This document shows, in pieces, positions 1 through 64,000 of a stretch of 64,000 nucleotides of DNA. The DNA lies in assembly GCF_028288465.1 (NCBI RefSeq), contig NZ_JAQBNR010000043.1:62001-126000 (forward strand), in the 5' to 3' direction. The translations under genes and the position numbers were made by a program. The stretch is from Ferruginibacter sp. (GTDB lineage: Bacteria > Bacteroidota > Bacteroidia > Chitinophagales > Chitinophagaceae). Positions within the stretch are counted from its first letter, which is position 1; each line of letters begins with the position of its first letter. Under the pieces are notes generated by a model. That model was not told the origin of the DNA. It saw only the letters and a program-made list of their open reading frames with translations, and searched no databases.

Positions 1-634
1 TATCATTTATGAACTATTGTGGTTTTTGCAGGGCGATACCAATATCGATTATTTAAAACAACACAACGTAAAAATATGGGATGAGTGGGCGGATGAAAAT
101 GGCGATCTTGGTCCGGTATATGGCAAGCAATGGCGTAGCTGGCAAGGTGCAGATGGAGTAGAGGTGGACCAGGTAAAAGACCTGATTCACCAGATTAAAA
201 CAAACCCCGATAGCCGCCGCATGATCATCAGCGCCTGGAATGTGGCCGATTTGCCAAAGATGAAACTGATGCCTTGTCATTGCCTGTTTCAGTTTTATGT
301 CGCCAACGGAAAATTAAGTTGCCAGTTGTATCAGAGAAGTGCGGATGTCTTCCTTGGTGTACCTTTTAATATTGCTTCTTACGCTTTGTTAACGATGATG
401 ATTGCGCAGGTATGTGGACTTGAACCGGGGGAATTTGTGCACTCATTTGGCGATGTGCATTTATACAATAATCATTTCGAGCAGGCAGATTTACAATTAA
501 GCAGAACACCTTTCCCTTTACCACAAATGAAAATAAATCCGGCTGTGAAAGATATATTCGATTTTACATTCGAAGATTTTGAATTGTTGAATTACCAGAG
601 CCATCCGGCGATCAAAGCGCCGGTGGCGGTGTAG
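1..634 (+). CDS. thyA: Thymidylate synthase, 5'-truncated by window edge
   Basis: Makes dTMP from dUMP using methylene-tetrahydrofolate, in the cytoplasm. The reading frame is already open at base 2 (residues [13 protein letters not shown]), so the gene starts outside the window. The TTG at 17 is not a start. About 210 residues are visible against about 264 for E. coli ThyA, so roughly 54 N-terminal residues are missing. Visible signatures are [28 protein letters not shown], the nucleophile loop [17 protein letters not shown] and [12 protein letters not shown]. folA follows about 100 bp downstream on the same strand, the usual thyA-folA pairing, because DHFR regenerates the folate oxidised here. 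Identification is secure. Confidence 0.97.
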
Positions 635-637
635 GCC

Positions 638-663
638 CTCCAACCCTCAGGGGAACTTTGGAG
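638..663. repeat. Small hairpin between thyA and folA
   Basis: The 3' flank of thyA contains CTCCAA (638-643) and TTGGAG (658-663) as inverted arms around a second small stem, CCCT-CA-GGGG. It could be a weak transcript end or a REP-like unit. There is no clear T-run directly after it, so termination is uncertain. Confidence 0.35.
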
Positions 664-735
664 CGGGCAATTTGCATGTCAATTGTTTCGCTCTAAAAAT
701 TCAGCTGTTTTTAAAAAGGGATAAAAAAGATTGTT

Positions 736-1290
736 ATGATTAATGAAGGAATAAATAGAGCAGATTCAAAAAATCCCTCCCTGGAAGAAGTGAGGCCGAC
801 CATCGCGATGATAGTAGCCGCCTCCGAAAACAACGCCATTGGAAAAGACAACCAGTTGCTTTGGCACTTACCCAACGACCTGAAGTTCTTTAAAAATACA
901 ACCTGGGGTTTTCCGGTCATTATGGGCCGTAAATCATTTGAGTCGGTAGGCAAGGCATTGCCAGGCAGAACCAATATTGTGGTGACCAGCCAGCAAGACT
1001 GGAAAGCGCCTGATGCCATCAGGGTAGCATCCATCGAAGAAGGAATTCAACAAGCCATTGCGAAAACTAACAGCAAGTTGATTTTTATCACGGGTGGCGG
1101 TGAAATTTACAAACAGTCGATGGATATTGCCGATTCTATTTACATGACAAGGGTGCATGCGCAATTAGAAGGAGATACTTTTTTTCCGGTGATTGATGAA
1201 AATAAATGGACGCTGGTGTCTAATGAAGATTTTGATGCAGACGAAAAACATGCTTATTCCTACAGTTTTCAAATCTGGAAGAAAATATAA
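736..1290 (+). CDS. folA: Dihydrofolate reductase
   Basis: Reduces dihydrofolate to tetrahydrofolate with NADPH and works with ThyA upstream. The core is standard: IVAASENNAIGKDNQLLWHLPNDL-type N-terminus with the substrate Trp/Asn loop, the NADPH-binding stretch PVIMGRKSFESVGKALPGR, FITGGGEIYKQ, and the C-terminal strand YSFQIWKK. From the ATG at 736 the protein is 184 residues, slightly longer than the usual 160 or so. GTG at 790 and ATG at 808 are alternative starts, but starting at 808 would cut into the first beta strand. The 3' end is shared with, or abuts, the next gene. Confidence 0.95.
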   Translation: MINEGINRADSKNPSLEEVRPTIAMIVAASENNAIGKDNQLLWHLPNDLKFFKNTTWGFPVIMGRKSFESVGKALPGRTNIVVTSQQDWKAPDAIRVASIEEGIQQAIAKTNSKLIFITGGGEIYKQSMDIADSIYMTRVHAQLEGDTFFPVIDENKWTLVSNEDFDADEKHAYSYSFQIWKKI

Positions 1291-1333
1291 TGCTACAAAC
1301 AAGAGTTATCATCTACCATTCATAAATCATCAC

Positions 1334-2131
1334 TTGTATTCAGCTTTTCAATTAGCAAAAAAATACCTTCACTATTATTTAACTGCATCCAATGGAAAGG
1401 GCCATGGTATTCATTCTCCTTTTGTATTTGATTTTATAACGCATGTATTGACGGATAAAAAACAATACGATTGTTACAAGGAAATTGAAGCAAAAAGGAA
1501 GCAATTAAAACAGGATAACACCGTAGTTAAAGTAGAAGATTTTGGTGCCGGATCTGGTAAGATTAAATCCAATCAGCGGGTTGTAAAAGCGATTGCATCG
1601 TCTTCCTTAAAACAACCCAAATACGCACAATTGCTGTTTAGAATGGTGCAATATTACAAACCGCAACAGGTTCTGGAACTGGGCACCTCGCTTGGCGTTA
1701 CCACTGCATACCTGGCGAGTGGAAATTTGGCTGCAACTATTTATACCTGCGAAGGCGCGGAACAAATAGCAACCATTGCACAAAATAATTTCAACCGGCT
1801 GTCGTTAAAAAATATTGTTTTGGTGACAGGTAACTTTTCAACAACATTGCCATCGTTGCTGGATAAAATGAACGTTGTTAATTTTGCCTTTGTGGATGGC
1901 AACCATCGTAAAGAACCAACGCTGCAATACTTTCAGCAATTGCTAAACCATGCTGCTAACGATACAATACTGGTGTTTGACGATATTCACTGGAGCGCTG
2001 GAATGGAAGAAGCCTGGGCTGAAATTCAACAGCACCCGGCCGTTACCCTTACAATTGATCTTTTTTTTATTGGCATTGTTTGCATCAGCAGCGCTGTTAG
2101 AGTAAAGCAGCAATTTGCCATTAAGTATTAA
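1334..2131 (+). CDS. Class I SAM-dependent methyltransferase (O-methyltransferase-like)
   Basis: Predicted methyltransferase of unknown substrate. About 265 residues from TTG 1334. Motif I (LELGTSLGVTTAYLA) lies at about residues 113-127, an acidic motif FAFVDGNH at about 185-192 and VFDDIHW at about 214-220, a layout like that of O-methyltransferases. The frame is open further upstream (ATG 1250, inside folA), but a TTG start gives the N-terminus MYSAFQLAKKYL, which looks like a natural beginning and avoids a long overlap with folA. An ATG overlapping the folA stop (1290) is in another frame and closes after 11 codons. Likely co-transcribed with folA. Start choice is uncertain; the family call is firm. 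Confidence 0.8.
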   Translation: MYSAFQLAKKYLHYYLTASNGKGHGIHSPFVFDFITHVLTDKKQYDCYKEIEAKRKQLKQDNTVVKVEDFGAGSGKIKSNQRVVKAIASSSLKQPKYAQLLFRMVQYYKPQQVLELGTSLGVTTAYLASGNLAATIYTCEGAEQIATIAQNNFNRLSLKNIVLVTGNFSTTLPSLLDKMNVVNFAFVDGNHRKEPTLQYFQQLLNHAANDTILVFDDIHWSAGMEEAWAEIQQHPAVTLTIDLFFIGIVCISSAVRVKQQFAIKY

Positions 2132-2209
2132 CAGTTGTACAAAAGATGTTTTGCTTACTAAAAGAGTGCATCACAACGCTAAAGGACTGGCATCATAACG
2201 GTCACGCAT

Positions 2210-2237
2210 TTTGGCAAACCATTTTTCGTTACCTTTA
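2210..2237 (+). promoter_or_regulatory. Possible Bacteroidota promoter for the pnt operon
   Basis: TTTG at 2210-2213 is followed after 16 bases by TACCTTTA at 2230-2237, close to the Bacteroidota TTG / TAnnTTTG pattern though with A instead of G at the last position. It lies 18 bp upstream of the pntAA ATG. Inferred from pattern only. Confidence 0.3.
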
Positions 2238-2255
2238 ATTTAATTATTTCTACTT

Positions 2256-3380
2256 ATGATCATTGGCGTTTTGAAAGAACCAGCTCCCGAAACCAGAGTC
2301 TCTTTACTTCCCGAACATGTAACCTTTCTGAAAAAATGGAATGTGGATGTGTTGATTGAAGATAACGCCGGCGCTACGGCTTTCGCCTCCAACAGCGGTT
2401 ATGAAGCAGCCGGTGCTACGATTGTTTCACGCAAACAAATTCTTGAAACAGCGCCCATCATTTTATCCATCAGCAATTTTACCGGGGAAGATATTGCTGC
2501 ACTTAATGAAAATGCCATTGTATTAGGCGTATACCAGCCTTTGTTTCATTATCAGGAAATCAGAAACTGGGCTGCAAAAGGGCTGACAGTTTTTAGCATG
2601 GATATGCTGCCGCGGACAACCCGTGCGCAAAGCATGGACGTGTTGAGCAGCCAGGCAAATATTGCCGGTTACAAAGCCGTACTTACAGCCGCTAATTTAT
2701 TTCCCAAATATTTCCCCATGTTTATGACGGCCGCAGGAAGTATACCTCCGGCAAAAATGCTGATACTCGGTGCAGGTGTCGCAGGATTGCAGGCAATTGC
2801 TACCAGCAAAAGGCTGGGTGCGGTTGTGGAAGTATTTGATACCAGACCAGCCGTAAAAGAAGAAGTGATGAGCCTGGGCGCCAGGTTTGTAGAAGTGGAA
2901 GGTGCTGCAGACGCCAGCAAGGCAGGCGGTTATGCCGTTGAACAAACAGCAGAGTTTTTACAAAGACAAAAAGCAAAAATTGCAGAGAGTGTGGCCAAAG
3001 CAGATATCATCATAACCACGGCGCAAATCCCAGGAAAGCCAGCGCCGGTATTACTTACAACCGATATGATCAATGCCATGAAAAACGGTTCGGTCATCAT
3101 TGATCTTGCAGCCGCAACAGGCGGGAATACCGAGCTTACCAAAAATGATGAAACAGTCCATCATAACGGAGTTAGTATTGTGGGTACTTCAAGATTGCCA
3201 GGAACGATGCCATCGGATGCCAGTAAATTATACGGAAAAAATATCCTTAATTTTTTACAACTCATCATCAATAAAGAAGGACAACTGAATTTAAATTTTG
3301 AAGATGACCTGGTGAAGGGAACCTGCATTGCGCATGACAAAGCGGTAACGAATGAAAGAGTGAAGACACTGGTTGGATAA
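2256..3380 (+). CDS. pntAA: NAD(P) transhydrogenase subunit alpha part 1 (NAD-binding domain dI)
   Basis: Cytoplasmic NAD(H)-binding part of the proton-translocating transhydrogenase, which uses the proton gradient to reduce NADP with NADH. 374 residues, with the alanine-dehydrogenase/PNT N-terminal domain (start MIIGVLKEPAPETRVSLLP), the signature PRTTRAQSMDVLSSQANIAG at 119-138 and the Rossmann loop LGAGVAGLQA at 171-180 followed by VFDTRP. The membrane part is a separate gene 50 bp downstream, so this is the split-alpha form seen in many bacteria. First gene of a three-gene operon. Confidence 0.95.
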   Translation: MIIGVLKEPAPETRVSLLPEHVTFLKKWNVDVLIEDNAGATAFASNSGYEAAGATIVSRKQILETAPIILSISNFTGEDIAALNENAIVLGVYQPLFHYQEIRNWAAKGLTVFSMDMLPRTTRAQSMDVLSSQANIAGYKAVLTAANLFPKYFPMFMTAAGSIPPAKMLILGAGVAGLQAIATSKRLGAVVEVFDTRPAVKEEVMSLGARFVEVEGAADASKAGGYAVEQTAEFLQRQKAKIAESVAKADIIITTAQIPGKPAPVLLTTDMINAMKNGSVIIDLAAATGGNTELTKNDETVHHNGVSIVGTSRLPGTMPSDASKLYGKNILNFLQLIINKEGQLNLNFEDDLVKGTCIAHDKAVTNERVKTLVG

Positions 3381-3430
3381 AGAGGTTAGCGCTGCGGCGA
3401 AAAAATATATTACATCAAGAGCATTGAATT

Positions 3431-3745
3431 ATGGAAAGTATTTTAAATTTTATTTCATCTAACCAGCAGATTATCTACATCGTAATCCTGATGATTTTTG
3501 TTGGCATCGAAGTGATTGGTCATGTACCAAGCGTGCTGCACACGCCGCTGATGAGCGGTGCCAATGCTATACATGGCGTGGTAATCATCGGTGCCATCAT
3601 TGTAATGGGCAAAGCCGAAACTGATAATTACCTGGCCCTCGGTCTGGGCTTTTTAGCGGTGATATTAGGCACCTTAAATGTGGTAGGTGGTTTTGTGGTA
3701 ACCGATAGAATGCTGGAAATGTTCAAGAAGAAAAAAGCATCCTGA
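3431..3745 (+). CDS. pntAB: NAD(P) transhydrogenase subunit alpha part 2 (membrane domain)
   Basis: 104 residues, almost all in hydrophobic helices (about four crossings, e.g. QIIYIVILMIFVGIEVI and LALGLGFLAVILGTLNVVG). The segment HVPSVLHTPLMSGANAIHGV is typical of the dII part contributed by the alpha subunit. It forms the proton channel with PntB. It sits between pntAA and pntB on the same strand, with 50 and 114 bp gaps. Confidence 0.93.
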   Translation: MESILNFISSNQQIIYIVILMIFVGIEVIGHVPSVLHTPLMSGANAIHGVVIIGAIIVMGKAETDNYLALGLGFLAVILGTLNVVGGFVVTDRMLEMFKKKKAS

Positions 3746-3859
3746 TAGACCAGCATGCACAAAGAGTTTACTCAAATGCAAATGATCAAAAAATATTAAA
3801 CACATAAACACAACCTTCTCCATTTACCCTTTTTTGAAAAATAAGTGGGGCCTTTATTT

Positions 3860-5296
3860 ATGGAACTAAACTTACTCACAATTTGTTACCTCATAGCATC
3901 AGTAACATTTATCCTCGGGTTAAAAATGTTGTCCAATCCTGTCAGTGCCCGTAGAGGCAACCTGGTAGCGGCTTTTGGAATGACAGTCGCCATTTTTGCC
4001 ACCATTTTTTTATATGAAGACAATGGGGAAAAACTACACAACTATGTTTGGATATTTGCTGGTTTAATCATCGGTACCATTGCAGGTACCCTGGCTGCAA
4101 AAAAAGTAAAAATGACGGCCATGCCGGAAATGGTAAGCCTCTTTAACGGAATGGGTGGCGCCTGTGCCGCATTAATTTCGGCCGCGGAATTTTATCATAT
4201 TTATGAACTGCATAAAGATTCACCTGCCACCGCATTTGCTGAACTTGCAACAGTTGGCCATTATATCACTATTGTAGCAGGTGCTATCATCGGTACAATT
4301 TCTTACACCGGCAGTATAATTGCCTGGGGTAAATTAAACGGCAGGATAAAAGATTATTCATTTAATGGGCAACACATCGTGAATATGTTTGTGCTTGTGC
4401 TGGTAATTGTTGCAGCAGTCTGGGCCTATCAGTCTACACTTGGTAATATCCTTATACCATTTATGCTCATTGGTTTTTTTGCACTCATCTACGGCGTTTT
4501 ATTTGTAATGCCGATTGGCGGTGCGGACATGCCGGTAGTAATTTCTTTACTCAATTCCTTTACTGGTGTGGCGGCTGCCTGCGGCGGCTTTTTATATGAT
4601 AACAAGGCCATGCTCACAGGCGGTATTTTAGTAGGCGCTGCCGGAACTCTGCTGACCATCCTGATGTGTAAAGCGATGAACCGGTCTTTGACAAATGTGC
4701 TGATTGGATCTTTTGGCGGCGGTAATAAAACAACCGCGGTTGAAGGTGCAGCGGGCCCCCAGGGAAATTACAAAGAAATCAGCCTGGCAGATGCTGCCAT
4801 GGTAATGGCCTATGCAAACCGGGTAATGATTGTACCAGGCTACGGACTGGCAGTGGCGCAGGCCCAGCATACATGTCACGAACTGGAAAAGATACTGGAA
4901 GAAAAAGGGGTAGAAGTCCAGTACGCCATTCACCCGGTAGCAGGCCGTATGCCGGGCCATATGAATGTTTTGCTTGCAGAAGCAGATGTGAGCTACGATA
5001 AATTGCTTGAAATGGAAACGGCCAACGACGTTTTTAAAACAACGGATGTGGTACTGATACTGGGTGCCAACGATGTGGTTAATCCGGCTGCCAAAAATGA
5101 TGCGCAATCTCCTATTTATGGCATGCCGATACTGGAAGTAGAGCAGGCCAAAACCGTAATTGTAAATAAGCGCAGTATGAAACCCGGTTACGCAGGCATA
5201 GAGAACGACCTTTTCTTTCAACCCAAAACCTCCATGTTATTCGGTGATGCCAAAAAAGTATTGCAGGATCTTTGTACCGAAATAAAGGCAGTTTAG
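3860..5296 (+). CDS. pntB: NAD(P) transhydrogenase subunit beta
   Basis: 478 residues from ATG 3860; a GTG at 3845 is possible but less likely. The N-terminal 270 or so residues are membrane helices (dII). The C-terminal domain dIII binds NADP(H), seen in IVPGYGLAVAQAQH, HPVAGRMPGHMNVLLAEADV and LGANDVVNPAA. With pntAA and pntAB it completes the enzyme that links the proton gradient to NADPH supply. Length and motifs are those of the family. Confidence 0.95.
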   Translation: MELNLLTICYLIASVTFILGLKMLSNPVSARRGNLVAAFGMTVAIFATIFLYEDNGEKLHNYVWIFAGLIIGTIAGTLAAKKVKMTAMPEMVSLFNGMGGACAALISAAEFYHIYELHKDSPATAFAELATVGHYITIVAGAIIGTISYTGSIIAWGKLNGRIKDYSFNGQHIVNMFVLVLVIVAAVWAYQSTLGNILIPFMLIGFFALIYGVLFVMPIGGADMPVVISLLNSFTGVAAACGGFLYDNKAMLTGGILVGAAGTLLTILMCKAMNRSLTNVLIGSFGGGNKTTAVEGAAGPQGNYKEISLADAAMVMAYANRVMIVPGYGLAVAQAQHTCHELEKILEEKGVEVQYAIHPVAGRMPGHMNVLLAEADVSYDKLLEMETANDVFKTTDVVLILGANDVVNPAAKNDAQSPIYGMPILEVEQAKTVIVNKRSMKPGYAGIENDLFFQPKTSMLFGDAKKVLQDLCTEIKAV

Positions 5297-5403
5297 TAAT
5301 GGCACTTTAAACATATAATAGCATAAAATCCTTTTTTCTTACCGCAGAATGCCGTAATTTACATACAGCATCTTAACCTTTCACCTCCTTAAAATTGATT
5401 GCC

Positions 5404-5832
5404 ATGCTTAAAGTTGCCGATATTTTAAAAAACAAGGGAAAAAACGTTTACTCAGTAACACCTGATACCTCTGTGTATGACGCACTTACCATTATGGGCC
5501 AAAAAAATATTGGCGCATTGATGGTTATAGAAGGTGAAAAACTGAAAGGGATTTTTTCTGAAAGGGATTATGCCCGTAAAGTGGTGCTGGTTAACAGAAC
5601 ATCCAGGGAGACCATGATCAGTGAAATTATGACAACCAATGTAATTACGGTATCGTCTTCAGATAGCATCGATCATTGCATGGAACTCATGAGCGGCAAA
5701 AAAATCAGGCACCTTCCTGTATCAGATAATGGCAGTGTAGCAGGCCTTATTTCTATCAGTGATGTGGTTACAGCCATTATCGAATCGCAGAAGGAAACTA
5801 TCTCTTATTTGCACAATTATATTTCCCAGTAG
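5404..5832 (+). CDS. CBS-domain pair protein
   Basis: 142 residues from ATG 5404 (TTG 5395 is an in-frame alternative). It consists of two CBS domains in tandem, roughly residues 5-60 (KGKNVYSVTPDTSVYDALTI, then GIFSERDYARK) and 70-130 (IMTTNVITVSSSDSIDHCM, then GLISISDVV). Such stand-alone Bateman modules bind adenine nucleotides and regulate partners. It follows the transhydrogenase operon on the same strand after 107 bp, so an energy-sensing role is possible, but the partner is unknown. Confidence 0.85.
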   Translation: MLKVADILKNKGKNVYSVTPDTSVYDALTIMGQKNIGALMVIEGEKLKGIFSERDYARKVVLVNRTSRETMISEIMTTNVITVSSSDSIDHCMELMSGKKIRHLPVSDNGSVAGLISISDVVTAIIESQKETISYLHNYISQ

Positions 5833-5996
5833 TAAATTTTGTAAACAGCAGGTTTTTAAAATGATGGCTTTGAGGCCAAATGGGAATTCTATATTTTGAC
5901 ATTTTCGCCAGAATTCGGCATATCAGACCTGTTCTCTGCACCATCGGATTTTTAAGTTTATGCAATGGTCTTTATTTAACGAAAGCTGTTTTCTTT

Positions 5997-7094
5997 TTAC
6001 AATATTTTTTGTTGCTGCAACAAGGCAAAGCGGCCCAGCATTTCGAGCATGCCGCCCTGTGCTACCAGGTTAAGCGTGTGCTGTTTTCCCATCAGACCAT
6101 CATCGTTTTTATTTGTATCCAGTGCGGCATCAATGCAGTCTTTAAAGGCAAGGATATATTTTTTATCAGGGTTATATTTTAGCAAGTGTTGATACGCTCT
6201 CAACAATACAGCACTAAACCAGTAGTCATCTTTAAAATGTTTATTGGCAACAAAAAAGCCCACGGAACTATCCGCAATGGCGGTAGCCTGCCGAAGGTAT
6301 TTTTTATCATGCGTACATTCATACAGGTAAACATTTGCCTGCAACATGGTGCCGGTGTTATAGGAATATTCCTTTTTATCAACCCGGTAATTATCCGTTT
6401 TAATATTATCGTAATACAGACCTGAAGGCGACCTGAGATTTGCATTTACCCAATTGTACAACAGCAAAGCGGTATCAAGATAAGCCTGTTGTTTCGTTGC
6501 CTGGTACAACTGCAGCGCTAAAATAATTCCAGGTCCGTTACTGCAGGTATTTTTTGATTTTTTATTATCTTCCTGCCAATACAAACCGCCGCCAGTAAGC
6601 GTATCGTAAGCCGACATTATAAAACGGTAAATTTCTTTTCCTGTTGCCAGCCATTGTGTTTGCCTCGTACGTTTAAAGGCATCCATAGCCGTAATCCCAA
6701 TCCATTGATTGTCGTCGTAAAAGCGGCTGCCTCCGCCCAATGCCATTGCATAGGATGCATACCCGGGCGCAGGCGGAAATGTATTGTGGTATTTTTCAAT
6801 TATTATAAAATCGGGTTGCAACAAATCTGGTTTACCCAGTAATTCCATTTCGTTATCTGCCTGTAATAAGGCGCAAAGCGGCCATAAAAAAGATACAGGT
6901 CTTCCATCTTTTTCCGGTTCAGCAGTTTCTTTATAAAAGCCGGAACTATCAATAAAAAAATGCTGGCGGATGCTTTGGTGAAGCAGCTCCATTTGTTGTT
7001 TATAATTTTTTACCTGTGCCTGTGCTGTAACACCATACCAACAAAAAAACAGGAAAATAATCAGTCCTTTAAAATTCAGTTGACTGCGTTGCAT
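5997..7094 (-). CDS. Glycoside hydrolase family 76 (alpha-1,6-mannanase-like), secreted
   Basis: 365 residues with an N-terminal signal peptide (GLIIFLFFCWYGVTAQAQ). The (alpha/alpha)6 fold typical of GH76 is suggested by repeated helix pairs. The neighbouring aspartates expected at the active site are in FYDDNQWIGITAMDAFKRT. Other family-like stretches are GGGLYWQED, YSYNTGTMLQANVYLYE and GGMLEMLGRFA at the C-terminus. It probably attacks alpha-1,6-mannan of fungal or bacterial polymers in the periplasm. It stands alone, convergent with the CBS gene, with no SusC/SusD genes nearby. Confidence 0.85.
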   Translation of the reverse strand: MQRSQLNFKGLIIFLFFCWYGVTAQAQVKNYKQQMELLHQSIRQHFFIDSSGFYKETAEPEKDGRPVSFLWPLCALLQADNEMELLGKPDLLQPDFIIIEKYHNTFPPAPGYASYAMALGGGSRFYDDNQWIGITAMDAFKRTRQTQWLATGKEIYRFIMSAYDTLTGGGLYWQEDNKKSKNTCSNGPGIILALQLYQATKQQAYLDTALLLYNWVNANLRSPSGLYYDNIKTDNYRVDKKEYSYNTGTMLQANVYLYECTHDKKYLRQATAIADSSVGFFVANKHFKDDYWFSAVLLRAYQHLLKYNPDKKYILAFKDCIDAALDTNKNDDGLMGKQHTLNLVAQGGMLEMLGRFALLQQQKIL

Positions 7095-7255
7095 TGTGAT
7101 TTTAAATTAGAAAAAGGGTTGACAAATAATAGTTCGTCTTACCTGCAAACTACCATAAAAATTGGTACTATCATGTTTCTTTTCATTCATTTGTTATGCA
7201 TTTTTAAACAAATCGGTTTAACATCTGAAGACTTTCTTGTTAAGTTATTTTTTAA

Positions 7256-7603
7256 TGGAGGCTATCAACATTCAGTTTCAATCACATTCAGTACCGGCTG
7301 TCCGAAGCTCCCGAAACCGGAGCCTTTGGCCACGGCGGGCCTGCCGAAACGGCATTTATCATGAGCTTTGCGGTGGACTATGAGTGCACACTGCTGACAG
7401 AGATTTACACTGCTGAATGCTTAGAGGAATACCTGCCTTATACATTGGCAGACCCTGATTTTCCGGAACAGGACGGCCCCAAAGAAATGGAAGGAGTGTT
7501 CTATAATCCACCGGTACATAAAGCACCCTAAGTCATTCAGCAAAAATATAAGGACAACTTTGTTACTTATGGTGTAACAACGTTAAGGCTGGAAGAACAG
7601 TAA
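7256..7603 (+). pseudogene. Broken gene of unknown family with an in-frame stop
   Basis: A frame without start runs from about 7256 through a TAA at 7529-7531 and on in the same frame to a second TAA at 7601-7603. Composition on both sides of the first stop looks protein-coding: SFAVDYECTLLTEIYTAE and FPEQDGPKEMEGVFYNPP before it, QQKYKDNFVTYGVTTLRLEE after it. An ATG at 7361 would give a 56-residue product. I do not recognise the family. It sits between GH76 and a GNAT gene in a gene-poor stretch that holds another broken gene, so decay is the simplest reading. Confidence 0.4.
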
Positions 7604-7646
7604 TAAAAAACGCGTTTAAACTGCTTAGCGAATGCGGGCGCCTCAA

Positions 7647-8102
7647 TCAAACCGCCAGTTCCTTTTCAAAACAAACGCTGTTTGTCATGCTTTGATACTG
7701 GCCGTAGTTGGGAATTATTTTATAGTTGCTTTTCTTGTACAAGGCAATTGCTTCCGGCTGATTTTTGCCTGTTTCCAGTACACATTTTTTATAGCCCAGC
7801 TCGACGCTCCAGGTTTCAAGCATTTGCAGCATGGCCGATGCAATGCCTTTACCACGGTAAGCGGGTAAAACAAACATGCGCTTTACTTCCATCGTATCCG
7901 GGTTCAATTCCCTGATGGCCCCGGAACCAGCCGGCACATCGCCATCATAAGCCACCAGCGCATATTTTATGGTTGCGGTTTTGTTAAACTGTGCATAAAA
8001 TGCATGCTCATCACCGTCGCGGATTTTTAAGTCTGCGTCTAATTGTTGTACCAACTCCCGGAAATGACTGTCATCCGAATTTGTTCTTTTTATTGTAATC
8101 AT
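7647..8102 (-). CDS. GNAT family N-acetyltransferase
   Basis: 151 residues, the usual size for one GNAT domain. The acetyl-CoA loop is clear in FVLPAYRGKGIASAMLQMLE (about residues 76-95), followed by strand YKKCVLETG and the C-terminal helix and strand AIALYKKSNYKIIPNYGQY. The N-terminus MITIKRTNSDD begins the fold directly, supporting this start. Substrate unknown (small molecule or protein N-terminus). Single gene. Confidence 0.88.
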   Translation of the reverse strand: MITIKRTNSDDSHFRELVQQLDADLKIRDGDEHAFYAQFNKTATIKYALVAYDGDVPAGSGAIRELNPDTMEVKRMFVLPAYRGKGIASAMLQMLETWSVELGYKKCVLETGKNQPEAIALYKKSNYKIIPNYGQYQSMTNSVCFEKELAV

Positions 8103-8741
8103 AATAGAATTAGGCTGAAAAAAACAGGCGACCAGCAGCCCGTTTTCTGCTATTTGCTAAAGTAACAAAATTAATACAACACATAAGAGCATATAAAATT
8201 GTCGTTGTTTATTTGACCTCATGGATTTCTAAATTGGCCATTTAGTAGTTGAGACGTTAAGCTTAGAAATAGAATGATGTCTTTGCGACTAAACGCATGT
8301 AATGAGTTGCGGCCTGACGACGCAACAATTTTAATTGTAGGATAATCCTTTCATAAAAACAACTGTAAGTAAAATTATTCGATGTATTGAGTCAGGTGAT
8401 TTTTAACCTGGCCTTTACCGTTCTTCGGCTAAATGGCGGGTTTAATATTGGGTAACATTCAGGTAATGTGCCTTTATATATCCCGTAACATTTATCACAA
8501 CGGATTATTATCAAAAGAGTGCCCATTTTGTTTCCAATTATGTGATCAGTTTTGCCAATAAAACCTACATCAGAAAAGATACTGCTGCAGTAAAAACAAA
8601 AGGAGTTCACCGCCATTGAAACAGTTGTATTTTTTATTTGGGAATTGTAAAATAAAAGGTACTTTCTTTTCCTTCTTCAGATTACAGCTATATTTCATAC
8701 CTCATGGCAATATTGAAGTGTAAGTGAATCGAATGGATGAA
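8103..8741. other. Gene-poor stretch next to decayed genes
   Basis: No convincing gene. A 74-codon minus-strand frame (8392-8616) has two CxxC pairs (CFYC and CDKC), which could mean a small zinc-binding protein, but its composition and C-terminus look random and it lies beside a clear remnant. I would not annotate it as a gene. Confidence 0.5.
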
Positions 8742-9059
8742 TCAATTCCAATAACGATTTCCGTTCAGCTCTGTGGGAGCGTATCCCCGGGTTTTTTCAG
8801 CAGCTACGCTGATAGACACAAAAACTACCTGGCTGTTGATCGTACAGATTACATCAGGTGATAAACCAAGTACATTGTTAAACTCATTTTTTACTTTCTC
8901 AACTGCCTGCAGGTGAGTATTTCACTTGTGATATTGCCCGATTGCAGTCTGCACCAAATATTTCGTCTGATTGTTGAAGATTTTATGATCAAAGGTTACT
9001 GTTTTAGTTGGACGCCATTCATTGTAGCTGTATGGTGTAAAAAATTCAACCACCAGATC
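8742..9059 (-). pseudogene. Remnant of a PAS-domain sensor (histidine kinase type)
   Basis: On the minus strand the frame from 9059 to 8742 is interrupted once by an in-frame TGA (8922-8924). The part after the stop reads VLGLSPDVICTIN, VFVSISVAAEKTRGY and then APTELNGNRYWN, which matches the start of a PAS domain. The part before it (VTFDHKIFNNQTKYLVQTAI) resembles the last strands of a preceding PAS domain, and the linker (QAVEKVKNEF) the helix between them. There is no start and no kinase domain. I infer a fragment of a multi-PAS histidine kinase destroyed by deletion and point mutation. Confidence 0.55.
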
Positions 9060-9299
9060 TCAGTATACGTTGAAGCATTTACCATTGATGTTTCCCAACA
9101 ATGATTCACCCGGTTTAATGCGGAGTGTTGAAAAATTTCCCCTTAAAAATTATGTTGCATTCCCCAACCGGTACTGTAAAGTATTTGTCCACCCATATTT
9201 GCGACTGATTAAGGGAGCTGAATGTTGGCAGGTATTTGGTAAGTATACCTCCGTAAAATAATAACCTGAAATCAATTTACTCTTTTAACGGTTCAAATA

Positions 9300-10067
9300 A
9301 TGCCTAATCAAATTTTTACAGCCGGTCTTCATAATATGGCAGACCAGGTATATTTTTTTAAGTCGTTTTTCCGCAACATTTTTAAAAAAGGATTTGAGTG
9401 GGAAGAATTGTTTCGCCAAACCTACCTGATTGGATATAAATCAACAGGCATAATTACATTAACGGGATTTATACTGGGTATTGTATTAACACTGCAATCT
9501 CAGCCTACCATGAAAGAATTTGGAGCTGAAAGTTATATTCCCCGCATGGTATCTGTTTCTGTTATAAGAGAAATAGGACCCGTAATTATCGCCTTGATCT
9601 GCGCAGGAAAGGTAGCCTCTGGTATTGGGGCGGAGTTGAGCAGTATGAATGTTACAGAACAGATTGAAGCCATGGAAGTATCCGGGGCTAACCCTGTCCA
9701 GTTTTTAGTAGTTACACGTATACTGGCTTGTATTGTTATGATACCGCTGCTGACGATTTTTGCAGACGCTATGGCTTTGGTTGGTGGTTTTACAGCTACT
9801 ATCCTAAGCGGGGATATTACCGCCAAGCTCTATTTTACCAATGCCCTTACCATATTGGATTACAGCGATTTATTGCCTGCACTTTTCAAGACGATACTTT
9901 TTGGATTTGCCATTGGTTTTGTGGGTTGCTTTAAAGGCTTTACTTCTAATAACGGTACGGCCAGCGTAGGACTTGCGGCAAACTCCGCCGTTGTAACAGC
10001 TTCTGTGTGGATTATTATTATTGATGCCATTGTTGTACAGGTTACCAATTCAATTTTATACAGTTAA
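9300..10067 (+). CDS. mlaE: MlaE-type ABC transporter permease
   Basis: 255 residues with five or six membrane helices. It carries the characteristic family segment from SVIREIGPVIIALICAGK through GAELSSMNVTEQIEAMEVSG. MlaE permeases move phospholipids between inner and outer membrane. The ATG at 9300 is followed by mlaF after 4 bp and mlaD after another 5 bp, so this is a tight operon. Auxiliary mlaC and mlaB homologues are not in the window, as is common outside Proteobacteria. Confidence 0.93.
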   Translation: MPNQIFTAGLHNMADQVYFFKSFFRNIFKKGFEWEELFRQTYLIGYKSTGIITLTGFILGIVLTLQSQPTMKEFGAESYIPRMVSVSVIREIGPVIIALICAGKVASGIGAELSSMNVTEQIEAMEVSGANPVQFLVVTRILACIVMIPLLTIFADAMALVGGFTATILSGDITAKLYFTNALTILDYSDLLPALFKTILFGFAIGFVGCFKGFTSNNGTASVGLAANSAVVTASVWIIIIDAIVVQVTNSILYS

Positions 10068-10071
10068 AACA

Positions 10072-10806
10072 ATGGAAGCAGAAAAAGTAATAGAAGTAGA
10101 AAACCTGGTGAAAAGCTTTGGAACCAGGGAAATACTTTCCGGTATCAGTTTTAATGTACACAGGGGTGAGAATGTGGTGATACTGGGTAAATCTGGAACA
10201 GGTAAATCAGTAACCATTAAATGCATTGCGGGCTTGCTTAAACAGGATGAGGGTTCATTAAAAGTATTTGGCGAAGACGTAAATGAACTGGATGAAGATG
10301 CACTGAAAGCGTTACGCTGCAGGTTGGGATTTTTATTTCAAAGTGCCGCCTTATACGATTCCATGACAGTGCGGGAAAACCTGGCATTTCCCTTAAAGCG
10401 GGTGCTAAAGATAAAAGACAAAGCAGAAATTGAAAGCAGATGTATTGAGGTATTACGTTCCGTAGGCCTGGAAGATGCCATTGATAAAATGCCTGCAGAC
10501 TTAAGTGGTGGCATGCGTAAGCGGATGGGGTTGGCCCGCACACTCATTGTTAAACCGGAAATTATTTTATATGACGAACCAACTACCGGTCTTGATACCA
10601 TTACATCAAAAGAAATCAGCAGTTTGGTGCTGGAAATGCAGGAGCAGTATGATGCAACATCTGTAATAATAACGCATGATATACCGTGTGCAAAAATTAC
10701 TGCCGACAGGGTGTTGATCCTGCATGAGGGCAAATGCCTTGCTGAAGGCACTTATAAAGAGCTTGAAAACAGCGACAACGAATTTATACGCTCATTTTTT
10801 AAATAA
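10072..10806 (+). CDS. mlaF: MlaF-type ABC transporter ATP-binding protein
   Basis: 244 residues from ATG 10072; the longer frame from 10021 would overlap mlaE. Walker A LGKSGTGKSVT, Q-loop LGFLFQSAALYDSMTVREN, signature LSGGMRKRMGLART, Walker B IILYDEPTTGLD and the switch His in ITHD are all present. The SAALYDSMTV and GGMRKRM sequences are typical of the Mla/TGD ATPases that energise lipid transport with MlaE and MlaD. Confidence 0.95.
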   Translation: MEAEKVIEVENLVKSFGTREILSGISFNVHRGENVVILGKSGTGKSVTIKCIAGLLKQDEGSLKVFGEDVNELDEDALKALRCRLGFLFQSAALYDSMTVRENLAFPLKRVLKIKDKAEIESRCIEVLRSVGLEDAIDKMPADLSGGMRKRMGLARTLIVKPEIILYDEPTTGLDTITSKEISSLVLEMQEQYDATSVIITHDIPCAKITADRVLILHEGKCLAEGTYKELENSDNEFIRSFFK

Positions 10807-10811
10807 TCAAC

Positions 10812-11615
10812 ATGAATATTTCTGCGGGTCAAAAAACAAGAACCGGAATCTTTGTCGTAATCAGTCTGCTATTGTTGGTTGGATTGATATTTTTGATCGG
10901 AAAACAAAAAAATTTATTCAGCCGCACGTTTTTAGTGTATGCCAATTTTAAAAATATTGCTGGTACAAAGGAGGGCAATTTTGTACGTTTTGCAGGTATT
11001 AATATCGGTACAGTACAAACTATTACTATTGTTAACGACACCACTGTTCAACTGGCATTGAGCATTGATGATAAAGTAAGGCAGTATATAAAAACAGATG
11101 CTGTTGCCAGTATTGGAAGCGATGGTTTGATGGGTGATAAACTGATAATGATTGCACCCGGCAATACCGGATCTGCCGTGGCAAAAAGCGGTGACGTATT
11201 GCTGAGTTCCAACCCGTTAAATGTCGATAAAATAATGAACAACCTTGCTAAAATTGCCGATAATGCTACCGTGCTAACGGAAGGGTTGGCAGATATCGTT
11301 ACCAAGGTGAATCAGGGTAAAGGCTCACTGGGCCGCCTGATGAACAACGATAACCTTGCCCGCAAAATGGAAAATACCATAGCAACAGCCAATGAAACTG
11401 CTGCCAGTATTAAAACCACCTCCAATACGGTAAACGAAAATATGCAGGCAGTAAAGGGCAGTTTTTTACTGAGGGGTTATTTTAAACGAAAGGAGAAAAA
11501 GCGGATTAAAGATTCAATCGATAAAGCTAACAAAATGATAGCTCCTGAAAAGCTAAAGAAAGAAGGTAACAAAAAGGACGAAGCTAAAAAGGAAGATGCC
11601 CAAAAGGAAAATTGA
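10812..11615 (+). CDS. mlaD: MlaD/MCE-domain lipid-binding protein
   Basis: 267 residues. One N-terminal membrane helix (about 11-29, FVVISLLLLVGLIFLIG) anchors the protein facing the periplasm. The MCE domain follows (about 38-117; VYANFKNIAGTKEGNFVRFAG and SIGSDGLMGDKLIMI), then a helical region and a strongly charged Lys-rich tail (GNKKDEAKKEDAQKEN). It is the substrate-binding ring of the lipid transporter encoded with mlaE and mlaF. The tail is longer and more basic than in E. coli MlaD. Confidence 0.92.
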   Translation: MNISAGQKTRTGIFVVISLLLLVGLIFLIGKQKNLFSRTFLVYANFKNIAGTKEGNFVRFAGINIGTVQTITIVNDTTVQLALSIDDKVRQYIKTDAVASIGSDGLMGDKLIMIAPGNTGSAVAKSGDVLLSSNPLNVDKIMNNLAKIADNATVLTEGLADIVTKVNQGKGSLGRLMNNDNLARKMENTIATANETAASIKTTSNTVNENMQAVKGSFLLRGYFKRKEKKRIKDSIDKANKMIAPEKLKKEGNKKDEAKKEDAQKEN

Positions 11616-11663
11616 CATGCGTTTGATCCAGCACTTGCAAATATCCTTTTGAGATCTTGCTAT

Positions 11664-11703
11664 AAAAAATTGCACTTCCGTCTATGTCGGCCTGTCGGAA
11701 GTG
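11664..11703 (-). terminator. Intrinsic terminator overlapping the end of the small membrane gene
   Basis: Inverted arms CACTTCCG (11673-11680) and CGGAAGTG (11696-11703) form an 8-bp stem whose loop includes the stop codon of the minus-strand gene. On the minus strand it is followed by a run of six T (11664-11669). It may also help end the convergent mla operon. Confidence 0.5.
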
Positions 11704-11876
11704 TTGCGGATAAGCCCTATACCAGCTCCAAAGAAAATGATACCCAATATGCCGTACATCACAATAGTTTTGATACTGTGTGTATTGCTACCGGAACTCA
11801 TAAAATAATACCCCGCAGTGATTAAACCGATAACACCCAATAAGGTGAGTATGATTCCAATAATTCTTTTTTCCAT
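11682..11876 (-). CDS. Small two-helix membrane protein
   Basis: 64 residues with two hydrophobic helices (IIGIILTLLGVIGLITAGYYF and IVMYGILGIIFFGAGIGLI) joined by a short polar loop. Small proteins of this form are common single genes in Bacteroidota, and their function is unknown. The ATG at 11876 is the only good start. It faces the mla operon and ends in its own terminator-like hairpin. Confidence 0.65.
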   Translation of the reverse strand: MEKRIIGIILTLLGVIGLITAGYYFMSSGSNTHSIKTIVMYGILGIIFFGAGIGLIRNTSDRPT

Positions 11877-12035
11877 GATAATTTTTTAAAACAATTGCAA
11901 ACGGAATGCCGTTTTAAAACTGCGTTAAAAAATTATCTGTAGAATAAATAATAACCATGATAACTTCTGGTTGAAGTTGGAAAGTCGGGGTATGATAAAC
12001 TTTTTTTATTGCATCAAACACATTGCGGTCGCAGC

Positions 12036-12824
12036 TCAATATTCCATAATCTCAATCTTCCTGAAATCCATAGGATGGCTATTGGATTGCAATGAAATGT
12101 AACCACTCGTTACAGCGTCCTTACTGCCAACAATAAATTTCTTTCCCTCTGCATGGGCTGCGTCATAATGCGGATTTTCGAACTGAAGAATTTGTTCCCC
12201 ATTTACGAAATGCATGATTCTTCCATTGTTCACATCAATTTCAGCCGTCACCCATTCATCGCCATTGAACGTTTCTTTTACCGTTGGCGCCGTGCAATAA
12301 TCTGTATTTCTTTTTCCATCAATTTCAACATACATGCCCGAGGCGCATATTTCACCGGTGGGTCTTTCAGTTTTTCCATCACCGCCATGCAGGTTATACT
12401 CCAGGCAAACAGGAAATTGTTGATTTAAACCTACTGTAGCCGGTGGCTGGCAATAATACTGAATCCCCCCATCTTTAAAACCCCATGAAGGTGCGCCGGG
12501 TGTCAGTTTACCAACAAACCGATACTCTACTTTTAATCGAAAATTGCTGAATTTTTTGTTGAAATACAAAGCGCCGAAACGGTTGGCAAAACTGTCGTAT
12601 TGATCATACCGCGTGCTTAAAATACCGTTCTCAACACGAAAGGTTTTTCCGAAATTATCACCCAGTTTATGGCCATTTATTTTAGCTTCCCAACCCTGCA
12701 AATTCTTTCCGTTAAACAGGCTTGTCCATTTACTGTTAGTGCGTCCTGTTTCGTTCAGCCTTACCGTTGTGCAACCCTGTACTATAAAAAGTAAAAATAT
12801 TGCCAGCCATTGACTTTGTTTCAT
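12036..12824 (-). CDS. DUF1080 (3-keto-disaccharide hydrolase) lipoprotein
   Basis: 262 residues with a lipoprotein signal peptide (FLLFIVQGCTTV, acylated Cys about 18). The domain begins with WTSLFNGKNLQGWE, the hallmark of DUF1080, and continues with FGALYFNKKFSNFRLKVEYR and a GGIQYYCQPP segment. Members adopt a concanavalin-like jelly roll, and some hydrolyse 3-keto-glycosides. Divergent from the GH20 gene (115 bp apart), with a second DUF1080 gene at 30.7 kb, so it probably belongs to the periplasmic sugar-processing set. Confidence 0.85.
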   Translation of the reverse strand: MKQSQWLAIFLLFIVQGCTTVRLNETGRTNSKWTSLFNGKNLQGWEAKINGHKLGDNFGKTFRVENGILSTRYDQYDSFANRFGALYFNKKFSNFRLKVEYRFVGKLTPGAPSWGFKDGGIQYYCQPPATVGLNQQFPVCLEYNLHGGDGKTERPTGEICASGMYVEIDGKRNTDYCTAPTVKETFNGDEWVTAEIDVNNGRIMHFVNGEQILQFENPHYDAAHAEGKKFIVGSKDAVTSGYISLQSNSHPMDFRKIEIMEY

Positions 12825-12939
12825 ATTAAAAATAATTTTGGGTAAGATAAGGAATTAACGGGGTTTACAAAATTAATGCAGGCTGGCAGATGTTGAAATT
12901 TATGGGTTAACTTCCGGCAATAAAACAACCAGTAAAAAC

Positions 12940-15474
12940 ATGTCTAAAATATTTTTTGTAAGCCTGGTAATGACCAGCTTTTTTAACGTAGCCACCGCTC
13001 AGAAAATGAAACGTTTTGATGAAAAGAATCTACAGGTAAGCTGGCGGTTGATCACTAATCATTACAAGCAATCAACGGATGCGTATTGCGCTTTTACCAT
13101 TTCAAATAAAGGCAAAACACCGTTGCCTTCAGGCGGATGGGCTATTTATTTTTCTTCGAACAGCGATATTGCAACCACTATTGCTCCATCAGGCCTTGAG
13201 GTAACACATATCAATGGTGATATTTTTAAACTCTATCCTGCGGCAGGTTTTAAGCCCATTGCGGCGAAGGACTCAGCGGTTATAGAATACATTTCCCCCG
13301 GGTTGTTGCTCAACCGGTCATTGGCTCCGTCAGGTCTATACATTGTATGGGACGTTGATCCGGCCAATGGATTTCCCATCGCCAATTATACTACAGGGTC
13401 TTTACAAAATGCTACTGCCGGGTTGGTAACACCAGCAATAATTTACCAGAAAAACAGTGCGACAAAAGATATTCCAGCAACACAGCTACCAAAAATATTT
13501 CCTACACCAGTAAGCTATAAAGAAACGGGTGGTGCATTTTTATTAAGTGCGGAGGTCACCATTCAAACGGATGCTGCGTTTCAAAAAGAAGCTGGTTATT
13601 TATCGCAGGTGTTGGGCAGTGTAATTGGCGGAAAGCCTTTGACGATTGGCGGCGGCGCTAAAACAATAGCGTTGCAAAAAGCTGACATGCCACAGGAAGC
13701 TTATAAACTTTCCGTAAGGAGCAACGGCATTGTGATATCAGCAGGCTCCGGTGCAGGCATTTTTTATGGCATTCAATCGCTGCGCTCAATGATGCTTCCC
13801 GCCACAGGCGTCACACAAACAAGCGTTTCTATCACGACCGTGGAAGTACAGGATGCGCCCCGGTTTGGGCTTAGAAGCCTGATGCTGGATGTGGCAAGAA
13901 ATTTTCAACCGAAACAGGAAATTTTAAAAGCACTTGATTTAATGGCGCAATACAAAATGAATGTACTGCATTTTCATTTCAGCGATGATGAAGGCTGGCG
14001 AATTGAAATACCATCATTGCCTGAGCTGACTGCCATCGGTGCTAAACGCGGCCATACGCTGGACAGCAAAACCATGTTGCCTGCCTGCTATGGAACGGGG
14101 CCTGTTGCAGGAAAAGGTGCAGGCAGTGGCTTTTATACAAGGAATGATTTTATTGAAATACTGCAATACGCAAAAGACCGCTACATAGAAGTGATTCCGG
14201 AAATCGAATCGCCGGGTCATGGAAGAGCGGCCATTAAAGCGATGGAAGCACGGTATGACCGGTTAATGAAAGCTGGTGACAAAACTGAGGCAGAGCGATA
14301 TTTATTGAGCGACGGCAACGACCAGTCTGTATACAGCTCCGCACAAATGTGGAAAGACAATGTGATGTGTGTGGCATTGCCATCCGTGTACAGTTTTATG
14401 GACAAGGTAACCGATGAATTGATTGCCATGTACAAAGAAGCCGGTGCACCACTCAGTACCATTCACATGGGCGGAGATGAAGTGCCCTCGGGCGTTTGGG
14501 AGAAATCGCCGGTAAGTTTACAACTGTTAAAAACCGAAACCGGACTGAAAGAAATCAACGACCTCTGGTATTACTACTATACAAAGGTTAATAAAATGCT
14601 GCAGTCAAAAGGCCTGTTTATGTCGGGTTGGGAAGAAGCGGGTATGCGTAAAACAACACTGGACGGGGCGAAAACACTCATCGTTAATCCACGCATGGCC
14701 AATGATAATATCCGCCTGCATGTATGGAATAATATGGTTGGATGGGGCAATGAAGATTTGCCTTACCGGTTGGCCAATGCAGGGTATAAAGTAGTACTCT
14801 CCTGCGTGAGCAACAACTATCTTGACTTGTCGTATTTTAAATCGCCTGATGAGCCGGGTTATTACTGGGGCGGTTTCCAGGATATTGACAAACCGTTTTA
14901 TTTTATGCCCTACGATGTGTATAAAACCACAAAGGAAGATGCCGCCGGCAATCCGCTTGATCCCTCTTATTTTAAGGGTAAAGACAGGCTGACGGATTTC
15001 GGCAAATCCAATATAGCTGGTGTGCAGGGTTTGTTGTGGGGCGAAAATATCCGGTCGGCCGATGCTAGAGATTATATGTTATTGCCCAAAGTGCTGGCCG
15101 TAGCAGAAAGGGCATGGGCCAGCGATCCTGCATGGGCGGGCATGCAGGACAAAGCCGCCTTTCAACAGGCTTACAATGAAGCCTGGTCTGTATTTGCCAA
15201 TGTGATAGGCAAAAGAGAATTGCCAAGGCTGGATGAACTGGCCGGCGGGTTTAACTACCGCATTCCTACGGTAGGTGCTGTTGCAGAAAACGGAAAAGTA
15301 GTGGCCAATATACAACTACCCGGATTGACGATCCGTTATACTACCGACGGAACAGAGCCCACCCTGAATAGTAAAATATACGAAGGTCCGGTGGCAGAAA
15401 AAGGCACCATTCGTTTAAAAGTATTTAATAATAAAGGTCGCGGGGGCAGAACGATCAGTGTTGAAAATAAGTAA
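12940..15474 (+). CDS. Glycoside hydrolase family 20 beta-N-acetylhexosaminidase, chitobiase type
   Basis: 844 residues, secreted (signal peptide about 1-20, FFNVATAQ). Domain order: N-terminal carbohydrate-binding CHB_HEX domain (about 25-170), GH20b alpha/beta domain (about 180-310), catalytic TIM barrel (about 312-745) and a C-terminal CHB_HEX_C-like domain (about 765-844; TIRYTTDGTEPTLNSKIYEG). The catalytic Asp-Glu pair is D513-E514 in IHMGGDEVPSGVW. FHFSDDEGWRIEI and EIESPGHGRAAI are other active-site strands. It removes terminal GlcNAc from chitooligosaccharides or glycans in the periplasm. The length fits chitobiases such as Serratia Chb. Confidence 0.95.
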   Translation: MSKIFFVSLVMTSFFNVATAQKMKRFDEKNLQVSWRLITNHYKQSTDAYCAFTISNKGKTPLPSGGWAIYFSSNSDIATTIAPSGLEVTHINGDIFKLYPAAGFKPIAAKDSAVIEYISPGLLLNRSLAPSGLYIVWDVDPANGFPIANYTTGSLQNATAGLVTPAIIYQKNSATKDIPATQLPKIFPTPVSYKETGGAFLLSAEVTIQTDAAFQKEAGYLSQVLGSVIGGKPLTIGGGAKTIALQKADMPQEAYKLSVRSNGIVISAGSGAGIFYGIQSLRSMMLPATGVTQTSVSITTVEVQDAPRFGLRSLMLDVARNFQPKQEILKALDLMAQYKMNVLHFHFSDDEGWRIEIPSLPELTAIGAKRGHTLDSKTMLPACYGTGPVAGKGAGSGFYTRNDFIEILQYAKDRYIEVIPEIESPGHGRAAIKAMEARYDRLMKAGDKTEAERYLLSDGNDQSVYSSAQMWKDNVMCVALPSVYSFMDKVTDELIAMYKEAGAPLSTIHMGGDEVPSGVWEKSPVSLQLLKTETGLKEINDLWYYYYTKVNKMLQSKGLFMSGWEEAGMRKTTLDGAKTLIVNPRMANDNIRLHVWNNMVGWGNEDLPYRLANAGYKVVLSCVSNNYLDLSYFKSPDEPGYYWGGFQDIDKPFYFMPYDVYKTTKEDAAGNPLDPSYFKGKDRLTDFGKSNIAGVQGLLWGENIRSADARDYMLLPKVLAVAERAWASDPAWAGMQDKAAFQQAYNEAWSVFANVIGKRELPRLDELAGGFNYRIPTVGAVAENGKVVANIQLPGLTIRYTTDGTEPTLNSKIYEGPVAEKGTIRLKVFNNKGRGGRTISVENK

Positions 15475-15570
15475 CTGGTAAAAATACTTTTTTGGATGAC
15501 CGGTGTTGGTTACAGAATATTTTATTGTGTACCTTAATGTGATAATACGCTTGCAAAATAAAAATGACAT

Positions 15571-16854
15571 ATGAAAAAGTTAATGCTTCCTGCGGTATTG
15601 CTTGTATTGATTGCGGTACAGCTATCTTCCTGTAAACAAAGGGCCAGCAGTGAAGAAGGATATAACACTACCATTAGTTTTGGCCCTGGTGATGAAAGTA
15701 AAATTGTGGAAGCTTTTTTATCCATTAAGGATAGCACGTCCATCTTATTAAGACAAGGTACTTACAAATTCGACAACCTGAGCATTGCGGAAGTCAATCA
15801 TATCCGGATTAAAGGAGAAGGATATGATAAAACGATTCTTGATTTTTCGGGGCAAACCCAGGGCGGTGAGGGCATCAGGATAACCGGTGTAAAAGGCTTT
15901 ACGATAGACGCCATGACCATCAGGGATTCTAAAGGAGACCTGATTAAAATAAACAAGAGTCGTGATGTGACCATTACCAACCTGCACGCCGTTTGGAAAA
16001 CAGCCGACAGCACCAGCGGGGGTTATGCGATATATCCGGTATTGTGTAAAAATGTGCTGATTGAAAATTGTTATGCGGAGGGTTCTTCTGATGCCGGTAT
16101 TTATGTTGGTCAATCAGACAGTACCATCGTAAGAAAATGTAAGGCGGCGAAAAATGTGGCCGGTTGCGAGATTGAAAATACATCCCATGCACAGGTGTAC
16201 GACAATGAATTTTACAACAACACTGCGGGCTTCCTGGTGTTTGATCTGCCCGGGCTTTCACAACGGGGCGGCTTTGTGAAAGCATACAACAATTATATTC
16301 ATGATAATAACAACAGGAACTTCGCCAAGGCCGGCAGCTTTGGCACCATTTCCGGTGTGGGCAACGCGTCGCCCGGTAGCGGTGTAATTATTTTAGCGGC
16401 TTCCAATATTGATATTTATGGCAACAGGATCATCAATAATAATTCATCTTCTGTAACCATTGCCTCCGGTTTTTCTGTAGATGAGAAGGCGGCGGAAAAA
16501 ATCAACGATCAGTATTCTCCCATTTCTACCCATATAAAAATTTATGACAACACCATTGAAATGGGCAATGCTTTTCCGGAACCGGCCTACCAGCATCACA
16601 TCGGCAAATTACTCGTGGCCATTGAACAAAAACTGAATGCGCAGGATACTGCCAGGAAAAATAAACGTATGCCCTTTATAATGTACGATGGTTTTTCAAC
16701 CAATATGTTGACCGGCGGAAAGACTGCCAATCCCGATTCCATTTGTATCAACCAGCCGGGCGACAATGTATTTGTGAATTCCGATTTCATCAATATGGCA
16801 CAGCCTGGAAAATGGCATCCCGATACCAATATGACGGCCTTTATTTGTAAATAG
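15571..16854 (+). CDS. Parallel beta-helix lipoprotein (TIGR03805-like)
   Basis: 427 residues, lipoprotein signal with Cys21 in VQLSSCKQR. The body is a right-handed parallel beta-helix: repeated turns such as GIRITGVKGFTIDAMTIRDS, VLIENCYAEGSSDAGIYVGQ and VRKCKAAKNVAGCEIENTSH. It is followed 54 bp later by a diheme cytochrome. The same pairing is known as the TIGR03805/TIGR03806 two-gene unit, whose function is not established. Carbohydrate binding or cleavage at the cell surface is plausible by fold, but no catalytic residues can be named. Confidence 0.85.
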   Translation: MKKLMLPAVLLVLIAVQLSSCKQRASSEEGYNTTISFGPGDESKIVEAFLSIKDSTSILLRQGTYKFDNLSIAEVNHIRIKGEGYDKTILDFSGQTQGGEGIRITGVKGFTIDAMTIRDSKGDLIKINKSRDVTITNLHAVWKTADSTSGGYAIYPVLCKNVLIENCYAEGSSDAGIYVGQSDSTIVRKCKAAKNVAGCEIENTSHAQVYDNEFYNNTAGFLVFDLPGLSQRGGFVKAYNNYIHDNNNRNFAKAGSFGTISGVGNASPGSGVIILAASNIDIYGNRIINNNSSSVTIASGFSVDEKAAEKINDQYSPISTHIKIYDNTIEMGNAFPEPAYQHHIGKLLVAIEQKLNAQDTARKNKRMPFIMYDGFSTNMLTGGKTANPDSICINQPGDNVFVNSDFINMAQPGKWHPDTNMTAFICK

Positions 16855-16908
16855 TGTCATCACCGTTTTTTCAAAAGAACGTTTTAATTTTACTTACAAA
16901 CCTGTAGC

Positions 16909-17994
16909 ATGCGGAAAATGGTTGCTTTAGCGATTGTACTTTTTATGGTGACTGCTTCAGTGGTGAGTATGCATGGTTGTAACAATCAACCACAGCAGAC
17001 TGCCAATACGGTTGCAGCAAACGAAGCCTTTCAATTTAAAGAAAAACTTTCTGAGTATGGATTTTTTACGAATCAACTCAATGCATTGCAGCCGGCGCAA
17101 CAGGTGGTGAAATATGAATTGAGTACTCCTTTGTTTACCGATTATGCCGTTAAAGACCGCTTTGTTTTTTTGCCAACAGGCGCCGCTGTAAAATATACAT
17201 CCTCTGGTGTGCTGGATTTCCCGGACTCCACCATCATCATCAAAAATTTTGCCTACACCAACACAGCCCATCAAAAAATAATGATTGAAACCAGGCTGTT
17301 GGTAAAAGATCCGTCAGACAAAAAATGGAAGGTGATGGATTATCTTTGGAATGCTGCACAAACAGATGCGGTGAAACATATCACGGGTGCCCGCATACCC
17401 GTCACGTTGCTGGATGACGACGGCAACGCACACACAACTACCTACCAGGTGCCCAACACCAATGATTGTAAAAGATGCCACATCAACAATGAAACCCTTA
17501 TACCGATTGGTCCTAAAGCAAGAAATTTAAATTATACTATACAAGGGCAAACAGATAATCAGCTGGCGCAATGGACTGCAAAAGGTATGCTGACCGGCTT
17601 GCCCGATTTGAGTAAAGTAGAACAATTGCCCAACTGGAAAGACGGGCAGCATTTTACACTGGAACAGAGAGCGAGGGCTTATCTGGATATGAATTGCGCC
17701 CACTGCCACACCAAAGGAGGGGATGCTTACAATACCGGTTTGTTTTTGGAATACCAGCAGGCAGATGCGCATCAACTGGGCTTGATGAAAGTACCTGTTT
17801 CAGCAGGCGGCGGAGCGGGCGGCATGAACTATGATATTGTTCCCGGTGATGCGACACATTCCATTTTAGCCTACCGGATGAACAGTACAGAAACGGGCAC
17901 CGCCATGCCCGAACTGGCCCGGACAATTATTCATAAAGAAGGTGTGCAACTGATCAATGACTGGATTCGCAGCATGCCGAAAAAGAAGAATTGA
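16909..17994 (+). CDS. SO2930-family diheme c-type cytochrome lipoprotein (TIGR03806-like)
   Basis: 361 residues with a lipoprotein signal (Cys in VVSMHGCNNQP). Two CxxCH haem sites are visible: CKRCH at 187-191 and CAHCH at 263-267. The N-terminal part (FFTNQLNALQPAQQVVKYEL, STPLFTDYAVKDRFVFLP) is the conserved region of the SO2930/HNE_0200 family. A C-terminal segment VPGDATHSILAYRMNS with AMPELART may supply a distal Met. It should be exported and haem-loaded outside the inner membrane. It pairs with the beta-helix lipoprotein upstream, which suggests an oxidation coupled to polysaccharide or surface chemistry (inference). Confidence 0.88.
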   Translation: MRKMVALAIVLFMVTASVVSMHGCNNQPQQTANTVAANEAFQFKEKLSEYGFFTNQLNALQPAQQVVKYELSTPLFTDYAVKDRFVFLPTGAAVKYTSSGVLDFPDSTIIIKNFAYTNTAHQKIMIETRLLVKDPSDKKWKVMDYLWNAAQTDAVKHITGARIPVTLLDDDGNAHTTTYQVPNTNDCKRCHINNETLIPIGPKARNLNYTIQGQTDNQLAQWTAKGMLTGLPDLSKVEQLPNWKDGQHFTLEQRARAYLDMNCAHCHTKGGDAYNTGLFLEYQQADAHQLGLMKVPVSAGGGAGGMNYDIVPGDATHSILAYRMNSTETGTAMPELARTIIHKEGVQLINDWIRSMPKKKN

Positions 17995-18031
17995 AGATGA
18001 GGAATTTGTAAAAAATAGCTAGCCCGGATAT

Positions 18032-18931
18032 TTATTTATTACTGCTATTCAGCTTAGCCATTGCCCTGACCGGAAATGTACCCACGCCTTTAAATTTTGG
18101 AGGAATGGCGCTGAAAGTAAAGCCATCTGTTGGTAATAAATATAAGTTGCATAAATGTTCCACGATCAAAATCTCTGCTCCCAAAAGTGTAGTGTGAACA
18201 GGCCTGGATTTTCCAGTCGTACTGTCGATATTATGCGAGTCAATTCCAACTAATTTAGCCTGGCAGTCCCGCAGGTATATGGCAGCTCCTTCTGTTAAAT
18301 GGGGATGGTGCTCATAATATTTTTCGGTGTTCCAGTGAGCATCCCAGCCGGTATGTATTAATACAGCACGGTTGCGTATTTCGTGATTTTTTAAATGTGC
18401 TTCTGTTATTTCGAGTGTTGTTAAAAATGGAATTCGGATAACAACCGCGTCAACGTCTGCAAAGCATTCCAGGCCAACCTGTAAAAGGTCTTTGCCATCC
18501 TGAAACCGGTGAAACGGGCAATCGATATAAGTGCCTGTGTTGGTAACCATTTCAATTTTTCCAATTTGAAACTCGGTGCCTTCGGCGTAGAATTTTTTTG
18601 AATCTTCCCTGCTCAGATAGTCGCATATTATGGGCGCCGGTAAACCTTTATAGGTTATGAGGCCGTGTTCAATGGTGTGGCTTAAATCAATGAATAAATC
18701 AGCAGCTGTTTTTTGGGCGATTACTTTTCTTTTATGCGGCTCGACGATAATTTTTTTATTCCAGATTTTGGTCTCACCAACCATCAGCAATTTAAGATCT
18801 GCTATTATATAATCAGCAAGCGCCTGGTCAGTAATATCTTCCCCAATTATGTCAAGCCGGAAATCTTCACCCTTTAAATTACCGCCATTGGTAAACTGAA
18901 TCTCAAAATCAAATTGTACTCTCTTTTCCAT
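18032..18931 (-). CDS. Cyclase-family protein (kynurenine formamidase-like) with N-terminal extension
   Basis: 299 residues. From about residue 78 the cyclase/KynB fold begins (FIDLSHTIEHGLITYKGLP), with the metal site in NTGTYIDCPFHRF, the family HxGTHxDxPxH motif with its first two His replaced (Thr-Asn-Thr-Gly-Thr-Tyr). Then RAVLIHTGWDAHW and the second site GIDSHNID. Residues 1-75 form a separate small domain of unknown role. The lost His positions may change the metal or the reaction. Single gene on the minus strand. Confidence 0.8.
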   Translation of the reverse strand: MEKRVQFDFEIQFTNGGNLKGEDFRLDIIGEDITDQALADYIIADLKLLMVGETKIWNKKIIVEPHKRKVIAQKTAADLFIDLSHTIEHGLITYKGLPAPIICDYLSREDSKKFYAEGTEFQIGKIEMVTNTGTYIDCPFHRFQDGKDLLQVGLECFADVDAVVIRIPFLTTLEITEAHLKNHEIRNRAVLIHTGWDAHWNTEKYYEHHPHLTEGAAIYLRDCQAKLVGIDSHNIDSTTGKSRPVHTTLLGAEILIVEHLCNLYLLPTDGFTFSAIPPKFKGVGTFPVRAMAKLNSSNK

Positions 18932-19065
18932 ATCCCTTTAATTTTTTTGTTGTTATATCTGAAGGTTTCGCAACGCCTGCTGCGCATTCAATCAATTTAT
19001 AGTTTGTATACTTTCGTCGTGATTAGGGATAAACTTAGGGTAAGTGGTAAATGTAATATTTGATG

Positions 19066-20331
19066 TTAATCCACAAATTGCAGATATAGCAGCAAACCTG
19101 CAGCAACACTCATTATAATCAATGCCGCAAAGCCCAGTATATTGGTGGTGCGACCGTTTACATACTCACCCATTATTTTTTTATTATTGGAAATGTGCAG
19201 GATGATGGCAATTAGAACGGGTGCTGTCAAACCATAAAGAATAGCCGTATAGATCAATGCATTTACCGGTGAAATACCAATATAATTCAATGAAAGGCCC
19301 AACAGCAAAGAAATGGCGATGATTATATAAAAACCTTTTGCTTCATGAAATTTTTTATCCAGGCCTTCTTCCCAGCCGAACGTTTCTGAAAAGATATAAG
19401 AAAGTGACCCGCTTAAAACAGGAATGGCGATAAGGCCTGTGCCGATTACGCCTGCTGCAAAAAGCAGGTAGGCCAGGTTACCTGCCAGCGGTTTTAAGGC
19501 CAGTGCTGCCTGCTCCACCGTGTCAATCTGGTGAACACCGGCTTTAAATAAAACAGTGCCGGTGGTAAGAATGATAAAATACATCACAAGCCCCGAAAAT
19601 GTCATTCCAAAATCTACGTCTGTTTTTATTTCGTCAATCAGTTTCTTGTCTACTATCAGCCGGGCTTCCCGGTTCTTTGTTTCCTCCACTTCAACCGATG
19701 CCTGCCAGAAAAAAAGGTAAGGCGAGATCGTTGTACCAAGGATGCCCACCAAAATAGCTATAAAATTTTTATTAAATCGTATCGTGGGGATAAAAGTGGC
19801 TTTCAGAATAGCACCCAAATCCTGCTTATATAAAAATGGAACCACAAAATAAACCAGCATAACGATGCATAAATATTTGAGGATGGCTGCAATTCTGAGG
19901 TAGGGCAAATAAATAATCAGGCCCAGCAATAACAGTGTAAAAAAAACGCTGAAGAAAGAAGCGTCAACAGCGGGAAATAACAAATTGCCAACGGCGCCCA
20001 TGCCGGCGATATCAGCGCCAATGTTCATTACAATAGCGGGAAAACTAAATAAGAGCATCAGGTACAAAACAGGCCGGGGGTAATGTTTTTTGAGTGTTCC
20101 TGTTAAACCCAGTGACGTAACAATGCCTATTTTTGCACACATTTGCTGAATGGCCGCCATCAATGGAAAAGCAATAATTGAAGTCCACAGCGTTGAAAGT
20201 CCATACGCCGCGCCAGCCTGTGAATAGGTTGCTATGCCAGAAGGATCGTCATCACTGGCACCTGTTACAAGTCCTGGCCCCAGCAATTTCCAAAACTTTG
20301 ATAACCGGTTCGTTTTTTTTATATGGGTCAT
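19066..20331 (-). CDS. Nramp (SLC11)-like divalent metal transporter with altered metal-site motifs
   Basis: 421 residues, about 11 membrane helices. Aligning by eye to Nramp, helix 1 reads ASDDDPSGIATYSQAGAAYG: the Asp and Pro of the canonical DPGN are kept but Asn becomes Gly. In helix 6 the canonical MPH becomes SPY (LGTTISPYLFFWQASVEVEE). These changes remove the Asn and Met metal ligands that select transition metals. They recall the Nramp-related magnesium transporters (NRMT). Substrate therefore uncertain: Mg2+ or Mn2+ rather than Fe2+ (inference). The large soluble loop is short. Confidence 0.85.
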   Translation of the reverse strand: MTHIKKTNRLSKFWKLLGPGLVTGASDDDPSGIATYSQAGAAYGLSTLWTSIIAFPLMAAIQQMCAKIGIVTSLGLTGTLKKHYPRPVLYLMLLFSFPAIVMNIGADIAGMGAVGNLLFPAVDASFFSVFFTLLLLGLIIYLPYLRIAAILKYLCIVMLVYFVVPFLYKQDLGAILKATFIPTIRFNKNFIAILVGILGTTISPYLFFWQASVEVEETKNREARLIVDKKLIDEIKTDVDFGMTFSGLVMYFIILTTGTVLFKAGVHQIDTVEQAALALKPLAGNLAYLLFAAGVIGTGLIAIPVLSGSLSYIFSETFGWEEGLDKKFHEAKGFYIIIAISLLLGLSLNYIGISPVNALIYTAILYGLTAPVLIAIILHISNNKKIMGEYVNGRTTNILGFAALIIMSVAAGLLLYLQFVD

Positions 20332-20506
20332 TTTTATTGCTTAACTAACTTTTATCCATTCATTTGGTGATTGCCCGTCTTAGTTGCATTTGCAAGGGTA
20401 AGTTCCGTAAAAAAGTCTTTCCAAAAAAATACTATGTATAACTAGGTGAGCTAACCGGTTTAAAAATTGAAGTCGTGTTGATTGGATAGGTGAAAGTGGT
20501 TGTTTT

Positions 20507-20629
20507 TTACTTGCCCAATGTTGCTGCATTAAAACGTTCTGTTTTCTGGTGCAGCAGGTAGGATATAATACCAGTGGTAATCGTTGTCACGATGGAGTTG
20601 CCTAAAATAATTTGAACAACATCGGTCAT
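20507..20629 (-). CDS. Possible 40-residue single-helix membrane peptide
   Basis: ATG at 20629 gives 40 residues starting MTDVVQIILGNSIVTTITTG, with a single hydrophobic helix (about 5-25, IILGNSIVTTITTGIISYLL) followed by a positively charged tail (HQKTER). It lies just upstream of, and on the other side of, the Nramp gene and 19 bp after the NTF2-like gene on the same strand. No family recognised. The compact form supports a real small gene, but a random frame cannot be excluded. Confidence 0.4.
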   Translation of the reverse strand: MTDVVQIILGNSIVTTITTGIISYLLHQKTERFNAATLGK

Positions 20630-20648
20630 ATAGTTTGATTTTTGAGGA

Positions 20649-20999
20649 TCAGCTATAGTGAGCAAATATCCTGTTTACTTTGCCCTGCTCATTGAAAAAC
20701 ATTACTTCTATGCTCATTTTATTCATCACTGATTTGTAGTACAAGGCCACAGAATGTACACCAGTTGTAACATCCACCAGTTCAAAATGAAGGTCGGGTA
20801 ATTTTTTTAAGGCCTTGCCCCAATAGTCCGCTACCGCTGCTTTTCCTTTTAGTGAATCCGTATCGCCCCCGGTTGCAATCCGTATCATGGGCGTGGTAAT
20901 TTCAACATCCTCTGCGTAATGTTTCAGAATGTCATCCAGGTTGTGTGTATTCCAGGATGCGATCCACTCTGCGGCAAATTTTTTTGAATCCATTTCCAT
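20649..20999 (-). CDS. SnoaL/NTF2-like domain protein
   Basis: About 116 residues from the ATG at 20999 (MEMDSKKFAAEWIASWNTHN); the frame is open further upstream but that part looks non-coding. The alpha+beta cone typical of SnoaL-like proteins is seen in WIASWNTHNLDDILKHYAED and DLHFELVDVTTGVHSVALYY. Such proteins are small hydrolases, isomerases or ligand binders, and the specific role here is unknown. Start uncertain by a few codons (a second ATG at 20993). Confidence 0.7.
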   Translation of the reverse strand: MEMDSKKFAAEWIASWNTHNLDDILKHYAEDVEITTPMIRIATGGDTDSLKGKAAVADYWGKALKKLPDLHFELVDVTTGVHSVALYYKSVMNKMSIEVMFFNEQGKVNRIFAHYS

Positions 21000-21393
21000 T
21001 TTATTGATTGTTATTTCTGCAGCCTGTTTACCATTAAGTTTAGCTGCACACATTGAGTTACCGGCTGCGCCAACAAATATAAAAAACTGGCAGCAAAAAA
21101 GTCACCAATACAAAACCCGCAGGTATCTTTTACAGGTGGTTGTACGTGACGGCTTTGCTTTTCATCTGGTAAGTTGTAAAAATATCCTGCGGAGTATAGC
21201 AACTCCAAAAACGAATTGTTGTAACTGCTCAAACTGATATCCGCTTAATAAGTTGTAGTCAGATCGCCTGCAAATCAAAATTATTTTAGCCACCCAAATG
21301 TGTGAAAGATGCAAGCCTTACTGTTAATTATGTAACAAATATGGGCCGTAAGGGATTCACCTTTGCAGGATAAATAATCATAAAAAAAATACA
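21000..21393. other. Intergenic region between NTF2-like gene and OmpA gene
   Basis: Both strands hold only short frames without recognisable domains. It must contain the divergent promoters for the two flanking genes. CACCTTTG about 30 bp before the OmpA ATG is close to the TAnnTTTG -7 pattern, but I found no matching -33 element. Confidence 0.4.
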
Positions 21394-22848
21394 ATGAAAA
21401 AACTATTGCTGATATGTACCTGCCTCGCATTTACATATATTACCAATGCACAAACGCAAGATAAAAAATGGAACATCGGACTGCACGGCGGCGCCACACA
21501 ATCCAATACAGACTATGTAAATGATTTTTATAAAGGTCATATGCCCTTTTATGCCTTTGGAGGTTTGTCGGTATCAAGATACCTGGGCGGCCATTTTGAT
21601 TTAAGCTTACTGGCTACCAAAGGAAAAGTAGGTTACTCAACCATCTATGGCCGCACCAGCCAGGATTTTACAACGACCACCCTGAATGCCAGGTTTCATT
21701 TGCTTGGCCCCAATACACCGGTAAGACCCTATTTATTTGTGGGTGGTGGTGTAATGATTTTTGATAAAAATCTTGATATTAAAAAATCAACGGTTGATTA
21801 TATTACTCCTTCGTATGGCGTGGGTGTAAACTTTAAGATGGGGCCATCTGTTATGCTGAACATACAGGAAACTTTTCTTAATTCATCTGAAGATAAAAGG
21901 GACGGTGTAGTAAAGGGCGGTAACGATTCGTACCTGATGCATATGGTAGGCCTCACTTTTAACTTTGGTAAAAAGAAGGATGCCGATAAAGATGGTGTGG
22001 CCGACAGAAATGATAAATGCCCCAATACACCCGCAGGTGTAGCAGTTGATAAAACTGGTTGTCCGCTGGATAAAGATGCTGATGGCGTGGCGGATTACCT
22101 GGATAAATGCCCTGATGTAGCAGGCGTTGCCGCTTTGATGGGTTGCCCTGATAAAGACGGCGATGGCATTACAGATGCAGAAGACCGTTGCCCTGATGTT
22201 GCAGGATCGCTTGCAATGAAGGGTTGCCCCGATACAGATAAAGATGGTGTAGCTGATATCGATGACCATTGTCCGGATACCAAAGCTGGTTACAAAGTAG
22301 ATGCTGCCGGTTGCCCGATGGACAACGATAAGGATGGCATTGTAAATGAAGATGACCGTTGCCCGGATGCGGCCGGACCAGCCAGCTTGAAAGGATGTCC
22401 TGATACGGATGGAGACGGTGTTGCGGATATAGATGATCGTTGCCCGGCCATTAAAGGTACCATCGCCAATAAAGGCTGTCCTGAAATGACCGTGGAAGAA
22501 GTAAAGAAAATTACTGAAATAGCAAGTAAGATTTTCTTTGAAAATAACAGTGATAAACTGAAAGTAGCCTCGCTGGTACAATTGGATGAGCTGACCACAC
22601 TGCTTAAAAAATATGAAAATGCCAACTTATCTATCGGTGGTTATACTGACAGCAAGGGAACAGATGCATATAATTTAACCTTGTCTCAAAAACGTACCGA
22701 ATCGGTAAAAAAATATTTGATAAGTAAAGGAATAACAGACTCCCGTTTGTCTGCAACCGGTTATGGAGAAACCTTACCCATTGCTGATAACAAAACTGCC
22801 CTGGGCAGAGCAAAAAACAGGAGAGTGGAATTAAAAACTTCTTATTAG
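21394..22848 (+). CDS. OmpA-family outer-membrane protein with thrombospondin type 3 repeats
   Basis: 484 residues. Signal peptide (1-19, FTYITNAQ), an outer-membrane beta-barrel-like N-terminal domain (about 24-190; WNIGLHGGATQSN to MVGLTFNFGKK), then five to seven calcium-binding TSP3 repeats of the DxDxDGVxDxxDxCP type (about 195-365), and a C-terminal OmpA domain (about 368-484; KIFFENNSDKL, SIGGYTDSKGTDAYN, GRAKNRRVEL) that binds peptidoglycan. It should tie the outer membrane to the wall. A strong terminator follows at 22883, so it is monocistronic. Confidence 0.93.
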   Translation: MKKLLLICTCLAFTYITNAQTQDKKWNIGLHGGATQSNTDYVNDFYKGHMPFYAFGGLSVSRYLGGHFDLSLLATKGKVGYSTIYGRTSQDFTTTTLNARFHLLGPNTPVRPYLFVGGGVMIFDKNLDIKKSTVDYITPSYGVGVNFKMGPSVMLNIQETFLNSSEDKRDGVVKGGNDSYLMHMVGLTFNFGKKKDADKDGVADRNDKCPNTPAGVAVDKTGCPLDKDADGVADYLDKCPDVAGVAALMGCPDKDGDGITDAEDRCPDVAGSLAMKGCPDTDKDGVADIDDHCPDTKAGYKVDAAGCPMDNDKDGIVNEDDRCPDAAGPASLKGCPDTDGDGVADIDDRCPAIKGTIANKGCPEMTVEEVKKITEIASKIFFENNSDKLKVASLVQLDELTTLLKKYENANLSIGGYTDSKGTDAYNLTLSQKRTESVKKYLISKGITDSRLSATGYGETLPIADNKTALGRAKNRRVELKTSY

Positions 22849-22882
22849 GCAAATCAATCGTTGTTAGCTTTCTAAGGTAAAA

Positions 22883-22911
22883 GGGCTGTTGTTTTCAACA
22901 GCTCTTTTTTT
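22883..22911 (+). terminator. Rho-independent terminator after the OmpA gene
   Basis: GGGCTGTTG (22883-22891), loop TTTT, CAACAGCTC (22896-22904) give a 9-bp stem with one G-U pair, followed by a run of seven T. It begins 35 bp after the stop codon at 22848. Confidence 0.85.
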
Positions 22912-23061
22912 ATGCACGGTTCATCCGGCTACCCTTCCGCCGTACAACAACAATGGCGAGATCCGGATTTTAATATATCAATACTGTTTAAATATCCGCA
23001 TGGCAACCATGTACTGCTGGCAGTAGCATGTATCTGTTCTATTCAGCTTACTTTTGTTTGG

Positions 23062-23643
23062 ATGTTTGAAGTTATTTTTTCCCATATTCAAGAAAAGGTG
23101 CAGCTAACGAAAGAAGAGCAGGCATTGATCAAAACTTTCTTCACGCCCAAGAAGCTGCGCAAAAAGCAGTACCTGTTGCAGGAAGGGGACGTTTGCAGGT
23201 ACCTGGTATTTGTGGAAAAAGGTTTGCTGCGTTCGTACAACGTTGACGAAAAGGGCGTGGAACATATGATCCATTTTGCCTGGGAAGGATGGTGGATGTC
23301 AGATACGTACAGCTTTTTATCGGCCGAAGCTTCGGCTTATAATATTGATGCCGTTGAAGATGCTGAATTATTGATGATTAGTTTGCAGGGCTTTGAAGAG
23401 ATGCTGCTGAAAGTACCTGCAATGGAACGTTATTTCCGCATCCTGTTTCAAAATAATATTATCTCTAAAGAGAGAAGGCTGATCAGCTCCATCACCCATT
23501 CGGCAGAGGAAAAGTACACACAACTTGCGGCTGCCAACCCGCATATGATTCAACGGATTCCCCAAAACATGATTGCCTCTTACCTGGGGCTCACACCTGA
23601 AACACTCAGCCGGATAAGAAAAAAACTATCTTCCGGCGCATAA
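23062..23643 (+). CDS. Crp/Fnr-family transcriptional regulator
   Basis: 193 residues from ATG 23062; the frame is open from 22912 but the extra 50 residues overlap the OmpA terminator and do not look like protein. A cyclic-nucleotide-binding-like barrel (about 20-110; LLQEGDVCRYLVFVEKGLLR), a dimer helix, then a C-terminal winged helix (about 150-193) with recognition helix LTPETLSRIRKKL. The ETLSR sequence matches the E-x-x-S-R contacts of FNR that read TTGAT. Only one Cys is present (CRYL), so an FNR-type Fe-S cluster is excluded and the signal is unknown. A perfect FNR-type box lies 6 bp after the stop. Confidence 0.88.
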   Translation: MFEVIFSHIQEKVQLTKEEQALIKTFFTPKKLRKKQYLLQEGDVCRYLVFVEKGLLRSYNVDEKGVEHMIHFAWEGWWMSDTYSFLSAEASAYNIDAVEDAELLMISLQGFEEMLLKVPAMERYFRILFQNNIISKERRLISSITHSAEEKYTQLAAANPHMIQRIPQNMIASYLGLTPETLSRIRKKLSSGA

Positions 23644-23648
23644 AATAC

Positions 23649-23662
23649 TTGATACAGATCAA
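23649..23662 (+). promoter_or_regulatory. FNR-type operator box TTGAT-N4-ATCAA
   Basis: TTGATACAGATCAA is an exact match to the canonical FNR half-site pair. It begins 6 bp after the stop of the Crp/Fnr gene and about 86 bp before the first codon of the next operon. Its centre is near position -67 from the transcription start inferred from the downstream promoter motif, a usual class I activator distance. It could also serve as the stem of a weak terminator for the regulator gene, because TTTTT follows at 23666. Confidence 0.65.
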
Positions 23663-23688
23663 GTGTTTTTATTGACCTGCCTCAATAG

Positions 23689-23716
23689 TTGGAGGCCTGC
23701 AACGCAGGTAAATTTG
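23689..23716 (+). promoter_or_regulatory. Bacteroidota promoter for the redox operon
   Basis: TTG at 23689-23691, a 17-base spacer and TAAATTTG at 23709-23716 fit the TTG / TAnnTTTG consensus exactly. Transcription would start around 23723, 12 bp before the ATG at 23735. The spacer itself holds a small palindrome (CCTGC-AAC-GCAGG, 23696-23708). Confidence 0.6.
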
Positions 23717-23734
23717 CATTTCAATTTTGATGAA

Positions 23735-24202
23735 ATGAATTACAATAATACGGTGGCGATCTTGGGTGCCTGCAACAGTTTAGGCAGCCAGCTGGCCAGG
23801 AGTATCAACAGCCAATACCAGTTGTTGCTGATGGACGAATCACAGGTCGAACTCACCCGCTTGTGCGACACAGTTACGGCACTGAACAAGAATGCCTCAG
23901 TTGCTGTGTTGCAGTGCAGTAAATCTGCATCCTGGGAGGCCGATATCATTGTAATTACTGCCGGGAGCTATGCATTGGAAACCCTTGCATCTAAAATACA
24001 GGAGGTAGCCACCCGTAAAATTGTGATATGGCTTACGGATGCACCTGCAAAAGAAGCCGGCCTTCAGGCGCTGCTTCCGCATTCGCGTGTTGTGACTGTT
24101 ATGATTACAGGGACAGATGCAATTGTTACAGGAGACGATGCAGTGGCGAAAGCAGTTGCTGAGGAGATGATGCAAATGTGTGCGTACAGTATGCTTATTT
24201 AA
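23735..24202 (+). CDS. Small NAD(P)-binding Rossmann-fold protein
   Basis: 155 residues from ATG 23735. The N-terminus TVAILGACNSLGSQLARSI is a dinucleotide-binding loop variant, followed by an acidic end of the second strand (LLLMDESQ) and later strands ADIIVITAGSYA and KIVIWLTDAP, with VVTVMITGTDAIVTGDD near the end. It resembles the N-terminal domain of NADP-dependent F420 oxidoreductases or NAD-binding domains without a catalytic part. It is the first gene of a four-gene run with OYE, SDR and DsbA-like genes. The exact function is unknown. Confidence 0.65.
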   Translation: MNYNNTVAILGACNSLGSQLARSINSQYQLLLMDESQVELTRLCDTVTALNKNASVAVLQCSKSASWEADIIVITAGSYALETLASKIQEVATRKIVIWLTDAPAKEAGLQALLPHSRVVTVMITGTDAIVTGDDAVAKAVAEEMMQMCAYSMLI

Positions 24203-24295
24203 ACGCCTGGTACAAGTGTGCGGCGCAACGGTGCCGCCATGAAAAACAACTGCTGGTAAAACAACAATTAAATACAATAAAAATCAAACAATAAT

Positions 24296-25417
24296 ATGGC
24301 AAAGGAAATTTTATTTACTCCGTACAAACTGGCCGGACAGGAATTAAGCAACAGAATGGTAATGGCTCCCATGACCCGCAGCCGCAGTGATAACGCAGCA
24401 CACGCACCCACGGCCCTGGTAGCTGAATATTATGCACAAAGAGCTACAGCAGGTTTAATTGTAACCGAAGGGGCGCCTGTTAGTCCAAAGGGTGTTGGCT
24501 ATATTAATGTACCCGGCATTTACAGTGATGCACAGGTAGAAGGCTGGAAGCTGACCACAAAAGCGGTACACGATAAAGGCGGTAAAATATTTATCCAGTT
24601 ATGGCATGTGGGACGTATATCTCATCCCGACTTTCACAACGGTGAATTACCGCTTGCACCATCAGCAATCAACCCCAATGAAAAATCTTATACGGTAAAT
24701 GGGTTTACCAACACGGTAACACCAAAAGAAATGACCATTGAAGAGATACAACAAACTGTACAGGATTTTAAAAATGCCGCTGCCAATGCAGTACAAGCCG
24801 GCTTTGATGGGGTTGAAATACACGGCGCCAATGGTTATTTGCTGCACCAGTTTTTTAATGGCACCTCCAATACCCGTACAGATGCGTATGGCGGAAGTAT
24901 CGAAAACAGGGCCCGCATTTTATTTGATATACTGGACGCTTTTAAAGAAGTGATTGATTTAAATAAAGTGGGTGTACGGCTGAGCCCCTCATTGAATGGT
25001 TTGTTTGGCATTACCATGGATGAACAGACGATACCCACTTTCGATTACATAGTGCAACGCCTGAATGATTATAACCTGGCTTACCTGCATCTTACCGAAC
25101 CATTTGTGCCGGTTGACCATTTGCCGTTTGCTGTTAAAGAAGTAGCAAAGCATTTCAGGCCGTTATATAAAGGCACTTTGATCATTAACAGGGGCTTTAA
25201 TAAAACTACCGCCATCAAAGTACTGCAGGATGGTGATGCCGACCTGGTAGCATTCGGCGTTCCGTATATTGCCAATCCCGACCTGGTACATCGTTTTGAA
25301 ACAGATGCCGTTTTGAGCCAGCCTGATCAATCTACTTTTTACACACCGGGAGCGAAAGGCTATACCGATTACCCCACTTTGGCAGAACAATATTCAGCAG
25401 AACTGGTTACTGTATAA
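24296..25417 (+). CDS. Old Yellow Enzyme family ene-reductase (alkene reductase, NemA-like)
   Basis: 373 residues, FMN-dependent TIM barrel that reduces activated C=C bonds or nitro groups with NAD(P)H. Seen: LFTPYKLAGQELSNRMVMAPMTR at the start, QLWHVGRISHP, the FMN/substrate loop GFDGVEIHGANGYLLHQFF, EGAPVSPKG, and DLVAFGVPYIANPDLVHRFE at the C-terminus, all typical of the NemA subgroup. It probably detoxifies electrophiles. Genes before and after (Rossmann, SDR, DsbA-like) are on the same strand with small gaps. Confidence 0.93.
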   Translation: MAKEILFTPYKLAGQELSNRMVMAPMTRSRSDNAAHAPTALVAEYYAQRATAGLIVTEGAPVSPKGVGYINVPGIYSDAQVEGWKLTTKAVHDKGGKIFIQLWHVGRISHPDFHNGELPLAPSAINPNEKSYTVNGFTNTVTPKEMTIEEIQQTVQDFKNAAANAVQAGFDGVEIHGANGYLLHQFFNGTSNTRTDAYGGSIENRARILFDILDAFKEVIDLNKVGVRLSPSLNGLFGITMDEQTIPTFDYIVQRLNDYNLAYLHLTEPFVPVDHLPFAVKEVAKHFRPLYKGTLIINRGFNKTTAIKVLQDGDADLVAFGVPYIANPDLVHRFETDAVLSQPDQSTFYTPGAKGYTDYPTLAEQYSAELVTV

Positions 25418-25445
25418 ACCACTTTAATAGTATAAAATAAAACAG

Positions 25446-26162
25446 ATGGAATCTTTAAAAGGAAAAAATGCGTTGATCACCGGTGCCGGAAAAGGCATCG
25501 GTAAAGCGTTGGCCATTGCATTGGCGAATGAAGGTGTAAATATTGGCCTGGTGGCAAGAACTGCAGGTGATTTAACCGCCGTGGCAAAAGAACTGGAACA
25601 CATTGGTGTTAAGGCCGCGACCGCTGTTGCCGATGTTAGTGACATCAGTGCGGTGGACAAAGCAGTATCCACCATAGCATCTGCACTGGGTAATATTGAT
25701 ATACTCATCAACAACGCAGGTACAGGTACTTTTGGTAAGTTTTTAGAGCTTACACCAGCGCAATGGGAAAACCAGGTTAAGGTGAATTTGTTTGGTACCT
25801 ATTACGTTACCAGGGCAGTTTTGCCCGGAATGATTGAAAGAAAAACCGGTGATATTATCAATGTGTCTTCTACAGCAGGTTTATCCGGTGCAGCGGTTAC
25901 CAGTGCCTACAGCGCTTCCAAGTTTGGCGTGATGGGGTTAACGGAATCGCTGATGCAGGAGGTACGCAAACACAATATTCGTGTAACAGCGATGGCGCCG
26001 AGCACGGTGGTTACGGAGCTCGCGGTGAGTGCCAACTTAATTAATAACAATGAAGAAAGAATGATGCATCCGGAAGATTTTGCAGAGCTGGTTGTAGCAC
26101 AATTGAAATTAAACAGGCGGGTATTTGTGAAGGCATCATCTGTATGGTCAACCAATCCCTGA
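25446..26162 (+). CDS. Short-chain dehydrogenase/reductase (3-ketoacyl-ACP reductase-like)
   Basis: 238 residues, classical SDR. Nucleotide loop [24 protein letters not shown], and the Ser-Tyr-Lys triad in INVSSTAG and [10 protein letters not shown]. It reduces a carbonyl with NAD(P)H. Annotated FabG-like by similarity, but the operon context (OYE, DsbA-like) argues for aldehyde or ketone detoxification rather than fatty-acid synthesis. 28 bp after the OYE gene. Confidence 0.92.
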
Positions 26163-26177
26163 CTTTAAAAAAAAATT

Positions 26178-26873
26178 ATGAAAGTAGAAATATGGTCGGA
26201 TGTAGTTTGCCCGTTTTGTTATATCGGCAAACGCAAGTTTGAAACTGCGTTAACTGATTTCGATAATAAAGACAAGGTGAAAATTGAGTGGAAGAGTTTT
26301 CAGTTAGACCCGGCAATGAAAGCGATACCAGGTAAAACGGTGCACCAATACCTGGCTGAAAGAAAAGGCGTTAGCGTAGAAAAAGGTAAGGAGATGAATG
26401 ACTACATGACAGCTGCAGCCAAAGAGGTGGGGCTGGAATATCATTTTGATAAAGCCATCATCAATAACACGCTGGACGCTCATAGGTTGCTGCATTTTGC
26501 AAAAAAGAAGGGTGTACAAAATGAAACAAAAGAAAAACTGTTTGCAGCATATTACACGCATGGGAGAGATATTGGTGCTGCAGAAACGCTGATAGAAGTT
26601 GGTGAATCTGTTGGATTGAATGCAGCAGAAATAAGTGCCATGTTGCAAAGCGATGCGTACAACAATGAAGTAAGCCAGGATCAATATATTGCACAGCAGA
26701 TTGGTGTGCAGGGTGTTCCCTTTTTTGTATTTAATAATAAGTATGCAGTATCTGGTGCCCAGCCTGTTGAAGTGTTTGCAGAAGTATTGGCTAAAGTTTG
26801 GCAGGAAGAACATCCCCTCATCAATGCGGCTCCGGCTGCGGGTTTCTGTACCAGTGACGGGGTTTGCAGTTGA
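26178..26873 (+). CDS. DsbA-family oxidoreductase (FrnE-like)
   Basis: 231 residues without a signal peptide. The thioredoxin-like CxxC is near the start in SDVVCPFCYIGKRKF. The inserted helical domain and the segment IGVQGVPFFVFNNKYAVSGAQPVE with cis-Pro are those of FrnE. These cytosolic enzymes handle disulfides or act like glutathione transferases. The last residues GFCTSDGVCS have two more Cys, which may bind a metal or be oxidised. Last gene of the redox operon, 15 bp after the SDR. Confidence 0.88.
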   Translation: MKVEIWSDVVCPFCYIGKRKFETALTDFDNKDKVKIEWKSFQLDPAMKAIPGKTVHQYLAERKGVSVEKGKEMNDYMTAAAKEVGLEYHFDKAIINNTLDAHRLLHFAKKKGVQNETKEKLFAAYYTHGRDIGAAETLIEVGESVGLNAAEISAMLQSDAYNNEVSQDQYIAQQIGVQGVPFFVFNNKYAVSGAQPVEVFAEVLAKVWQEEHPLINAAPAAGFCTSDGVCS

Positions 26874-27093
26874 AGAATTGAAAGCAAAATTTACAGCCAG
26901 AATTTCAACACGTACTGTTGGAATTTTTTGTTTGATGTTGTGTACGCCAGAGTAACATGCCGTTGATTCAATATCCTGCTTTTCCTGGTGGAGTTAGCCA
27001 ATGCGGCCAGTTGTCGCATATAATTTTGTTATGCTATTGGCTAATTCGATATATTCGTTTTATAACGATTTTACGAAGCCTCAATCAATTTGT

Positions 27094-29106
27094 ATGTTAA
27101 AAACTCCACCAACGATTGCCCTGCAATTCATTGCCTGCCTTTTACTTTTTACATTACTATCACCGCTTGCAAAAAGCCAGGGTATAAACGGAAAATTGCT
27201 ATCGCCCGATAATAAAATTGAAATCAATTTTCAAACCGCCCAGCTGGATAAGAAGTCGGCTGCTACGCCCCTTTTTTATACGGTTTCTTTTAAAGGCAAA
27301 CCATTGTTCAAGCCTTCGTTATTAAGTCTTGATATTAAAGGTGCGCAACCGTTGGGAAGTGATGTGCGCATCACCAACAGCAAAATAATGCCGGTAGATA
27401 ATACCTATCAATTGGTGGTGGGCAAGGCTTCAAAGGTGCGTGATCAATACAATCTGTTGCAGCTGGAGTTGCAGGAAAACAGCGCCCCGGGCAGAAAGCT
27501 GGTTATCGAAGCCAGGGCTTATAACGATGCGGTGGCCTTCAGGTACATCGCTCCTGAGCAGGAGACGTTGCAGCCGGGTTACGAATTGATGAACGAAAAT
27601 ACCGAGTTTCATTTCAGTAACGACGCTACTACTTATGCGCAGGTTTTACCGCATTACAGATCGATGTACGAAAGTGAATACCTTAAGTTGTCTGTTAGTG
27701 CCTTCTCTAACCAGGGTGGTGTAAAAAGTTCCGTATTAATCGGGTTACCCATGCTTGCAGAAGTGCCCGGAGCAGGATGGGTTGCTATTGCGGAGTCTGA
27801 ATTGCAGGGCTATAGTTCCATGTATCTGACCAATCCTTCCGGCGGATGGTCGGGCCATACCATGTTGTCAAGGCTTTCACCAGCACTGGATAGTTCTGGC
27901 ATTGCTGTAAAAGGAAAAGGAAGTATCCGGTCTGCCTGGCGCATTATCATGATAGGCGACGATCCCGGAAGAATTATCGAGTCAAATGCGGTGATGAATT
28001 TAACAAGTCCTTCGGCCGTTGCCAACACAGACTGGATTAAACCGGGTAAAGCTTCGTGGGATTGGTGGAGTGGTAGCCTTGGTGCCGATGGCAAGCCTGC
28101 TTTTACAACTGCCAACATGAAATACTATGTGGACTTTGCAGCAAAATCCGGCCTCGAATATATGCTGGTGGATGCGGGTTGGAGCGAATTCAGGGACATA
28201 ACCAAAATGACTGGTAAAGTAGATATTCCTGAACTGGTTAAATATGCCGCTGCCAAAAATGTAAAAGTTTGGATTTGGTTGTATGCGCCAACCGTTATGA
28301 AACAAATGGAAGAAGCTTTTGCCTTGTATGAAAAATGGGGTGTGGCGGGTGTAAAAATTGATTTTGTTGAAAGGGACGACCAGCAAGGAATTGAATTTTA
28401 TTACACCACCGCGAAAACTGCGGCTGCGCATCATTTGATGGTAGACTTTCACGGTTCCACCAAGCCATTTGGCCTGGAAAGAACTTACCCAAATGTGATG
28501 AATTATGAAGCTGTATTGGGCATGGAGCAATCAAAAGGAGGCACAAGGGATAACCCGGATAATCATACCATGCTGCCCTTTACCCGCATGCTTACCGGGC
28601 CGATGGATTTTACGCCGGGTGGATTTGATAATGTTAAGAAGGAACAGTTTTTTGCACGCAGTGATTCGCCCATGGTGATGGGCACAAGGGCGCACCAGCT
28701 TGCCATGTACGTCGTGTACCAGGCGCAATTTGGAATGGTATCAGATTATCCTGCCGCTTATGAAGGTCAGCCGGATTTTGAATTCATCAAAAAGGTGCCG
28801 GCTTCCTGGGATGAAATTAAAGTGCTGCAGGGCGTACCCGGTGAATACATCAGCATTGCCCGTCGTAAGGGCAATGACTGGTACATTGGCAGCATCACCA
28901 ACTGGAATGCAAGAACCTTAAACATATCACTTTCCTTTTTAAGTGCTGGCAACTACACAGCCGAAATTTACAGTGATGCTGCCGATGCGGCAATCAATCC
29001 AAAACATACTGCTATCAGCAAACAACAGGTGAGTAATAGAACCGTGTTGCAGGCAAAACTGGTAACAGGTGGCGGCTATGCGGTGCGGATAACAAAAAAT
29101 AAATAA
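27094..29106 (+). CDS. Glycoside hydrolase family 97 enzyme
   Basis: 670 residues from ATG 27094 with a signal peptide (CLLLFTLLSPLAKSQG); the frame is open from 27001 but the extra part is not a signal peptide. The N-terminal beta-sandwich of GH97 (about 25-280), TIM barrel (about 285-560; WDWWSGSLGADGKPAF, MLVDAGWSEF, GVAGVKIDFVERDDQ, GTRDNPDNHTMLPFTRMLTG) and C-terminal domain are all visible. The Asp in KIDF is where retaining members have their nucleophile, so an alpha-galactosidase-type activity is a reasonable guess, alpha-glucosidase the alternative. No SusC/SusD nearby. Confidence 0.93.
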   Translation: MLKTPPTIALQFIACLLLFTLLSPLAKSQGINGKLLSPDNKIEINFQTAQLDKKSAATPLFYTVSFKGKPLFKPSLLSLDIKGAQPLGSDVRITNSKIMPVDNTYQLVVGKASKVRDQYNLLQLELQENSAPGRKLVIEARAYNDAVAFRYIAPEQETLQPGYELMNENTEFHFSNDATTYAQVLPHYRSMYESEYLKLSVSAFSNQGGVKSSVLIGLPMLAEVPGAGWVAIAESELQGYSSMYLTNPSGGWSGHTMLSRLSPALDSSGIAVKGKGSIRSAWRIIMIGDDPGRIIESNAVMNLTSPSAVANTDWIKPGKASWDWWSGSLGADGKPAFTTANMKYYVDFAAKSGLEYMLVDAGWSEFRDITKMTGKVDIPELVKYAAAKNVKVWIWLYAPTVMKQMEEAFALYEKWGVAGVKIDFVERDDQQGIEFYYTTAKTAAAHHLMVDFHGSTKPFGLERTYPNVMNYEAVLGMEQSKGGTRDNPDNHTMLPFTRMLTGPMDFTPGGFDNVKKEQFFARSDSPMVMGTRAHQLAMYVVYQAQFGMVSDYPAAYEGQPDFEFIKKVPASWDEIKVLQGVPGEYISIARRKGNDWYIGSITNWNARTLNISLSFLSAGNYTAEIYSDAADAAINPKHTAISKQQVSNRTVLQAKLVTGGGYAVRITKNK

Positions 29107-29135
29107 GGCTGGCAAGGATCGAAATAATGCTTCAT

Positions 29136-29846
29136 CTACTGACGTTTGCCAGTTTGATACCGGAAGTTTTTATCTTCTGCATCCCATGCCTGGTTGTTGA
29201 TTAGTTTGAAAGAGGGAGCATCTGCGTCCGTTATTTTTTCATCCTGGAAAAATACATGGTGGTCGTCTTTTACATAAAACAGAAACTGATTGGAGGTATC
29301 AGGTGGATATAACAACTGCAGCTTTTTTACATTCAGTCCTTCCAGCATGGAGGCTTTAAAAAATACATGGTTTGTATCAACGCCCCAGCGATACTCATAC
29401 AATCTTTTAAACGTGGCCGCATCGGCACCTGTAACCACAAACCTGGTTCCACCGGAAGCATTTAGGTCGCTATAGTATACATGGTTTTTATCTTTTGAAT
29501 ACTTGGTAGCATCCAGCTCGGTAAACGTCGGTACGTCAATAAAATCATGCAACAGTTTCTTAGTAATAATGTCACCTGTTTTGACGGAAATGGTGCTGTC
29601 GTAGTAACCCACCAGTTCACAATTACAGGCACTGTCTGCCGGCCCCGCCATCGCATGTTTTTTTTCGCACAGCTGCCCGTTTTTGTTATAAAAAAACTGC
29701 CAGGTAGCGTTTTTATAAAGTGAGTCATCAACCGGCTCCCTGTTATAGAACTGTGCAGGCTGAAGGCTCCTGTCCTTTACCTTTTCTTTGCATGAAAAAA
29801 ATAAAGCGCCTGGCAATACCAGTAAAATTGCAATCCATACCTTCAT
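29136..29846 (-). CDS. DKNYY-family lipoprotein
   Basis: 236 residues from the ATG at 29846, whose signal (IAILLVLPGALFFSCKEKV) ends in a lipobox Cys; the longer frame to 30011 overlaps the next gene's start region. The body consists of short repeats typical of DKNYY proteins: SKDKNHVYYSDLN, GVDTNHVFFKASMLEG, VKDDHHVFFQDEKI, AEDKNFRYQTG. They are likely surface or periplasmic recognition proteins of unknown role. Confidence 0.8.
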   Translation of the reverse strand: MKVWIAILLVLPGALFFSCKEKVKDRSLQPAQFYNREPVDDSLYKNATWQFFYNKNGQLCEKKHAMAGPADSACNCELVGYYDSTISVKTGDIITKKLLHDFIDVPTFTELDATKYSKDKNHVYYSDLNASGGTRFVVTGADAATFKRLYEYRWGVDTNHVFFKASMLEGLNVKKLQLLYPPDTSNQFLFYVKDDHHVFFQDEKITDADAPSFKLINNQAWDAEDKNFRYQTGKRQ

Positions 29847-30017
29847 AAATACCGTGAAACGTTTTGTATAGTTTGCTAAATTAATGCTTTTGGTTTTTGC
29901 TGCTACAGCTTGCAGGGTGGCGATCTTCCATCTGCAGATTTTGAAATAAAAATGCTGAAGTAACAATAACCACGATGGGAGGGAAGTTGAAAAATTACCT
30001 ATCTTCCCCAAAAAAAC

Positions 30018-30695
30018 ATGTACCCATTTAAAATCTTGTTTACCACATCGCTTGTTTTTTTGGTGTTGATTTCGAAAGCCCAGTCAGTGCGGCAGCCAGA
30101 TACAACCAAAACGAATGCCGGCAAAATTGTGGCAGTAGAAATGGAGGCTTCGTACCCGGGAGGTAACGACGCATGGACGAAATATTTAGAAAAAAATCTA
30201 AACTCAAATGTGCCCAACAAAAACAAAGCACCCATCGGAAAGTACACGGTAATCGTTCGGTTTATTGTAGACAAAGACGGATCGGTAAGCAATGTACAAC
30301 CCGAAACAAATTTTGGCTTTGGAATGGAAGACGAAGTTGTACGCGTACTTGAACGGTCCGGCAAATGGACTGCCGCAACAAAAAATGGCCAGCCGCTGAG
30401 AGCTTACCGCAGGCAACCCATAACCTTTTTACTCACCACTCCGGATTTTGAAATAACAACCGCAGAGCCCTATACGTTGTACGCCAATACAGACAATGAA
30501 ATTTCAGTTACAGTAAAAAAAATGAAACCTGCTGATATTTCGATTTTTGTTGAGGGAGGTAAATCTACTGCAACGGGCGAGGGCAAGTTTATTGTGCGGG
30601 CAAACAAACCCGGTCGGGTAACCATCCAACTTGTAAATAATAAAAAAGACGATAAAGAAATTGGCCTGGCAAGTTTTGAAGTAAAGGCAAAGTAA
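30018..30695 (+). CDS. TonB C-terminal domain fused to a GldM-C-like domain
   Basis: 225 residues. Signal peptide (FTTSLVFLVLISKAQ), then a TonB-C-like domain (about 60-140; GKYTVIVRFIVDKDGSVSNV, RVLERSGKWTAATKNGQPLR), then a C-terminal domain of about 75 residues (EPYTLYANTDNEISVTVKK, GEGKFIVRANKPGRVTIQLV) resembling the last domain of GldM/PorM. It has no N-terminal membrane anchor beyond the signal peptide, so it is not a canonical energy transducer. Function unclear: possibly a periplasmic linker in gliding or type IX secretion (inference). Confidence 0.75.
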   Translation: MYPFKILFTTSLVFLVLISKAQSVRQPDTTKTNAGKIVAVEMEASYPGGNDAWTKYLEKNLNSNVPNKNKAPIGKYTVIVRFIVDKDGSVSNVQPETNFGFGMEDEVVRVLERSGKWTAATKNGQPLRAYRRQPITFLLTTPDFEITTAEPYTLYANTDNEISVTVKKMKPADISIFVEGGKSTATGEGKFIVRANKPGRVTIQLVNNKKDDKEIGLASFEVKAK

Positions 30696-30732
30696 AGGAG
30701 TTGGTAAAAGGCCGCTGTTTAATTGCTGCATT

Positions 30733-31542
30733 TTATTTTGATGGAAGCGGAATCAAATCAACCCGCCTGAATAATATTTCAGCACCTTCTGCCTGTATTT
30801 GTATATGGCCACTTGTGGGGTTTACATTAAATGCATGATTCACTATTGCGCCATTTAAAATAACAGTGAGTTCGTTTCCATTAGCAATGCATTCCATGGT
30901 GTTCCATTCGCCCATGGGTTTTTCTATGTCATGAGCGCCACGAAAACCAATTGTATCTTTCCATCCTGCATCACGGGCATACCAGTTCACCCGGTCACTT
31001 ATAAATTTCATGGTATCACCTCCTGGCTGGTAAACATAACTGTCGTCTGTTTTTTCTTTCGCCACAGTAGTCGTTAATTGAAATGCATCACTGCTGTCGC
31101 CTACCACAATAAAGTCTCCGGTGCCACCCTCTATCACCTGGCATTCTATCGACCGCATCCATATCCCCTGCGAGCCGCCATCTGCTCCCTGGGAATGTAA
31201 CAAAATGCCGCAGTCACGGGCATTGCTGATTCTGGGTGAATAGGTTTTACCACCCCATTTAAATTCAGCTACCAGGCGGTAATTTTTAAATTCCTTATTG
31301 GTTGTGATGCAGCCCCATTCTTCACCACCGATGTGGATCATACCGTTGATTACAGAAAACACTTTTTGGGGATCTTTATCACGACCACTTTTTTGCAGGA
31401 ACGTGTACCAGCCATTGAGATTTTTGCCGTTAAATAAATGATTGATTGATGACAAACGGCGCGTTGATTTTTTTGATACCTGCGAACTGGCGGTGATTGA
31501 AAAGCAAATTAAAAGCGCCCCAATGAAAAATATTTTCTTCAT
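30733..31542 (-). CDS. Second DUF1080 (3-keto-disaccharide hydrolase) protein
   Basis: 269 residues from ATG 31542, with a signal peptide (GALLICFSITASSQ) and no lipobox Cys. SSINHLFNGKNLNGWYTFLQ begins the domain, followed by GGEEWGCITTNKEFKNYRLVAEFKW and the ending HIQIQAEGAEILFRRVDLIPL. Its N-terminal part differs from the first DUF1080 gene (12.0 kb), so they are not recent duplicates. It may act on 3-keto-glycosides or bind carbohydrate in the periplasm. Convergent with the TonB/GldM-C gene. Confidence 0.85.
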   Translation of the reverse strand: MKKIFFIGALLICFSITASSQVSKKSTRRLSSINHLFNGKNLNGWYTFLQKSGRDKDPQKVFSVINGMIHIGGEEWGCITTNKEFKNYRLVAEFKWGGKTYSPRISNARDCGILLHSQGADGGSQGIWMRSIECQVIEGGTGDFIVVGDSSDAFQLTTTVAKEKTDDSYVYQPGGDTMKFISDRVNWYARDAGWKDTIGFRGAHDIEKPMGEWNTMECIANGNELTVILNGAIVNHAFNVNPTSGHIQIQAEGAEILFRRVDLIPLPSK

Positions 31543-31641
31543 ACAATGCTGTTGATGGTTTATGTAAGGCAAAATTGAAAATAGTATTTCTTTGGTAAAG
31601 CGATACAAACAGAAATTGGTATTTGCTGAATTGGGCCTGAT

Positions 31642-32139
31642 TTATTTTTTATGCCATGTTGAATCTTGTAAAGCAGCCCTGTTTTTATTTATCACATTTA
31701 TTAAACTATCTACCTGTTGCTTTAGTTGTGTGTTTTCTGTTTTGTTATCATCTGCTTTCTTGGTAAAATAGAGCGTTATGATTGCGGTCGCCAATAAAAG
31801 AAATCCATTTATAAATAATCCAAATTTTTTAAGAAAATCCAATATCCCGTTTATTATCCGCCATTTATATTTTTTACTGTAACTGGATTGCGATAAAAAA
31901 GTCAGTCCGCTTTGACTTATTAAATAAGCAATTTCAATAAGCCCATAACCGGGGTGAACATCTGATTTAGGTTGTTCCCTGGCAAGGACAAAACCATCTT
32001 TGGTTAATTGCGCTAAAATGCTTTGCAATTCACTTCTTACCGGCTCGTCAAAAGCATATTCGCTCACCGTATCATATTGCGTTGCATTGTTGTTCTTTAT
32101 ATAGTTCAGCACTATATCCAGTTTCTCATATTGCTTCAT
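31642..32139 (-). CDS. Hypothetical protein: winged-helix-like domain, one membrane helix, coiled coil
   Basis: 165 residues. Residues 1-80 (LDIVLNYIKNNNATQYDTVS to LISQSGLTFLSQS) resemble a small winged-helix domain. One membrane helix follows (about 108-128, FINGFLLLATAIITLYF) and then a coiled coil (TENTQLKQQVDSLINVINKN). No family recognised. A cytoplasmic DNA- or protein-binding head tethered to the membrane is possible. It overlaps nothing and ends 30 bp before the next gene's minus-strand start region. Confidence 0.65.
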   Translation of the reverse strand: MKQYEKLDIVLNYIKNNNATQYDTVSEYAFDEPVRSELQSILAQLTKDGFVLAREQPKSDVHPGYGLIEIAYLISQSGLTFLSQSSYSKKYKWRIINGILDFLKKFGLFINGFLLLATAIITLYFTKKADDNKTENTQLKQQVDSLINVINKNRAALQDSTWHKK

Positions 32140-32180
32140 TTTAGTATGATTTAAGCAATGGAAATTTATTGAATTTTTGC

Positions 32181-32842
32181 TTACAGGGTATCAGGAATTT
32201 TCTGAAAACCCCCTTTTATTTTTTCGCCATAAACGATTATTGAAAGATGCTCAGTAAACTGGCTGAACCAGCCACGTGGAAAAGTAAAACAGCCTTTTGC
32301 GAAACCCGGGATATGGAAAATGCGGTGTAAAATTTCCGGTTCATCAGTAATATCGGTTGGAAAATGAAAGAATTGTTGTTGACCGGTACGGATATTACGC
32401 AAGGTCATTTTATCTTTTTTAGCAGGAACACCTTTGTCGCAGTACAAAAGATATTGATTCTTCTTATCCACGTCAATCCAGGCGGCACCATTTTTTAAAA
32501 CATTTTGCCATTCACTTTTTTTATCAGTTCAATATAGTGGGGATTGCCGAAACCAAAGGAATGAACCAATACAAAATAGCGTGTACAATCAACTCCGATG
32601 TATCCTAAATTCTTGTATGGAAGTCCTTTTGACATGGAGGAAAGCTCAGCAATTGTTCTCCTGCCTTTTTTCAGGTACAGGTATTGAAGACTGTCATCAG
32701 TCTGAAAAGAGATTGAATAACCTCCCTGTAACGTCGTGTCAAAGTCGTAAGCATTGTAATCTTTTGTATTACCTGGTTGAGCAGTTGCGACAGTGCCAAT
32801 CAATAGGGTGAAAAGGAAAAGTAAGAGTCGTCGCATTTGCAT
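32181..32842 (-). pseudogene. Secreted protein gene broken by a homopolymer frameshift
   Basis: Two minus-strand frames fit together. The first (ATG 32842) has a signal peptide (LLIGTVATAQ) and continues to YIELIKKVNGKMF and a stop at 32495. One missing base in the 7-T run at about 32516-32522 would turn the end into YIELIKKSEWQNVLKNG and join the second frame, which continues with AAWIDVDKKNQYLLYC to the stop at 32181. The full-length product would be about 220 residues. Family unknown. It may be a sequencing error, a true mutation or a phase-variable tract. Confidence 0.7.
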
Positions 32843-32960
32843 AAGGTGTTGATCGATTATTCAGCTGTTTTTAACCCGATGTTTTTTCCAAACATGGTTT
32901 GTTGGGTGGCCACCCTGAAGTGATTGAATTATCATTCGCCTGGAAGACTCAATCAAATGG

Positions 32961-33011
32961 TATAAATGCTGTCCGACGCAGAAAACAAAATTACGTCGGA
33001 CAGCATTTATA
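32961..33011. repeat. Perfect 18-bp inverted repeat
   Basis: TATAAATGCTGTCCGACG (32961-32978) and its exact complement (32994-33011) surround a 15-base loop. It lies between two minus-strand genes, 44 bp downstream of the alcohol dehydrogenase, and could be a transcription end or an interspersed palindromic unit. There is no long T-run after it. Confidence 0.8.
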
Positions 33012-33054
33012 TCATGACTGTTTAAATGAATAGCTTTTAAACGGGGCGTTGCCT

Positions 33055-34101
33055 TTACCCCAGCGATGCCATATCAATTACAAAACGGTACTTGATATCA
33101 CTCTTCAGCATTCTTTCGTACGCCTCCTGTATTTTTTGAATCGGAATGATTTCTACGTCCGACACGATATTGTGTGCGGCGCAATAGTCCAGCATCTCCT
33201 GTGTTTCCGGCAATCCGCCGATTAGGGAACCGGCTATACATTTACGGGCAAAAACAAGGTTAAATGCCGGTGTATTGATTGGTTCGGGAGGAAGCCCCAC
33301 ACAGATCAGGGTGCCATCTACTTTCAGCATACCAACATACATATTGTAATCATGACTGGCAGATAAGGTATCCAATATAAAATCAAATGTATTAGCAACT
33401 GCTTTTACCTGTTCTTCATCTTTGGTAACAACAAAATTATGCGCCCCTAATTTTAAGGCATCTTCTTTTTTATTGGGCGATGTACTCAATACCGTAACCT
33501 CCGCACCAAACGAGGCCGCAAATTTAATTGCCATGTGCCCCAGGCCGCCTAACCCGATGATACCTATTTTGTGCCCCTTGCCCACCTTCCAGTGGCGCAG
33601 TGGCGAGTACGTTGTAATGCCGGCACACAGCAAGGGCGCCGCATGTGCGGGTGACAGTTTCTCTGATACTTTTAAAACAAATCTTTCGTCTACCACGATC
33701 TTGTTGGAGTAGCCGCCCTGCGTAACTGTTTTGCCATCTTTTTCAAGGCCGCTGTAGGTGAATACATTACCGCCCTGGCAGTATTGCTCCAGGCCCTCAT
33801 TGCAGTAATCACATTCCCGGCAGCTATCCACCAGGCAACCTACGCCGGCCATATCGCCTGCTTTAAATTTCTTTACATGGTCGCCTACAGCCGTCACCCG
33901 TCCAACAATCTCGTGGCCCGGCACCATAGGATAAATAGAGAAACCCCAGTCATTGTTAATAAAATGGATGTCGGTGTGGCAAACCCCGCAAAACAAAATA
34001 TCAATCAACACATCGTGCGGGCCAGGCTCTCTTCTTTCAAAATTGTAAGGCGTTAAGGTTGCTGCAGCAGCCTGTGCAGCATAGGCTTTGGTGGAAATCA
34101 T
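33055..34101 (-). CDS. Zinc NAD(P)-dependent alcohol dehydrogenase (CAD/YahK type)
   Basis: 348 residues, medium-chain dehydrogenase. Catalytic zinc ligands are in CGVCHTD and GHEIVG; the structural zinc cysteines are in the segment CRECDYCNEGLEQYC. The nucleotide loop is GIIGLGGLGHMAIKFA. QGGYSNKIVVDERF and FTYSGLEKDGKT are typical of the YahK/cinnamyl-alcohol subgroup, which reduces a wide range of aldehydes with NADPH. Single gene. Confidence 0.93.
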   Translation of the reverse strand: MISTKAYAAQAAAATLTPYNFERREPGPHDVLIDILFCGVCHTDIHFINNDWGFSIYPMVPGHEIVGRVTAVGDHVKKFKAGDMAGVGCLVDSCRECDYCNEGLEQYCQGGNVFTYSGLEKDGKTVTQGGYSNKIVVDERFVLKVSEKLSPAHAAPLLCAGITTYSPLRHWKVGKGHKIGIIGLGGLGHMAIKFAASFGAEVTVLSTSPNKKEDALKLGAHNFVVTKDEEQVKAVANTFDFILDTLSASHDYNMYVGMLKVDGTLICVGLPPEPINTPAFNLVFARKCIAGSLIGGLPETQEMLDYCAAHNIVSDVEIIPIQKIQEAYERMLKSDIKYRFVIDMASLG

Positions 34102-34649
34102 ACAAGTAAATTTTTAAGGTGATTGGTTAGATGCGGGAGGATCAGTTCATTAATGAAAGCAGCATTATCAGGGCAGCTACAATGGCTACTTTACTAAGTC
34201 TGTTTAAATCTAACTCTTTTCATGCACAAATGCAATAGCCACTTTGCCAACTGCTCCTTTATTGAGTATATGCACACTACTGCTATTGATTGCTGAAGTA
34301 ATTATACAATTCAGTGGTACGCATGGGCTATGTTGCAGGCCCGGCAACATTTGTTCAGTGGCGCTGTGTTTTTAATTGCCTGGTGGGTGCACCTAATCGG
34401 ATGATGTGGTTCTTAACGGCAAGGCTTGCCGGTGAAATGGTTTTATTGTTGAGCGTTTGCAAAGGCACAAGAATTGCTGTGCATATCAGACTGCCCGGCA
34501 TATTTGCATCCAGTGGTGTTCATCTAGTAAAATGCGCCATAAAAAAATTAAATACAGTTGCAAGTGACATTTTTTTAACCGTCATCAATTGAGAGGCGCA
34601 TACTTCGTGAAACAATCTGTCAGTGGAAAAGGAAACAGTAAAACTGAAA
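34102..34649. other. Non-coding stretch, possibly an old repeat copy
   Basis: No frame here looks like protein; the 92-codon plus-strand frame at 34314-34592 is rich in rare patterns and unlike anything known. A segment around 34456-34480 (CGTTTGCAAAGGCACAAGAA) resembles pieces at 39823-39846 and 44802-44832, so this may be a decayed member of the repeat described there. Visual match only. Confidence 0.35.
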
Positions 34650-35045
34650 TCAATGGCTTATATAGGTTGGCACAATTCCACAGGAATTTTCTATGCCAAC
34701 TTTATTTTCGGAAAGCATTTTCGCCATACGGGATACTTCTGTTCCATTTAATTCGATGCGTTTCATTTTTATCATATCAAATGAAAATCCACGATACCTG
34801 TTTCCAGTATTGACAATAAAGAGCAGCTTTGCAACAGTAAAGGCACGCATACCAATTAAGACAACATCTTTATATTTATTATGAAATGAAGTTCTGATAC
34901 TATCGGCTTTTCGTTCAAATACTGCACGGCTTAAAGACGAATAAAAGTCACACTTACAGTACAACGAATCATTTACCTTACTTTCTGCCGTGCCGGTATA
35001 AAACAATCCTATGGTGAAAATTGATAAAAAGAATAGTGTTTTCAT
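34650..35045 (-). CDS. Hypothetical exported protein
   Basis: 131 residues from ATG 35045 with a signal peptide (LFFLSIFTIGLFYTGTAES). The rest (YCKCDFYSSLSRAVFERKAD, GNRYRGFSFDMIKMKRIELN) is not recognised. One CKC motif sits near the N-terminus. No partners nearby. Moderately likely to be real because of the signal peptide and even codon use. Confidence 0.6.
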   Translation of the reverse strand: MKTLFFLSIFTIGLFYTGTAESKVNDSLYCKCDFYSSLSRAVFERKADSIRTSFHNKYKDVVLIGMRAFTVAKLLFIVNTGNRYRGFSFDMIKMKRIELNGTEVSRMAKMLSENKVGIENSCGIVPTYISH

Positions 35046-35327
35046 ATATGGTTTCGCTAAATATACGCCAGTTTTCATATACAAGAATCCGATCCCGCTT
35101 ATTGGTTCATATTACGTGCTGGTGCGGTGGTCTCGATTGTCAGTGCCTCCGGGTTAAATGTTTTTATTGCCTCCGATTGCCAGGGCATATTTGCCTACCC
35201 AAATTCTCGCGCTAAGTAGAAGTAAATTGTATGCATTGTTTTTACTGCTACAAATTACTAGTATAAAAACTTGCAAAGAATATCTACTGCCATTTCAGCA
35301 ATTCCTAATTTTGAGTAAACAACGCCA

Positions 35328-36452
35328 ATGAACAGTCAATTATATGAACGATACCAGCGCCAGGTAATATTGCCGGAACTGGGTGAACAAGGCCAGCAAA
35401 AACTGTTGCAGGCAAAAGTGTTGGTGATCGGCGCGGGGGGATTGGGTTGCCCGGTATTGCAATACCTGGTGGCCGCTGGTGTTGGTACTATTGGTATTGT
35501 GGATGATGATGTGGTGGCGTTGAGTAACCTGCACCGGCAGGTGTTGTATTCGGTGGCAGATATCGGAACCTCAAAAGCAGCAACAGCAGCACGCGTATTG
35601 AGTGGACTAAATCCTGATATTAACATCATTGCGCACAATGCAAGGCTTACCACAGACAATGCCCTCGGCTTGATGGATGCATTTGATATTATCGTTGACG
35701 GCACAGATAATTTTGCCACCCGTTACATGATCAACGATGCCTGTGTGTTGCTGGACAAGCCATTGGTGTATGGCGCCATTTCACAATTTGAAGGACAGGC
35801 GGCCGTGTTCAATTACCCTTCCAAAAAAAATGGGGAGAGAATTAATTACCGTGATATTTTTCCGCATCCACCCAAAGAAGGGGAAGTGCTGAATTGTGCG
35901 GAAGCGGGTGTGTTGGGCGTATTGCCGGGTATCATAGGTGGGTTCATGGCCAATGAAACAATCAAAATGATTACAGGCATAGGAGAGTTGCTGGCCGGTC
36001 AGTTGCTTATCTATAATGCATTGAGCAACCAGGTGTACACACTGAAATTAACGGCAGGCGACAATACCCGGTCGTTGATACCGGTGGATAAAGCAGCATT
36101 CCTACAAACGGATTATGTATGGCTTTGTGCTGCTCCGCATTCCGACCTGGAAATAGACGTCCACACATTCAACGAACTACTTGCCAATGAAAAAGCTGCA
36201 TCCGTTATAGATGTACGTGAACCCGGTGAAATGCCGATGGTAACTGAATTTGCGACGATAAAAATTCCCCTCGGGCAGTTGACTGATCAAATGGATTTGA
36301 TTCAGTCAGATACTGTCATGTTGTTTTGCCAGAGTGGTAAAAGAAGTTTGCAGGCAGCCAACACCTTATCCGGTATTTTCGGAAATACAAAAAAGATTTA
36401 CAGTTTAAAAGGCGGTATTGTGCAATGGAAAAAACAGCAACCAACTGTATAA
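35328..36452 (+). CDS. HesA/MoeB/ThiF-family E1-like enzyme with rhodanese domain
   Basis: 374 residues. E1-like adenylating domain (about 5-245; YQRQVILPELGEQGQQKLL, GAGGLGCPVLQYLVAAG, DGTDNFATRYMINDACV, NCAEAGVLGVLPGI), then a C-terminal rhodanese domain (about 280-374) with active Cys in LFCQSGKRSLQAA. It should adenylate and sulfurate the Gly-Gly end of a MoaD/ThiS-like carrier. The zinc CxxC of MoeB is replaced (INYRDIFPHPP). The likely carrier gene lies 1.1 kb away on the other strand. Confidence 0.92.
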   Translation: MNSQLYERYQRQVILPELGEQGQQKLLQAKVLVIGAGGLGCPVLQYLVAAGVGTIGIVDDDVVALSNLHRQVLYSVADIGTSKAATAARVLSGLNPDINIIAHNARLTTDNALGLMDAFDIIVDGTDNFATRYMINDACVLLDKPLVYGAISQFEGQAAVFNYPSKKNGERINYRDIFPHPPKEGEVLNCAEAGVLGVLPGIIGGFMANETIKMITGIGELLAGQLLIYNALSNQVYTLKLTAGDNTRSLIPVDKAAFLQTDYVWLCAAPHSDLEIDVHTFNELLANEKAASVIDVREPGEMPMVTEFATIKIPLGQLTDQMDLIQSDTVMLFCQSGKRSLQAANTLSGIFGNTKKIYSLKGGIVQWKKQQPTV

Positions 36453-36462
36453 AGGCATCCGG

Positions 36463-37545
36463 CTAATCCGCAAATTGTACAGAGTATACCATCGGTAAAT
36501 AATTATTCAATGTCTGCCAGTTTTCGCCGCGGTCGGGCGAAAAAAATAAATTACCGGTAGTGGTGCCAAATGCAACGGCATCACCCGACGAGGCAAGGCA
36601 ATGGCGATACACAATATCAAAACAATTTTGCTGCGGCAATCCGTTCCGTTGTTCCTGCCAGGTTTTACCGCCATCATCCGTTCTGCAAATACACAGCGAT
36701 CCTTTAATGGCCGTACGGGTTACATCACTGCTGGCGGGCGCCACCCATGCCTGGTCCGCATTGTCTTCCGCAACGGCAATGGCAAAACCAAAATAAGCAG
36801 GTCCGCCGTTTTCGCTTATCTCTGTCCAGTTTTTTCCTGCATCTGGTGAACGGTAAATGCCGCAATGATTTTGCTGCCACAATATATCGTGGCTGGAGGG
36901 CGCCGCTACCAATATATGCGGATCGTATCCTGTTTCTGCATCGGGGTTTGGAAGAAACTCTGCTTTCATTCCTTTATTCCGGATGGCCCACGTTTTCCCC
37001 GCATCAAATGTTTCAAACACGCCGGCGCAACTGATGGCAATGTGTACATGATTCTCATCCCGCGGATCAACCACAATAGAATGAATGCCGGGCTGATCGC
37101 GGCCACCACCAAACCAGCCTTCCTTGCGGGTAGGGTGGTTCCATAACGATTCCACGAGTTCAAAACTATTGCCACCATCCTCGCTGATAAATAATCCGCC
37201 CGGATCGGTACCGATCCATAAACGCTGGGGATATTGTTTGCCTCCATGCGCCATGGCCCAGATATAGCGGGTAGTTGCAGGCGCACCATCTTTTAGTTCT
37301 GCACCTTTCGGGTAGGCCGGGGCAGTTATTTCTTCCCATGTTTTTCCCCTGTCTGCAGAGCGATGCAGTTTTACGCCCCAGTGGCCATGATCCTGGCAGG
37401 CCCACCAGGTGCCGGTTCTTTCATCGGCATAGGCAATGGAAACCGGGATGCCTTCAAAAGAAGTATTTTCTGCTGACCATTCGCCGTTGTTAAAACGGTA
37501 AGCAATCAAACCCTTGCGGGTACCAAGAAGCAATGTTGATTTCAT
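36463..37545 (-). CDS. Asp-box beta-propeller (BNR/sialidase-like) protein
   Basis: 360 residues without a signal peptide, hence probably cytoplasmic. At least six Asp-box turns (SADRGKTWEEI, SEDGGNSFELV, TFDAGKTWAIR, SPDAGKNWTEI, TDDGGKTWQEQ, SPDRGENWQTL) define a six- or seven-bladed propeller. A conserved segment GRDQPGIHSIVVDP is also present. It abuts the E1-like gene (convergent, 10 bp) and is 15 bp from a MoaD/ThiS-like gene, which reads as a conserved set. Catalytic sialidase residues are not evident. Confidence 0.85.
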   Translation of the reverse strand: MKSTLLLGTRKGLIAYRFNNGEWSAENTSFEGIPVSIAYADERTGTWWACQDHGHWGVKLHRSADRGKTWEEITAPAYPKGAELKDGAPATTRYIWAMAHGGKQYPQRLWIGTDPGGLFISEDGGNSFELVESLWNHPTRKEGWFGGGRDQPGIHSIVVDPRDENHVHIAISCAGVFETFDAGKTWAIRNKGMKAEFLPNPDAETGYDPHILVAAPSSHDILWQQNHCGIYRSPDAGKNWTEISENGGPAYFGFAIAVAEDNADQAWVAPASSDVTRTAIKGSLCICRTDDGGKTWQEQRNGLPQQNCFDIVYRHCLASSGDAVAFGTTTGNLFFSPDRGENWQTLNNYLPMVYSVQFAD

Positions 37546-37560
37546 ATCACTGTTTTATGT

Positions 37561-37833
37561 TTATCCGCCTGATAATGCCTGCATAATATAAATCTCGCTG
37601 CCGCTGGTAAACGCATCGCTCAGTGCCTTACGATCGGCAATCATTTTACCATCAATAAAAATGTTGACGTGTTTACGCAGGCTGCCCTGTTCATCCAGTA
37701 TGTAAGAGGAGATGCCCGGATACTGCTGATCCAGTTCCGTAAAAATTTCCGGAAATGTTTTGCCCGCAGCCGGTATTGCTTTCAGTTCCGGGAAAAACCT
37801 TTTCAAAGCGTAAGTGAATTTTATCGTTGGCAT
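37561..37833 (-). CDS. MoaD/ThiS-family sulfur-carrier protein
   Basis: 90 residues with a ubiquitin-like fold (IKFTYALKRFFPEL, HVNIFIDGKMIADRKALSD) and the required Gly-Gly C-terminus (IYIMQALSGG). It would be adenylated and thiocarboxylated by the E1-like protein at 35.3 kb. Same strand as the beta-propeller gene, with 15 bp between them, so the two are probably co-transcribed. Whether it serves molybdopterin, cysteine or another sulfur product is not visible. Confidence 0.88.
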   Translation of the reverse strand: MPTIKFTYALKRFFPELKAIPAAGKTFPEIFTELDQQYPGISSYILDEQGSLRKHVNIFIDGKMIADRKALSDAFTSGSEIYIMQALSGG

Positions 37834-37992
37834 CGCAATTACAGGATGAGGTTTCTAAGATAATAAAAATCGGAGAGATGGTGAATATGTCGGTTGTTGT
37901 TTTTTTATAGTCCCAAGTGGGGTGTTTATTTTTTATTAATTGGTAACGAAATGTGCTATTAAAATCCTGAAGGGATAAAATTATTGTAGATG

Positions 37993-38199
37993 TGTCCCGG
38001 CGGGGTTTTCACAGAAGCAAATAACAATTATAAAGCTATAACAGTGAAACCCCGACGCAGAAAAGAGTTGCAAACATTTGGCGGTCATGCTTCATATATT
38101 GAGGATGAGCGTTTTTGGAGGGTAGCGCTTCCAGCGTCGGGGTTTCACGGAAAACACATGCTTATTGCTGGTTTAAGCTGTGAAAACCCCGCCGGGACA
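37993..38199. repeat. Nested inverted-repeat element (REP/MITE-like), 207 bp
   Basis: Outer arms are perfect 22-bp inverted repeats (37993-38014 TGTCCCGGCGGGGTTTTCAC.. and 38178-38199). Inside lie perfect 15-bp inverted arms GTGAAACCCCGACGC (38044-38058) and GCGTCGGGGTTTCAC (38134-38148). Outer and inner arms are similar to each other (GGGGTTT(T)CAC), so each half can also fold alone: two head-to-head hairpins separated by 75 bp. No coding potential inside. It stands between the MoaD-like gene and a small hypothetical gene. Confidence 0.85.
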
Positions 38200-38259
38200 G
38201 AAGCTTGCCAATAGTTTTGTTAATGCTGCCAATCAATTTACCATAAGAATAATTTTTTC

Positions 38260-38544
38260 TTAAGTATCAGTTTCGGCGAGGTGTTTAAAAATTGTCTCTT
38301 TGATATATTTTATCAAACCAGCAACATCGCTTTTTTCAAAAGTCTTGCCGCAAGGATCAACTAATTTTTCAATTTGGAGTTCGTTGTTTTCTTCAACAAG
38401 AATAACCGTAAACCATTCTCTGTGATTTTCGATTGGATGAACCCAGGTTAATCTTTTTTTGCCATCTCTTTCATCAGGTCGCAACCGGAGGAAACTGGTA
38501 AAGCCAATTGAATGTAATGCTGAAGATAAATTTTTGTTGGTCAT
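38260..38544 (-). CDS. Hypothetical protein (about 94 residues)
   Basis: 94 residues from ATG 38544. It is charged and soluble, with a C-terminal helix (VAGLIKYIKETIFKHLAE). Segments such as RLRPDERDGKKRLTWVHP and WFTVILVEENNELQIEKL suggest a small alpha/beta fold. No family recognised. It follows the DUF6000 gene on the same strand, 57 bp apart, so they may form a unit. Confidence 0.55.
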   Translation of the reverse strand: MTNKNLSSALHSIGFTSFLRLRPDERDGKKRLTWVHPIENHREWFTVILVEENNELQIEKLVDPCGKTFEKSDVAGLIKYIKETIFKHLAETDT

Positions 38545-38601
38545 AATATGCAATACGGGGTCTTTAGGATTTAAGATCGGCTGTATAGAAGCAGACCAAA
38601 C

Positions 38602-39249
38602 TTAGCGGCCAGATTGTCGGACTACATTTATCAGAGCGATCTGTTTTTCTAAACGGCCTACCTCAATTTGTTTACTCCAATGAGGCTTATTTTTTATGAA
38701 TTCAGTCCAATTGTTGATGTGATTGTCAAAATGATTTGTACCGTTTATTTTGTCCAGATACATCACCGCTTCCATGGCGTCGCGTTGGTCAAACCACAAA
38801 TCAGGTTTGGACAAGTAATAGTCAAGATACAAGTTTAAATAGTCGACACATTGTGCTGTGTTAAACGATGCAAAAACTTTGCAGTAGACACGGCCAGCAT
38901 AACAAACTTCACTTTTTAATAAGTGGACTCCAATTGTGTCAATAAATTCTGTTTTCTCTGTAATCGCTGAAAAGAAAGCACCTGTTTGTCTAGTCCTCCA
39001 ATTTAAGTCGCCAAGACATTGTTGTATTATATCACTTGTAATTTCTTTTTTTATACTCGTTAATCGGCCGCCCCATTCATCATCGACACTGCCAATATGC
39101 ATATAAAAAGGATTGATCCATTTATTGATAAAGTCTTGGGATAATTCAAGATCGTTTTTGAATGAAACGAGATGGTCAAATGACGACCTGTGACGTACAA
39201 TCGCACCAGCTACATGTAATTTAAGAGACTCAAGATCTTCGGGGGTCAT
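38602..39249 (-). CDS. DUF6000-family protein
   Basis: 215 residues from ATG 39249 (MTPEDLESLKLHVAG). The match to DUF6000 rests on the sequence order WINPFYMHIG, TRQTGAFFSAITEKTEFID, LLKSEVCYAGRVYCKVFASF and YLNLYLDYYLSKPDLWFDQ followed by the leucine-rich MYLDKINGTNHF. The function of the family is unknown; it may be an immunity- or defence-related protein given its patchy distribution (inference). A small hypothetical gene follows on the same strand. Confidence 0.7.
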   Translation of the reverse strand: MTPEDLESLKLHVAGAIVRHRSSFDHLVSFKNDLELSQDFINKWINPFYMHIGSVDDEWGGRLTSIKKEITSDIIQQCLGDLNWRTRQTGAFFSAITEKTEFIDTIGVHLLKSEVCYAGRVYCKVFASFNTAQCVDYLNLYLDYYLSKPDLWFDQRDAMEAVMYLDKINGTNHFDNHINNWTEFIKNKPHWSKQIEVGRLEKQIALINVVRQSGR

Positions 39250-39299
39250 AATATGCCTGTGAATCTGTGTATTTACGCTAATATACACTTCTTTCTATT

Positions 39300-39600
39300 A
39301 ATACAATTTGCTACAAACTGTTTGTAAACTCATTACACAAAGTAACCCGTGGTATTAGTGTAGCACAAATACAACTCAGTAACTAATAATAAAGCGGGAA
39401 ATTTTCAAATAATCATAAGAAACTAGCAACCCGAAAAGAAGCTCCCAAAAGCTATAAAAGTACAAGAGGGCGACGCAACGATGTACCACAAAGCTACTGC
39501 TTTGCCCGGACCATTATTTTTAGTCTTGGTAGTGCAAATACACCAAGCCGGAACGTTGTGTTAAACCAAGGCTTCGTACAAAATTGCTACCGGGTACCTT
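39300..39600. repeat. Segmental duplicate copy A, with a 3' gene stub
   Basis: About 300 bp that align by eye to 44660-44993. Shared blocks include the stretch around CATTATTTTTAGTCT, GCCGGAACGTTGTGTTAAACC against GCCGGAGCGTTGTGTTACACC, and TCGTACAAAATT. The right end encodes on the minus strand PVAILYEALV plus stop (stop at 39561-39563), the counterpart of HPVEILYEALV at the end of the FAD/Fe-S gene. Only the last ten or so codons remain. It looks like an old duplication of the 3' end and downstream region. Confidence 0.65.
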
Positions 39601-39605
39601 CGCCA

Positions 39606-39702
39606 GAGGTGACACCTTTCGCAGGCCCTTCTGTGCCGAAAGCAATAACAGTGCTCGCAGTCGCCTTCAATTTGGCGGACATTTTCGAAAAGGTGTCACC
39701 TC
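39606..39702. repeat. 97-bp element with perfect 14-bp inverted ends
   Basis: GAGGTGACACCTTT (39606-39619) and AAAGGTGTCACCTC (39689-39702) are exact inverted copies enclosing 69 bp without coding potential. The element begins directly at the right edge of the duplicated copy A. Confidence 0.75.
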
Positions 39703-39724
39703 TTATGCAGGACTGCTCCTTGCG

Positions 39725-39788
39725 AGGGTTGCCTACCTTGTTAAAGCCTGCACTGAAGAGGATGATGTTTGCGAAGGTTGGCAACCCT
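39725..39788. repeat. 64-bp element with 15-bp inverted ends
   Basis: AGGGTTGCCTACCTT (39725-39739) and AAGGTTGGCAACCCT (39774-39788) are inverted copies with one mismatch. It is a second hairpin unit next to the previous one. A third, weaker hairpin lies at about 39858-39882. The whole 39.3-39.99 kb stretch is non-coding. Confidence 0.65.
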
Positions 39789-39993
39789 TAAGCTTGCTGG
39801 TTGAACATTTTTATTACCGTCGTTTTCAAAGGCACAATAGTTGCAAGTGCACATTTGCCTGGCCGACAGCTTGCGGCAGGTGGGTGATATCTTGATTCAC
39901 GAAGGCTTCTAAAGCGTATGTTGGCTAGTTTTTTCCTGGGAAAATTCAACCAGTGTTTTTCTAAATCAAATTTATAAATGTTAATCTGAATTT

Positions 39994-41016
39994 TCAACAT
40001 CCACCCTTGCCGGGTATGATGGCATAGATCAGGTTGCCTGAAACAAATAAATTGAAGGCCTTACCGTCTACAGCAGGAAGTAATAGTTTCCATGTTTTTC
40101 CCTTGTCTGATGATTTGAAAATGCCGTCACGATGAGCACAAACTAAGTTTTCACCAACCTGGAAAATATAAGGCATGAAGGCTTTCAAAGTTGGGCGATC
40201 ATTCCAGGTCCGTCCTATTGAATCAATAGCATCTTTGTTGCCGGCATTATTGGGCTGCCAGGTTTTACCGCCGTCATAGGATGTTTTTATCCCCCTGGGA
40301 TTTGACGCTGAAGTAGCAATCATAGCAGCGAATCCACGGTTGATCTGTTTTACATCCCAAACTTCACTGCTATCACTGGTCACCGGCGCCCAGGTTTCGC
40401 CATTATCGGTTGATCTTATCAGCTTTCTCCAATTGGTCGCCAGCAACACGCCATCCGCCTCTGCCATATGCCCTACCAGGGTTCCGGCATACACCTGTTT
40501 CCAGGTTGATCCATTGTCATCCGTTTTAAAAAAGCCTTTTTGGGTGCCGATGAAAATTGCACCTCCGGCAGTTTCAAAAGTGCTGCGTACTACCGGAATC
40601 TGAAAAGTATCGAATACCGGCGACCATACACTCGTGCCGTCTGTTTTTTTCACATTTACAGTCCAGGACTTGTATGCAACTGTCCCGGGCTTACCGGGGG
40701 CTATGCTGCTATCTTCGCCGTGGAAAATTTCTTTCGTCCAATAAGGAGCGGTGGCATTTGGTGTACTTTTATAAAGTGCGCTGTCAACCTTTAGAAACAG
40801 CCCTTTATCATTTAGAAAGAAGCTATTTCCCCGGATACTGTCTTGCCGCAAATTGTCCGGCAGCCCTTCGCTGATGTCCTGCCATGTTTGTCCGCCATCT
40901 GCAGATTTAAAAACGATGTTTGTTTTTACCCCCGCTTTCTTTTCTTTTAGTACAAAAGCATATATACCAAATGATACCAGGATGATGGCCGGCACAAACA
41001 CAAATAATCTTTTCAT
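39994..41016 (-). CDS. Membrane-anchored or secreted Asp-box beta-propeller, copy 1
   Basis: 340 residues from ATG 41016 with an N-terminal signal/anchor (FVFVPAIILVSFGIYAFVL). Five Asp-box turns (SADGGQTWQDI, TDDNGSTWKQV, STDNGETWAPV, SYDGGKTWQPN, SSDKGKTWKLL). TFETAGGAIFIGTQKGFFK and QVGENLVCAHRDGIFKSS are shared with the next gene, so the two are tandem duplicates. It is on the opposite strand to a membrane regulator at 42.3 kb and 100 bp from copy 2. Probably a receptor- or YCF48-like surface protein; function unknown. Confidence 0.8.
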   Translation of the reverse strand: MKRLFVFVPAIILVSFGIYAFVLKEKKAGVKTNIVFKSADGGQTWQDISEGLPDNLRQDSIRGNSFFLNDKGLFLKVDSALYKSTPNATAPYWTKEIFHGEDSSIAPGKPGTVAYKSWTVNVKKTDGTSVWSPVFDTFQIPVVRSTFETAGGAIFIGTQKGFFKTDDNGSTWKQVYAGTLVGHMAEADGVLLATNWRKLIRSTDNGETWAPVTSDSSEVWDVKQINRGFAAMIATSASNPRGIKTSYDGGKTWQPNNAGNKDAIDSIGRTWNDRPTLKAFMPYIFQVGENLVCAHRDGIFKSSDKGKTWKLLLPAVDGKAFNLFVSGNLIYAIIPGKGGC

Positions 41017-41116
41017 TTTTTTAAATTTAGCGTAAAACATATTGATTAATCATTAGCGGAAAGCAGCAGTCAGGGCAATACAAACTATTACTGACCGGCT
41101 TCACTCTCGGCTAGAT

Positions 41117-42181
41117 TTAGCAATGTGACTCCGTCTGTATGGCATAAATCACGTTGCCGGAAACAGATAATGTAAACATCTTTCCTTTATCCGCAGGAAG
41201 CACCAGTTTCCATGTTTTTCCCTTGTTGGAGGATTTGTAAATTCCATCCGTATGACCGCAAAAGAAGTTTTCACCCACCTGGATAATGGAAGTTTTGTAC
41301 TCTGGGCCCGGAGGGGCGGCTTCTTTAGGATGCCATGCTGAGTCAGTGCCTTGTGCCGGATTGCTGACATTAATGAGCGGCCACGGTGAGTCGGTAATAG
41401 CTTGCCCGGGGAATCCTGCATCAATGGGCTGCCAGGTTTTGCCGCCGTCATAAGATGTTCGTATTCTCCTGGTCTTTACGGCTGTACTGTAGCTAATAGC
41501 CGCAAGCCCACCCTGGATGCAGGCTACATCAATGCCCACGCCACCCTCACTGATTACCACCGACCAGTGTTCACCCTCATCGGCCGACCGTATTATCCCG
41601 CTCATGCTGGTGGCCACTAATACACCGTTCTGCTCTACTATTTTAATTACCCAGCCTCCGGCATGCACCTGTTTCCAGGTTTTTCCATTGTCTGTAGATT
41701 TATAAAGACCGTTATCGGAACCGATGAAAACGGCGCCGCCGGCAGTTTCAAAAACCGTGCGTATATTCCCTTTAAAATTTGTGTACACAGGTGACCATAC
41801 ACTTGTTCCGCTTATTTTTTGTACAATCTGACCTCCGTAATTGTATGCAAACATCCCATGCTTGCCAGCAGCAATGCTACTCCATTTGTCAGGGAAAATT
41901 TCTTTTTGCCAGAAAGAAGTGGTGGAATTTGGGGTGCTGTGATAGGTGTCTTTCCCACCACGTAGCCAGAGCCCGTTTTCATTTGCATAGAAACCACCTT
42001 CTTTCAAATTTCCAGGCAGCCCTTTGCTGATATCCTGCCATGTTTGTCCGCCATCTGCAGATTTGAAAATGATGTTTGCAGTTGCAGCCTTGTCTGTTTT
42101 TAATATTGGCTGATTATCCGGAAATGGAAACACAAAAGGGAATTGGAAAAGGAGCAAAAGAGCAAGGCTATAAATTTTCAT
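41117..42181 (-). CDS. Secreted Asp-box beta-propeller, copy 2
   Basis: 354 residues from ATG 42181 with a signal peptide (LALLLLFQFPFVFPFP); the longer open frame overlaps the divergent regulator and is not used. Asp-boxes: SADGGQTWQDI, STDNGKTWKQV, SADEGEHWSVV, SYDGGKTWQPI, SSNKGKTWKLV. TFETAGGAVFIGSDNGLYK and QVGENFFCGHTDGIYKSS mark it as a close paralogue of copy 1, with which it is probably co-transcribed. It is the first gene after the divergent promoter region that carries the phased repeat array. Confidence 0.82.
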   Translation of the reverse strand: MKIYSLALLLLFQFPFVFPFPDNQPILKTDKAATANIIFKSADGGQTWQDISKGLPGNLKEGGFYANENGLWLRGGKDTYHSTPNSTTSFWQKEIFPDKWSSIAAGKHGMFAYNYGGQIVQKISGTSVWSPVYTNFKGNIRTVFETAGGAVFIGSDNGLYKSTDNGKTWKQVHAGGWVIKIVEQNGVLVATSMSGIIRSADEGEHWSVVISEGGVGIDVACIQGGLAAISYSTAVKTRRIRTSYDGGKTWQPIDAGFPGQAITDSPWPLINVSNPAQGTDSAWHPKEAAPPGPEYKTSIIQVGENFFCGHTDGIYKSSNKGKTWKLVLPADKGKMFTLSVSGNVIYAIQTESHC

Positions 42182-42251
42182 GACTATTATTGATTGGGTG
42201 AAACAATAAAGTAAAGCTACCGGTTGGCAATTAGCCTGCAGCTTTTTAATA

Positions 42252-42300
42252 GTAAAAACTTGTAAAGTATGTGTAAAACGTTTGTAAAACCACGTAAAAC
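42252..42300. promoter_or_regulatory. Five phased GTAAAA(C) direct repeats, putative OmpR-type operator
   Basis: GTAAAA-type units start at 42252, 42262, 42273, 42284 and 42294, spacings 10, 11, 11 and 10 bp, so all lie on one face of the helix. The last three are GTAAAAC. OmpR/PhoB-family winged helices typically bind direct repeats one turn apart. The array lies between the divergent propeller gene (42181) and the regulator gene (42327), so it could control both. Binding is inferred. Confidence 0.6.
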
Positions 42301-42326
42301 TGCCGTATACAGCGTATTTTGCACAC

Positions 42327-43223
42327 ATGAAGAAGTCATTTTTGCTGGTCGGGTCATCCATCATGGCAATTGCTATTTTGATTGCCGCTGTTGCATTTAG
42401 CAATAAAAAAAATGACATTCCAGCAAATCACCTGGAAGTGGTATTACGTGATATCGGACACGAGTTGTTGCTTTCAGCTAAAGATTCTTCCTCCCGGGTA
42501 CTGCCGGTTAAGAAAATAAATGACCATACCTACCAGATATCCTTTCAAAATGACTTTGGTTTTATTTCAGATTCACTCATCAATTTAGTTCAACGGACGT
42601 TTCAAAAAAATGCGCTGGCAAAAGATTATATAGTGAATCTGAGGAATTGTAAGCAAAATGAAACGGTTTTTGCATTCGAAATAAATAGCCATACAGGCGA
42701 TTTAACACCTTGCAGGGGTCGTAAGCTCGACGTCGGTTGTTATGTTATTGAAATTGATTTGTTGAAGAAAGAGCAGTTTAATTTCCTTTGGTTGTTGCTG
42801 TTGATTATTCCTTTGGGTGTTCTTGTTTTTTATATGATTAATCCCTTTCGGAAAAAAGAAGTGCAGGAAGTGCAGGAAGAGAAAGAGGAGGAAGCAGCGC
42901 AGGAACCAATCGCCGGTAGCAATGATTATATACCATTAGGAAGCTTTCAGTTTTATACCGGTAATAATGTGCTCAAAAGGGAGCATGCAACTATTCCGCT
43001 TTCGGAAAAAGAAGCAAAGGCGCTAAAAATATTTGCTGAAAACATCAATCAAATCGTAGCAAGGGAAAAACTGATGAAAGAGATCTGGGAAGATGAAGGT
43101 ATCGTAGTAATCAGTAGAAATGTGGATGTACTGGTATCCAAATTGCGTAAGAAATTAAGCGACGATGACTCCGTTAAATTTATTAATGTACATGGGAAGG
43201 GGTACAAATTTGTTATTGGGTAG
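42327..43223 (+). CDS. ToxR-like membrane-spanning transcriptional regulator
   Basis: 298 residues. N-terminal membrane helix or signal-anchor (5-24), a periplasmic domain (25-150) with Cys108, Cys129 and Cys138 that could form a disulfide, a second helix (153-171, FLWLLLLIIPLGVLVFYMI), an acidic linker (KKEVQEVQEEKEEEAAQ) and a C-terminal OmpR-type winged helix (205-298; PLSEKEAKALKIFAENIN, SRNVDVLVSKLRKKL, NVHGKGYKFV). A one-component transmembrane regulator: the sensor is outside, the DNA-binding part inside. No phosphorylated receiver domain. The phased GTAAAAC array lies 27 bp upstream. Confidence 0.85.
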   Translation: MKKSFLLVGSSIMAIAILIAAVAFSNKKNDIPANHLEVVLRDIGHELLLSAKDSSSRVLPVKKINDHTYQISFQNDFGFISDSLINLVQRTFQKNALAKDYIVNLRNCKQNETVFAFEINSHTGDLTPCRGRKLDVGCYVIEIDLLKKEQFNFLWLLLLIIPLGVLVFYMINPFRKKEVQEVQEEKEEEAAQEPIAGSNDYIPLGSFQFYTGNNVLKREHATIPLSEKEAKALKIFAENINQIVAREKLMKEIWEDEGIVVISRNVDVLVSKLRKKLSDDDSVKFINVHGKGYKFVIG

Positions 43224-43240
43224 GGGGGTGTTGATTTATA

Positions 43241-43861
43241 TCAGGCCAGCCAAAAATCAATGTGGTATTTTATCAGCCATGCTCCATTGATTTTTGTCAG
43301 TATCGCCAATGCGCCATGCGCATTCAACCCATTCCGATAATGCGAATGATAACATACAGCAGTTTGTCCATCTTCAGCATAGCTGATATTTGAAAATTGA
43401 AAGAGCCCACCTGAACCGGGATATTTCTTATAGAACTTTTTCCATTCGGCTTTAGGATTTTTTTTGAAGGGAGACCTAGCGATCATAAATACCTTAATGC
43501 CAACATCAATCTGTCCATGTAATGCGGAGCCGGTCGTTTGGCTTTTATAGAATCTCAGTACTTCATGTTGCGTTGCGGTATCTATTGACCGTACGTTGTT
43601 TCCCTTGTCGTCACGAGTTGAAAACCTAAGTGTTTCTAATTGTTGAGGGTCTTGTGATTGAATGGCCTGTGTTACCCAATCACCTGGTTCTTTGTCATTT
43701 TGTAGTAATGCATTAATAATAGTAACAGACGCCGTTGTTTTGATAATCTCTGAATTTATTATTGCAGTGTAAACTTCATTGTCAACAGAAATAATTTGCT
43801 GTCCAAACAGCAATTGAATGGTCGATAGTAAAACTGTCGTTATAAAGATCCGTTTGAGCAT
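43241..43861 (-). CDS. Hypothetical secreted protein
   Basis: 206 residues with a signal peptide (FITTVLLSTIQLLFGQQ). A C-terminal segment (EWKKFYKKYPGSGGLFQFSN, VCYHSHYRNGLNAHGALAIL, WLIKYHIDFWLA) looks like an NTF2-type pocket. No family name can be given. Convergent with the regulator gene (17 bp apart). Such proteins occur as single genes in Bacteroidota. Confidence 0.65.
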   Translation of the reverse strand: MLKRIFITTVLLSTIQLLFGQQIISVDNEVYTAIINSEIIKTTASVTIINALLQNDKEPGDWVTQAIQSQDPQQLETLRFSTRDDKGNNVRSIDTATQHEVLRFYKSQTTGSALHGQIDVGIKVFMIARSPFKKNPKAEWKKFYKKYPGSGGLFQFSNISYAEDGQTAVCYHSHYRNGLNAHGALAILTKINGAWLIKYHIDFWLA

Positions 43862-43913
43862 GATGTGTAAAATTGAGCAATAGCAAACCTTCTTAGCGGC
43901 CGTGCCTGACGCC

Positions 43914-44411
43914 TTATTTCTTTCTGATAGATTTCAGTTGTTTGATATCAGCTAAATCCTTCGGACGTGAATTTGCAGCTTTGTCTTGTAGCAATTCATC
44001 CAAGCCAATAAATTGCATCTCTATTCCTTTTATAGTTGTGATTTCTTTTTTTTCGTATGCTTGCCTGAATTTTGTGGATGCTTTCAATTTAGGTAGGAAA
44101 TCAAGAGTAAACTTATTTAAGTCAAATTTGAAATACGATTTTAGAGGATTTGGAGATTGCTCTTCAAAAAACTCTTTTACATCCTGGCCGAGTTCAGCGA
44201 GCGCATTTAAAAGTTTAAAGTAGTTGTCATATGTTGGATTATACCAAATATCAAGATCAAATTTTTCAGTCGGAGCATCAGTAGAATTTTGAGACCATCT
44301 AAAATATCCATGAAAAGCCACGGCTGTACCGCCAACAATTAAATATTGAACCCCGTTTTTATTAAGAATTTGACAAACCCGGAGTATCTCGTTGGTTAAG
44401 CTCTTCTCCAT
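43914..44411 (-). CDS. Nucleotidyltransferase-fold protein (MNT/AbiEii/DUF6036-like)
   Basis: 165 residues. The start YLIVGGTAVAFHGYFRWSQN has the GG of nucleotidyltransferases, followed by a DxD in EKFDLDIWYNP; the third acidic residue may be in FTLDFLPKL. The C-terminal helix (FIGLDELLQDKAANSRPKDL) is typical. A 49-residue basic gene precedes it by 6 bp on the same strand. This is the layout of MNT- or AbiE-type toxin-antitoxin pairs, although which member would be the toxin is not visible. Confidence 0.75.
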   Translation of the reverse strand: MEKSLTNEILRVCQILNKNGVQYLIVGGTAVAFHGYFRWSQNSTDAPTEKFDLDIWYNPTYDNYFKLLNALAELGQDVKEFFEEQSPNPLKSYFKFDLNKFTLDFLPKLKASTKFRQAYEKKEITTIKGIEMQFIGLDELLQDKAANSRPKDLADIKQLKSIRKK

Positions 44412-44417
44412 TTGCTT

Positions 44418-44567
44418 TTAGGCTTTTTTTGCTTTTGACTTACTCAGCAATTGAAGAAATTTCTCCATCTCTGCTTCCACCTTTTTTGTATGATTAGCAG
44501 TCTTCCTGGACTTAACTGGTGAATGCTGTTTCAAGCTTTTAAAAGTAGTATGTCTTGTCAATGTTGC
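44418..44567 (-). CDS. Small basic partner of the nucleotidyltransferase
   Basis: 49 residues from ATG 44567; an ATG at 44603 would add 12 more. Strongly basic (RHTTFKSLKQHSPVKSRKT) with a C-terminal amphipathic helix (VEAEMEKFLQLLSKSKAKKA). Its stop lies 6 bp before the nucleotidyltransferase ATG, so translation is probably coupled. No domain recognised. The pairing suggests an antitoxin or a regulatory partner. Confidence 0.6.
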   Translation of the reverse strand, partial: ATLTRHTTFKSLKQHSPVKSRKTANHTKKVEAEMEKFLQLLSKSKAKKA

Positions 44568-44659
44568 CATAAGTAAAGCTAAGATTTTTTTGGGTTGCCT
44601 CAAAAACCCTAAACTGTTGAATAATAACCGCTAACGTGCGTATTTATACTGGCTATACA

Positions 44660-44993
44660 TCACTTGCTATAAAATAGTTTACTACAAATTATTTTTAAAC
44701 GCATCGCACAAAGTACCGCCGTCGGATTTGACTTACGCAAATACGACGGGGTTATCGATAAATAAGCGGAAAGTTTTTAAACTGCATTAGAAAACAACGA
44801 TCCATAAAGCGTTTCCAAAAGCTGCCAAGGCACAAGAGTGCTATGCTTGCCCGGATCAACCCGTTCGGACGGGCTACGATGTGCCATTAAATTTTGCTTT
44901 GCCGAGCCCATTATTTTTAGTCTCACAGTACAAATAACAACAAGCCGGAGCGTTGTGTTACACCAACGCCTCGTACAAAATTTCTACCGGGTG
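44660..44993. repeat. Segmental duplicate copy B, reaching into the FAD/Fe-S gene
   Basis: The non-coding region from about 44660 to 44957 plus the last 12 codons of the FAD/Fe-S gene (44958-44993) is homologous to 39300-39600. This is the presumed parental copy, because the intact gene is here. Divergence is substantial (roughly a quarter of positions by eye), so the duplication is old. Confidence 0.6.
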
Positions 44994-47873
44994 TTTGGCG
45001 TGTACCTGTGTGCCGTCTTTTATCTGGTGGCGGCAGCTGGTGCCGGGGGCGGCTACAATTACCTCCGCTTTTTTATTGCGTACTGCCGGGAACAATACCA
45101 GTTCACCTATCTGCATGCTGAGATCGTAATGTTCTTTTTCATAACCGAAACTGCCGGCCATGCCACAACAGCCGCTGGGAATGGTTTGTACAGTATAGTT
45201 TTTTGGCAGCGATAAAATGTCGGCTGTATAAGCGACAGATGACAATGATTTTTGCTGGCAATGGCCATGCAGCAGAATCTGTTTTTCATCGGTGGTAAAC
45301 TGGTCTGCGGAGATATGCCCTCTTTTTATTTCAGCGGCAATAAACTCGTCGATGATAAAAACGTTTTTACTGAGTTTTTTTGCGGCTTCCAATAAGTCGT
45401 CATTTGCCAGGTCAATATATTCATCCCTGAACGTTAGGATGGCGCTGGGTTCTATACCAATCAGCGGTGTATCTTCCGTAATCATATCTTTCAGCGCCGC
45501 AATATTTTTGTTTACGATGGTTTTGGCTTTGCGGATCAGGCCCTTACTGAGCCAGGTTCTGCCGCTTTCCAGGTGCGCCGGTATAATTACATTGTAGCCC
45601 AGTTTTTCCAGCAGCAAAATGGCTTTTATGCCAATGGAGGTATCGTTATAATTAGTGAACTCATCACAAAACAAATAAACAGTCCTGCCTCCATCTCCTG
45701 AAGAGGTGTTGCGGCGCTTCCTTTGCCAGTTTTGTAACGTGGTTGTGTACATCAATGGCATGGACCTTTTTACTGCAAACCCACTTAATTTTTTAATGAG
45801 GTTGCTGATGGGTTTGTTGGTCATGGCAAAATTGTACTGTCCCGGTACCAGCGCACCCAGTTGGGCCGACTTTGTAAAGTTAGCAATCAGCTTGCTCCGG
45901 AAAGGCACGCCGTTGGTATCGTAATACTGCTGTAAAAATTCTGCTTTTAGTTTGGCCACATCCACATTGCTCGGGCACTCCGATTTACAGGCTTTGCAAC
46001 TGAGGCAAAGATCCATCACTTCATAAATTTCTTTATGGTTAAAACGGTTAACCTTAGTGGAGTTGGTTAAAAACTCCCGCAATATATTGGCCCTGGCACG
46101 GGTGGTATCTTTTTCGTTTCGCGTAGCCATAAACGAAGGGCACATGCTGCCACCACTCAACTGGGTTTTACGGCAATCGCCACTGCCATTGCATTGTTCG
46201 GCGTGCTGCAATACATCCTGGTTGTGGTAGCGAAAGATAGTATTGAACTTGGGTGTTTGCTGCCCCGGTGTGTAGCGCAACATACTGTTCATGGGCGGCG
46301 TATCTACAATTTTATTGGGGTTAAAAATATGCTGCGGATCCCAGGTATTTTTCACCTGCTTTAACAACTGGTAATTTTTAGGCCCCACCATCTGTTCAAT
46401 GAACTCGCCTCTTAAACGGCCATCGCCATGCTCGCCGCTTAATGAGCCGTCGTATTTTTTTACAAGCGTAGCAATTTCCTGGGCAATGGTTTTAAACAGA
46501 TGGTTACCTTCTTCGGTTTTTAAATTGATGATGGGGCGCAAGTGTATTTCGCCTGAACCGGCATGCGCATAATGCACGGCATGCAGATCGTACTTCACCA
46601 ATATTTCATTGAACTCCCGGATATAAGCGGGCAGGTCTTCTACATCAACAGCAGTGTCTTCAATTACCGGAACGGCTTTTTCATCACCTGGTAAATTGCC
46701 GAGCAATCCTAAACCCGCTTTGCGCAGCGTCCATATTTTTTTGGTGTCGTTGCCAAACAATAAAGGGAAATGATAGCCGAGTCCTGCGGCACGCATATCG
46801 GCTTCTACCTGGCTACAAATAGCAGTGATTTCTTCGCGGGTATTTTTTACAAATTCTACCACCAGAATAGCACCGGGATCGCCTTGTACAAAAAAGCGGT
46901 TTTTATTTTGTTCAATATTGTCTTTGGTGCATTCTAAAATATAATGGTCAATCAGCTCGCTGGCGCTGGGCTTGTATTTGAGTGCAATTAAATTGGCCCG
47001 CAGGCTTTCATCAATGCTGTTGAAATGCACACAAAGTAAACCGGTTTCTTTGGGTGGCAACGGTACTACATTCAGTTTTATCTCGGTGAGAAAAGCCAGC
47101 GTACCTTCTGAGCCTGCTATCAAATCGCAAAAATTAAAATCGGGCATGCCGGCCACAAAGGGCGATTTCTCCAGCAACAGATCAATGGCATAACCGGTGT
47201 TGCGGCGCTCTACTGATTTTTTGGGAAACTGTTTTCTTATTTCCTGCTGGTTATCGTAATTGCTTAATATGCCGCGGATGTTGTTATAGATTTTTCCTTC
47301 GAGTGTATTGAGTTCGCATTTGGCATGAAAGTCATCATTGCTCAGGGTTTTAAATTCAGCTTCTGTACCGTCACTTAAAATGGCTTTTACTTCCAGCAAA
47401 TGTTCTCTTGTGCTGCGGTACACAACGGAGTTGCTGCCGCAGGAATTGTTGCCCACCATACCACCGATCATAGCCCGGTTGGCGGTGGAGGTTTCTGGCC
47501 CGAAGAATAAACCATGTGGTTTTAAAAACATGTTTAATTCGTCACGGATTACGCCGGGTTGCACCCGTACCCAGTGTTCTTCTTTATTAAGTTCAATAAT
47601 GTTGGTGAAATTTTTTGATACATCCACAATGATACCGTTGCCCACTACCTGGCCGGCAAGTGAAGTGCCCGCCGTACGGGGAATAACCGATGTGTTATTT
47701 TGGTGTGCAAACTGTATGAGCTTTTTAATATCGGCTGTAGTTTTAGGAATGGCAACTGCCAGCGGCATTTCGCGGTAGGCCGAAGCGTCCGTAGCATACA
47801 ATATCCGCATGGTGTCATCTGTAAAAAAATCTCCTTCCAGCAATCCGGCCAGTTCCTGTAGTTTCTCCTTCAT
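44958..47873 (-). CDS. FAD-binding oxidoreductase fused to Fe-S domain (D-lactate dehydrogenase / GlcD-GlpC-like)
   Basis: 971 residues. N-terminal FAD_binding_4 domain (about 35-210; VIPRTAGTSLAGQVVGNGI, MIGGMVGNNSCGSNSVVYR), FAD-oxidase C-terminal domain (about 270-520; HYAHAGSGEIHLRPI, GSLSGEHGDGRLRGEFIEQM), a ferredoxin-like region (CNGSGDCR, CLSCKACKSECPSNVD) and CCG domains (HGHCQQKSL, SGCCGMAGSFGYE). It would oxidise D-lactate or another 2-hydroxy acid and pass electrons to the quinone pool at the membrane. Single large gene; its 3' end is the source of the duplicated stub at 39.56 kb. Confidence 0.93.
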   Translation of the reverse strand: MKEKLQELAGLLEGDFFTDDTMRILYATDASAYREMPLAVAIPKTTADIKKLIQFAHQNNTSVIPRTAGTSLAGQVVGNGIIVDVSKNFTNIIELNKEEHWVRVQPGVIRDELNMFLKPHGLFFGPETSTANRAMIGGMVGNNSCGSNSVVYRSTREHLLEVKAILSDGTEAEFKTLSNDDFHAKCELNTLEGKIYNNIRGILSNYDNQQEIRKQFPKKSVERRNTGYAIDLLLEKSPFVAGMPDFNFCDLIAGSEGTLAFLTEIKLNVVPLPPKETGLLCVHFNSIDESLRANLIALKYKPSASELIDHYILECTKDNIEQNKNRFFVQGDPGAILVVEFVKNTREEITAICSQVEADMRAAGLGYHFPLLFGNDTKKIWTLRKAGLGLLGNLPGDEKAVPVIEDTAVDVEDLPAYIREFNEILVKYDLHAVHYAHAGSGEIHLRPIINLKTEEGNHLFKTIAQEIATLVKKYDGSLSGEHGDGRLRGEFIEQMVGPKNYQLLKQVKNTWDPQHIFNPNKIVDTPPMNSMLRYTPGQQTPKFNTIFRYHNQDVLQHAEQCNGSGDCRKTQLSGGSMCPSFMATRNEKDTTRARANILREFLTNSTKVNRFNHKEIYEVMDLCLSCKACKSECPSNVDVAKLKAEFLQQYYDTNGVPFRSKLIANFTKSAQLGALVPGQYNFAMTNKPISNLIKKLSGFAVKRSMPLMYTTTLQNWQRKRRNTSSGDGGRTVYLFCDEFTNYNDTSIGIKAILLLEKLGYNVIIPAHLESGRTWLSKGLIRKAKTIVNKNIAALKDMITEDTPLIGIEPSAILTFRDEYIDLANDDLLEAAKKLSKNVFIIDEFIAAEIKRGHISADQFTTDEKQILLHGHCQQKSLSSVAYTADILSLPKNYTVQTIPSGCCGMAGSFGYEKEHYDLSMQIGELVLFPAVRNKKAEVIVAAPGTSCRHQIKDGTQVHAKHPVEILYEALV

Positions 47874-47911
47874 TAAAAATGTTGCTTTGCCGCAAAATTA
47901 GTTTTTTTATA

Positions 47912-48165
47912 GAACACTGATAACACCGATTGAGCGGACGAACACGGATATATATAGGATGCTGATAATGATAGAGTCCGGATTGGGAAGGAACAGAGAA
48001 AATGCTTACTGGGCAATTTTATGCTGATAAAATACAATGCGTTGATCCGTTATCAACACCCGGACAAAAATCAGTTTTTAATTAATTTGATCCGTATTAT
48101 AAAGGTTACTACGCATTGCTGCAAAGCAGCAATTAAAATCCGTTCGATCGGTGTTATCAGCGTTC
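47912..48165. repeat. Inverted repeat flanking the intergenic region
   Basis: GAACACTGATAACACCGAT (47912-47930) and ATCGGTGTTATCAGCGTTC (48147-48165) are inverted arms with one mismatch, extending imperfectly to nearly 30 bp. Sequences of the type AACACCGATT..CGGAT are common interspersed repeats in bacterial intergenic regions. The 216 bp between them hold no gene. Located between the divergent FAD/Fe-S and RNA-methyltransferase genes (305 bp gap). Confidence 0.65.
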
Positions 48166-48187
48166 CATTGTATTAATTTTGAGAACT

Positions 48188-49576
48188 ATGGAGTGTTATC
48201 TACCTCAATTACTACTGGAGTCTCTTGAAGGTTTGCCCGGGTATGACCGCCAGGCTTTTGAAAATATACATGGTTCCGGCGAACAGGTGATTTCTGTGCG
48301 GTTGAACCATCGTAAAATACCCACTGTTGCGGAACTGGCTTTTGATGATGCGGAGGTTGCGGGCAATGTTCCCTGGAGCAGCGATGGTTATTATTTATCA
48401 ACACGGCCATCGTTTACATTGGATCCGGTGTTTCATGCCGGCGCCTATTATGTGCAGGAAGCCAGCAGCATGTTTTTGGAACAGGCGTTACGGCAGACAA
48501 CCGATCTTACTCAACCCATTAAAGTACTGGATCTTTGCGCTGCACCGGGCGGTAAATCAACTTTGCTGCAATCGCTTATCAGTGATAGCAGTTTGCTGGT
48601 GAGCAATGAAGTAATTAAAACCCGGGTGAATGTACTGGCGGAAAATATTACTAAATGGGGAGCTGCCAATGTGGTGGTCACCAACAATGATCCCAAAGAT
48701 TTTCAGCGACTGGAAAATTATTTTGATGTAATTGTAGTGGATGCACCCTGTAGTGGCAGTGGTTTGTTTAGAAGAGATGCTGACCTGGTAAAAGAATGGA
48801 GTCCGCAAAATGTAACCATGTGCAGTCAGCGTCAGCAACGAATTTTGGCGGATGTACTGCCTGCGTTAAAAGAAGGGGGCAGGTTAATTTATTCCACCTG
48901 TTCTTATTCGGAAAGCGAAGATGAAACCATTGCCGACTGGCTGGTGGAAGAATGCCATTTAATACCGGTAGCAATACCAACGCAACCGGAATGGGGGATT
49001 GTTGAAACAAGGTCACCCAAACACCAAGGGTATGGCTATCGTTTTTACCCGGATAAAGTAAAGGGCGAAGGTTTTTTTATTGCCGCATTTACAAAAGGTG
49101 AAAAGATTGAACCGGTTTGGCAAAGCAATAAATACAAGACCAAATCAGAGCGGCTCACGGCTAAGGAGATTGATATTGTGCAACCATATTTAACCACTGC
49201 TGAATCATTTTTCTTTATCAGACAAAACGATGAAACCATTGCATTGCCTGCGCACCTGGAAAATGAACTGGCTACCATTCAGCATAGCTTGTATATAAAA
49301 AAGGCAGGTGTAAAAATGGGTACTATCATCCGCAACGAACTGATACCCGATCATGAACTGGCATTGAGTAACAGCATCAGCAAAACCATCAATGCCGTTG
49401 AAGTTGATAAAGCCACTGCCCTGCAATACCTGCGTAAACAGGAAATAAAATTGGCCACTGACTTAAAAGGCTGGGCGCTGCTGACACACCAGCAATTGCC
49501 GTTGGGCTGGATAAAAATTTTGCCTAACCGCATCAATAATTATTACCCTGCCAACTGGCGCATTTTGAATAAGTAA
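48188..49576 (+). CDS. RNA m5C methyltransferase (RsmB/RsmF-like)
   Basis: 462 residues from ATG 48188. N-terminal NOL1/NOP2/sun domain (about 1-290): motif I LDLCAAPGGKSTLL, motif IV VVDAPCSGSGLFRRD with its Cys, motif VI YSTCSYSESEDE with the catalytic Cys. A C-terminal RNA-binding-like region follows (TAKEIDIVQPYLTTAESFF to RINNYYPANWRIL). It methylates a cytosine of rRNA, most likely 16S. The RsmF-type C-terminus is present. Single gene. Confidence 0.92.
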   Translation: MECYLPQLLLESLEGLPGYDRQAFENIHGSGEQVISVRLNHRKIPTVAELAFDDAEVAGNVPWSSDGYYLSTRPSFTLDPVFHAGAYYVQEASSMFLEQALRQTTDLTQPIKVLDLCAAPGGKSTLLQSLISDSSLLVSNEVIKTRVNVLAENITKWGAANVVVTNNDPKDFQRLENYFDVIVVDAPCSGSGLFRRDADLVKEWSPQNVTMCSQRQQRILADVLPALKEGGRLIYSTCSYSESEDETIADWLVEECHLIPVAIPTQPEWGIVETRSPKHQGYGYRFYPDKVKGEGFFIAAFTKGEKIEPVWQSNKYKTKSERLTAKEIDIVQPYLTTAESFFFIRQNDETIALPAHLENELATIQHSLYIKKAGVKMGTIIRNELIPDHELALSNSISKTINAVEVDKATALQYLRKQEIKLATDLKGWALLTHQQLPLGWIKILPNRINNYYPANWRILNK

Positions 49577-49651
49577 AATAAAAACAAAAAAATATAGTTT
49601 AATCAGTGGTTATAACAGCTTGTTAAACTAATTTAACAGTTTCGGGAATAA

Positions 49652-49680
49652 TTGTTAACCAACTTATTTTCCCATCTTTG
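49652..49680 (+). promoter_or_regulatory. Promoter-like motif for the LysM protein gene
   Basis: TTG at 49652-49654, an 18-base spacer and CATCTTTG at 49673-49680 resemble the Bacteroidota consensus, with CA instead of TA at the start of the -7 element. It is 19 bp before the ATG at 49700. Confidence 0.4.
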
Positions 49681-49699
49681 CAACGAAAATTTATATCTG

Positions 49700-50704
49700 A
49701 TGAAGCGTTTATTAATATTGTTATTTTGTCTGCCTTTGACCCTGCTGGCGCAAAATGCACCATTGGTGGTTGAAGGAGCTTCTCCCAATTTATACCTTAC
49801 CCATACTGTAAAATCAAAGGAAAATTATTACAGCATTGGCAGAATGTACAATATCAGCCCTAAAGAAATTGCCCCATTTAATAACCTTGCGCTGGAAAAA
49901 GGTCTTAGCCTCAACCAGGTGATAAAAGTACCGTTGACGGATGTTAATTTTTTACAATCCGGCAATGCACCTTCGGATGAAGTGCTGGTGCCAGTATATC
50001 ACATTGTAAAAGATAAAGAAGGATTATATCGCATAGCCACCAATGCCAAAGTAGCGCTGGACAATTTAAAACAATGGAACAATATTAAGAGCGATGCCGT
50101 GGCCAATGGAACACATTTAATTATAGGCTATTTAAAAGTGAAACCTGCGTTGTCTGCGCTATCATCGATGGCTAAAAACAAACCGGCCGACCTGGCCGTG
50201 ACCGCACCTGCTGTTACAAAAACAGAAGCACCAGTTGTAAAGGCTCCTGAGCCGGTTAAAAAAGAAGCTGTCATTGTAAAGGAACCTGTTGCTACACCGC
50301 CAACTGTAAAGAAGGATCTGCCGCCGGCTGTAAAGGAAGCAGAACCCGTTACGCAGCCAGTGGTAGTGGCCGGTAAAAATTTCAATGGAGGTAGTTTTAA
50401 AGCCAATTTTGATAAACAGGCCAAGCCCAACCCGGCAAGTGAAAGTGGCACAGGCGCTGTGTTTAGGAGCAATAGCGGCTGGCAGGATGGAAAATATTAT
50501 TGTTTGCACAACACCGCCGCACCTGGCACTATTATAAAGGTTACCAGCAGCAGTACCGGTAAATCTATCTACGCAAAAGTGCTGGATGTAATTCCGGATA
50601 TCAAACAGAACAGCGGGCTGATCATTCGCATCAGCAATGCGGCAGCTCAGGAACTGGGTTTGGGCGAAACTAAATTTGATTGTACGCTGAATTATTCCAA
50701 ATAG
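49700..50704 (+). CDS. Secreted protein with two LysM domains and an RlpA-like DPBB domain
   Basis: 334 residues from ATG 49700. Signal peptide (LFCLPLTLLAQ), LysM 1 (TVKSKENYYSIGRMYNIS), LysM 2 (IVKDKEGLYRIATNAKVALD), a Pro/Ala/Lys/Val-rich linker (PVVKAPEPVKKEAVIVKEP) and a C-terminal double-psi beta-barrel (DGKYYCLHNTAAPGTIIKVT, VIRISNAAAQELGLGE-type ending) as in RlpA. It binds peptidoglycan through LysM. The DPBB may bind or cleave glycan strands. The RlpA catalytic Asp is not obvious. Convergent with the TPR gene. Confidence 0.82.
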   Translation: MKRLLILLFCLPLTLLAQNAPLVVEGASPNLYLTHTVKSKENYYSIGRMYNISPKEIAPFNNLALEKGLSLNQVIKVPLTDVNFLQSGNAPSDEVLVPVYHIVKDKEGLYRIATNAKVALDNLKQWNNIKSDAVANGTHLIIGYLKVKPALSALSSMAKNKPADLAVTAPAVTKTEAPVVKAPEPVKKEAVIVKEPVATPPTVKKDLPPAVKEAEPVTQPVVVAGKNFNGGSFKANFDKQAKPNPASESGTGAVFRSNSGWQDGKYYCLHNTAAPGTIIKVTSSSTGKSIYAKVLDVIPDIKQNSGLIIRISNAAAQELGLGETKFDCTLNYSK

Positions 50705-50711
50705 CGAACGA

Positions 50712-51878
50712 TCATTTTTTTGCGGCAGTCGTTTTCTTTTTACCCCATCTTTCTTTTACATAGGCATACGCTTTTATTTCGTCTGCTTCCGTAGGTTTTG
50801 CTTCAGCAATATACCGCTGGTAATATTTTTGTGCCTGCTGCATGTTATGCAAATGTGCTTCCGCAATGCGGCCGCAATTGTAATTCATCACCGGATTTTT
50901 AAAAAGATAATACGCCGTATCATACTGGTTAATTGCTTTTGCATATTGCTTCAGCGATTCATAATTTAAAGCAAGGTTATAATAATACATCTCCGCTGAT
51001 TTTGAAATGGAAAGGTTCACACATACCCTTAGCAACGCATTGCTCTTATCATAGTCTTTTAATTTGGCCCAGGCTTTTGCTTCATAATAAATAACATTGT
51101 CAACCATGTAACCTTTATCATTCAGGTATTCACAAACCCGGATGCAATCGGAATACAGTTTAAGATTGTAATAGCCAATCAACAGCTGCGTAAGCGCAGT
51201 GAGCGGAGACTCTCCCATACGGATAATTTGTTCCCCTGGTGTTCGAAGGTTTTGAAAATCGCCTGCATTATAAGCAGAACGAATGCGCAGTTTTAAAAAA
51301 GAGAGATTGACGGAATCCTGTTCCAGCCCTGCTTCTGTTACACTATCGGCACGGGTATATTCTTTTCTGTCAATTAGCACATCCGCAAGACCAACACCAT
51401 TTTTATAATCTTTCGGCGCCAGCGAATAAGCCTTGCTGAAATAAACAAAGGCAGAATCCTGCTCATCCTTTCTTTTAAATAATTCGCCCATGCTGCGGTA
51501 ATAACCGGCTTTGGCCGGCCGCAGCAGAATAAGGCGGCGGGTATATTGCAGGGCTTCATTGGGGCTGTCATTTTTAGTAAGCAGTGCCAGGTATTGCAGC
51601 GCAGCAATATTATCGGGATCAACGAGTACAATTTGCCTGTAAACATTTTCAGCCTCCCTTGTATTATCATTCATGTAGTGAGCGTAGCCTAAGTAGCCAA
51701 GCAGTTGTACATTTTTAGTATCAGCAGCAATGGCTGGAGTTAGGTAGCTAACCGCTTCATCAAATTGTTGACTTTGAAAAAAATCCATCACTTTGTTTTT
51801 ATCAACGGCAGCTGATTGAGCAAATGCTGTAATGGAAAACAATGTCAGGGTGAATAAGCAGCAAGTTATTTTTTTCAT
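50712..51878 (-). CDS. Tetratricopeptide repeat protein, secreted
   Basis: 388 residues with a signal peptide (CLFTLTLFSITAFAQ). Seven to ten TPR units cover almost the whole protein, e.g. LLGYLGYAHYMNDNTREAEN, ALQYLALLTKNDSPNEALQY, SAFVYFSKAYSLAPKDYKNG and YYNLALNYESLKQYAKAINQ. It is a protein-interaction scaffold in the periplasm. Partner unknown. Confidence 0.85.
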   Translation of the reverse strand: MKKITCCLFTLTLFSITAFAQSAAVDKNKVMDFFQSQQFDEAVSYLTPAIAADTKNVQLLGYLGYAHYMNDNTREAENVYRQIVLVDPDNIAALQYLALLTKNDSPNEALQYTRRLILLRPAKAGYYRSMGELFKRKDEQDSAFVYFSKAYSLAPKDYKNGVGLADVLIDRKEYTRADSVTEAGLEQDSVNLSFLKLRIRSAYNAGDFQNLRTPGEQIIRMGESPLTALTQLLIGYYNLKLYSDCIRVCEYLNDKGYMVDNVIYYEAKAWAKLKDYDKSNALLRVCVNLSISKSAEMYYYNLALNYESLKQYAKAINQYDTAYYLFKNPVMNYNCGRIAEAHLHNMQQAQKYYQRYIAEAKPTEADEIKAYAYVKERWGKKKTTAAKK

Positions 51879-52217
51879 ACAGAACGAATTGTTGTGATAG
51901 AAAAATACAAATATTATTTCAAGGGGTTTTTATTTTTACGTCAGACGCAGTTTTCTTTTTTTTCCATAAAAGGATTGAAAAATAAAAGCGGCATTTATTT
52001 TCTTTTTTAGCAGATAACATTTTTTGTTCAAAACCAGCACCAGCATTTGTTTTACCAGTACTTATTATACTTTACACTTTTCAAGCGTTCAGCCTATAAC
52101 AGGTCACTCATTTATTGCGCAAACGTTTGTAGCATTTTTAAATAGTATTGTGTGTTATATTGGTAAGGCAAGCAGCTCTGCACCTGCCGCACTTCATTTC
52201 AACCACAATCAACTGTT
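51879..52217. other. Intergenic region before the amidohydrolase gene
   Basis: 339 bp, AT-rich, with only short hydrophobic frames that overlap the amidohydrolase start region and look random. It must contain the divergent promoters of the TPR and amidohydrolase genes. I found no clear consensus element. Confidence 0.4.
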
Positions 52218-53315
52218 ATGCGTCTGTCATTTTCAATACGTATTTGTTTACTGTTTGTGGTAACGGGTATATACAACGGTGCGTTTTGCCAGTCTTCAGA
52301 AGCGGTTACACTCAGCAGTTTCCGCCCGGTTTCAATTTATAAAATACCCCAAACTTCCATCGCTAAAGCCAAATACCCGGTGATTGATTTTCATTCGCAT
52401 GATTATCCTAAAACCGATGCTGAAGTAGCGGTATGGGTAAAAAGAATGGATGAAATGAACATCGAAAAAACATTGATCCTTACTTATTCAACCGGTTCAA
52501 GATTTGATTCGCTGGTAGATAAATATGCTCCTTACAAAGACCGCTTTGAAGTATGGTGTGGGTTTGATTATACTGGACATGAAACACCAGGCTGGCAAAA
52601 GCATGCACTGGCGGAACTGGAAAGATGTTACCAGAAAGGCGCTAAGGGCGTAGGCGAACTGGGAGATAAAGGTTTGGGTGAATTATACTCCATGCCAACA
52701 CCCGGGTACGGTTTGCATATTGATGACCCGGCCATGAAACCTTTGCTGGAAAAATGTGCTGAATTGCATATGCCCGTGAGCATACATGTAGCCGAAGACC
52801 AGTGGATGTATGAAAAACCCGACTCAACCAATGATGGATTGATGAACGCGGCCACCTGGAAAGTGGATATGAACAAGCCTGGCATTTTAACACATGATCA
52901 ACTGGTAAGGACGCTGGAGAATGCGGTAAAGAATAATCCTGCCACTACTTTTATTGCCTGCCACCTGGCTAACACCAATGCTGACCTTAGCATGCTGGGA
53001 AAATTGTTTGATACCTATCCCAACCTGTATGCAGACATCGCCGCCCGGTTTGGTGAGTTCTCGCCTATACCAAGGTACACAAAAGCTTTTTTTGAAAAAC
53101 ATGCTGACCGTATTGTGTACGGTACAGATATGGGTTTTGATAAAAGCATGTATCAGACAACTTTTCGTATTTTAGAATCTGCCGATGAACATTTTTACGA
53201 TCACCAGTTATTCAGTTATCACTGGGCTTTATATGGTTTGTCATTAAACGATGCCACGCTTAAAAAAATATACAGTGGCAATGGCAGAAAAATATTGAAT
53301 CATTCAAAAAAATAA
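52218..53315 (+). CDS. Amidohydrolase (metal-dependent TIM-barrel hydrolase), secreted
   Basis: 365 residues with a signal peptide (ICLLFVVTGIYNGAFCQ). Metal-binding HxH is in PVIDFHSHDYP; later ligands probably in MPVSIHVAED, FIACHLANTN and YGTDMGFDKSMYQ. This is the amidohydrolase-2 type seen near sugar and aromatic degradation genes. The substrate is unknown. 15 bp before the DUF5009 gene, so the two are likely co-transcribed. Confidence 0.85.
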   Translation: MRLSFSIRICLLFVVTGIYNGAFCQSSEAVTLSSFRPVSIYKIPQTSIAKAKYPVIDFHSHDYPKTDAEVAVWVKRMDEMNIEKTLILTYSTGSRFDSLVDKYAPYKDRFEVWCGFDYTGHETPGWQKHALAELERCYQKGAKGVGELGDKGLGELYSMPTPGYGLHIDDPAMKPLLEKCAELHMPVSIHVAEDQWMYEKPDSTNDGLMNAATWKVDMNKPGILTHDQLVRTLENAVKNNPATTFIACHLANTNADLSMLGKLFDTYPNLYADIAARFGEFSPIPRYTKAFFEKHADRIVYGTDMGFDKSMYQTTFRILESADEHFYDHQLFSYHWALYGLSLNDATLKKIYSGNGRKILNHSKK

Positions 53316-53330
53316 AACCAACAATACTTT

Positions 53331-54584
53331 ATGAGCCAACCTTTTCAAGCGGACCCGCAGACTGCTGCAGAAAAAAATGTTCCGGCAGCAGTAGTTAATC
53401 CGCCAATGCCTGTCAGCAGAATTGCTTCGGTGGATGTTTACCGCGGCTTTGTAATGTTGCTGATGATGGGAGAAGTACTTTCACTTGAATCCGTATCAAA
53501 GGCTTTGCCTGACAGTTCGTTCTGGGGTTTTCTCGCCTTCAATCAAAGTCATGTGGAATGGACCTGGCTTTCGCTGCATGATATGATCCAGCCTTCGTTT
53601 ACGTTTTTAGTAGGCGTAGTATTACCCTATTCCATCGCCGGCCGGAAAAGTAAAGGCGCTTCTTTCAACAATATTATTTTGCATACCATCAAGCGGTCGC
53701 TCATACTAATATGCCTCGGGATATTTTTGCGGTCTATGTGGAGCACCCAAACCAATTTCACTTTTGAAGATACGCTGACACAGATAGGTATGGGTTATAC
53801 TTTTTTAGTGCTCATCTCTTATTGTAAACCCCGTATTCAACTCATTGCACTGATTGTTATTTTGGTTGGTTACTGGCTGGCCTTTGCCTTGTACCCGTTG
53901 CCTGGTGCCGGTTTCGATTATGCTGCTGCTGGTACCGAAGCCAATTGGGAACACAACCTTCACGGGTTTGCGGCACACTGGAATAAAAACACCAATCTTG
54001 CCTGGGCTTTTGATCAATGGTTCTTAAATCTTTTTCCACGGGAAAAACAATTTTTAAATAATGGCGGCGGTTATGCCACGCTTAGTTTTATACCCACGCT
54101 GGGCACCATGCTGCTAGGCCTGTTTGCAGGACGGGCATTAAAAGATGAAACGACCACACAACAGCAGAAAATTAAATTTTTTGTTACCATGGGCGCCGGT
54201 TTACTGCTGCTTGGGGCCATGCTGCATTTTACCGGTATCAACCCAATTGTAAAACGCATCTGGACGCCGGCCTGGACTATTTTTAGTGGCGGTATTTGCT
54301 GTTTATTCCTGGCCTTTTTTTATGGGGTGGTAGATGTAGCACAAAAAAGAAAATGGGCCTATTTTTTAATGGTGATCGGTGCCAATTCAATTGCTGCCTA
54401 TGTAATGGCCGATGGTGGTATCCGCTCGCTGATCTCCAACTCACTGCACATACATTTAGGTGCTAACTATGACCATATTTTTGGAGCACCTTATGCGACG
54501 CTGGTTAACGGAATACTCGTGTTATTTTTTCTATGGCTTATTTTAAACTGGATGTATAAGAAAAGGATTTTTATAAAAATTTAG
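53331..54584 (+). CDS. DUF5009/HGSNAT-like membrane acyltransferase
   Basis: 417 residues, about ten membrane helices. The start RIASVDVYRGFVMLLMMGEV is the signature of this group, related to heparan-alpha-glucosaminide N-acetyltransferase (HGSNAT); WTWLSLHDMIQPSFTFLVGV is the next conserved segment. It probably transfers acetyl groups to a sugar on the periplasmic side. Follows the amidohydrolase gene; a strong terminator follows at 54594. Confidence 0.88.
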   Translation: MSQPFQADPQTAAEKNVPAAVVNPPMPVSRIASVDVYRGFVMLLMMGEVLSLESVSKALPDSSFWGFLAFNQSHVEWTWLSLHDMIQPSFTFLVGVVLPYSIAGRKSKGASFNNIILHTIKRSLILICLGIFLRSMWSTQTNFTFEDTLTQIGMGYTFLVLISYCKPRIQLIALIVILVGYWLAFALYPLPGAGFDYAAAGTEANWEHNLHGFAAHWNKNTNLAWAFDQWFLNLFPREKQFLNNGGGYATLSFIPTLGTMLLGLFAGRALKDETTTQQQKIKFFVTMGAGLLLLGAMLHFTGINPIVKRIWTPAWTIFSGGICCLFLAFFYGVVDVAQKRKWAYFLMVIGANSIAAYVMADGGIRSLISNSLHIHLGANYDHIFGAPYATLVNGILVLFFLWLILNWMYKKRIFIKI

Positions 54585-54593
54585 GTCTGTTTT

Positions 54594-54624
54594 AAAAAGC
54601 CCGGTGGAATTACCGGGCTTTTTT
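54594..54624. terminator. Bidirectional Rho-independent terminator
   Basis: AAAAAGCCCGGT (54594-54605), loop GGAATT, ACCGGGCTTTTT (54612-54623): a 12-bp perfect stem with A and T runs on both sides, between convergent genes (DUF5009 ends at 54584, TlpA-like gene ends at 54658 on the other strand). Confidence 0.9.
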
Positions 54625-54657
54625 TGTTGTTATAAATGATAGCAAGCCATTGGTTGG

Positions 54658-55200
54658 CTACAACTGTTTCAACACCTGCTGATAATATTCTGTCAGTACC
54701 ATTTTTTTTGCCGCGGCTTTATCAGTCTTTCCACCGAAGGAGATGAATTGTATCATGCCATTTTTATCCAGGACGATACTGGTGGGGAAGGCATTGTTTT
54801 GATTCAGCCGGTAACATTCCTGCTGCGTTAAAGAGATGATCTTATATTGCATGCGGTATTTCTTTGCCAACACCTGAACTGTTTTGGGCGATTCATATGT
54901 AAAGGAGACAAATTCAAATTGCTTATTTGTCTTCAACTTTTTATACAACTCATTCAATGCATCCAGTTCGGCAATACAGGGCGGGCAGTTGGCAAACCAA
55001 AAGTTTATAAATACTACTTTACCAGTTATATCCTGATTGGTAAACGTCTTGTTGTGCAATAACGCTTTAAATAAAGGAAATGGTTTGCCAATGCTTTCTT
55101 TTTGCCTGGCACTCACCAGCGAATCAAAATCAATTTGCTGCTGCTGACCATAAGTGATCAGACTTATCAATAAAAAAATAAGTACAAAATATGGCTTCAT
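54658..55200 (-). CDS. TlpA-like thioredoxin-domain protein, secreted
   Basis: 180 residues with a signal peptide (LIFLLISLITYGQ). Redoxin domain with active CPPC in NFWFANCPPCIAELDALN and cis-Pro near FPTSIVLDKNG. It reduces disulfides or delivers electrons in the periplasm. The order of strands fits the TlpA/ResA group. Single gene ending at the bidirectional terminator. Confidence 0.9.
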   Translation of the reverse strand: MKPYFVLIFLLISLITYGQQQQIDFDSLVSARQKESIGKPFPLFKALLHNKTFTNQDITGKVVFINFWFANCPPCIAELDALNELYKKLKTNKQFEFVSFTYESPKTVQVLAKKYRMQYKIISLTQQECYRLNQNNAFPTSIVLDKNGMIQFISFGGKTDKAAAKKMVLTEYYQQVLKQL

Positions 55201-55391
55201 CGGGTTGTTAAAAATAGTTTGGAAGTGATATTTATCTTTCCTAAAAATAGTCTGTTGGTTCTTTAATATTTAATGTCTTTTAAATATACTGATGAAGTGT
55301 GGATTTCAATTTTCATCAGGGTAATCTGGAGTGGTCTATGACTGTAGCAGTTAAAATCTCTTTGTATCCCAATAATATTTCTTCAAACATA

Positions 55392-56027
55392 TTAAAATAG
55401 CGAGAGTTCTCTTTGCAAATTTTCTTTCGCCTGTCGCTCAAATTTTGTGTAGAAGTAATCTGTTTTAAAAATGCGTTCCATTGCTAAAAAATGTTTCAGC
55501 ACTTTTCGTCTTCCCGGGTTGTAAATAACATCAGGATAAATGGCATATTCTTTTCGTACGTTTTTAAAATAAGCTGAATACGTGTCCCAGTCGGTTCCTA
55601 AGATAGAGAGGTCTGCATCTGTAAAATAGTTGGTGTCGGTATCTGTATTGTCAAGATGTTTTTTGGTAGCTAAAATTTGTGCTTTGCAAGCTGCAATTAT
55701 TTCGGCAGGAATAACTATCTGTTTCATCCGTTGCTCAGCAAGCCCAGCACTCTTTTCTTCGTTATCAGATTGTAATGCATTGTAAACACAGTCGTGGTAA
55801 TACAATGTAAAAAGAATGGTATCCCAATGTTGTATATTGTTTTTCACCTCCAGTAACTGGATTAACAAATTTTCCAAATGGGCCAAAGTGTGGTAAAATC
55901 TTTTTTTACCTGAATAGCTTATTTCAATTTCATTCCATAGTTCCGTTGCCAGCTGATTGTTGCCGGCGTATCCAGACACCAGTTGAGTGAAAGTTTGTTT
56001 GAGCATACGATCGTTGGTTACAGGCAT
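55392..56027 (-). CDS. HD-superfamily phosphohydrolase-like protein
   Basis: 211 residues. Metal-binding motif split as YHTLAHLENLL and LFTLYYHDCVYN (H...HD), with a later Asp in TDADLSILGTDWDTYSAYF. This is the predicted metal-dependent HD type (COG4339). The substrate is unknown. ATG 56027 gives MPVTNDRMLKQTF; an ATG 6 codons later is also possible. Divergent from algH. Confidence 0.85.
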   Translation of the reverse strand: MPVTNDRMLKQTFTQLVSGYAGNNQLATELWNEIEISYSGKKRFYHTLAHLENLLIQLLEVKNNIQHWDTILFTLYYHDCVYNALQSDNEEKSAGLAEQRMKQIVIPAEIIAACKAQILATKKHLDNTDTDTNYFTDADLSILGTDWDTYSAYFKNVRKEYAIYPDVIYNPGRRKVLKHFLAMERIFKTDYFYTKFERQAKENLQRELSLF

Positions 56028-56179
56028 CTCAACAAGTTAATTATTTAACGGTTTAAATTACATTGTCATCTTAAATTTCTTGCAATCACAATCACAGCTG
56101 CTTAATCTAATCTTAACAATTTTAATTTATAATGCTTAATTTTAAACTATTCATTTCAACATTTTAACGCTGCTTCATC

Positions 56180-56632
56180 ATGCAAATTAAGGCTGGAATT
56201 GTATTAACAGGTGCACCATCACTGGATGATCCAAACTTTGATAAAGTCACTATTTTTATAACTGAATACAACAAAAAAGGAGCAACAGGTTTTGTTGTGA
56301 ATAAATTATTTGGCAGAACATTAAACGAACTGGAAGAATTTAAAGACAGCCTGCCGTTTCCGTTGTATGATGGCGGTCCAATGGACAGGGAGCATCTTTT
56401 TTTTATCCACCGCCGGCCGGATATCATCAGGGGCGGAACACCTGTTACTGATACCATTTACTTCGGTGGCAATTTTCAGCAGGCGGTTGCTCATATGAAC
56501 GACCGGTCAGTTCTGCAGCATGAAATAAAAATTTTTGTGGGCTATTGCGGCTGGGATTTTAATCAGCTGGAAGACGAAGTGGAAGAAGGAAGTTGGATAG
56601 TCGGGAATGCTGATATAGAAAAAATATTCTAA
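56180..56632 (+). CDS. YqgE/AlgH family protein
   Basis: 150 residues. The N-terminus AGIVLTGAPSLDDPNFDKVT is the AlgH start; GATGFVVNKLFGRTLNEL, the central GGPMDREHLFFIHRRPD, and GYCGWDFNQLEDEVEEGSW follow in the usual order. It is shorter than most AlgH proteins (about 185). Function of the family is unclear; it has been linked to regulation in Pseudomonas. Single gene, divergent from the HD gene. Confidence 0.9.
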   Translation: MQIKAGIVLTGAPSLDDPNFDKVTIFITEYNKKGATGFVVNKLFGRTLNELEEFKDSLPFPLYDGGPMDREHLFFIHRRPDIIRGGTPVTDTIYFGGNFQQAVAHMNDRSVLQHEIKIFVGYCGWDFNQLEDEVEEGSWIVGNADIEKIF

Positions 56633-56804
56633 CCTGTCTTTAAACGTGAATTAATCCTGACCCAATGTGCAAATACGGTAAATAGAATTGATAGTTATCC
56701 AGCCATTAATTTTTCCGATATTGTTTCCTGCTTGAAATCTTTCTTCCTGTATGACTTCTGTAAAATGCAGCTATTGGCTGCCATTCACTTTCCATAAAAC
56801 AATA

Positions 56805-57998
56805 TTATTTGGACAAGCTTTGCTGCTTATTTTCAGGTAATGGAACTGCAATGATGAAATAGACTACAATTAATACCGTAGCGATACCAGTTACAATAAA
56901 AGTGGCGCCTGCACCAAACTGAAACCAGATAAGCCCTGCCAGGGAACTGGCCAGCATGGTACAAATACTTTGAAATCCTGCAAAGGTTCCGATGGCGGTA
57001 GCGGTCTCTTTTTTGTCGGCAATATTGCTGATCCATGCTTTTGAAATGCCCTCTGTTGCAGCGGCGTATAACCCATATAAAAAAAACAAGGCGGCAAAAA
57101 GATAAAAATTATTGCTGACACTCATGCCAAAATACACCGCAGCAAAAATCAGCAGGCCTGCAATAAAAATTGTTTTTAATCCTATTTTATCAGCCAGCAT
57201 TCCTATCGGAAAAGCGCACAAAGCATACACCAGGTTATAAAAAATATAAATTCCAATTACAGCAGTGTCGTCAAGGCCGGATTGTTTTGCTTTTAATAAT
57301 AAAAAAACATCCGAACTGTTGAACAGGGTAAATGCCAGCAGGCCGCCTGCCAACTTCCGGTATAAAGCCGGGCTGGTTTTCCAGTAATGGAGGAAATCAA
57401 AAAAGGAAGTTTTGTTTACAACAGTTTTAGAGGACTTATTTTTCTGTTGCAGTAAAAAAGAAGCTGATACTGCAAGCAGGCCAGGAATAAACGCAATGTA
57501 AAAAAGTGCCCGGTAATTTTGCGGATGGTAATGCAAATAAATCAATGCAGACAGAGGCCCCAGCACAGCGCCCAACGTGTCCATAGAACGATGGAAGCCA
57601 AATATTTTGCCCTTTGTTTCCGGTGTGGCTTCGTCTGATAATGCCGCGTCTCTTGCACCTGTGCGAATGCCCTTGCCTGTACGGTCAATAGCACGGCAAA
57701 TGAAAACCCATACAGGCAAAACGGAAAATGCCAGCAATGGTTTTGAGATAGCGCTCAGCGCATAGCCAGCCTGTACAAATGGCGTTCGCTTCCCGCTGTT
57801 GTCGGAGAGCTTGCCAAAGTAGCCTTTACTTAATCCTGCTATGGCCTCAGCAAAACCTTCCAGTATGCCGATCAATACAATCGAAAATCCAATCGTTTTT
57901 AAATAGATGGGCATTACGGGATACAACATTTCGCTGGCCGTGTCAGTAAATAAACTTACCAGTGATAAGATCCATACTGTTTTGGTGATGGCTTTCAA
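56805..57998 (-). CDS. MFS transporter
   Basis: 397 residues with 12 predicted membrane helices. Helix 1 and loop read WILSLVSLFTDTASEMLYPV and the loop after helix 2 has KGYFGKLSDNSGKRTPF; helix 4-5 includes RAIDRTGKGIRTGARDAALS, a conserved set in this subgroup. The substrate is unknown; the subgroup is widely annotated as general drug/metabolite efflux. Single gene. Confidence 0.88.
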   Translation of the reverse strand: MKAITKTVWILSLVSLFTDTASEMLYPVMPIYLKTIGFSIVLIGILEGFAEAIAGLSKGYFGKLSDNSGKRTPFVQAGYALSAISKPLLAFSVLPVWVFICRAIDRTGKGIRTGARDAALSDEATPETKGKIFGFHRSMDTLGAVLGPLSALIYLHYHPQNYRALFYIAFIPGLLAVSASFLLQQKNKSSKTVVNKTSFFDFLHYWKTSPALYRKLAGGLLAFTLFNSSDVFLLLKAKQSGLDDTAVIGIYIFYNLVYALCAFPIGMLADKIGLKTIFIAGLLIFAAVYFGMSVSNNFYLFAALFFLYGLYAAATEGISKAWISNIADKKETATAIGTFAGFQSICTMLASSLAGLIWFQFGAGATFIVTGIATVLIVVYFIIAVPLPENKQQSLSK

Positions 57999-58053
57999 TA
58001 TTTATATTTTTTTGTTGACGGCATACAGGTGAAGTCAAGGCCAGTGTGATCGC

Positions 58054-58512
58054 TTATTTAACCGCAATAAATATATCAACTTCAGCATCTTCGGGGTTCT
58101 TTGCCTTTTCGCCATATACTTCAAAGTCTGCCATATATTTCCTGTCGATATCCGAATTCCAGATTTTTACCCATTCATTAAAAACCATACCCTGTAAAAT
58201 ATTTCCTTTGGCTGTATATTTTATATAAGCACCTTCCTCAATGGTTTTACCAACCATCCCTGCCGGAATGTTATTTAATGTAGAGACACTGCAACCCAAA
58301 ATGGTTGTGTATGGTTTGGTATGGTCTTTTTCGTAGTCGGTATAAACGCAATAAATGGTGTTGTTTATTTTATCCGGAATCAAAGCAGCCATGCCATCTC
58401 CCATGAATTTATTCCAAAGCGAGGGAATATCCCGGCTTGATTGACCGTTTTCGTTGGTAGTCCGAATTGCAATACCAATTATATTGAATTGCTTGATTAT
58501 CTCATTGTTCAT
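58054..58512 (-). CDS. GyrI-like (AraC effector-binding) domain protein
   Basis: 152 residues. A single SOUL/GyrI-like domain: FNIIGIAIRTTNENGQSSRD, then NTIYCVYTDYEKDHTKPYTT and the ending YMADFEVYGEKAKNPEDAEV. Such stand-alone domains bind small molecules or gyrase-like partners. No DNA-binding part. Single gene beside the MFS transporter. Confidence 0.85.
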   Translation of the reverse strand: MNNEIIKQFNIIGIAIRTTNENGQSSRDIPSLWNKFMGDGMAALIPDKINNTIYCVYTDYEKDHTKPYTTILGCSVSTLNNIPAGMVGKTIEEGAYIKYTAKGNILQGMVFNEWVKIWNSDIDRKYMADFEVYGEKAKNPEDAEVDIFIAVK

Positions 58513-58765
58513 GTTGTGTAGTTTAATTTAATAAGTCACAAAGCTAAATATGGTTTGTGACAACGATATGTCAGCAGGTTTTGACTTTTTTATTTATAGA
58601 TTCGGCACTTCTATTGCCGGTCATGTTAAAGGATGCGCCATTTCCAAAATTTCCGGCTTAACAATAAAAATATGTACTACAGCAATGAATTTAAAATTAA
58701 GAGTTTTATTATGTGTTGCTAAAATAGCCTTCCCTGTGCAAGCTGTTTTTTACAATTGCGTCATG

Positions 58766-59359
58766 CTAACGGTATCGGATTGTTGTAACTCCGATGATAA
58801 TACCAAAATTGCCATCTGTTTGCAGCCATTGTTTTTCGGGTAAATAAACTTCCGACACAAGACCATCAAGGTACAACGCATTTTTACAACCGGGGTTTTT
58901 AAAATAGTTTGCGAAGTCATAAAAATTAATTTCGCTTTTAGACATTGCAAAAATTACTTTATTGCAGGCAGGATGCCAACACCATTGCGGATGTTTACGT
59001 TGCCTGAGCCAGCTTTGAAAACTTTATTGATCTCACCATCGTAAACCAGCATTGGACCCGATTGTGTGGCGTATTTAATTTTACCATTGTTTTTAAAAAC
59101 TTGCGTTTTGCAAATAACTGCAATGTTATCTGTAGAAAGATAAAATACACCATTTGGTTGCATAAAAATTGTCATTACCATTTGCTGTGCCCAAAGCAAA
59201 TAATACTTTTTGCTTTTCAATAAAAAGTCCCTGAGGCGAACGATCAGGTTTGTACATAAAAAAAGTATATACCTGGCTGGGCGGAGGATTAAAACTGGAA
59301 ATAGCCCCAACACCAACTGCTGAAACAATTGTAAGCAGGGAACGGGTTAATGACTTCAA
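58766..59359 (-). pseudogene. DUF2233 (phosphodiester glycosidase-like) gene with two frameshifts
   Basis: Three frames fit one protein. Frame 1 (ATG 59359) has a signal-like N-terminus and PDRSPQGLFIEKQKVLFALG. At about 59165-59170 (a 5-base T run on the coding strand) the frame shifts to QPNGVFYLSTDN, ATQSGPMLVYDGEIN and NIRNGVGI. At about 58950-58956 it shifts again to KVIFAMSKSEINFYDFANYF, NALYLDGLVSEVYLP and GNFGIIIGV and ends at 58766. Motifs and order are those of DUF2233. Either the gene is dead or the sequence has two indel errors. Confidence 0.75.
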
Positions 59360-59396
59360 ATAATGGCTTGGACGATAGGAGAGAAGCTTGTTTTTG

Positions 59397-59936
59397 TTAT
59401 GCTAATTGCATAATTTTCTCCAACACCATAAACTCCAGCGGTTGCAAATGTTTGCCTGTTAAGCCATCTTCATTAAAAGGAATTCTTTCGCCGGTTTCCT
59501 GGTAGCCATACCGCTTGTACCAGTCGATCAGTTCTGTGCGCTGGGTTATCACCTGCATAAAAATAGCGGGAGCATTTAAATGAACAGCATATTCTTCTGC
59601 TGCTTTCAACAACTGCTTGCCAATGCCAAAGCCCTGCAGCTGCGGGGATACCGAAAACATGCCCAGGTAAATTTTATCTTTTTTTTGCTGCAGATTTACA
59701 CAACCCACAATGTGCTGATCAGTATCCAAATATTTTAAAATTACGCTGCCGGCAGAATCCATTACCTGTTGCAGGGTTTCCTCATTTGTACGAATATTAC
59801 CACCGATTAAATTTGCTTCCGTTGTCCAACCCTGTTTGGAGCTTTCGCCCCGGTAAGCACTGTTTAGCAAACTGGTTATGGCAGCAATATCAGCATTGGA
59901 TGCCAAGCTAATATGTGGGTTTGAAAATGTAAACAT
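59397..59936 (-). CDS. GNAT family N-acetyltransferase
   Basis: 179 residues from ATG 59936 (MFTFSNPHISLASNADIAAI); the longer frame to 60002 is less likely. CoA loop in MFSVSPQLQGFGIGKQLLKA, later strand PAIFMQVITQRTELIDWYKR and YGYQETGERIPF. The N-terminal segment SAYRGESSKQGWTTEANLIG is typical of a subgroup with a substrate loop. Substrate unknown. Confidence 0.85.
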   Translation of the reverse strand: MFTFSNPHISLASNADIAAITSLLNSAYRGESSKQGWTTEANLIGGNIRTNEETLQQVMDSAGSVILKYLDTDQHIVGCVNLQQKKDKIYLGMFSVSPQLQGFGIGKQLLKAAEEYAVHLNAPAIFMQVITQRTELIDWYKRYGYQETGERIPFNEDGLTGKHLQPLEFMVLEKIMQLA

Positions 59937-60101
59937 AGGCAGCGAAATTAGCAGATTTTTTAAACAGTTAATACCATAAAATGGGTTGTTATTTGATGGC
60001 ATGTAACCTTTTGCTACTGTATTTCACCGGAGTAAGAGGTAATATAAACTTAATGTACGGCGCTTTATAATAGGGCTAACTTTAATAAAATATTAAAAAA
60101 T

Positions 60102-60272
60102 ATGAACTGGCCATTTATCATTTTTTTCGGTATTGCAGTTATTGCCTTAATTATTTTCCTGGTAGTTCGAAACAAAAAAGATGAAAAGATTTTCGAAGAT
60201 CAGATGAATAATGATTTCCCTATATCACAGGATGAAAAAAGAGATGATGAAATTGATAAGCTCGTAAAATGA
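60102..60272 (+). CDS. Small single-helix membrane protein (56 residues)
   Basis: 56 residues from ATG 60102 to TGA 60270-60272. N-terminal helix IIFFGIAVIALIIFLVV followed by a charged cytoplasmic tail (RNKKDEKIFEDQMNNDFPIS, then DEIDKLVK). It lies between a GNAT and a glycerophosphodiesterase gene. Similar short proteins are frequent in Bacteroidota. Function unknown. Confidence 0.65.
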   Translation: MNWPFIIFFGIAVIALIIFLVVRNKKDEKIFEDQMNNDFPISQDEKRDDEIDKLVK

Positions 60273-60367
60273 AGAGCGTAGTCAGATAAGTGCTATAACA
60301 AAAACATAACGGATGGGGATGCTTGTTGTTACAGCTTTTGGCTATTTTTAGCCACTAAAATATTCAC

Positions 60368-61198
60368 ATGGTTATCCATCCTTCTTTCTTTTTTACAATC
60401 GCTTTTACCTTCATACATTCGGTTGCAGGCATGGCGCAGGTTACGCCTCTACCTGCAACCAAACATAAAACCATTGTTATAGCGCATCGCGGCGATCATA
60501 CAAAGGCACCTGAAAATACATTGGCTGCTTATCAAAACACCATTGAAGACGGTGCTGATTTTGTAGAGATAGATTTACGTACTACCAAAGACAGTCAGCT
60601 GGTAATTATGCACAATGCAACGATTGACCACATGACAACCCGGCAGGGGGAAATAAAAAGCTTTCCCCTTGACTCGCTGCGTAAAATTAAAATAAGGGAA
60701 CCATTGCACCCTGAGTGGGGCATGCATACCATTCCAACCTTTAAAGAAGTGCTGCAGTTATGCAAGGGAAAAATAAATATCTACCTCGATTTTAAAGAGG
60801 CTTCTGTTGCGCAGGCCTATCAAGAAATTATCGACGCCGGAATGGAAAATCATGTTGTGGTGTACATCAACGAACCACACCAGTTTGAAGAATGGGGAAC
60901 CATCGCTCCCAATATGCCGTTGATGATCAGTTTGCCAAAAGCAGTAAAAACAACAGCCGAAATGAACGAGGTGCTGCACACATTTGATATTGATATACTC
61001 GACGGAGATTATACCGAATACAATGCTGAAACAGTCGCCGCGGCTACCCAAAAGCACATTCCCATCTGGGCAGATGTACAGTCAAGGGAAGAAGGGCCTG
61101 ATCAATGGAATGCGGCGCTCAAGCTTGGTTTGGCAGGCTTGCAATCAGATCATCCAAAGGAGTTAATTCAGTTTTTGATTAAGAAGGGAATCAGGTAA
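60368..61198 (+). CDS. Glycerophosphodiester phosphodiesterase, secreted
   Basis: 276 residues with a signal peptide (FFFTIAFTFIHSVAGMAQ). Catalytic and metal motifs IAHRGDHTKAPENTLAAY, DFVEIDLRTTKD, MHNATIDHMTT, and INIYLDFKE follow the GDPD order. It hydrolyses glycerophosphodiesters to glycerol-3-phosphate and an alcohol in the periplasm. Single gene. Confidence 0.93.
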   Translation: MVIHPSFFFTIAFTFIHSVAGMAQVTPLPATKHKTIVIAHRGDHTKAPENTLAAYQNTIEDGADFVEIDLRTTKDSQLVIMHNATIDHMTTRQGEIKSFPLDSLRKIKIREPLHPEWGMHTIPTFKEVLQLCKGKINIYLDFKEASVAQAYQEIIDAGMENHVVVYINEPHQFEEWGTIAPNMPLMISLPKAVKTTAEMNEVLHTFDIDILDGDYTEYNAETVAAATQKHIPIWADVQSREEGPDQWNAALKLGLAGLQSDHPKELIQFLIKKGIR

Positions 61199-61227
61199 CA
61201 ATACAATCGTCCTCTAAAACGGGTTGG

Positions 61228-62412
61228 CTATAATTCAGTCAGCGATTTTTTTACCAGGCGGTAATTGATGGCGACAGACAAAGCCAGCAGCAATACAGCA
61301 ATTGCCAATACAGTCCAGTCGATTACGATGGGCAATTCTCCACGGGCAGGCGTTACGAAATGCTGAAAGCCCAGGTGGAGTAACTGCGTGGCCAGCAATG
61401 CTGCTACAATAATGCTCACATAAACCGGGATCCATTTTTTTGCTACCGTTTTACTAAGCCAGCTTGGACTATAACCCAGTGTGAGCAACAATTGCAGGTT
61501 ATCTTTACTTCTGGCAATCATCAGTTGTAAGTAAAACGAAAACAATACCAACGCCAGTAAAATAACCAATACACCGAAGCCTGCCAGTCCGCTTACAACG
61601 GCCTGCAGCACACCTTTCACACGACCAAATTTCGTTTTGTCTTTATTAACGTGGTACTCTTTACCGGCAAGATAATTCAGCAACTGCGGGTTATTGGCAT
61701 CTTTTGTTTTTAAAAATACGCGGGATGCCGGGATATTGTCAACGCCTTCCAGCACCTTGTTTTGTTGCGCTAAAAAATTTTCAGGAACCAGTATGCTGTT
61801 GATGCGGTCGCTGAAGGCAACGATCCTGGCTTTGTACTGGCGGTCGCCGTTTCGTCCATGGCACAGCAAAAATAATTGTACAGAAGATGCGGTTTTTTCA
61901 GACATCTGTGGCAGATCCCAACTCGGGGCAAATACGTTGTACATCTCCAAAAAATCCGTGGAAAAAATGACGGGTACAAATTCATCCCCTTCCTTCCATT
62001 TAAAATTATCGGGTACGGTGTCAATAAAATTAGTGTTCAGTCCTTCTACAAAAACATCCGTGCTAAAGGGAATCATATTGCCTGCGTTGGCGCTTACTTT
62101 AAAGGCATTTGCTTTTAAAGGAGCTGCATCTTCAATGAAGGGCTGGCGCTGCAATTCTTTTATGTCGGCATCCGTAAAACGGTTATCCCTGCCCATATTT
62201 TCATTGGTAATGGTTTTGGTAATAGATATAAAATCGGTGCCGTTTTTACGCGTATTTTTATCTCTTATTAAATGGTTGATGTTGGTATACATCTGAACAG
62301 AACTCAGCAAAAGCAATACGCCAACACCAAGCCCCACATAACTCAGCCAGCGGCTTACTTTATTTTGACCGGCAGTTAAGAAAGGCGCAATATTTTTATA
62401 AGAGAGTTCCAT
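61228..62412 (-). CDS. FtsX-like ABC transporter permease
   Basis: 394 residues. One N-terminal membrane helix (VGLGVGVLLLLSSVQMY), a large periplasmic domain (about 45-265), and three C-terminal helices (GFGVLVILLALVLFSFYL, IPVYVSIIVAALLATQLL, WTVLAIAVLLLALSVAI). This layout is that of MacB/FtsX permeases. The ATPase gene is 94 bp upstream in the same transcript, so together they form an ABC unit. The substrate is unknown. Confidence 0.82.
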   Translation of the reverse strand: MELSYKNIAPFLTAGQNKVSRWLSYVGLGVGVLLLLSSVQMYTNINHLIRDKNTRKNGTDFISITKTITNENMGRDNRFTDADIKELQRQPFIEDAAPLKANAFKVSANAGNMIPFSTDVFVEGLNTNFIDTVPDNFKWKEGDEFVPVIFSTDFLEMYNVFAPSWDLPQMSEKTASSVQLFLLCHGRNGDRQYKARIVAFSDRINSILVPENFLAQQNKVLEGVDNIPASRVFLKTKDANNPQLLNYLAGKEYHVNKDKTKFGRVKGVLQAVVSGLAGFGVLVILLALVLFSFYLQLMIARSKDNLQLLLTLGYSPSWLSKTVAKKWIPVYVSIIVAALLATQLLHLGFQHFVTPARGELPIVIDWTVLAIAVLLLALSVAINYRLVKKSLTEL

Positions 62413-62506
62413 TGCATGGATAATTAATTAATGGATAATTGATAATGGAAAAAGTGGTGCTTTCTAAATACTTAATACCTGCTACTTTCTGCTAAATACT
62501 TTCACC

Positions 62507-63148
62507 TCACAGATAAAGTAATCGTTCAGCCTTAAAATAATCTATTTTTTTTAAGTCGGTTAAAATGATGGCGGCTTTTCTTTCGGTGGCTTCTTCCTGC
62601 ATCAATTCCATTGCTTTCTGCCGGTTATTCTCGTCCAGGTGACTAAAGGGCTCATCCAGCAATAAAAAATCAAACGGTTGTTGCAGCGCACGGATAATAG
62701 CAATGCGTTGCTGCTCGCCGTAACTGCAGGTGCTGCATAATTTAGCCAGTTTGCTTTCTATACCCAAACGCTTTGCCATGGCCGTTATTCTGCTTTCTTT
62801 GTGATAAGGTGCAAGCAACCTTTTTATTTCCAGGTTTTGTAATACGGTTTGTTGTGTAAACAAACGCAGGTCCTGAAAAATGATGCTGATGTTTTGTTGC
62901 CGCCACGTAGCAAATTTTTCGGCGTCGTAATTTTTAATGTTGTTGTTATCATATAAAATGTTACCGCTGTAATCTTTTCTTAACCCATATAAAAAGTGGA
63001 TGAAAGATGTTTTGCCACTGCCGCTTGGTGCTATGATGTGAACGTTTTCACCGGTTGAAAAAGCAATATCCTGGTTCCATAACTGGGAACCATTGGCTTT
63101 GCCAGTTTCAAAAAAATCGGGAACAACCTGCTGCAGGGAAATTTGCAT
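62507..63148 (-). CDS. ABC transporter ATP-binding protein
   Basis: 213 residues from ATG 63148 (MQISLQQVVPDFFETG). Walker A IAPSGSGKTSFIHFL, Q-loop IIFQDLRLFTQQTV, a degenerate signature CSYGEQQRIAIIRAL in place of LSGGQ, Walker B FLLLDEPFSHLDE. The replaced signature serine-glycine may affect the cycle but occurs in some families. It serves the permease gene downstream. Confidence 0.9.
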   Translation of the reverse strand: MQISLQQVVPDFFETGKANGSQLWNQDIAFSTGENVHIIAPSGSGKTSFIHFLYGLRKDYSGNILYDNNNIKNYDAEKFATWRQQNISIIFQDLRLFTQQTVLQNLEIKRLLAPYHKESRITAMAKRLGIESKLAKLCSTCSYGEQQRIAIIRALQQPFDFLLLDEPFSHLDENNRQKAMELMQEEATERKAAIILTDLKKIDYFKAERLLYL

Positions 63149-63207
63149 ATGGGAATATAATAAAGCTGCCAATCCATAATTGAATTGGCAGCCGTAATGA
63201 AGAAAAA

Positions 63208-64000
63208 CTATTTTTTTGAAGCTGGTGGCGCTACTACATCTTCAATGGGAATGGTTGCATCCATAGCCATTGAAGCCGTTTTTTCCTTTGCCTTTCTCGC
63301 TTTATAAATTTCGCCCAATTTAGCAGCGTATTGATTTAATTGTTTAAGACTGTTGGTTGTTTTATCAACCAGGTTTACCTCAACGGTTTGGGCGATGGCA
63401 CCATCTTTAAAATCGCCGCCTTTAAACAACAGGTTATCCCACAATTTTAAAGAAGCATCATACACTGCACTGGCGCTGCTATCTTTGGTAGCTTCTTTTT
63501 CAAACGCTTTTAAAAGCAGGTGAATGTTTAGATAACCACCAAATGCCTGGCCATTTATTTTATTGATAAAATCTATATTGGGGTTGGTAGCAGAAAGAAA
63601 TTTATCCGCATTTTCTTTGCTATTGGCAATGGCGAAATAAGAACCATTATCGCTGTAAGCAAAAGGTGCTTTGCTATCTGCCGGCAATCCTTTTTCGCCC
63701 AATTTTTTCCCTGCATTGATGAGCTTGTTAAAGGCATCCTTATCACCAATTGAAGTGGCAAAAATAAAATTGAAGTCAGGCTTTTCGCTTACATATCCCA
63801 TTTCGCCTGCTGCGCTGTCTTTCTTCATTGATAGGTCAGAGAGTCCCAGCACCAGGTCGCCTTTATTGGCTTTAATAAAATCATCCATGGTAAAACCAAC
63901 ATTGCTAAGGCCCATATTGGCAATACCATCCACGCCCAGTAATTTAAGCAGTTCTTTTATACCTTCAGGTTTATAGGCAATGGCCATCAGGCCGATGATA
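63208..64000 (-). CDS. DUF4836-family protein, 5' end outside window
   Basis: At least 264 residues are visible; the frame is open to the right edge of the window (IIGLMAIAYKPEGIKELLKL), so the start and lipoprotein signal lie beyond it. Conserved-looking segments are DFIKANKGDLVLGLSDLSM and DFINKINGQAFGGYLNIHLL, and the tail is VVAPPASKK. Periplasmic or surface protein of unknown function, upstream of the ATPase and permease genes on the same strand (60 bp), so possibly the ABC unit's accessory protein. Confidence 0.75.
   Translation of the reverse strand, partial: IIGLMAIAYKPEGIKELLKLLGVDGIANMGLSNVGFTMDDFIKANKGDLVLGLSDLSMKKDSAAGEMGYVSEKPDFNFIFATSIGDKDAFNKLINAGKKLGEKGLPADSKAPFAYSDNGSYFAIANSKENADKFLSATNPNIDFINKINGQAFGGYLNIHLLLKAFEKEATKDSSASAVYDASLKLWDNLLFKGGDFKDGAIAQTVEVNLVDKTTNSLKQLNQYAAKLGEIYKARKAKEKTASMAMDATIPIEDVVAPPASKK

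Follow-up and report, generated by a model that had tools for sequence, protein, structure and literature searches.

The regulator locus and its array

The window, by which we mean the whole 64,000-nucleotide stretch of Ferruginibacter sp. DNA that was analysed, contains a gene for a predicted membrane-bound regulator and a gene for a secreted-looking beta-propeller that diverge from a short region carrying an array of direct repeats (Table 1). The propeller assignment comes from PF02012, which matched in three stretches (42.1 bits against a cut-off of 27) with Asp-box repeats present. The second propeller has no array of its own and is probably co-transcribed with the first. On the other side of the locus, 3' of the regulator and on the other strand, lies a gene for a secreted-looking 206-aa protein (43241-43861) for which no Pfam match was found. 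Further away, at 35328-37833, a sortilin/BNR-type propeller that has neither a terminal Cys nor an array sits beside two other genes. We take these neighbours to encode a ThiF/MoeB-like protein and a small MoaD/ThiS-like protein ending in Gly-Gly, an arrangement that resembles a sulfur-carrier-type cluster.

Table 1. Features of the divergent locus, in window coordinates.
Feature	Position	Strand	Basis or remark
Second Asp-box propeller, paralogue, 340 aa, ends GKGGC	39994..41016	-	Downstream of first propeller
Divergent candidate target, secreted-looking Asp-box (BNR) beta-propeller, 354 aa, ends TESHC	41117..42181	-	Pfam
Predicted propeller -7 box, TAGCTTTA	42212..42219	-	One change from TAnnTTTG; 32 nt from array edge
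Putative operator array, five phased GTAAA units	42252..42299	+	Unit starts 42252, 42262, 42273, 42284, 42294
Predicted regulator -7 box, TATTTTGC	42315..42322	+	Fits TAnnTTGY
Predicted membrane-bound one-component regulator, 298 aa	42327..43223	+	Pfam match, AlphaFold2 model

An earlier, sequence-only reading of this DNA had described five GTAAAA(C) units spaced 10, 11, 11 and 10 bp between the divergent starts of the regulator (42327) and the propeller (42181). The five positions, their spacing and both ATGs proved correct, and the unit itself needed trimming: the one at 42262 reads GTAAAG, so that the core common to the array is GTAAA. Units two to four read TGTAAA (at 42261, 42272 and 42283), such that pairs 2-3 and 3-4 each form TGTAAA-N5-TGTAAA, and the unit consensus is TGTAAA(A/T). 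The response regulator WalR/VicR (YycF) is described as binding TGTWAH-N5-TGTWAH half-sites, one turn apart, through its winged helix (PMC4168254), and the window array holds two overlapping exact matches to that box sequence. Searching the whole 6.88 Mb genome for a three-unit phased pattern returned 4 matches, 3 of them overlapping at the window array, and the reversed pattern used as a control returned 0. The one extra match (C5:90513, L194) was rejected as a regulon member and treated as chance because it lies at the end of one ORF, is opposed to the next gene and has three units only.

The regulator is a member of the OmpR/PhoB winged-helix family by its match to Trans_reg_C (PF00486, residues 222-295, 63.1 bits against a cut-off of 26.2). 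No receiver domain was found, Trans_reg_C being the only Pfam match above its curated cut-off in the 298-aa protein, and the NCBIfam response-regulator models among the best 25 of 36 matched from about residue 165 only, far under their cut-offs. The AlphaFold2 model lays out a helix (3-28), an alpha/beta domain, a second helix (153-171), a linker and a C-terminal winged helix (200-298) with a mean pLDDT of 74.3; block means are 76-91 over residues 31-120, 63 over residues 121-130 and 82-88 in the winged helix, save 68-74 over residues 251-270. The alpha/beta domain, at about residues 30-150 and containing C108, C129 and C138, is predicted to be periplasmic, and the first helix may be a signal peptide, given the signal-peptide-like N-termini of the homologues L014 and L015. 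The three Cys, two helices and OmpR-type winged helix of the sequence-only reading were thus recovered, the helices and the periplasmic side as predictions.

The solved folds nearest to the full-length model were CadC, SaeR, ToxR and other OmpR-type DNA-binding domains, all by their winged helices only. The winged helix aligned to the CadC domain with a Z of 15.7 over 100 residues (rmsd 2.2), and to the CadC and SaeR domains alike with Z about 15 over 97-100 residues. For a fragment model of the periplasmic domain, Foldseek gave no match at E <= 0.001 and the best VIA-align Z was 6.8; because the mean pLDDT of this fragment was only 64.7, we claim neither a new nor a known fold. No full-length paralogue of the regulator was found in the window genome, where six other matches cover the winged helix only.

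The protein had also been called ToxR-like, a description that holds for its OmpR-type winged helix, which is C-terminal, and fails on domain order, which is inverted; family membership was not borne out either. ToxR-like receptors, as PMC5936718 describes them, have an N-terminal cytoplasmic DNA-binding domain, one membrane helix and a C-terminal periplasmic domain. The present regulator shares with ToxR- and CadC-type proteins an OmpR-type winged helix and the absence of a receiver domain, and its winged helix is predicted to be tethered to a periplasmic sensor domain; here, however, the winged helix follows the predicted helix 153-171 at the C-terminal end and the putative periplasmic domain is N-terminal.

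The array in orthologues, in the wider family and across genomes

A contig scan of genomes yielded 19 relatives, 16 of which (L037-L052, 66-86% identity) have upstream DNA, and the nearest named relative is Ferruginibacter paludis (L037). Orthologous regions that keep the regulator and lack the spaced repeats had been named beforehand as what would speak against the array. The upstream alignment instead showed four GTAAA units at 10/11/10-11 bp in all 16 orthologues, so the reading stands on this point, and a divergently placed propeller homologue was present in all 16 as well. At the fifth position, GTAAA is shared by the window with L037 alone (1/16), the others mostly having CCGAAAAC or similar there.

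In an even sample of 396 genomes of the order, an HMM made from 11 members matched 110 at E <= 1e-30, with G124, G139, G163 and G319 matching by the winged helix alone and G248 from position 127 only; at least 105 of the 396 cover most of the model. In a sample of the phylum, 26 of 395 genomes matched, G751 among them by the winged helix only. The 116 regulator loci were reduced to 109 by removing duplicates (L008, L063, L071, L072) and loci with no upstream DNA (L013, L054, L069), and the sets of 91 and 89 loci were filtered only by 4-mer overlap (< 0.5), such that relatives remain inside them.

Ranking of all 1024 5-mers for repetition at 10/11 bp upstream of the regulator placed GTAAA first. 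A GTAAA pair at this spacing, within 250 bp upstream, occurs in 61 of the 91 filtered loci, compared with a mean of 0.29 and a maximum of 3 in 100 shuffles, 0/91 inside the gene and 1/91 in the opposite orientation. Distances between unit pairs peak at 10-11, 21-22 and 32, and weakly at 41-42, with 13-19 and 23-29 nearly empty, which places the units on one helix face. A-runs every 10-11 bp can curve DNA, and a repeat of this period would allow the array to serve as a phased A-tract bend or an upstream promoter element instead of a protein-specific operator. That account is very improbable given the 5-mer scan, where the 61 loci of GTAAA compare with 48 for TGTAA, 29 for TAAAA and only 7 for AAAAA, and given the fixed orientation (reversed strand, 1/91). 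It also sits poorly with L207-L210, where GTCAA units at the same spacing break the A-run yet hold the phase.

With a wider spacing rule, 97 of the 109 loci have at least two units inside 250 bp, and at least two phased units occur in about 106 of the 109 when L064, whose array is further upstream of the regulator, and the arrays on the other strand are included. This was the comparison with repeats before homologous regulators that had been suggested from the sequence. The figure is given as about 106 because the 107 array records include L083, whose sole pair is distant and considered spurious; by exact units, 90 of these records have three or more and 17 have two only. No accepted array was found in 3 of the 109 loci, namely L083 (GTAAA at the wrong spacing), L093 (one unit) and L108 (GTCAA-like variants). 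At L064 (G243), inserted short repeats have shifted the array to 250-290 bp upstream, and more repeats lie on the target side.

Eight loci have the array on the other strand (L132, L137, L139, L142, L144, L146, L147 and L148), and in all except L137 it precedes a target gene that lies upstream of the regulator and runs in the same direction. The array in these seven rearranged loci keeps the TTTAC-towards-target polarity of the divergent loci, and comparison of the loci shows that it moves with the target gene through rearrangement. In L107 and L122 the upstream gene is co-directional, yet the array remains beside the regulator; L107, L121 and L122 yielded no target ORF. In other orders of the class (L196-L212), a GT(A/C)AA pair at 10/11 bp was present within the fetched stretch in 11 of 17 loci, L199-L201 have a 12/9 form, and L196 and L202 have neither. 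Several units in L207-L210 are GTCAA with 11-bp spacing, alongside GTAAA, and it is possible that operator and reader co-change there.

A scan for three phased units, blind to gene content, covered 40 genomes, 20 with the regulator and 20 without it, the latter defined by the absence of a match at E <= 1e-30 when up to six candidates were scored in each genome. All 20 regulator genomes matched at the regulator locus, partly by construction since they were picked for arrays already known, and 4 of the 20 genomes without the regulator hold one isolated three-unit match each. The regulator genomes gave 15 extra match clusters, 7 of which were inspected. For 5 of these 7 the gene that follows is of a known target family, and the 4-4.5 kb fetched contain no regulator: G235 has two such propellers, ending SKGGC and NRGC, G394 a YceI-type and a beta-lactamase-type target, and G136 a beta-lactamase-type target; the other 2 of the 7 do not precede target-family genes. 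Of the 8 further clusters, four resemble those two kinds (the sequence of L192 recurs in G424, and the repeat of L193 at three more places in G394). Matches rejected as non-targets were L192, L193 (simple tandem repeat) and L195 (in a genome without the regulator). A YceI gene (L249) carries a two-unit array on a contig different from that of its genome's regulator. Propeller homologues (E <= 1e-12) were found in 0 of 20 genomes without the regulator and in 10 of 10 regulator genomes, the latter chosen for carrying such propellers.

These distributions bear on whether a soluble response regulator of the WalR, RprY or PhoB kind binds the array, in which case the membrane regulator and the propeller would merely be its targets. 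The units do fit the WalR/VicR consensus, and the six other winged-helix matches in the genome lie in frames of about 230-250 aa. We nonetheless regard a soluble binder as improbable, as the array goes with the membrane regulator family in about 106 of 109 loci, the window genome has it here only (plus one stray match), and just 4 of 20 genomes without the membrane regulator hold a three-unit match, a single one each; the four genomes examined in this respect (G004, G009, G017, G025) all have winged-helix matches.

The conservation of the array, its phasing and polarity, its preferred distance from the -7 box (see below), its movement with the target and the additional targets that lie away from any regulator together argue that the array is probably the operator through which the adjacent membrane regulator controls the target gene. 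Comparison across genomes gives good support to the local circuit of the sequence-only reading, a putative one that would serve the propeller and probably also the regulator gene; with the ToxR-like label not borne out, that reading as a whole is partly supported.

Promoter geometry and the proposed circuit

TAnnTTTG, spanning -12 to -5, is given as the flavobacterial sigma-A -7 box in PMC9723704. For the target box, the window and all 16 orthologues have TAnnTTTA, which departs from this consensus at a single base, at an offset of 32 or 33 nt (17/17). Counting outwards from the array on the target side, the exact TAnnTTTG stands at 32/33 nt in 34 of 89 loci, and at 21-23 nt in six loci and 45 nt in two, about one turn nearer or further. 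When TAnnTTTG and TAnnTTGY are taken together, 45 of 89 loci have a box in one of three in-phase target intervals, compared with 0/89 in each of four out-of-phase intervals of the same size; an exact box in the in-phase intervals is absent from 44 of 89 loci.

Towards the regulator, 39 of 80 loci have a -7 box at 25-28 or 36-39 nt from the last unit, the other 41 having none there. A box is found within 60 nt of the regulator ATG in 44 of the 80, and in 26 of these 44 its TA is exactly 12 nt before the ATG. Because the published box spans -12 to -5, this geometry predicts the regulator +1 on the A of the ATG and hence a leaderless mRNA, which is possibly conserved in the family. In the window, the predicted starts are 42207 (minus) for the propeller and 42327 (plus) for the regulator.

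We propose that the cytoplasmic C-terminal winged helix would bind, head-to-tail, four (here five) TGTAAA-type half-sites on one helix face, and that the regulator so bound would control two promoters that face opposite ways: that of the divergent propeller, with a -7 box beginning 32 nt beyond the array, and that of its own gene. The periplasmic domain, with its Cys108-Cys138 pair and lone invariant Cys129, would gate this control on an envelope signal. The regulator would most likely activate the target, and, given the array-regulator-target link, activation is clearly the likelier sign.

The opposite sign, in which the bound regulator would keep both genes repressed until released by a signal in the envelope, would leave that link intact and appears rather unlikely. 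Promoter-adjacent direct repeats can serve either sign, and the fifth unit in the window spans about -33 to -29 relative to the start predicted for the regulator, a place from which it could obstruct polymerase. Set against this are the target side of the array, which stops about 45 bp short of the predicted start in a preferred helical phase, and the finding that no TTG is enriched at one -33-type position upstream of the -7 box among 62 aligned promoters, which fits activator dependence of the target promoter.

Activated or repressed, the proposed operator resembles those of WalR/VicR and PhoB in having half-sites one turn apart and, as predicted binder, the same type of winged helix. It differs from them in having two to five half-sites at a preferred distance from a Bacteroidota -7 box, and in that the protein presumed to bind it sits in the membrane and lacks a phosphorylation domain. 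Judged by sequence, the system would be a variant form of one-component regulation at the membrane, its putative operator being of an ordinary WalR-like kind. In the co-component signal transduction systems VtrA/VtrC, ToxR/ToxS and PsaE/PsaF, as described in PMC9214523, a membrane-tethered winged-helix factor is coupled genetically to a neighbouring envelope protein, as the regulator here appears to be. The partner in those systems, with which the factor forms an obligate heterodimer, is a membrane-tethered lipocalin-like co-sensor from the same operon, whereas the partner here is secreted-looking, belongs to an exchangeable family, is usually divergent and is itself an apparent target. By titles and the starts of abstracts, we recognised no description of this regulator family in the open-access literature. 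The putative circuit is defined from sequence alone in at least 105 of the 396 sampled genomes of the order, and its operator is recognisable in raw sequence, from which targets can be predicted; with regulator, operator, predicted promoter geometry and target all given, each step is testable.

Cysteines in the regulator and at the ends of its putative targets

Cys129, which sits in C-x-G-R, Arg132, Arg41 and Asp53 are invariant in 109/109 members of the regulator family. Cys108 and Cys138 are each present in 92 of 109 and are both missing from the very same 17, with 8 joint changes on the best tree and 4 independent pairs on supported branches (sign test p 0.125). This pattern suggests a Cys108-Cys138 disulfide that would leave Cys129 as a lone conserved thiol. 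A disulfide is likewise described for the sensor domain of ToxR (PMC8359183).

Evaluating the targets revealed a terminal Cys in 58 of 98 complete sequences, 51 of them ending in Gly-Cys, where the 98 include some doubtful entries (L083, the 103-aa frame of L055, L137, which is the regulator itself, and the short frames L085 and L149); in the filtered set the count was 43 of 80. All 30 Asp-box propellers and all 15 members of a ~185-aa family end in Cys, 10 of the latter with no other Cys. The proportion falls to 7/12 in Reg_prop propellers, 3/9 in YceI proteins, 2/7 in the group containing TonB_C-like proteins and 1/11 in a ~137-aa family, and to none in two Reg_prop+YceI proteins (0/2), two short frames (0/2) and the beta-lactamase, DoxX, cytochrome and other small groups (0/10). 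The 40 targets in which the terminal Cys is missing thus include 10 of the 11 ~137-aa proteins, 6 of the 9 YceI proteins and 5 of the 12 Reg_prop propellers.

Among background ORFs of at least 130 aa, which were mechanical ORFs and not called genes, from 400 kb of 14 of these genomes, the terminal Cys was found in 0 of 282, and in 0 of 93 with a hydrophobic N-terminus. A YceI control gave 0 of 28 proteins from 12 genomes, 26 of them without an array, after 30 of 94 matches were read and two antisense frames (L234 and L238) were dropped; the only one ending in C was L234. With 58 of 98 targets carrying it against 0 of 282 in the background, and 40 of 98 without it, the tail goes with the circuit without being required by it. 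This association with C-terminal Gly-Cys is the unexpected part of the system.

The tail state changed 17 times on the regulator tree, and no link was seen on that tree between the terminal Cys of the target and loss of the regulator Cys pair. An intramolecular disulfide was rejected as a general reason for the tails, given the 10 of 15 ~185-aa members with no other Cys; most propeller targets keep another Cys 44-46 residues from the end, and for propellers such a bond is possible.

The Gly-Cys tails and the lone invariant Cys raise the question of how an inner-membrane regulator reads the envelope. As a tentative answer, which we consider possible and still somewhat unlikely, Cys129 may be a docking or exchange site for the Gly-Cys tail of the target, making the tail a portable tag in a thiol-coupled envelope feedback. 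Secreted folds of unrelated kinds (Asp-box propeller, Reg_prop propeller, YceI, TonB_C-like and the ~185-aa family) would then have acquired the tag upon joining the circuit, and the cell could read the amount of folded, exported product or its redox state. The sulfur carrier SoxY has a C-terminal Gly-Gly-Cys arm and is similar in that it is secreted and carries a Cys close to its C-terminus on a short stretch of glycines; in the present targets, by contrast, folds that are not related to one another bear the tail, and the chain ends with the Cys.

Two loci (L090 and L096) have a single target protein in which a Reg_prop propeller is fused to a YceI domain, families that are otherwise separate targets of this regulator family. 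Among the 17 loci from other orders of the class, nine (L198-L201, L205 and L207-L210) have a nearest upstream gene whose product ends in Cys, and the divergent targets of L207-L210, from another order, end in DRC, DMC or DGC. At L198, a phased array at about 1039-1060 lies some 0.5 kb upstream of a co-directional gene that precedes the regulator and whose product ends in KPKKDGC.
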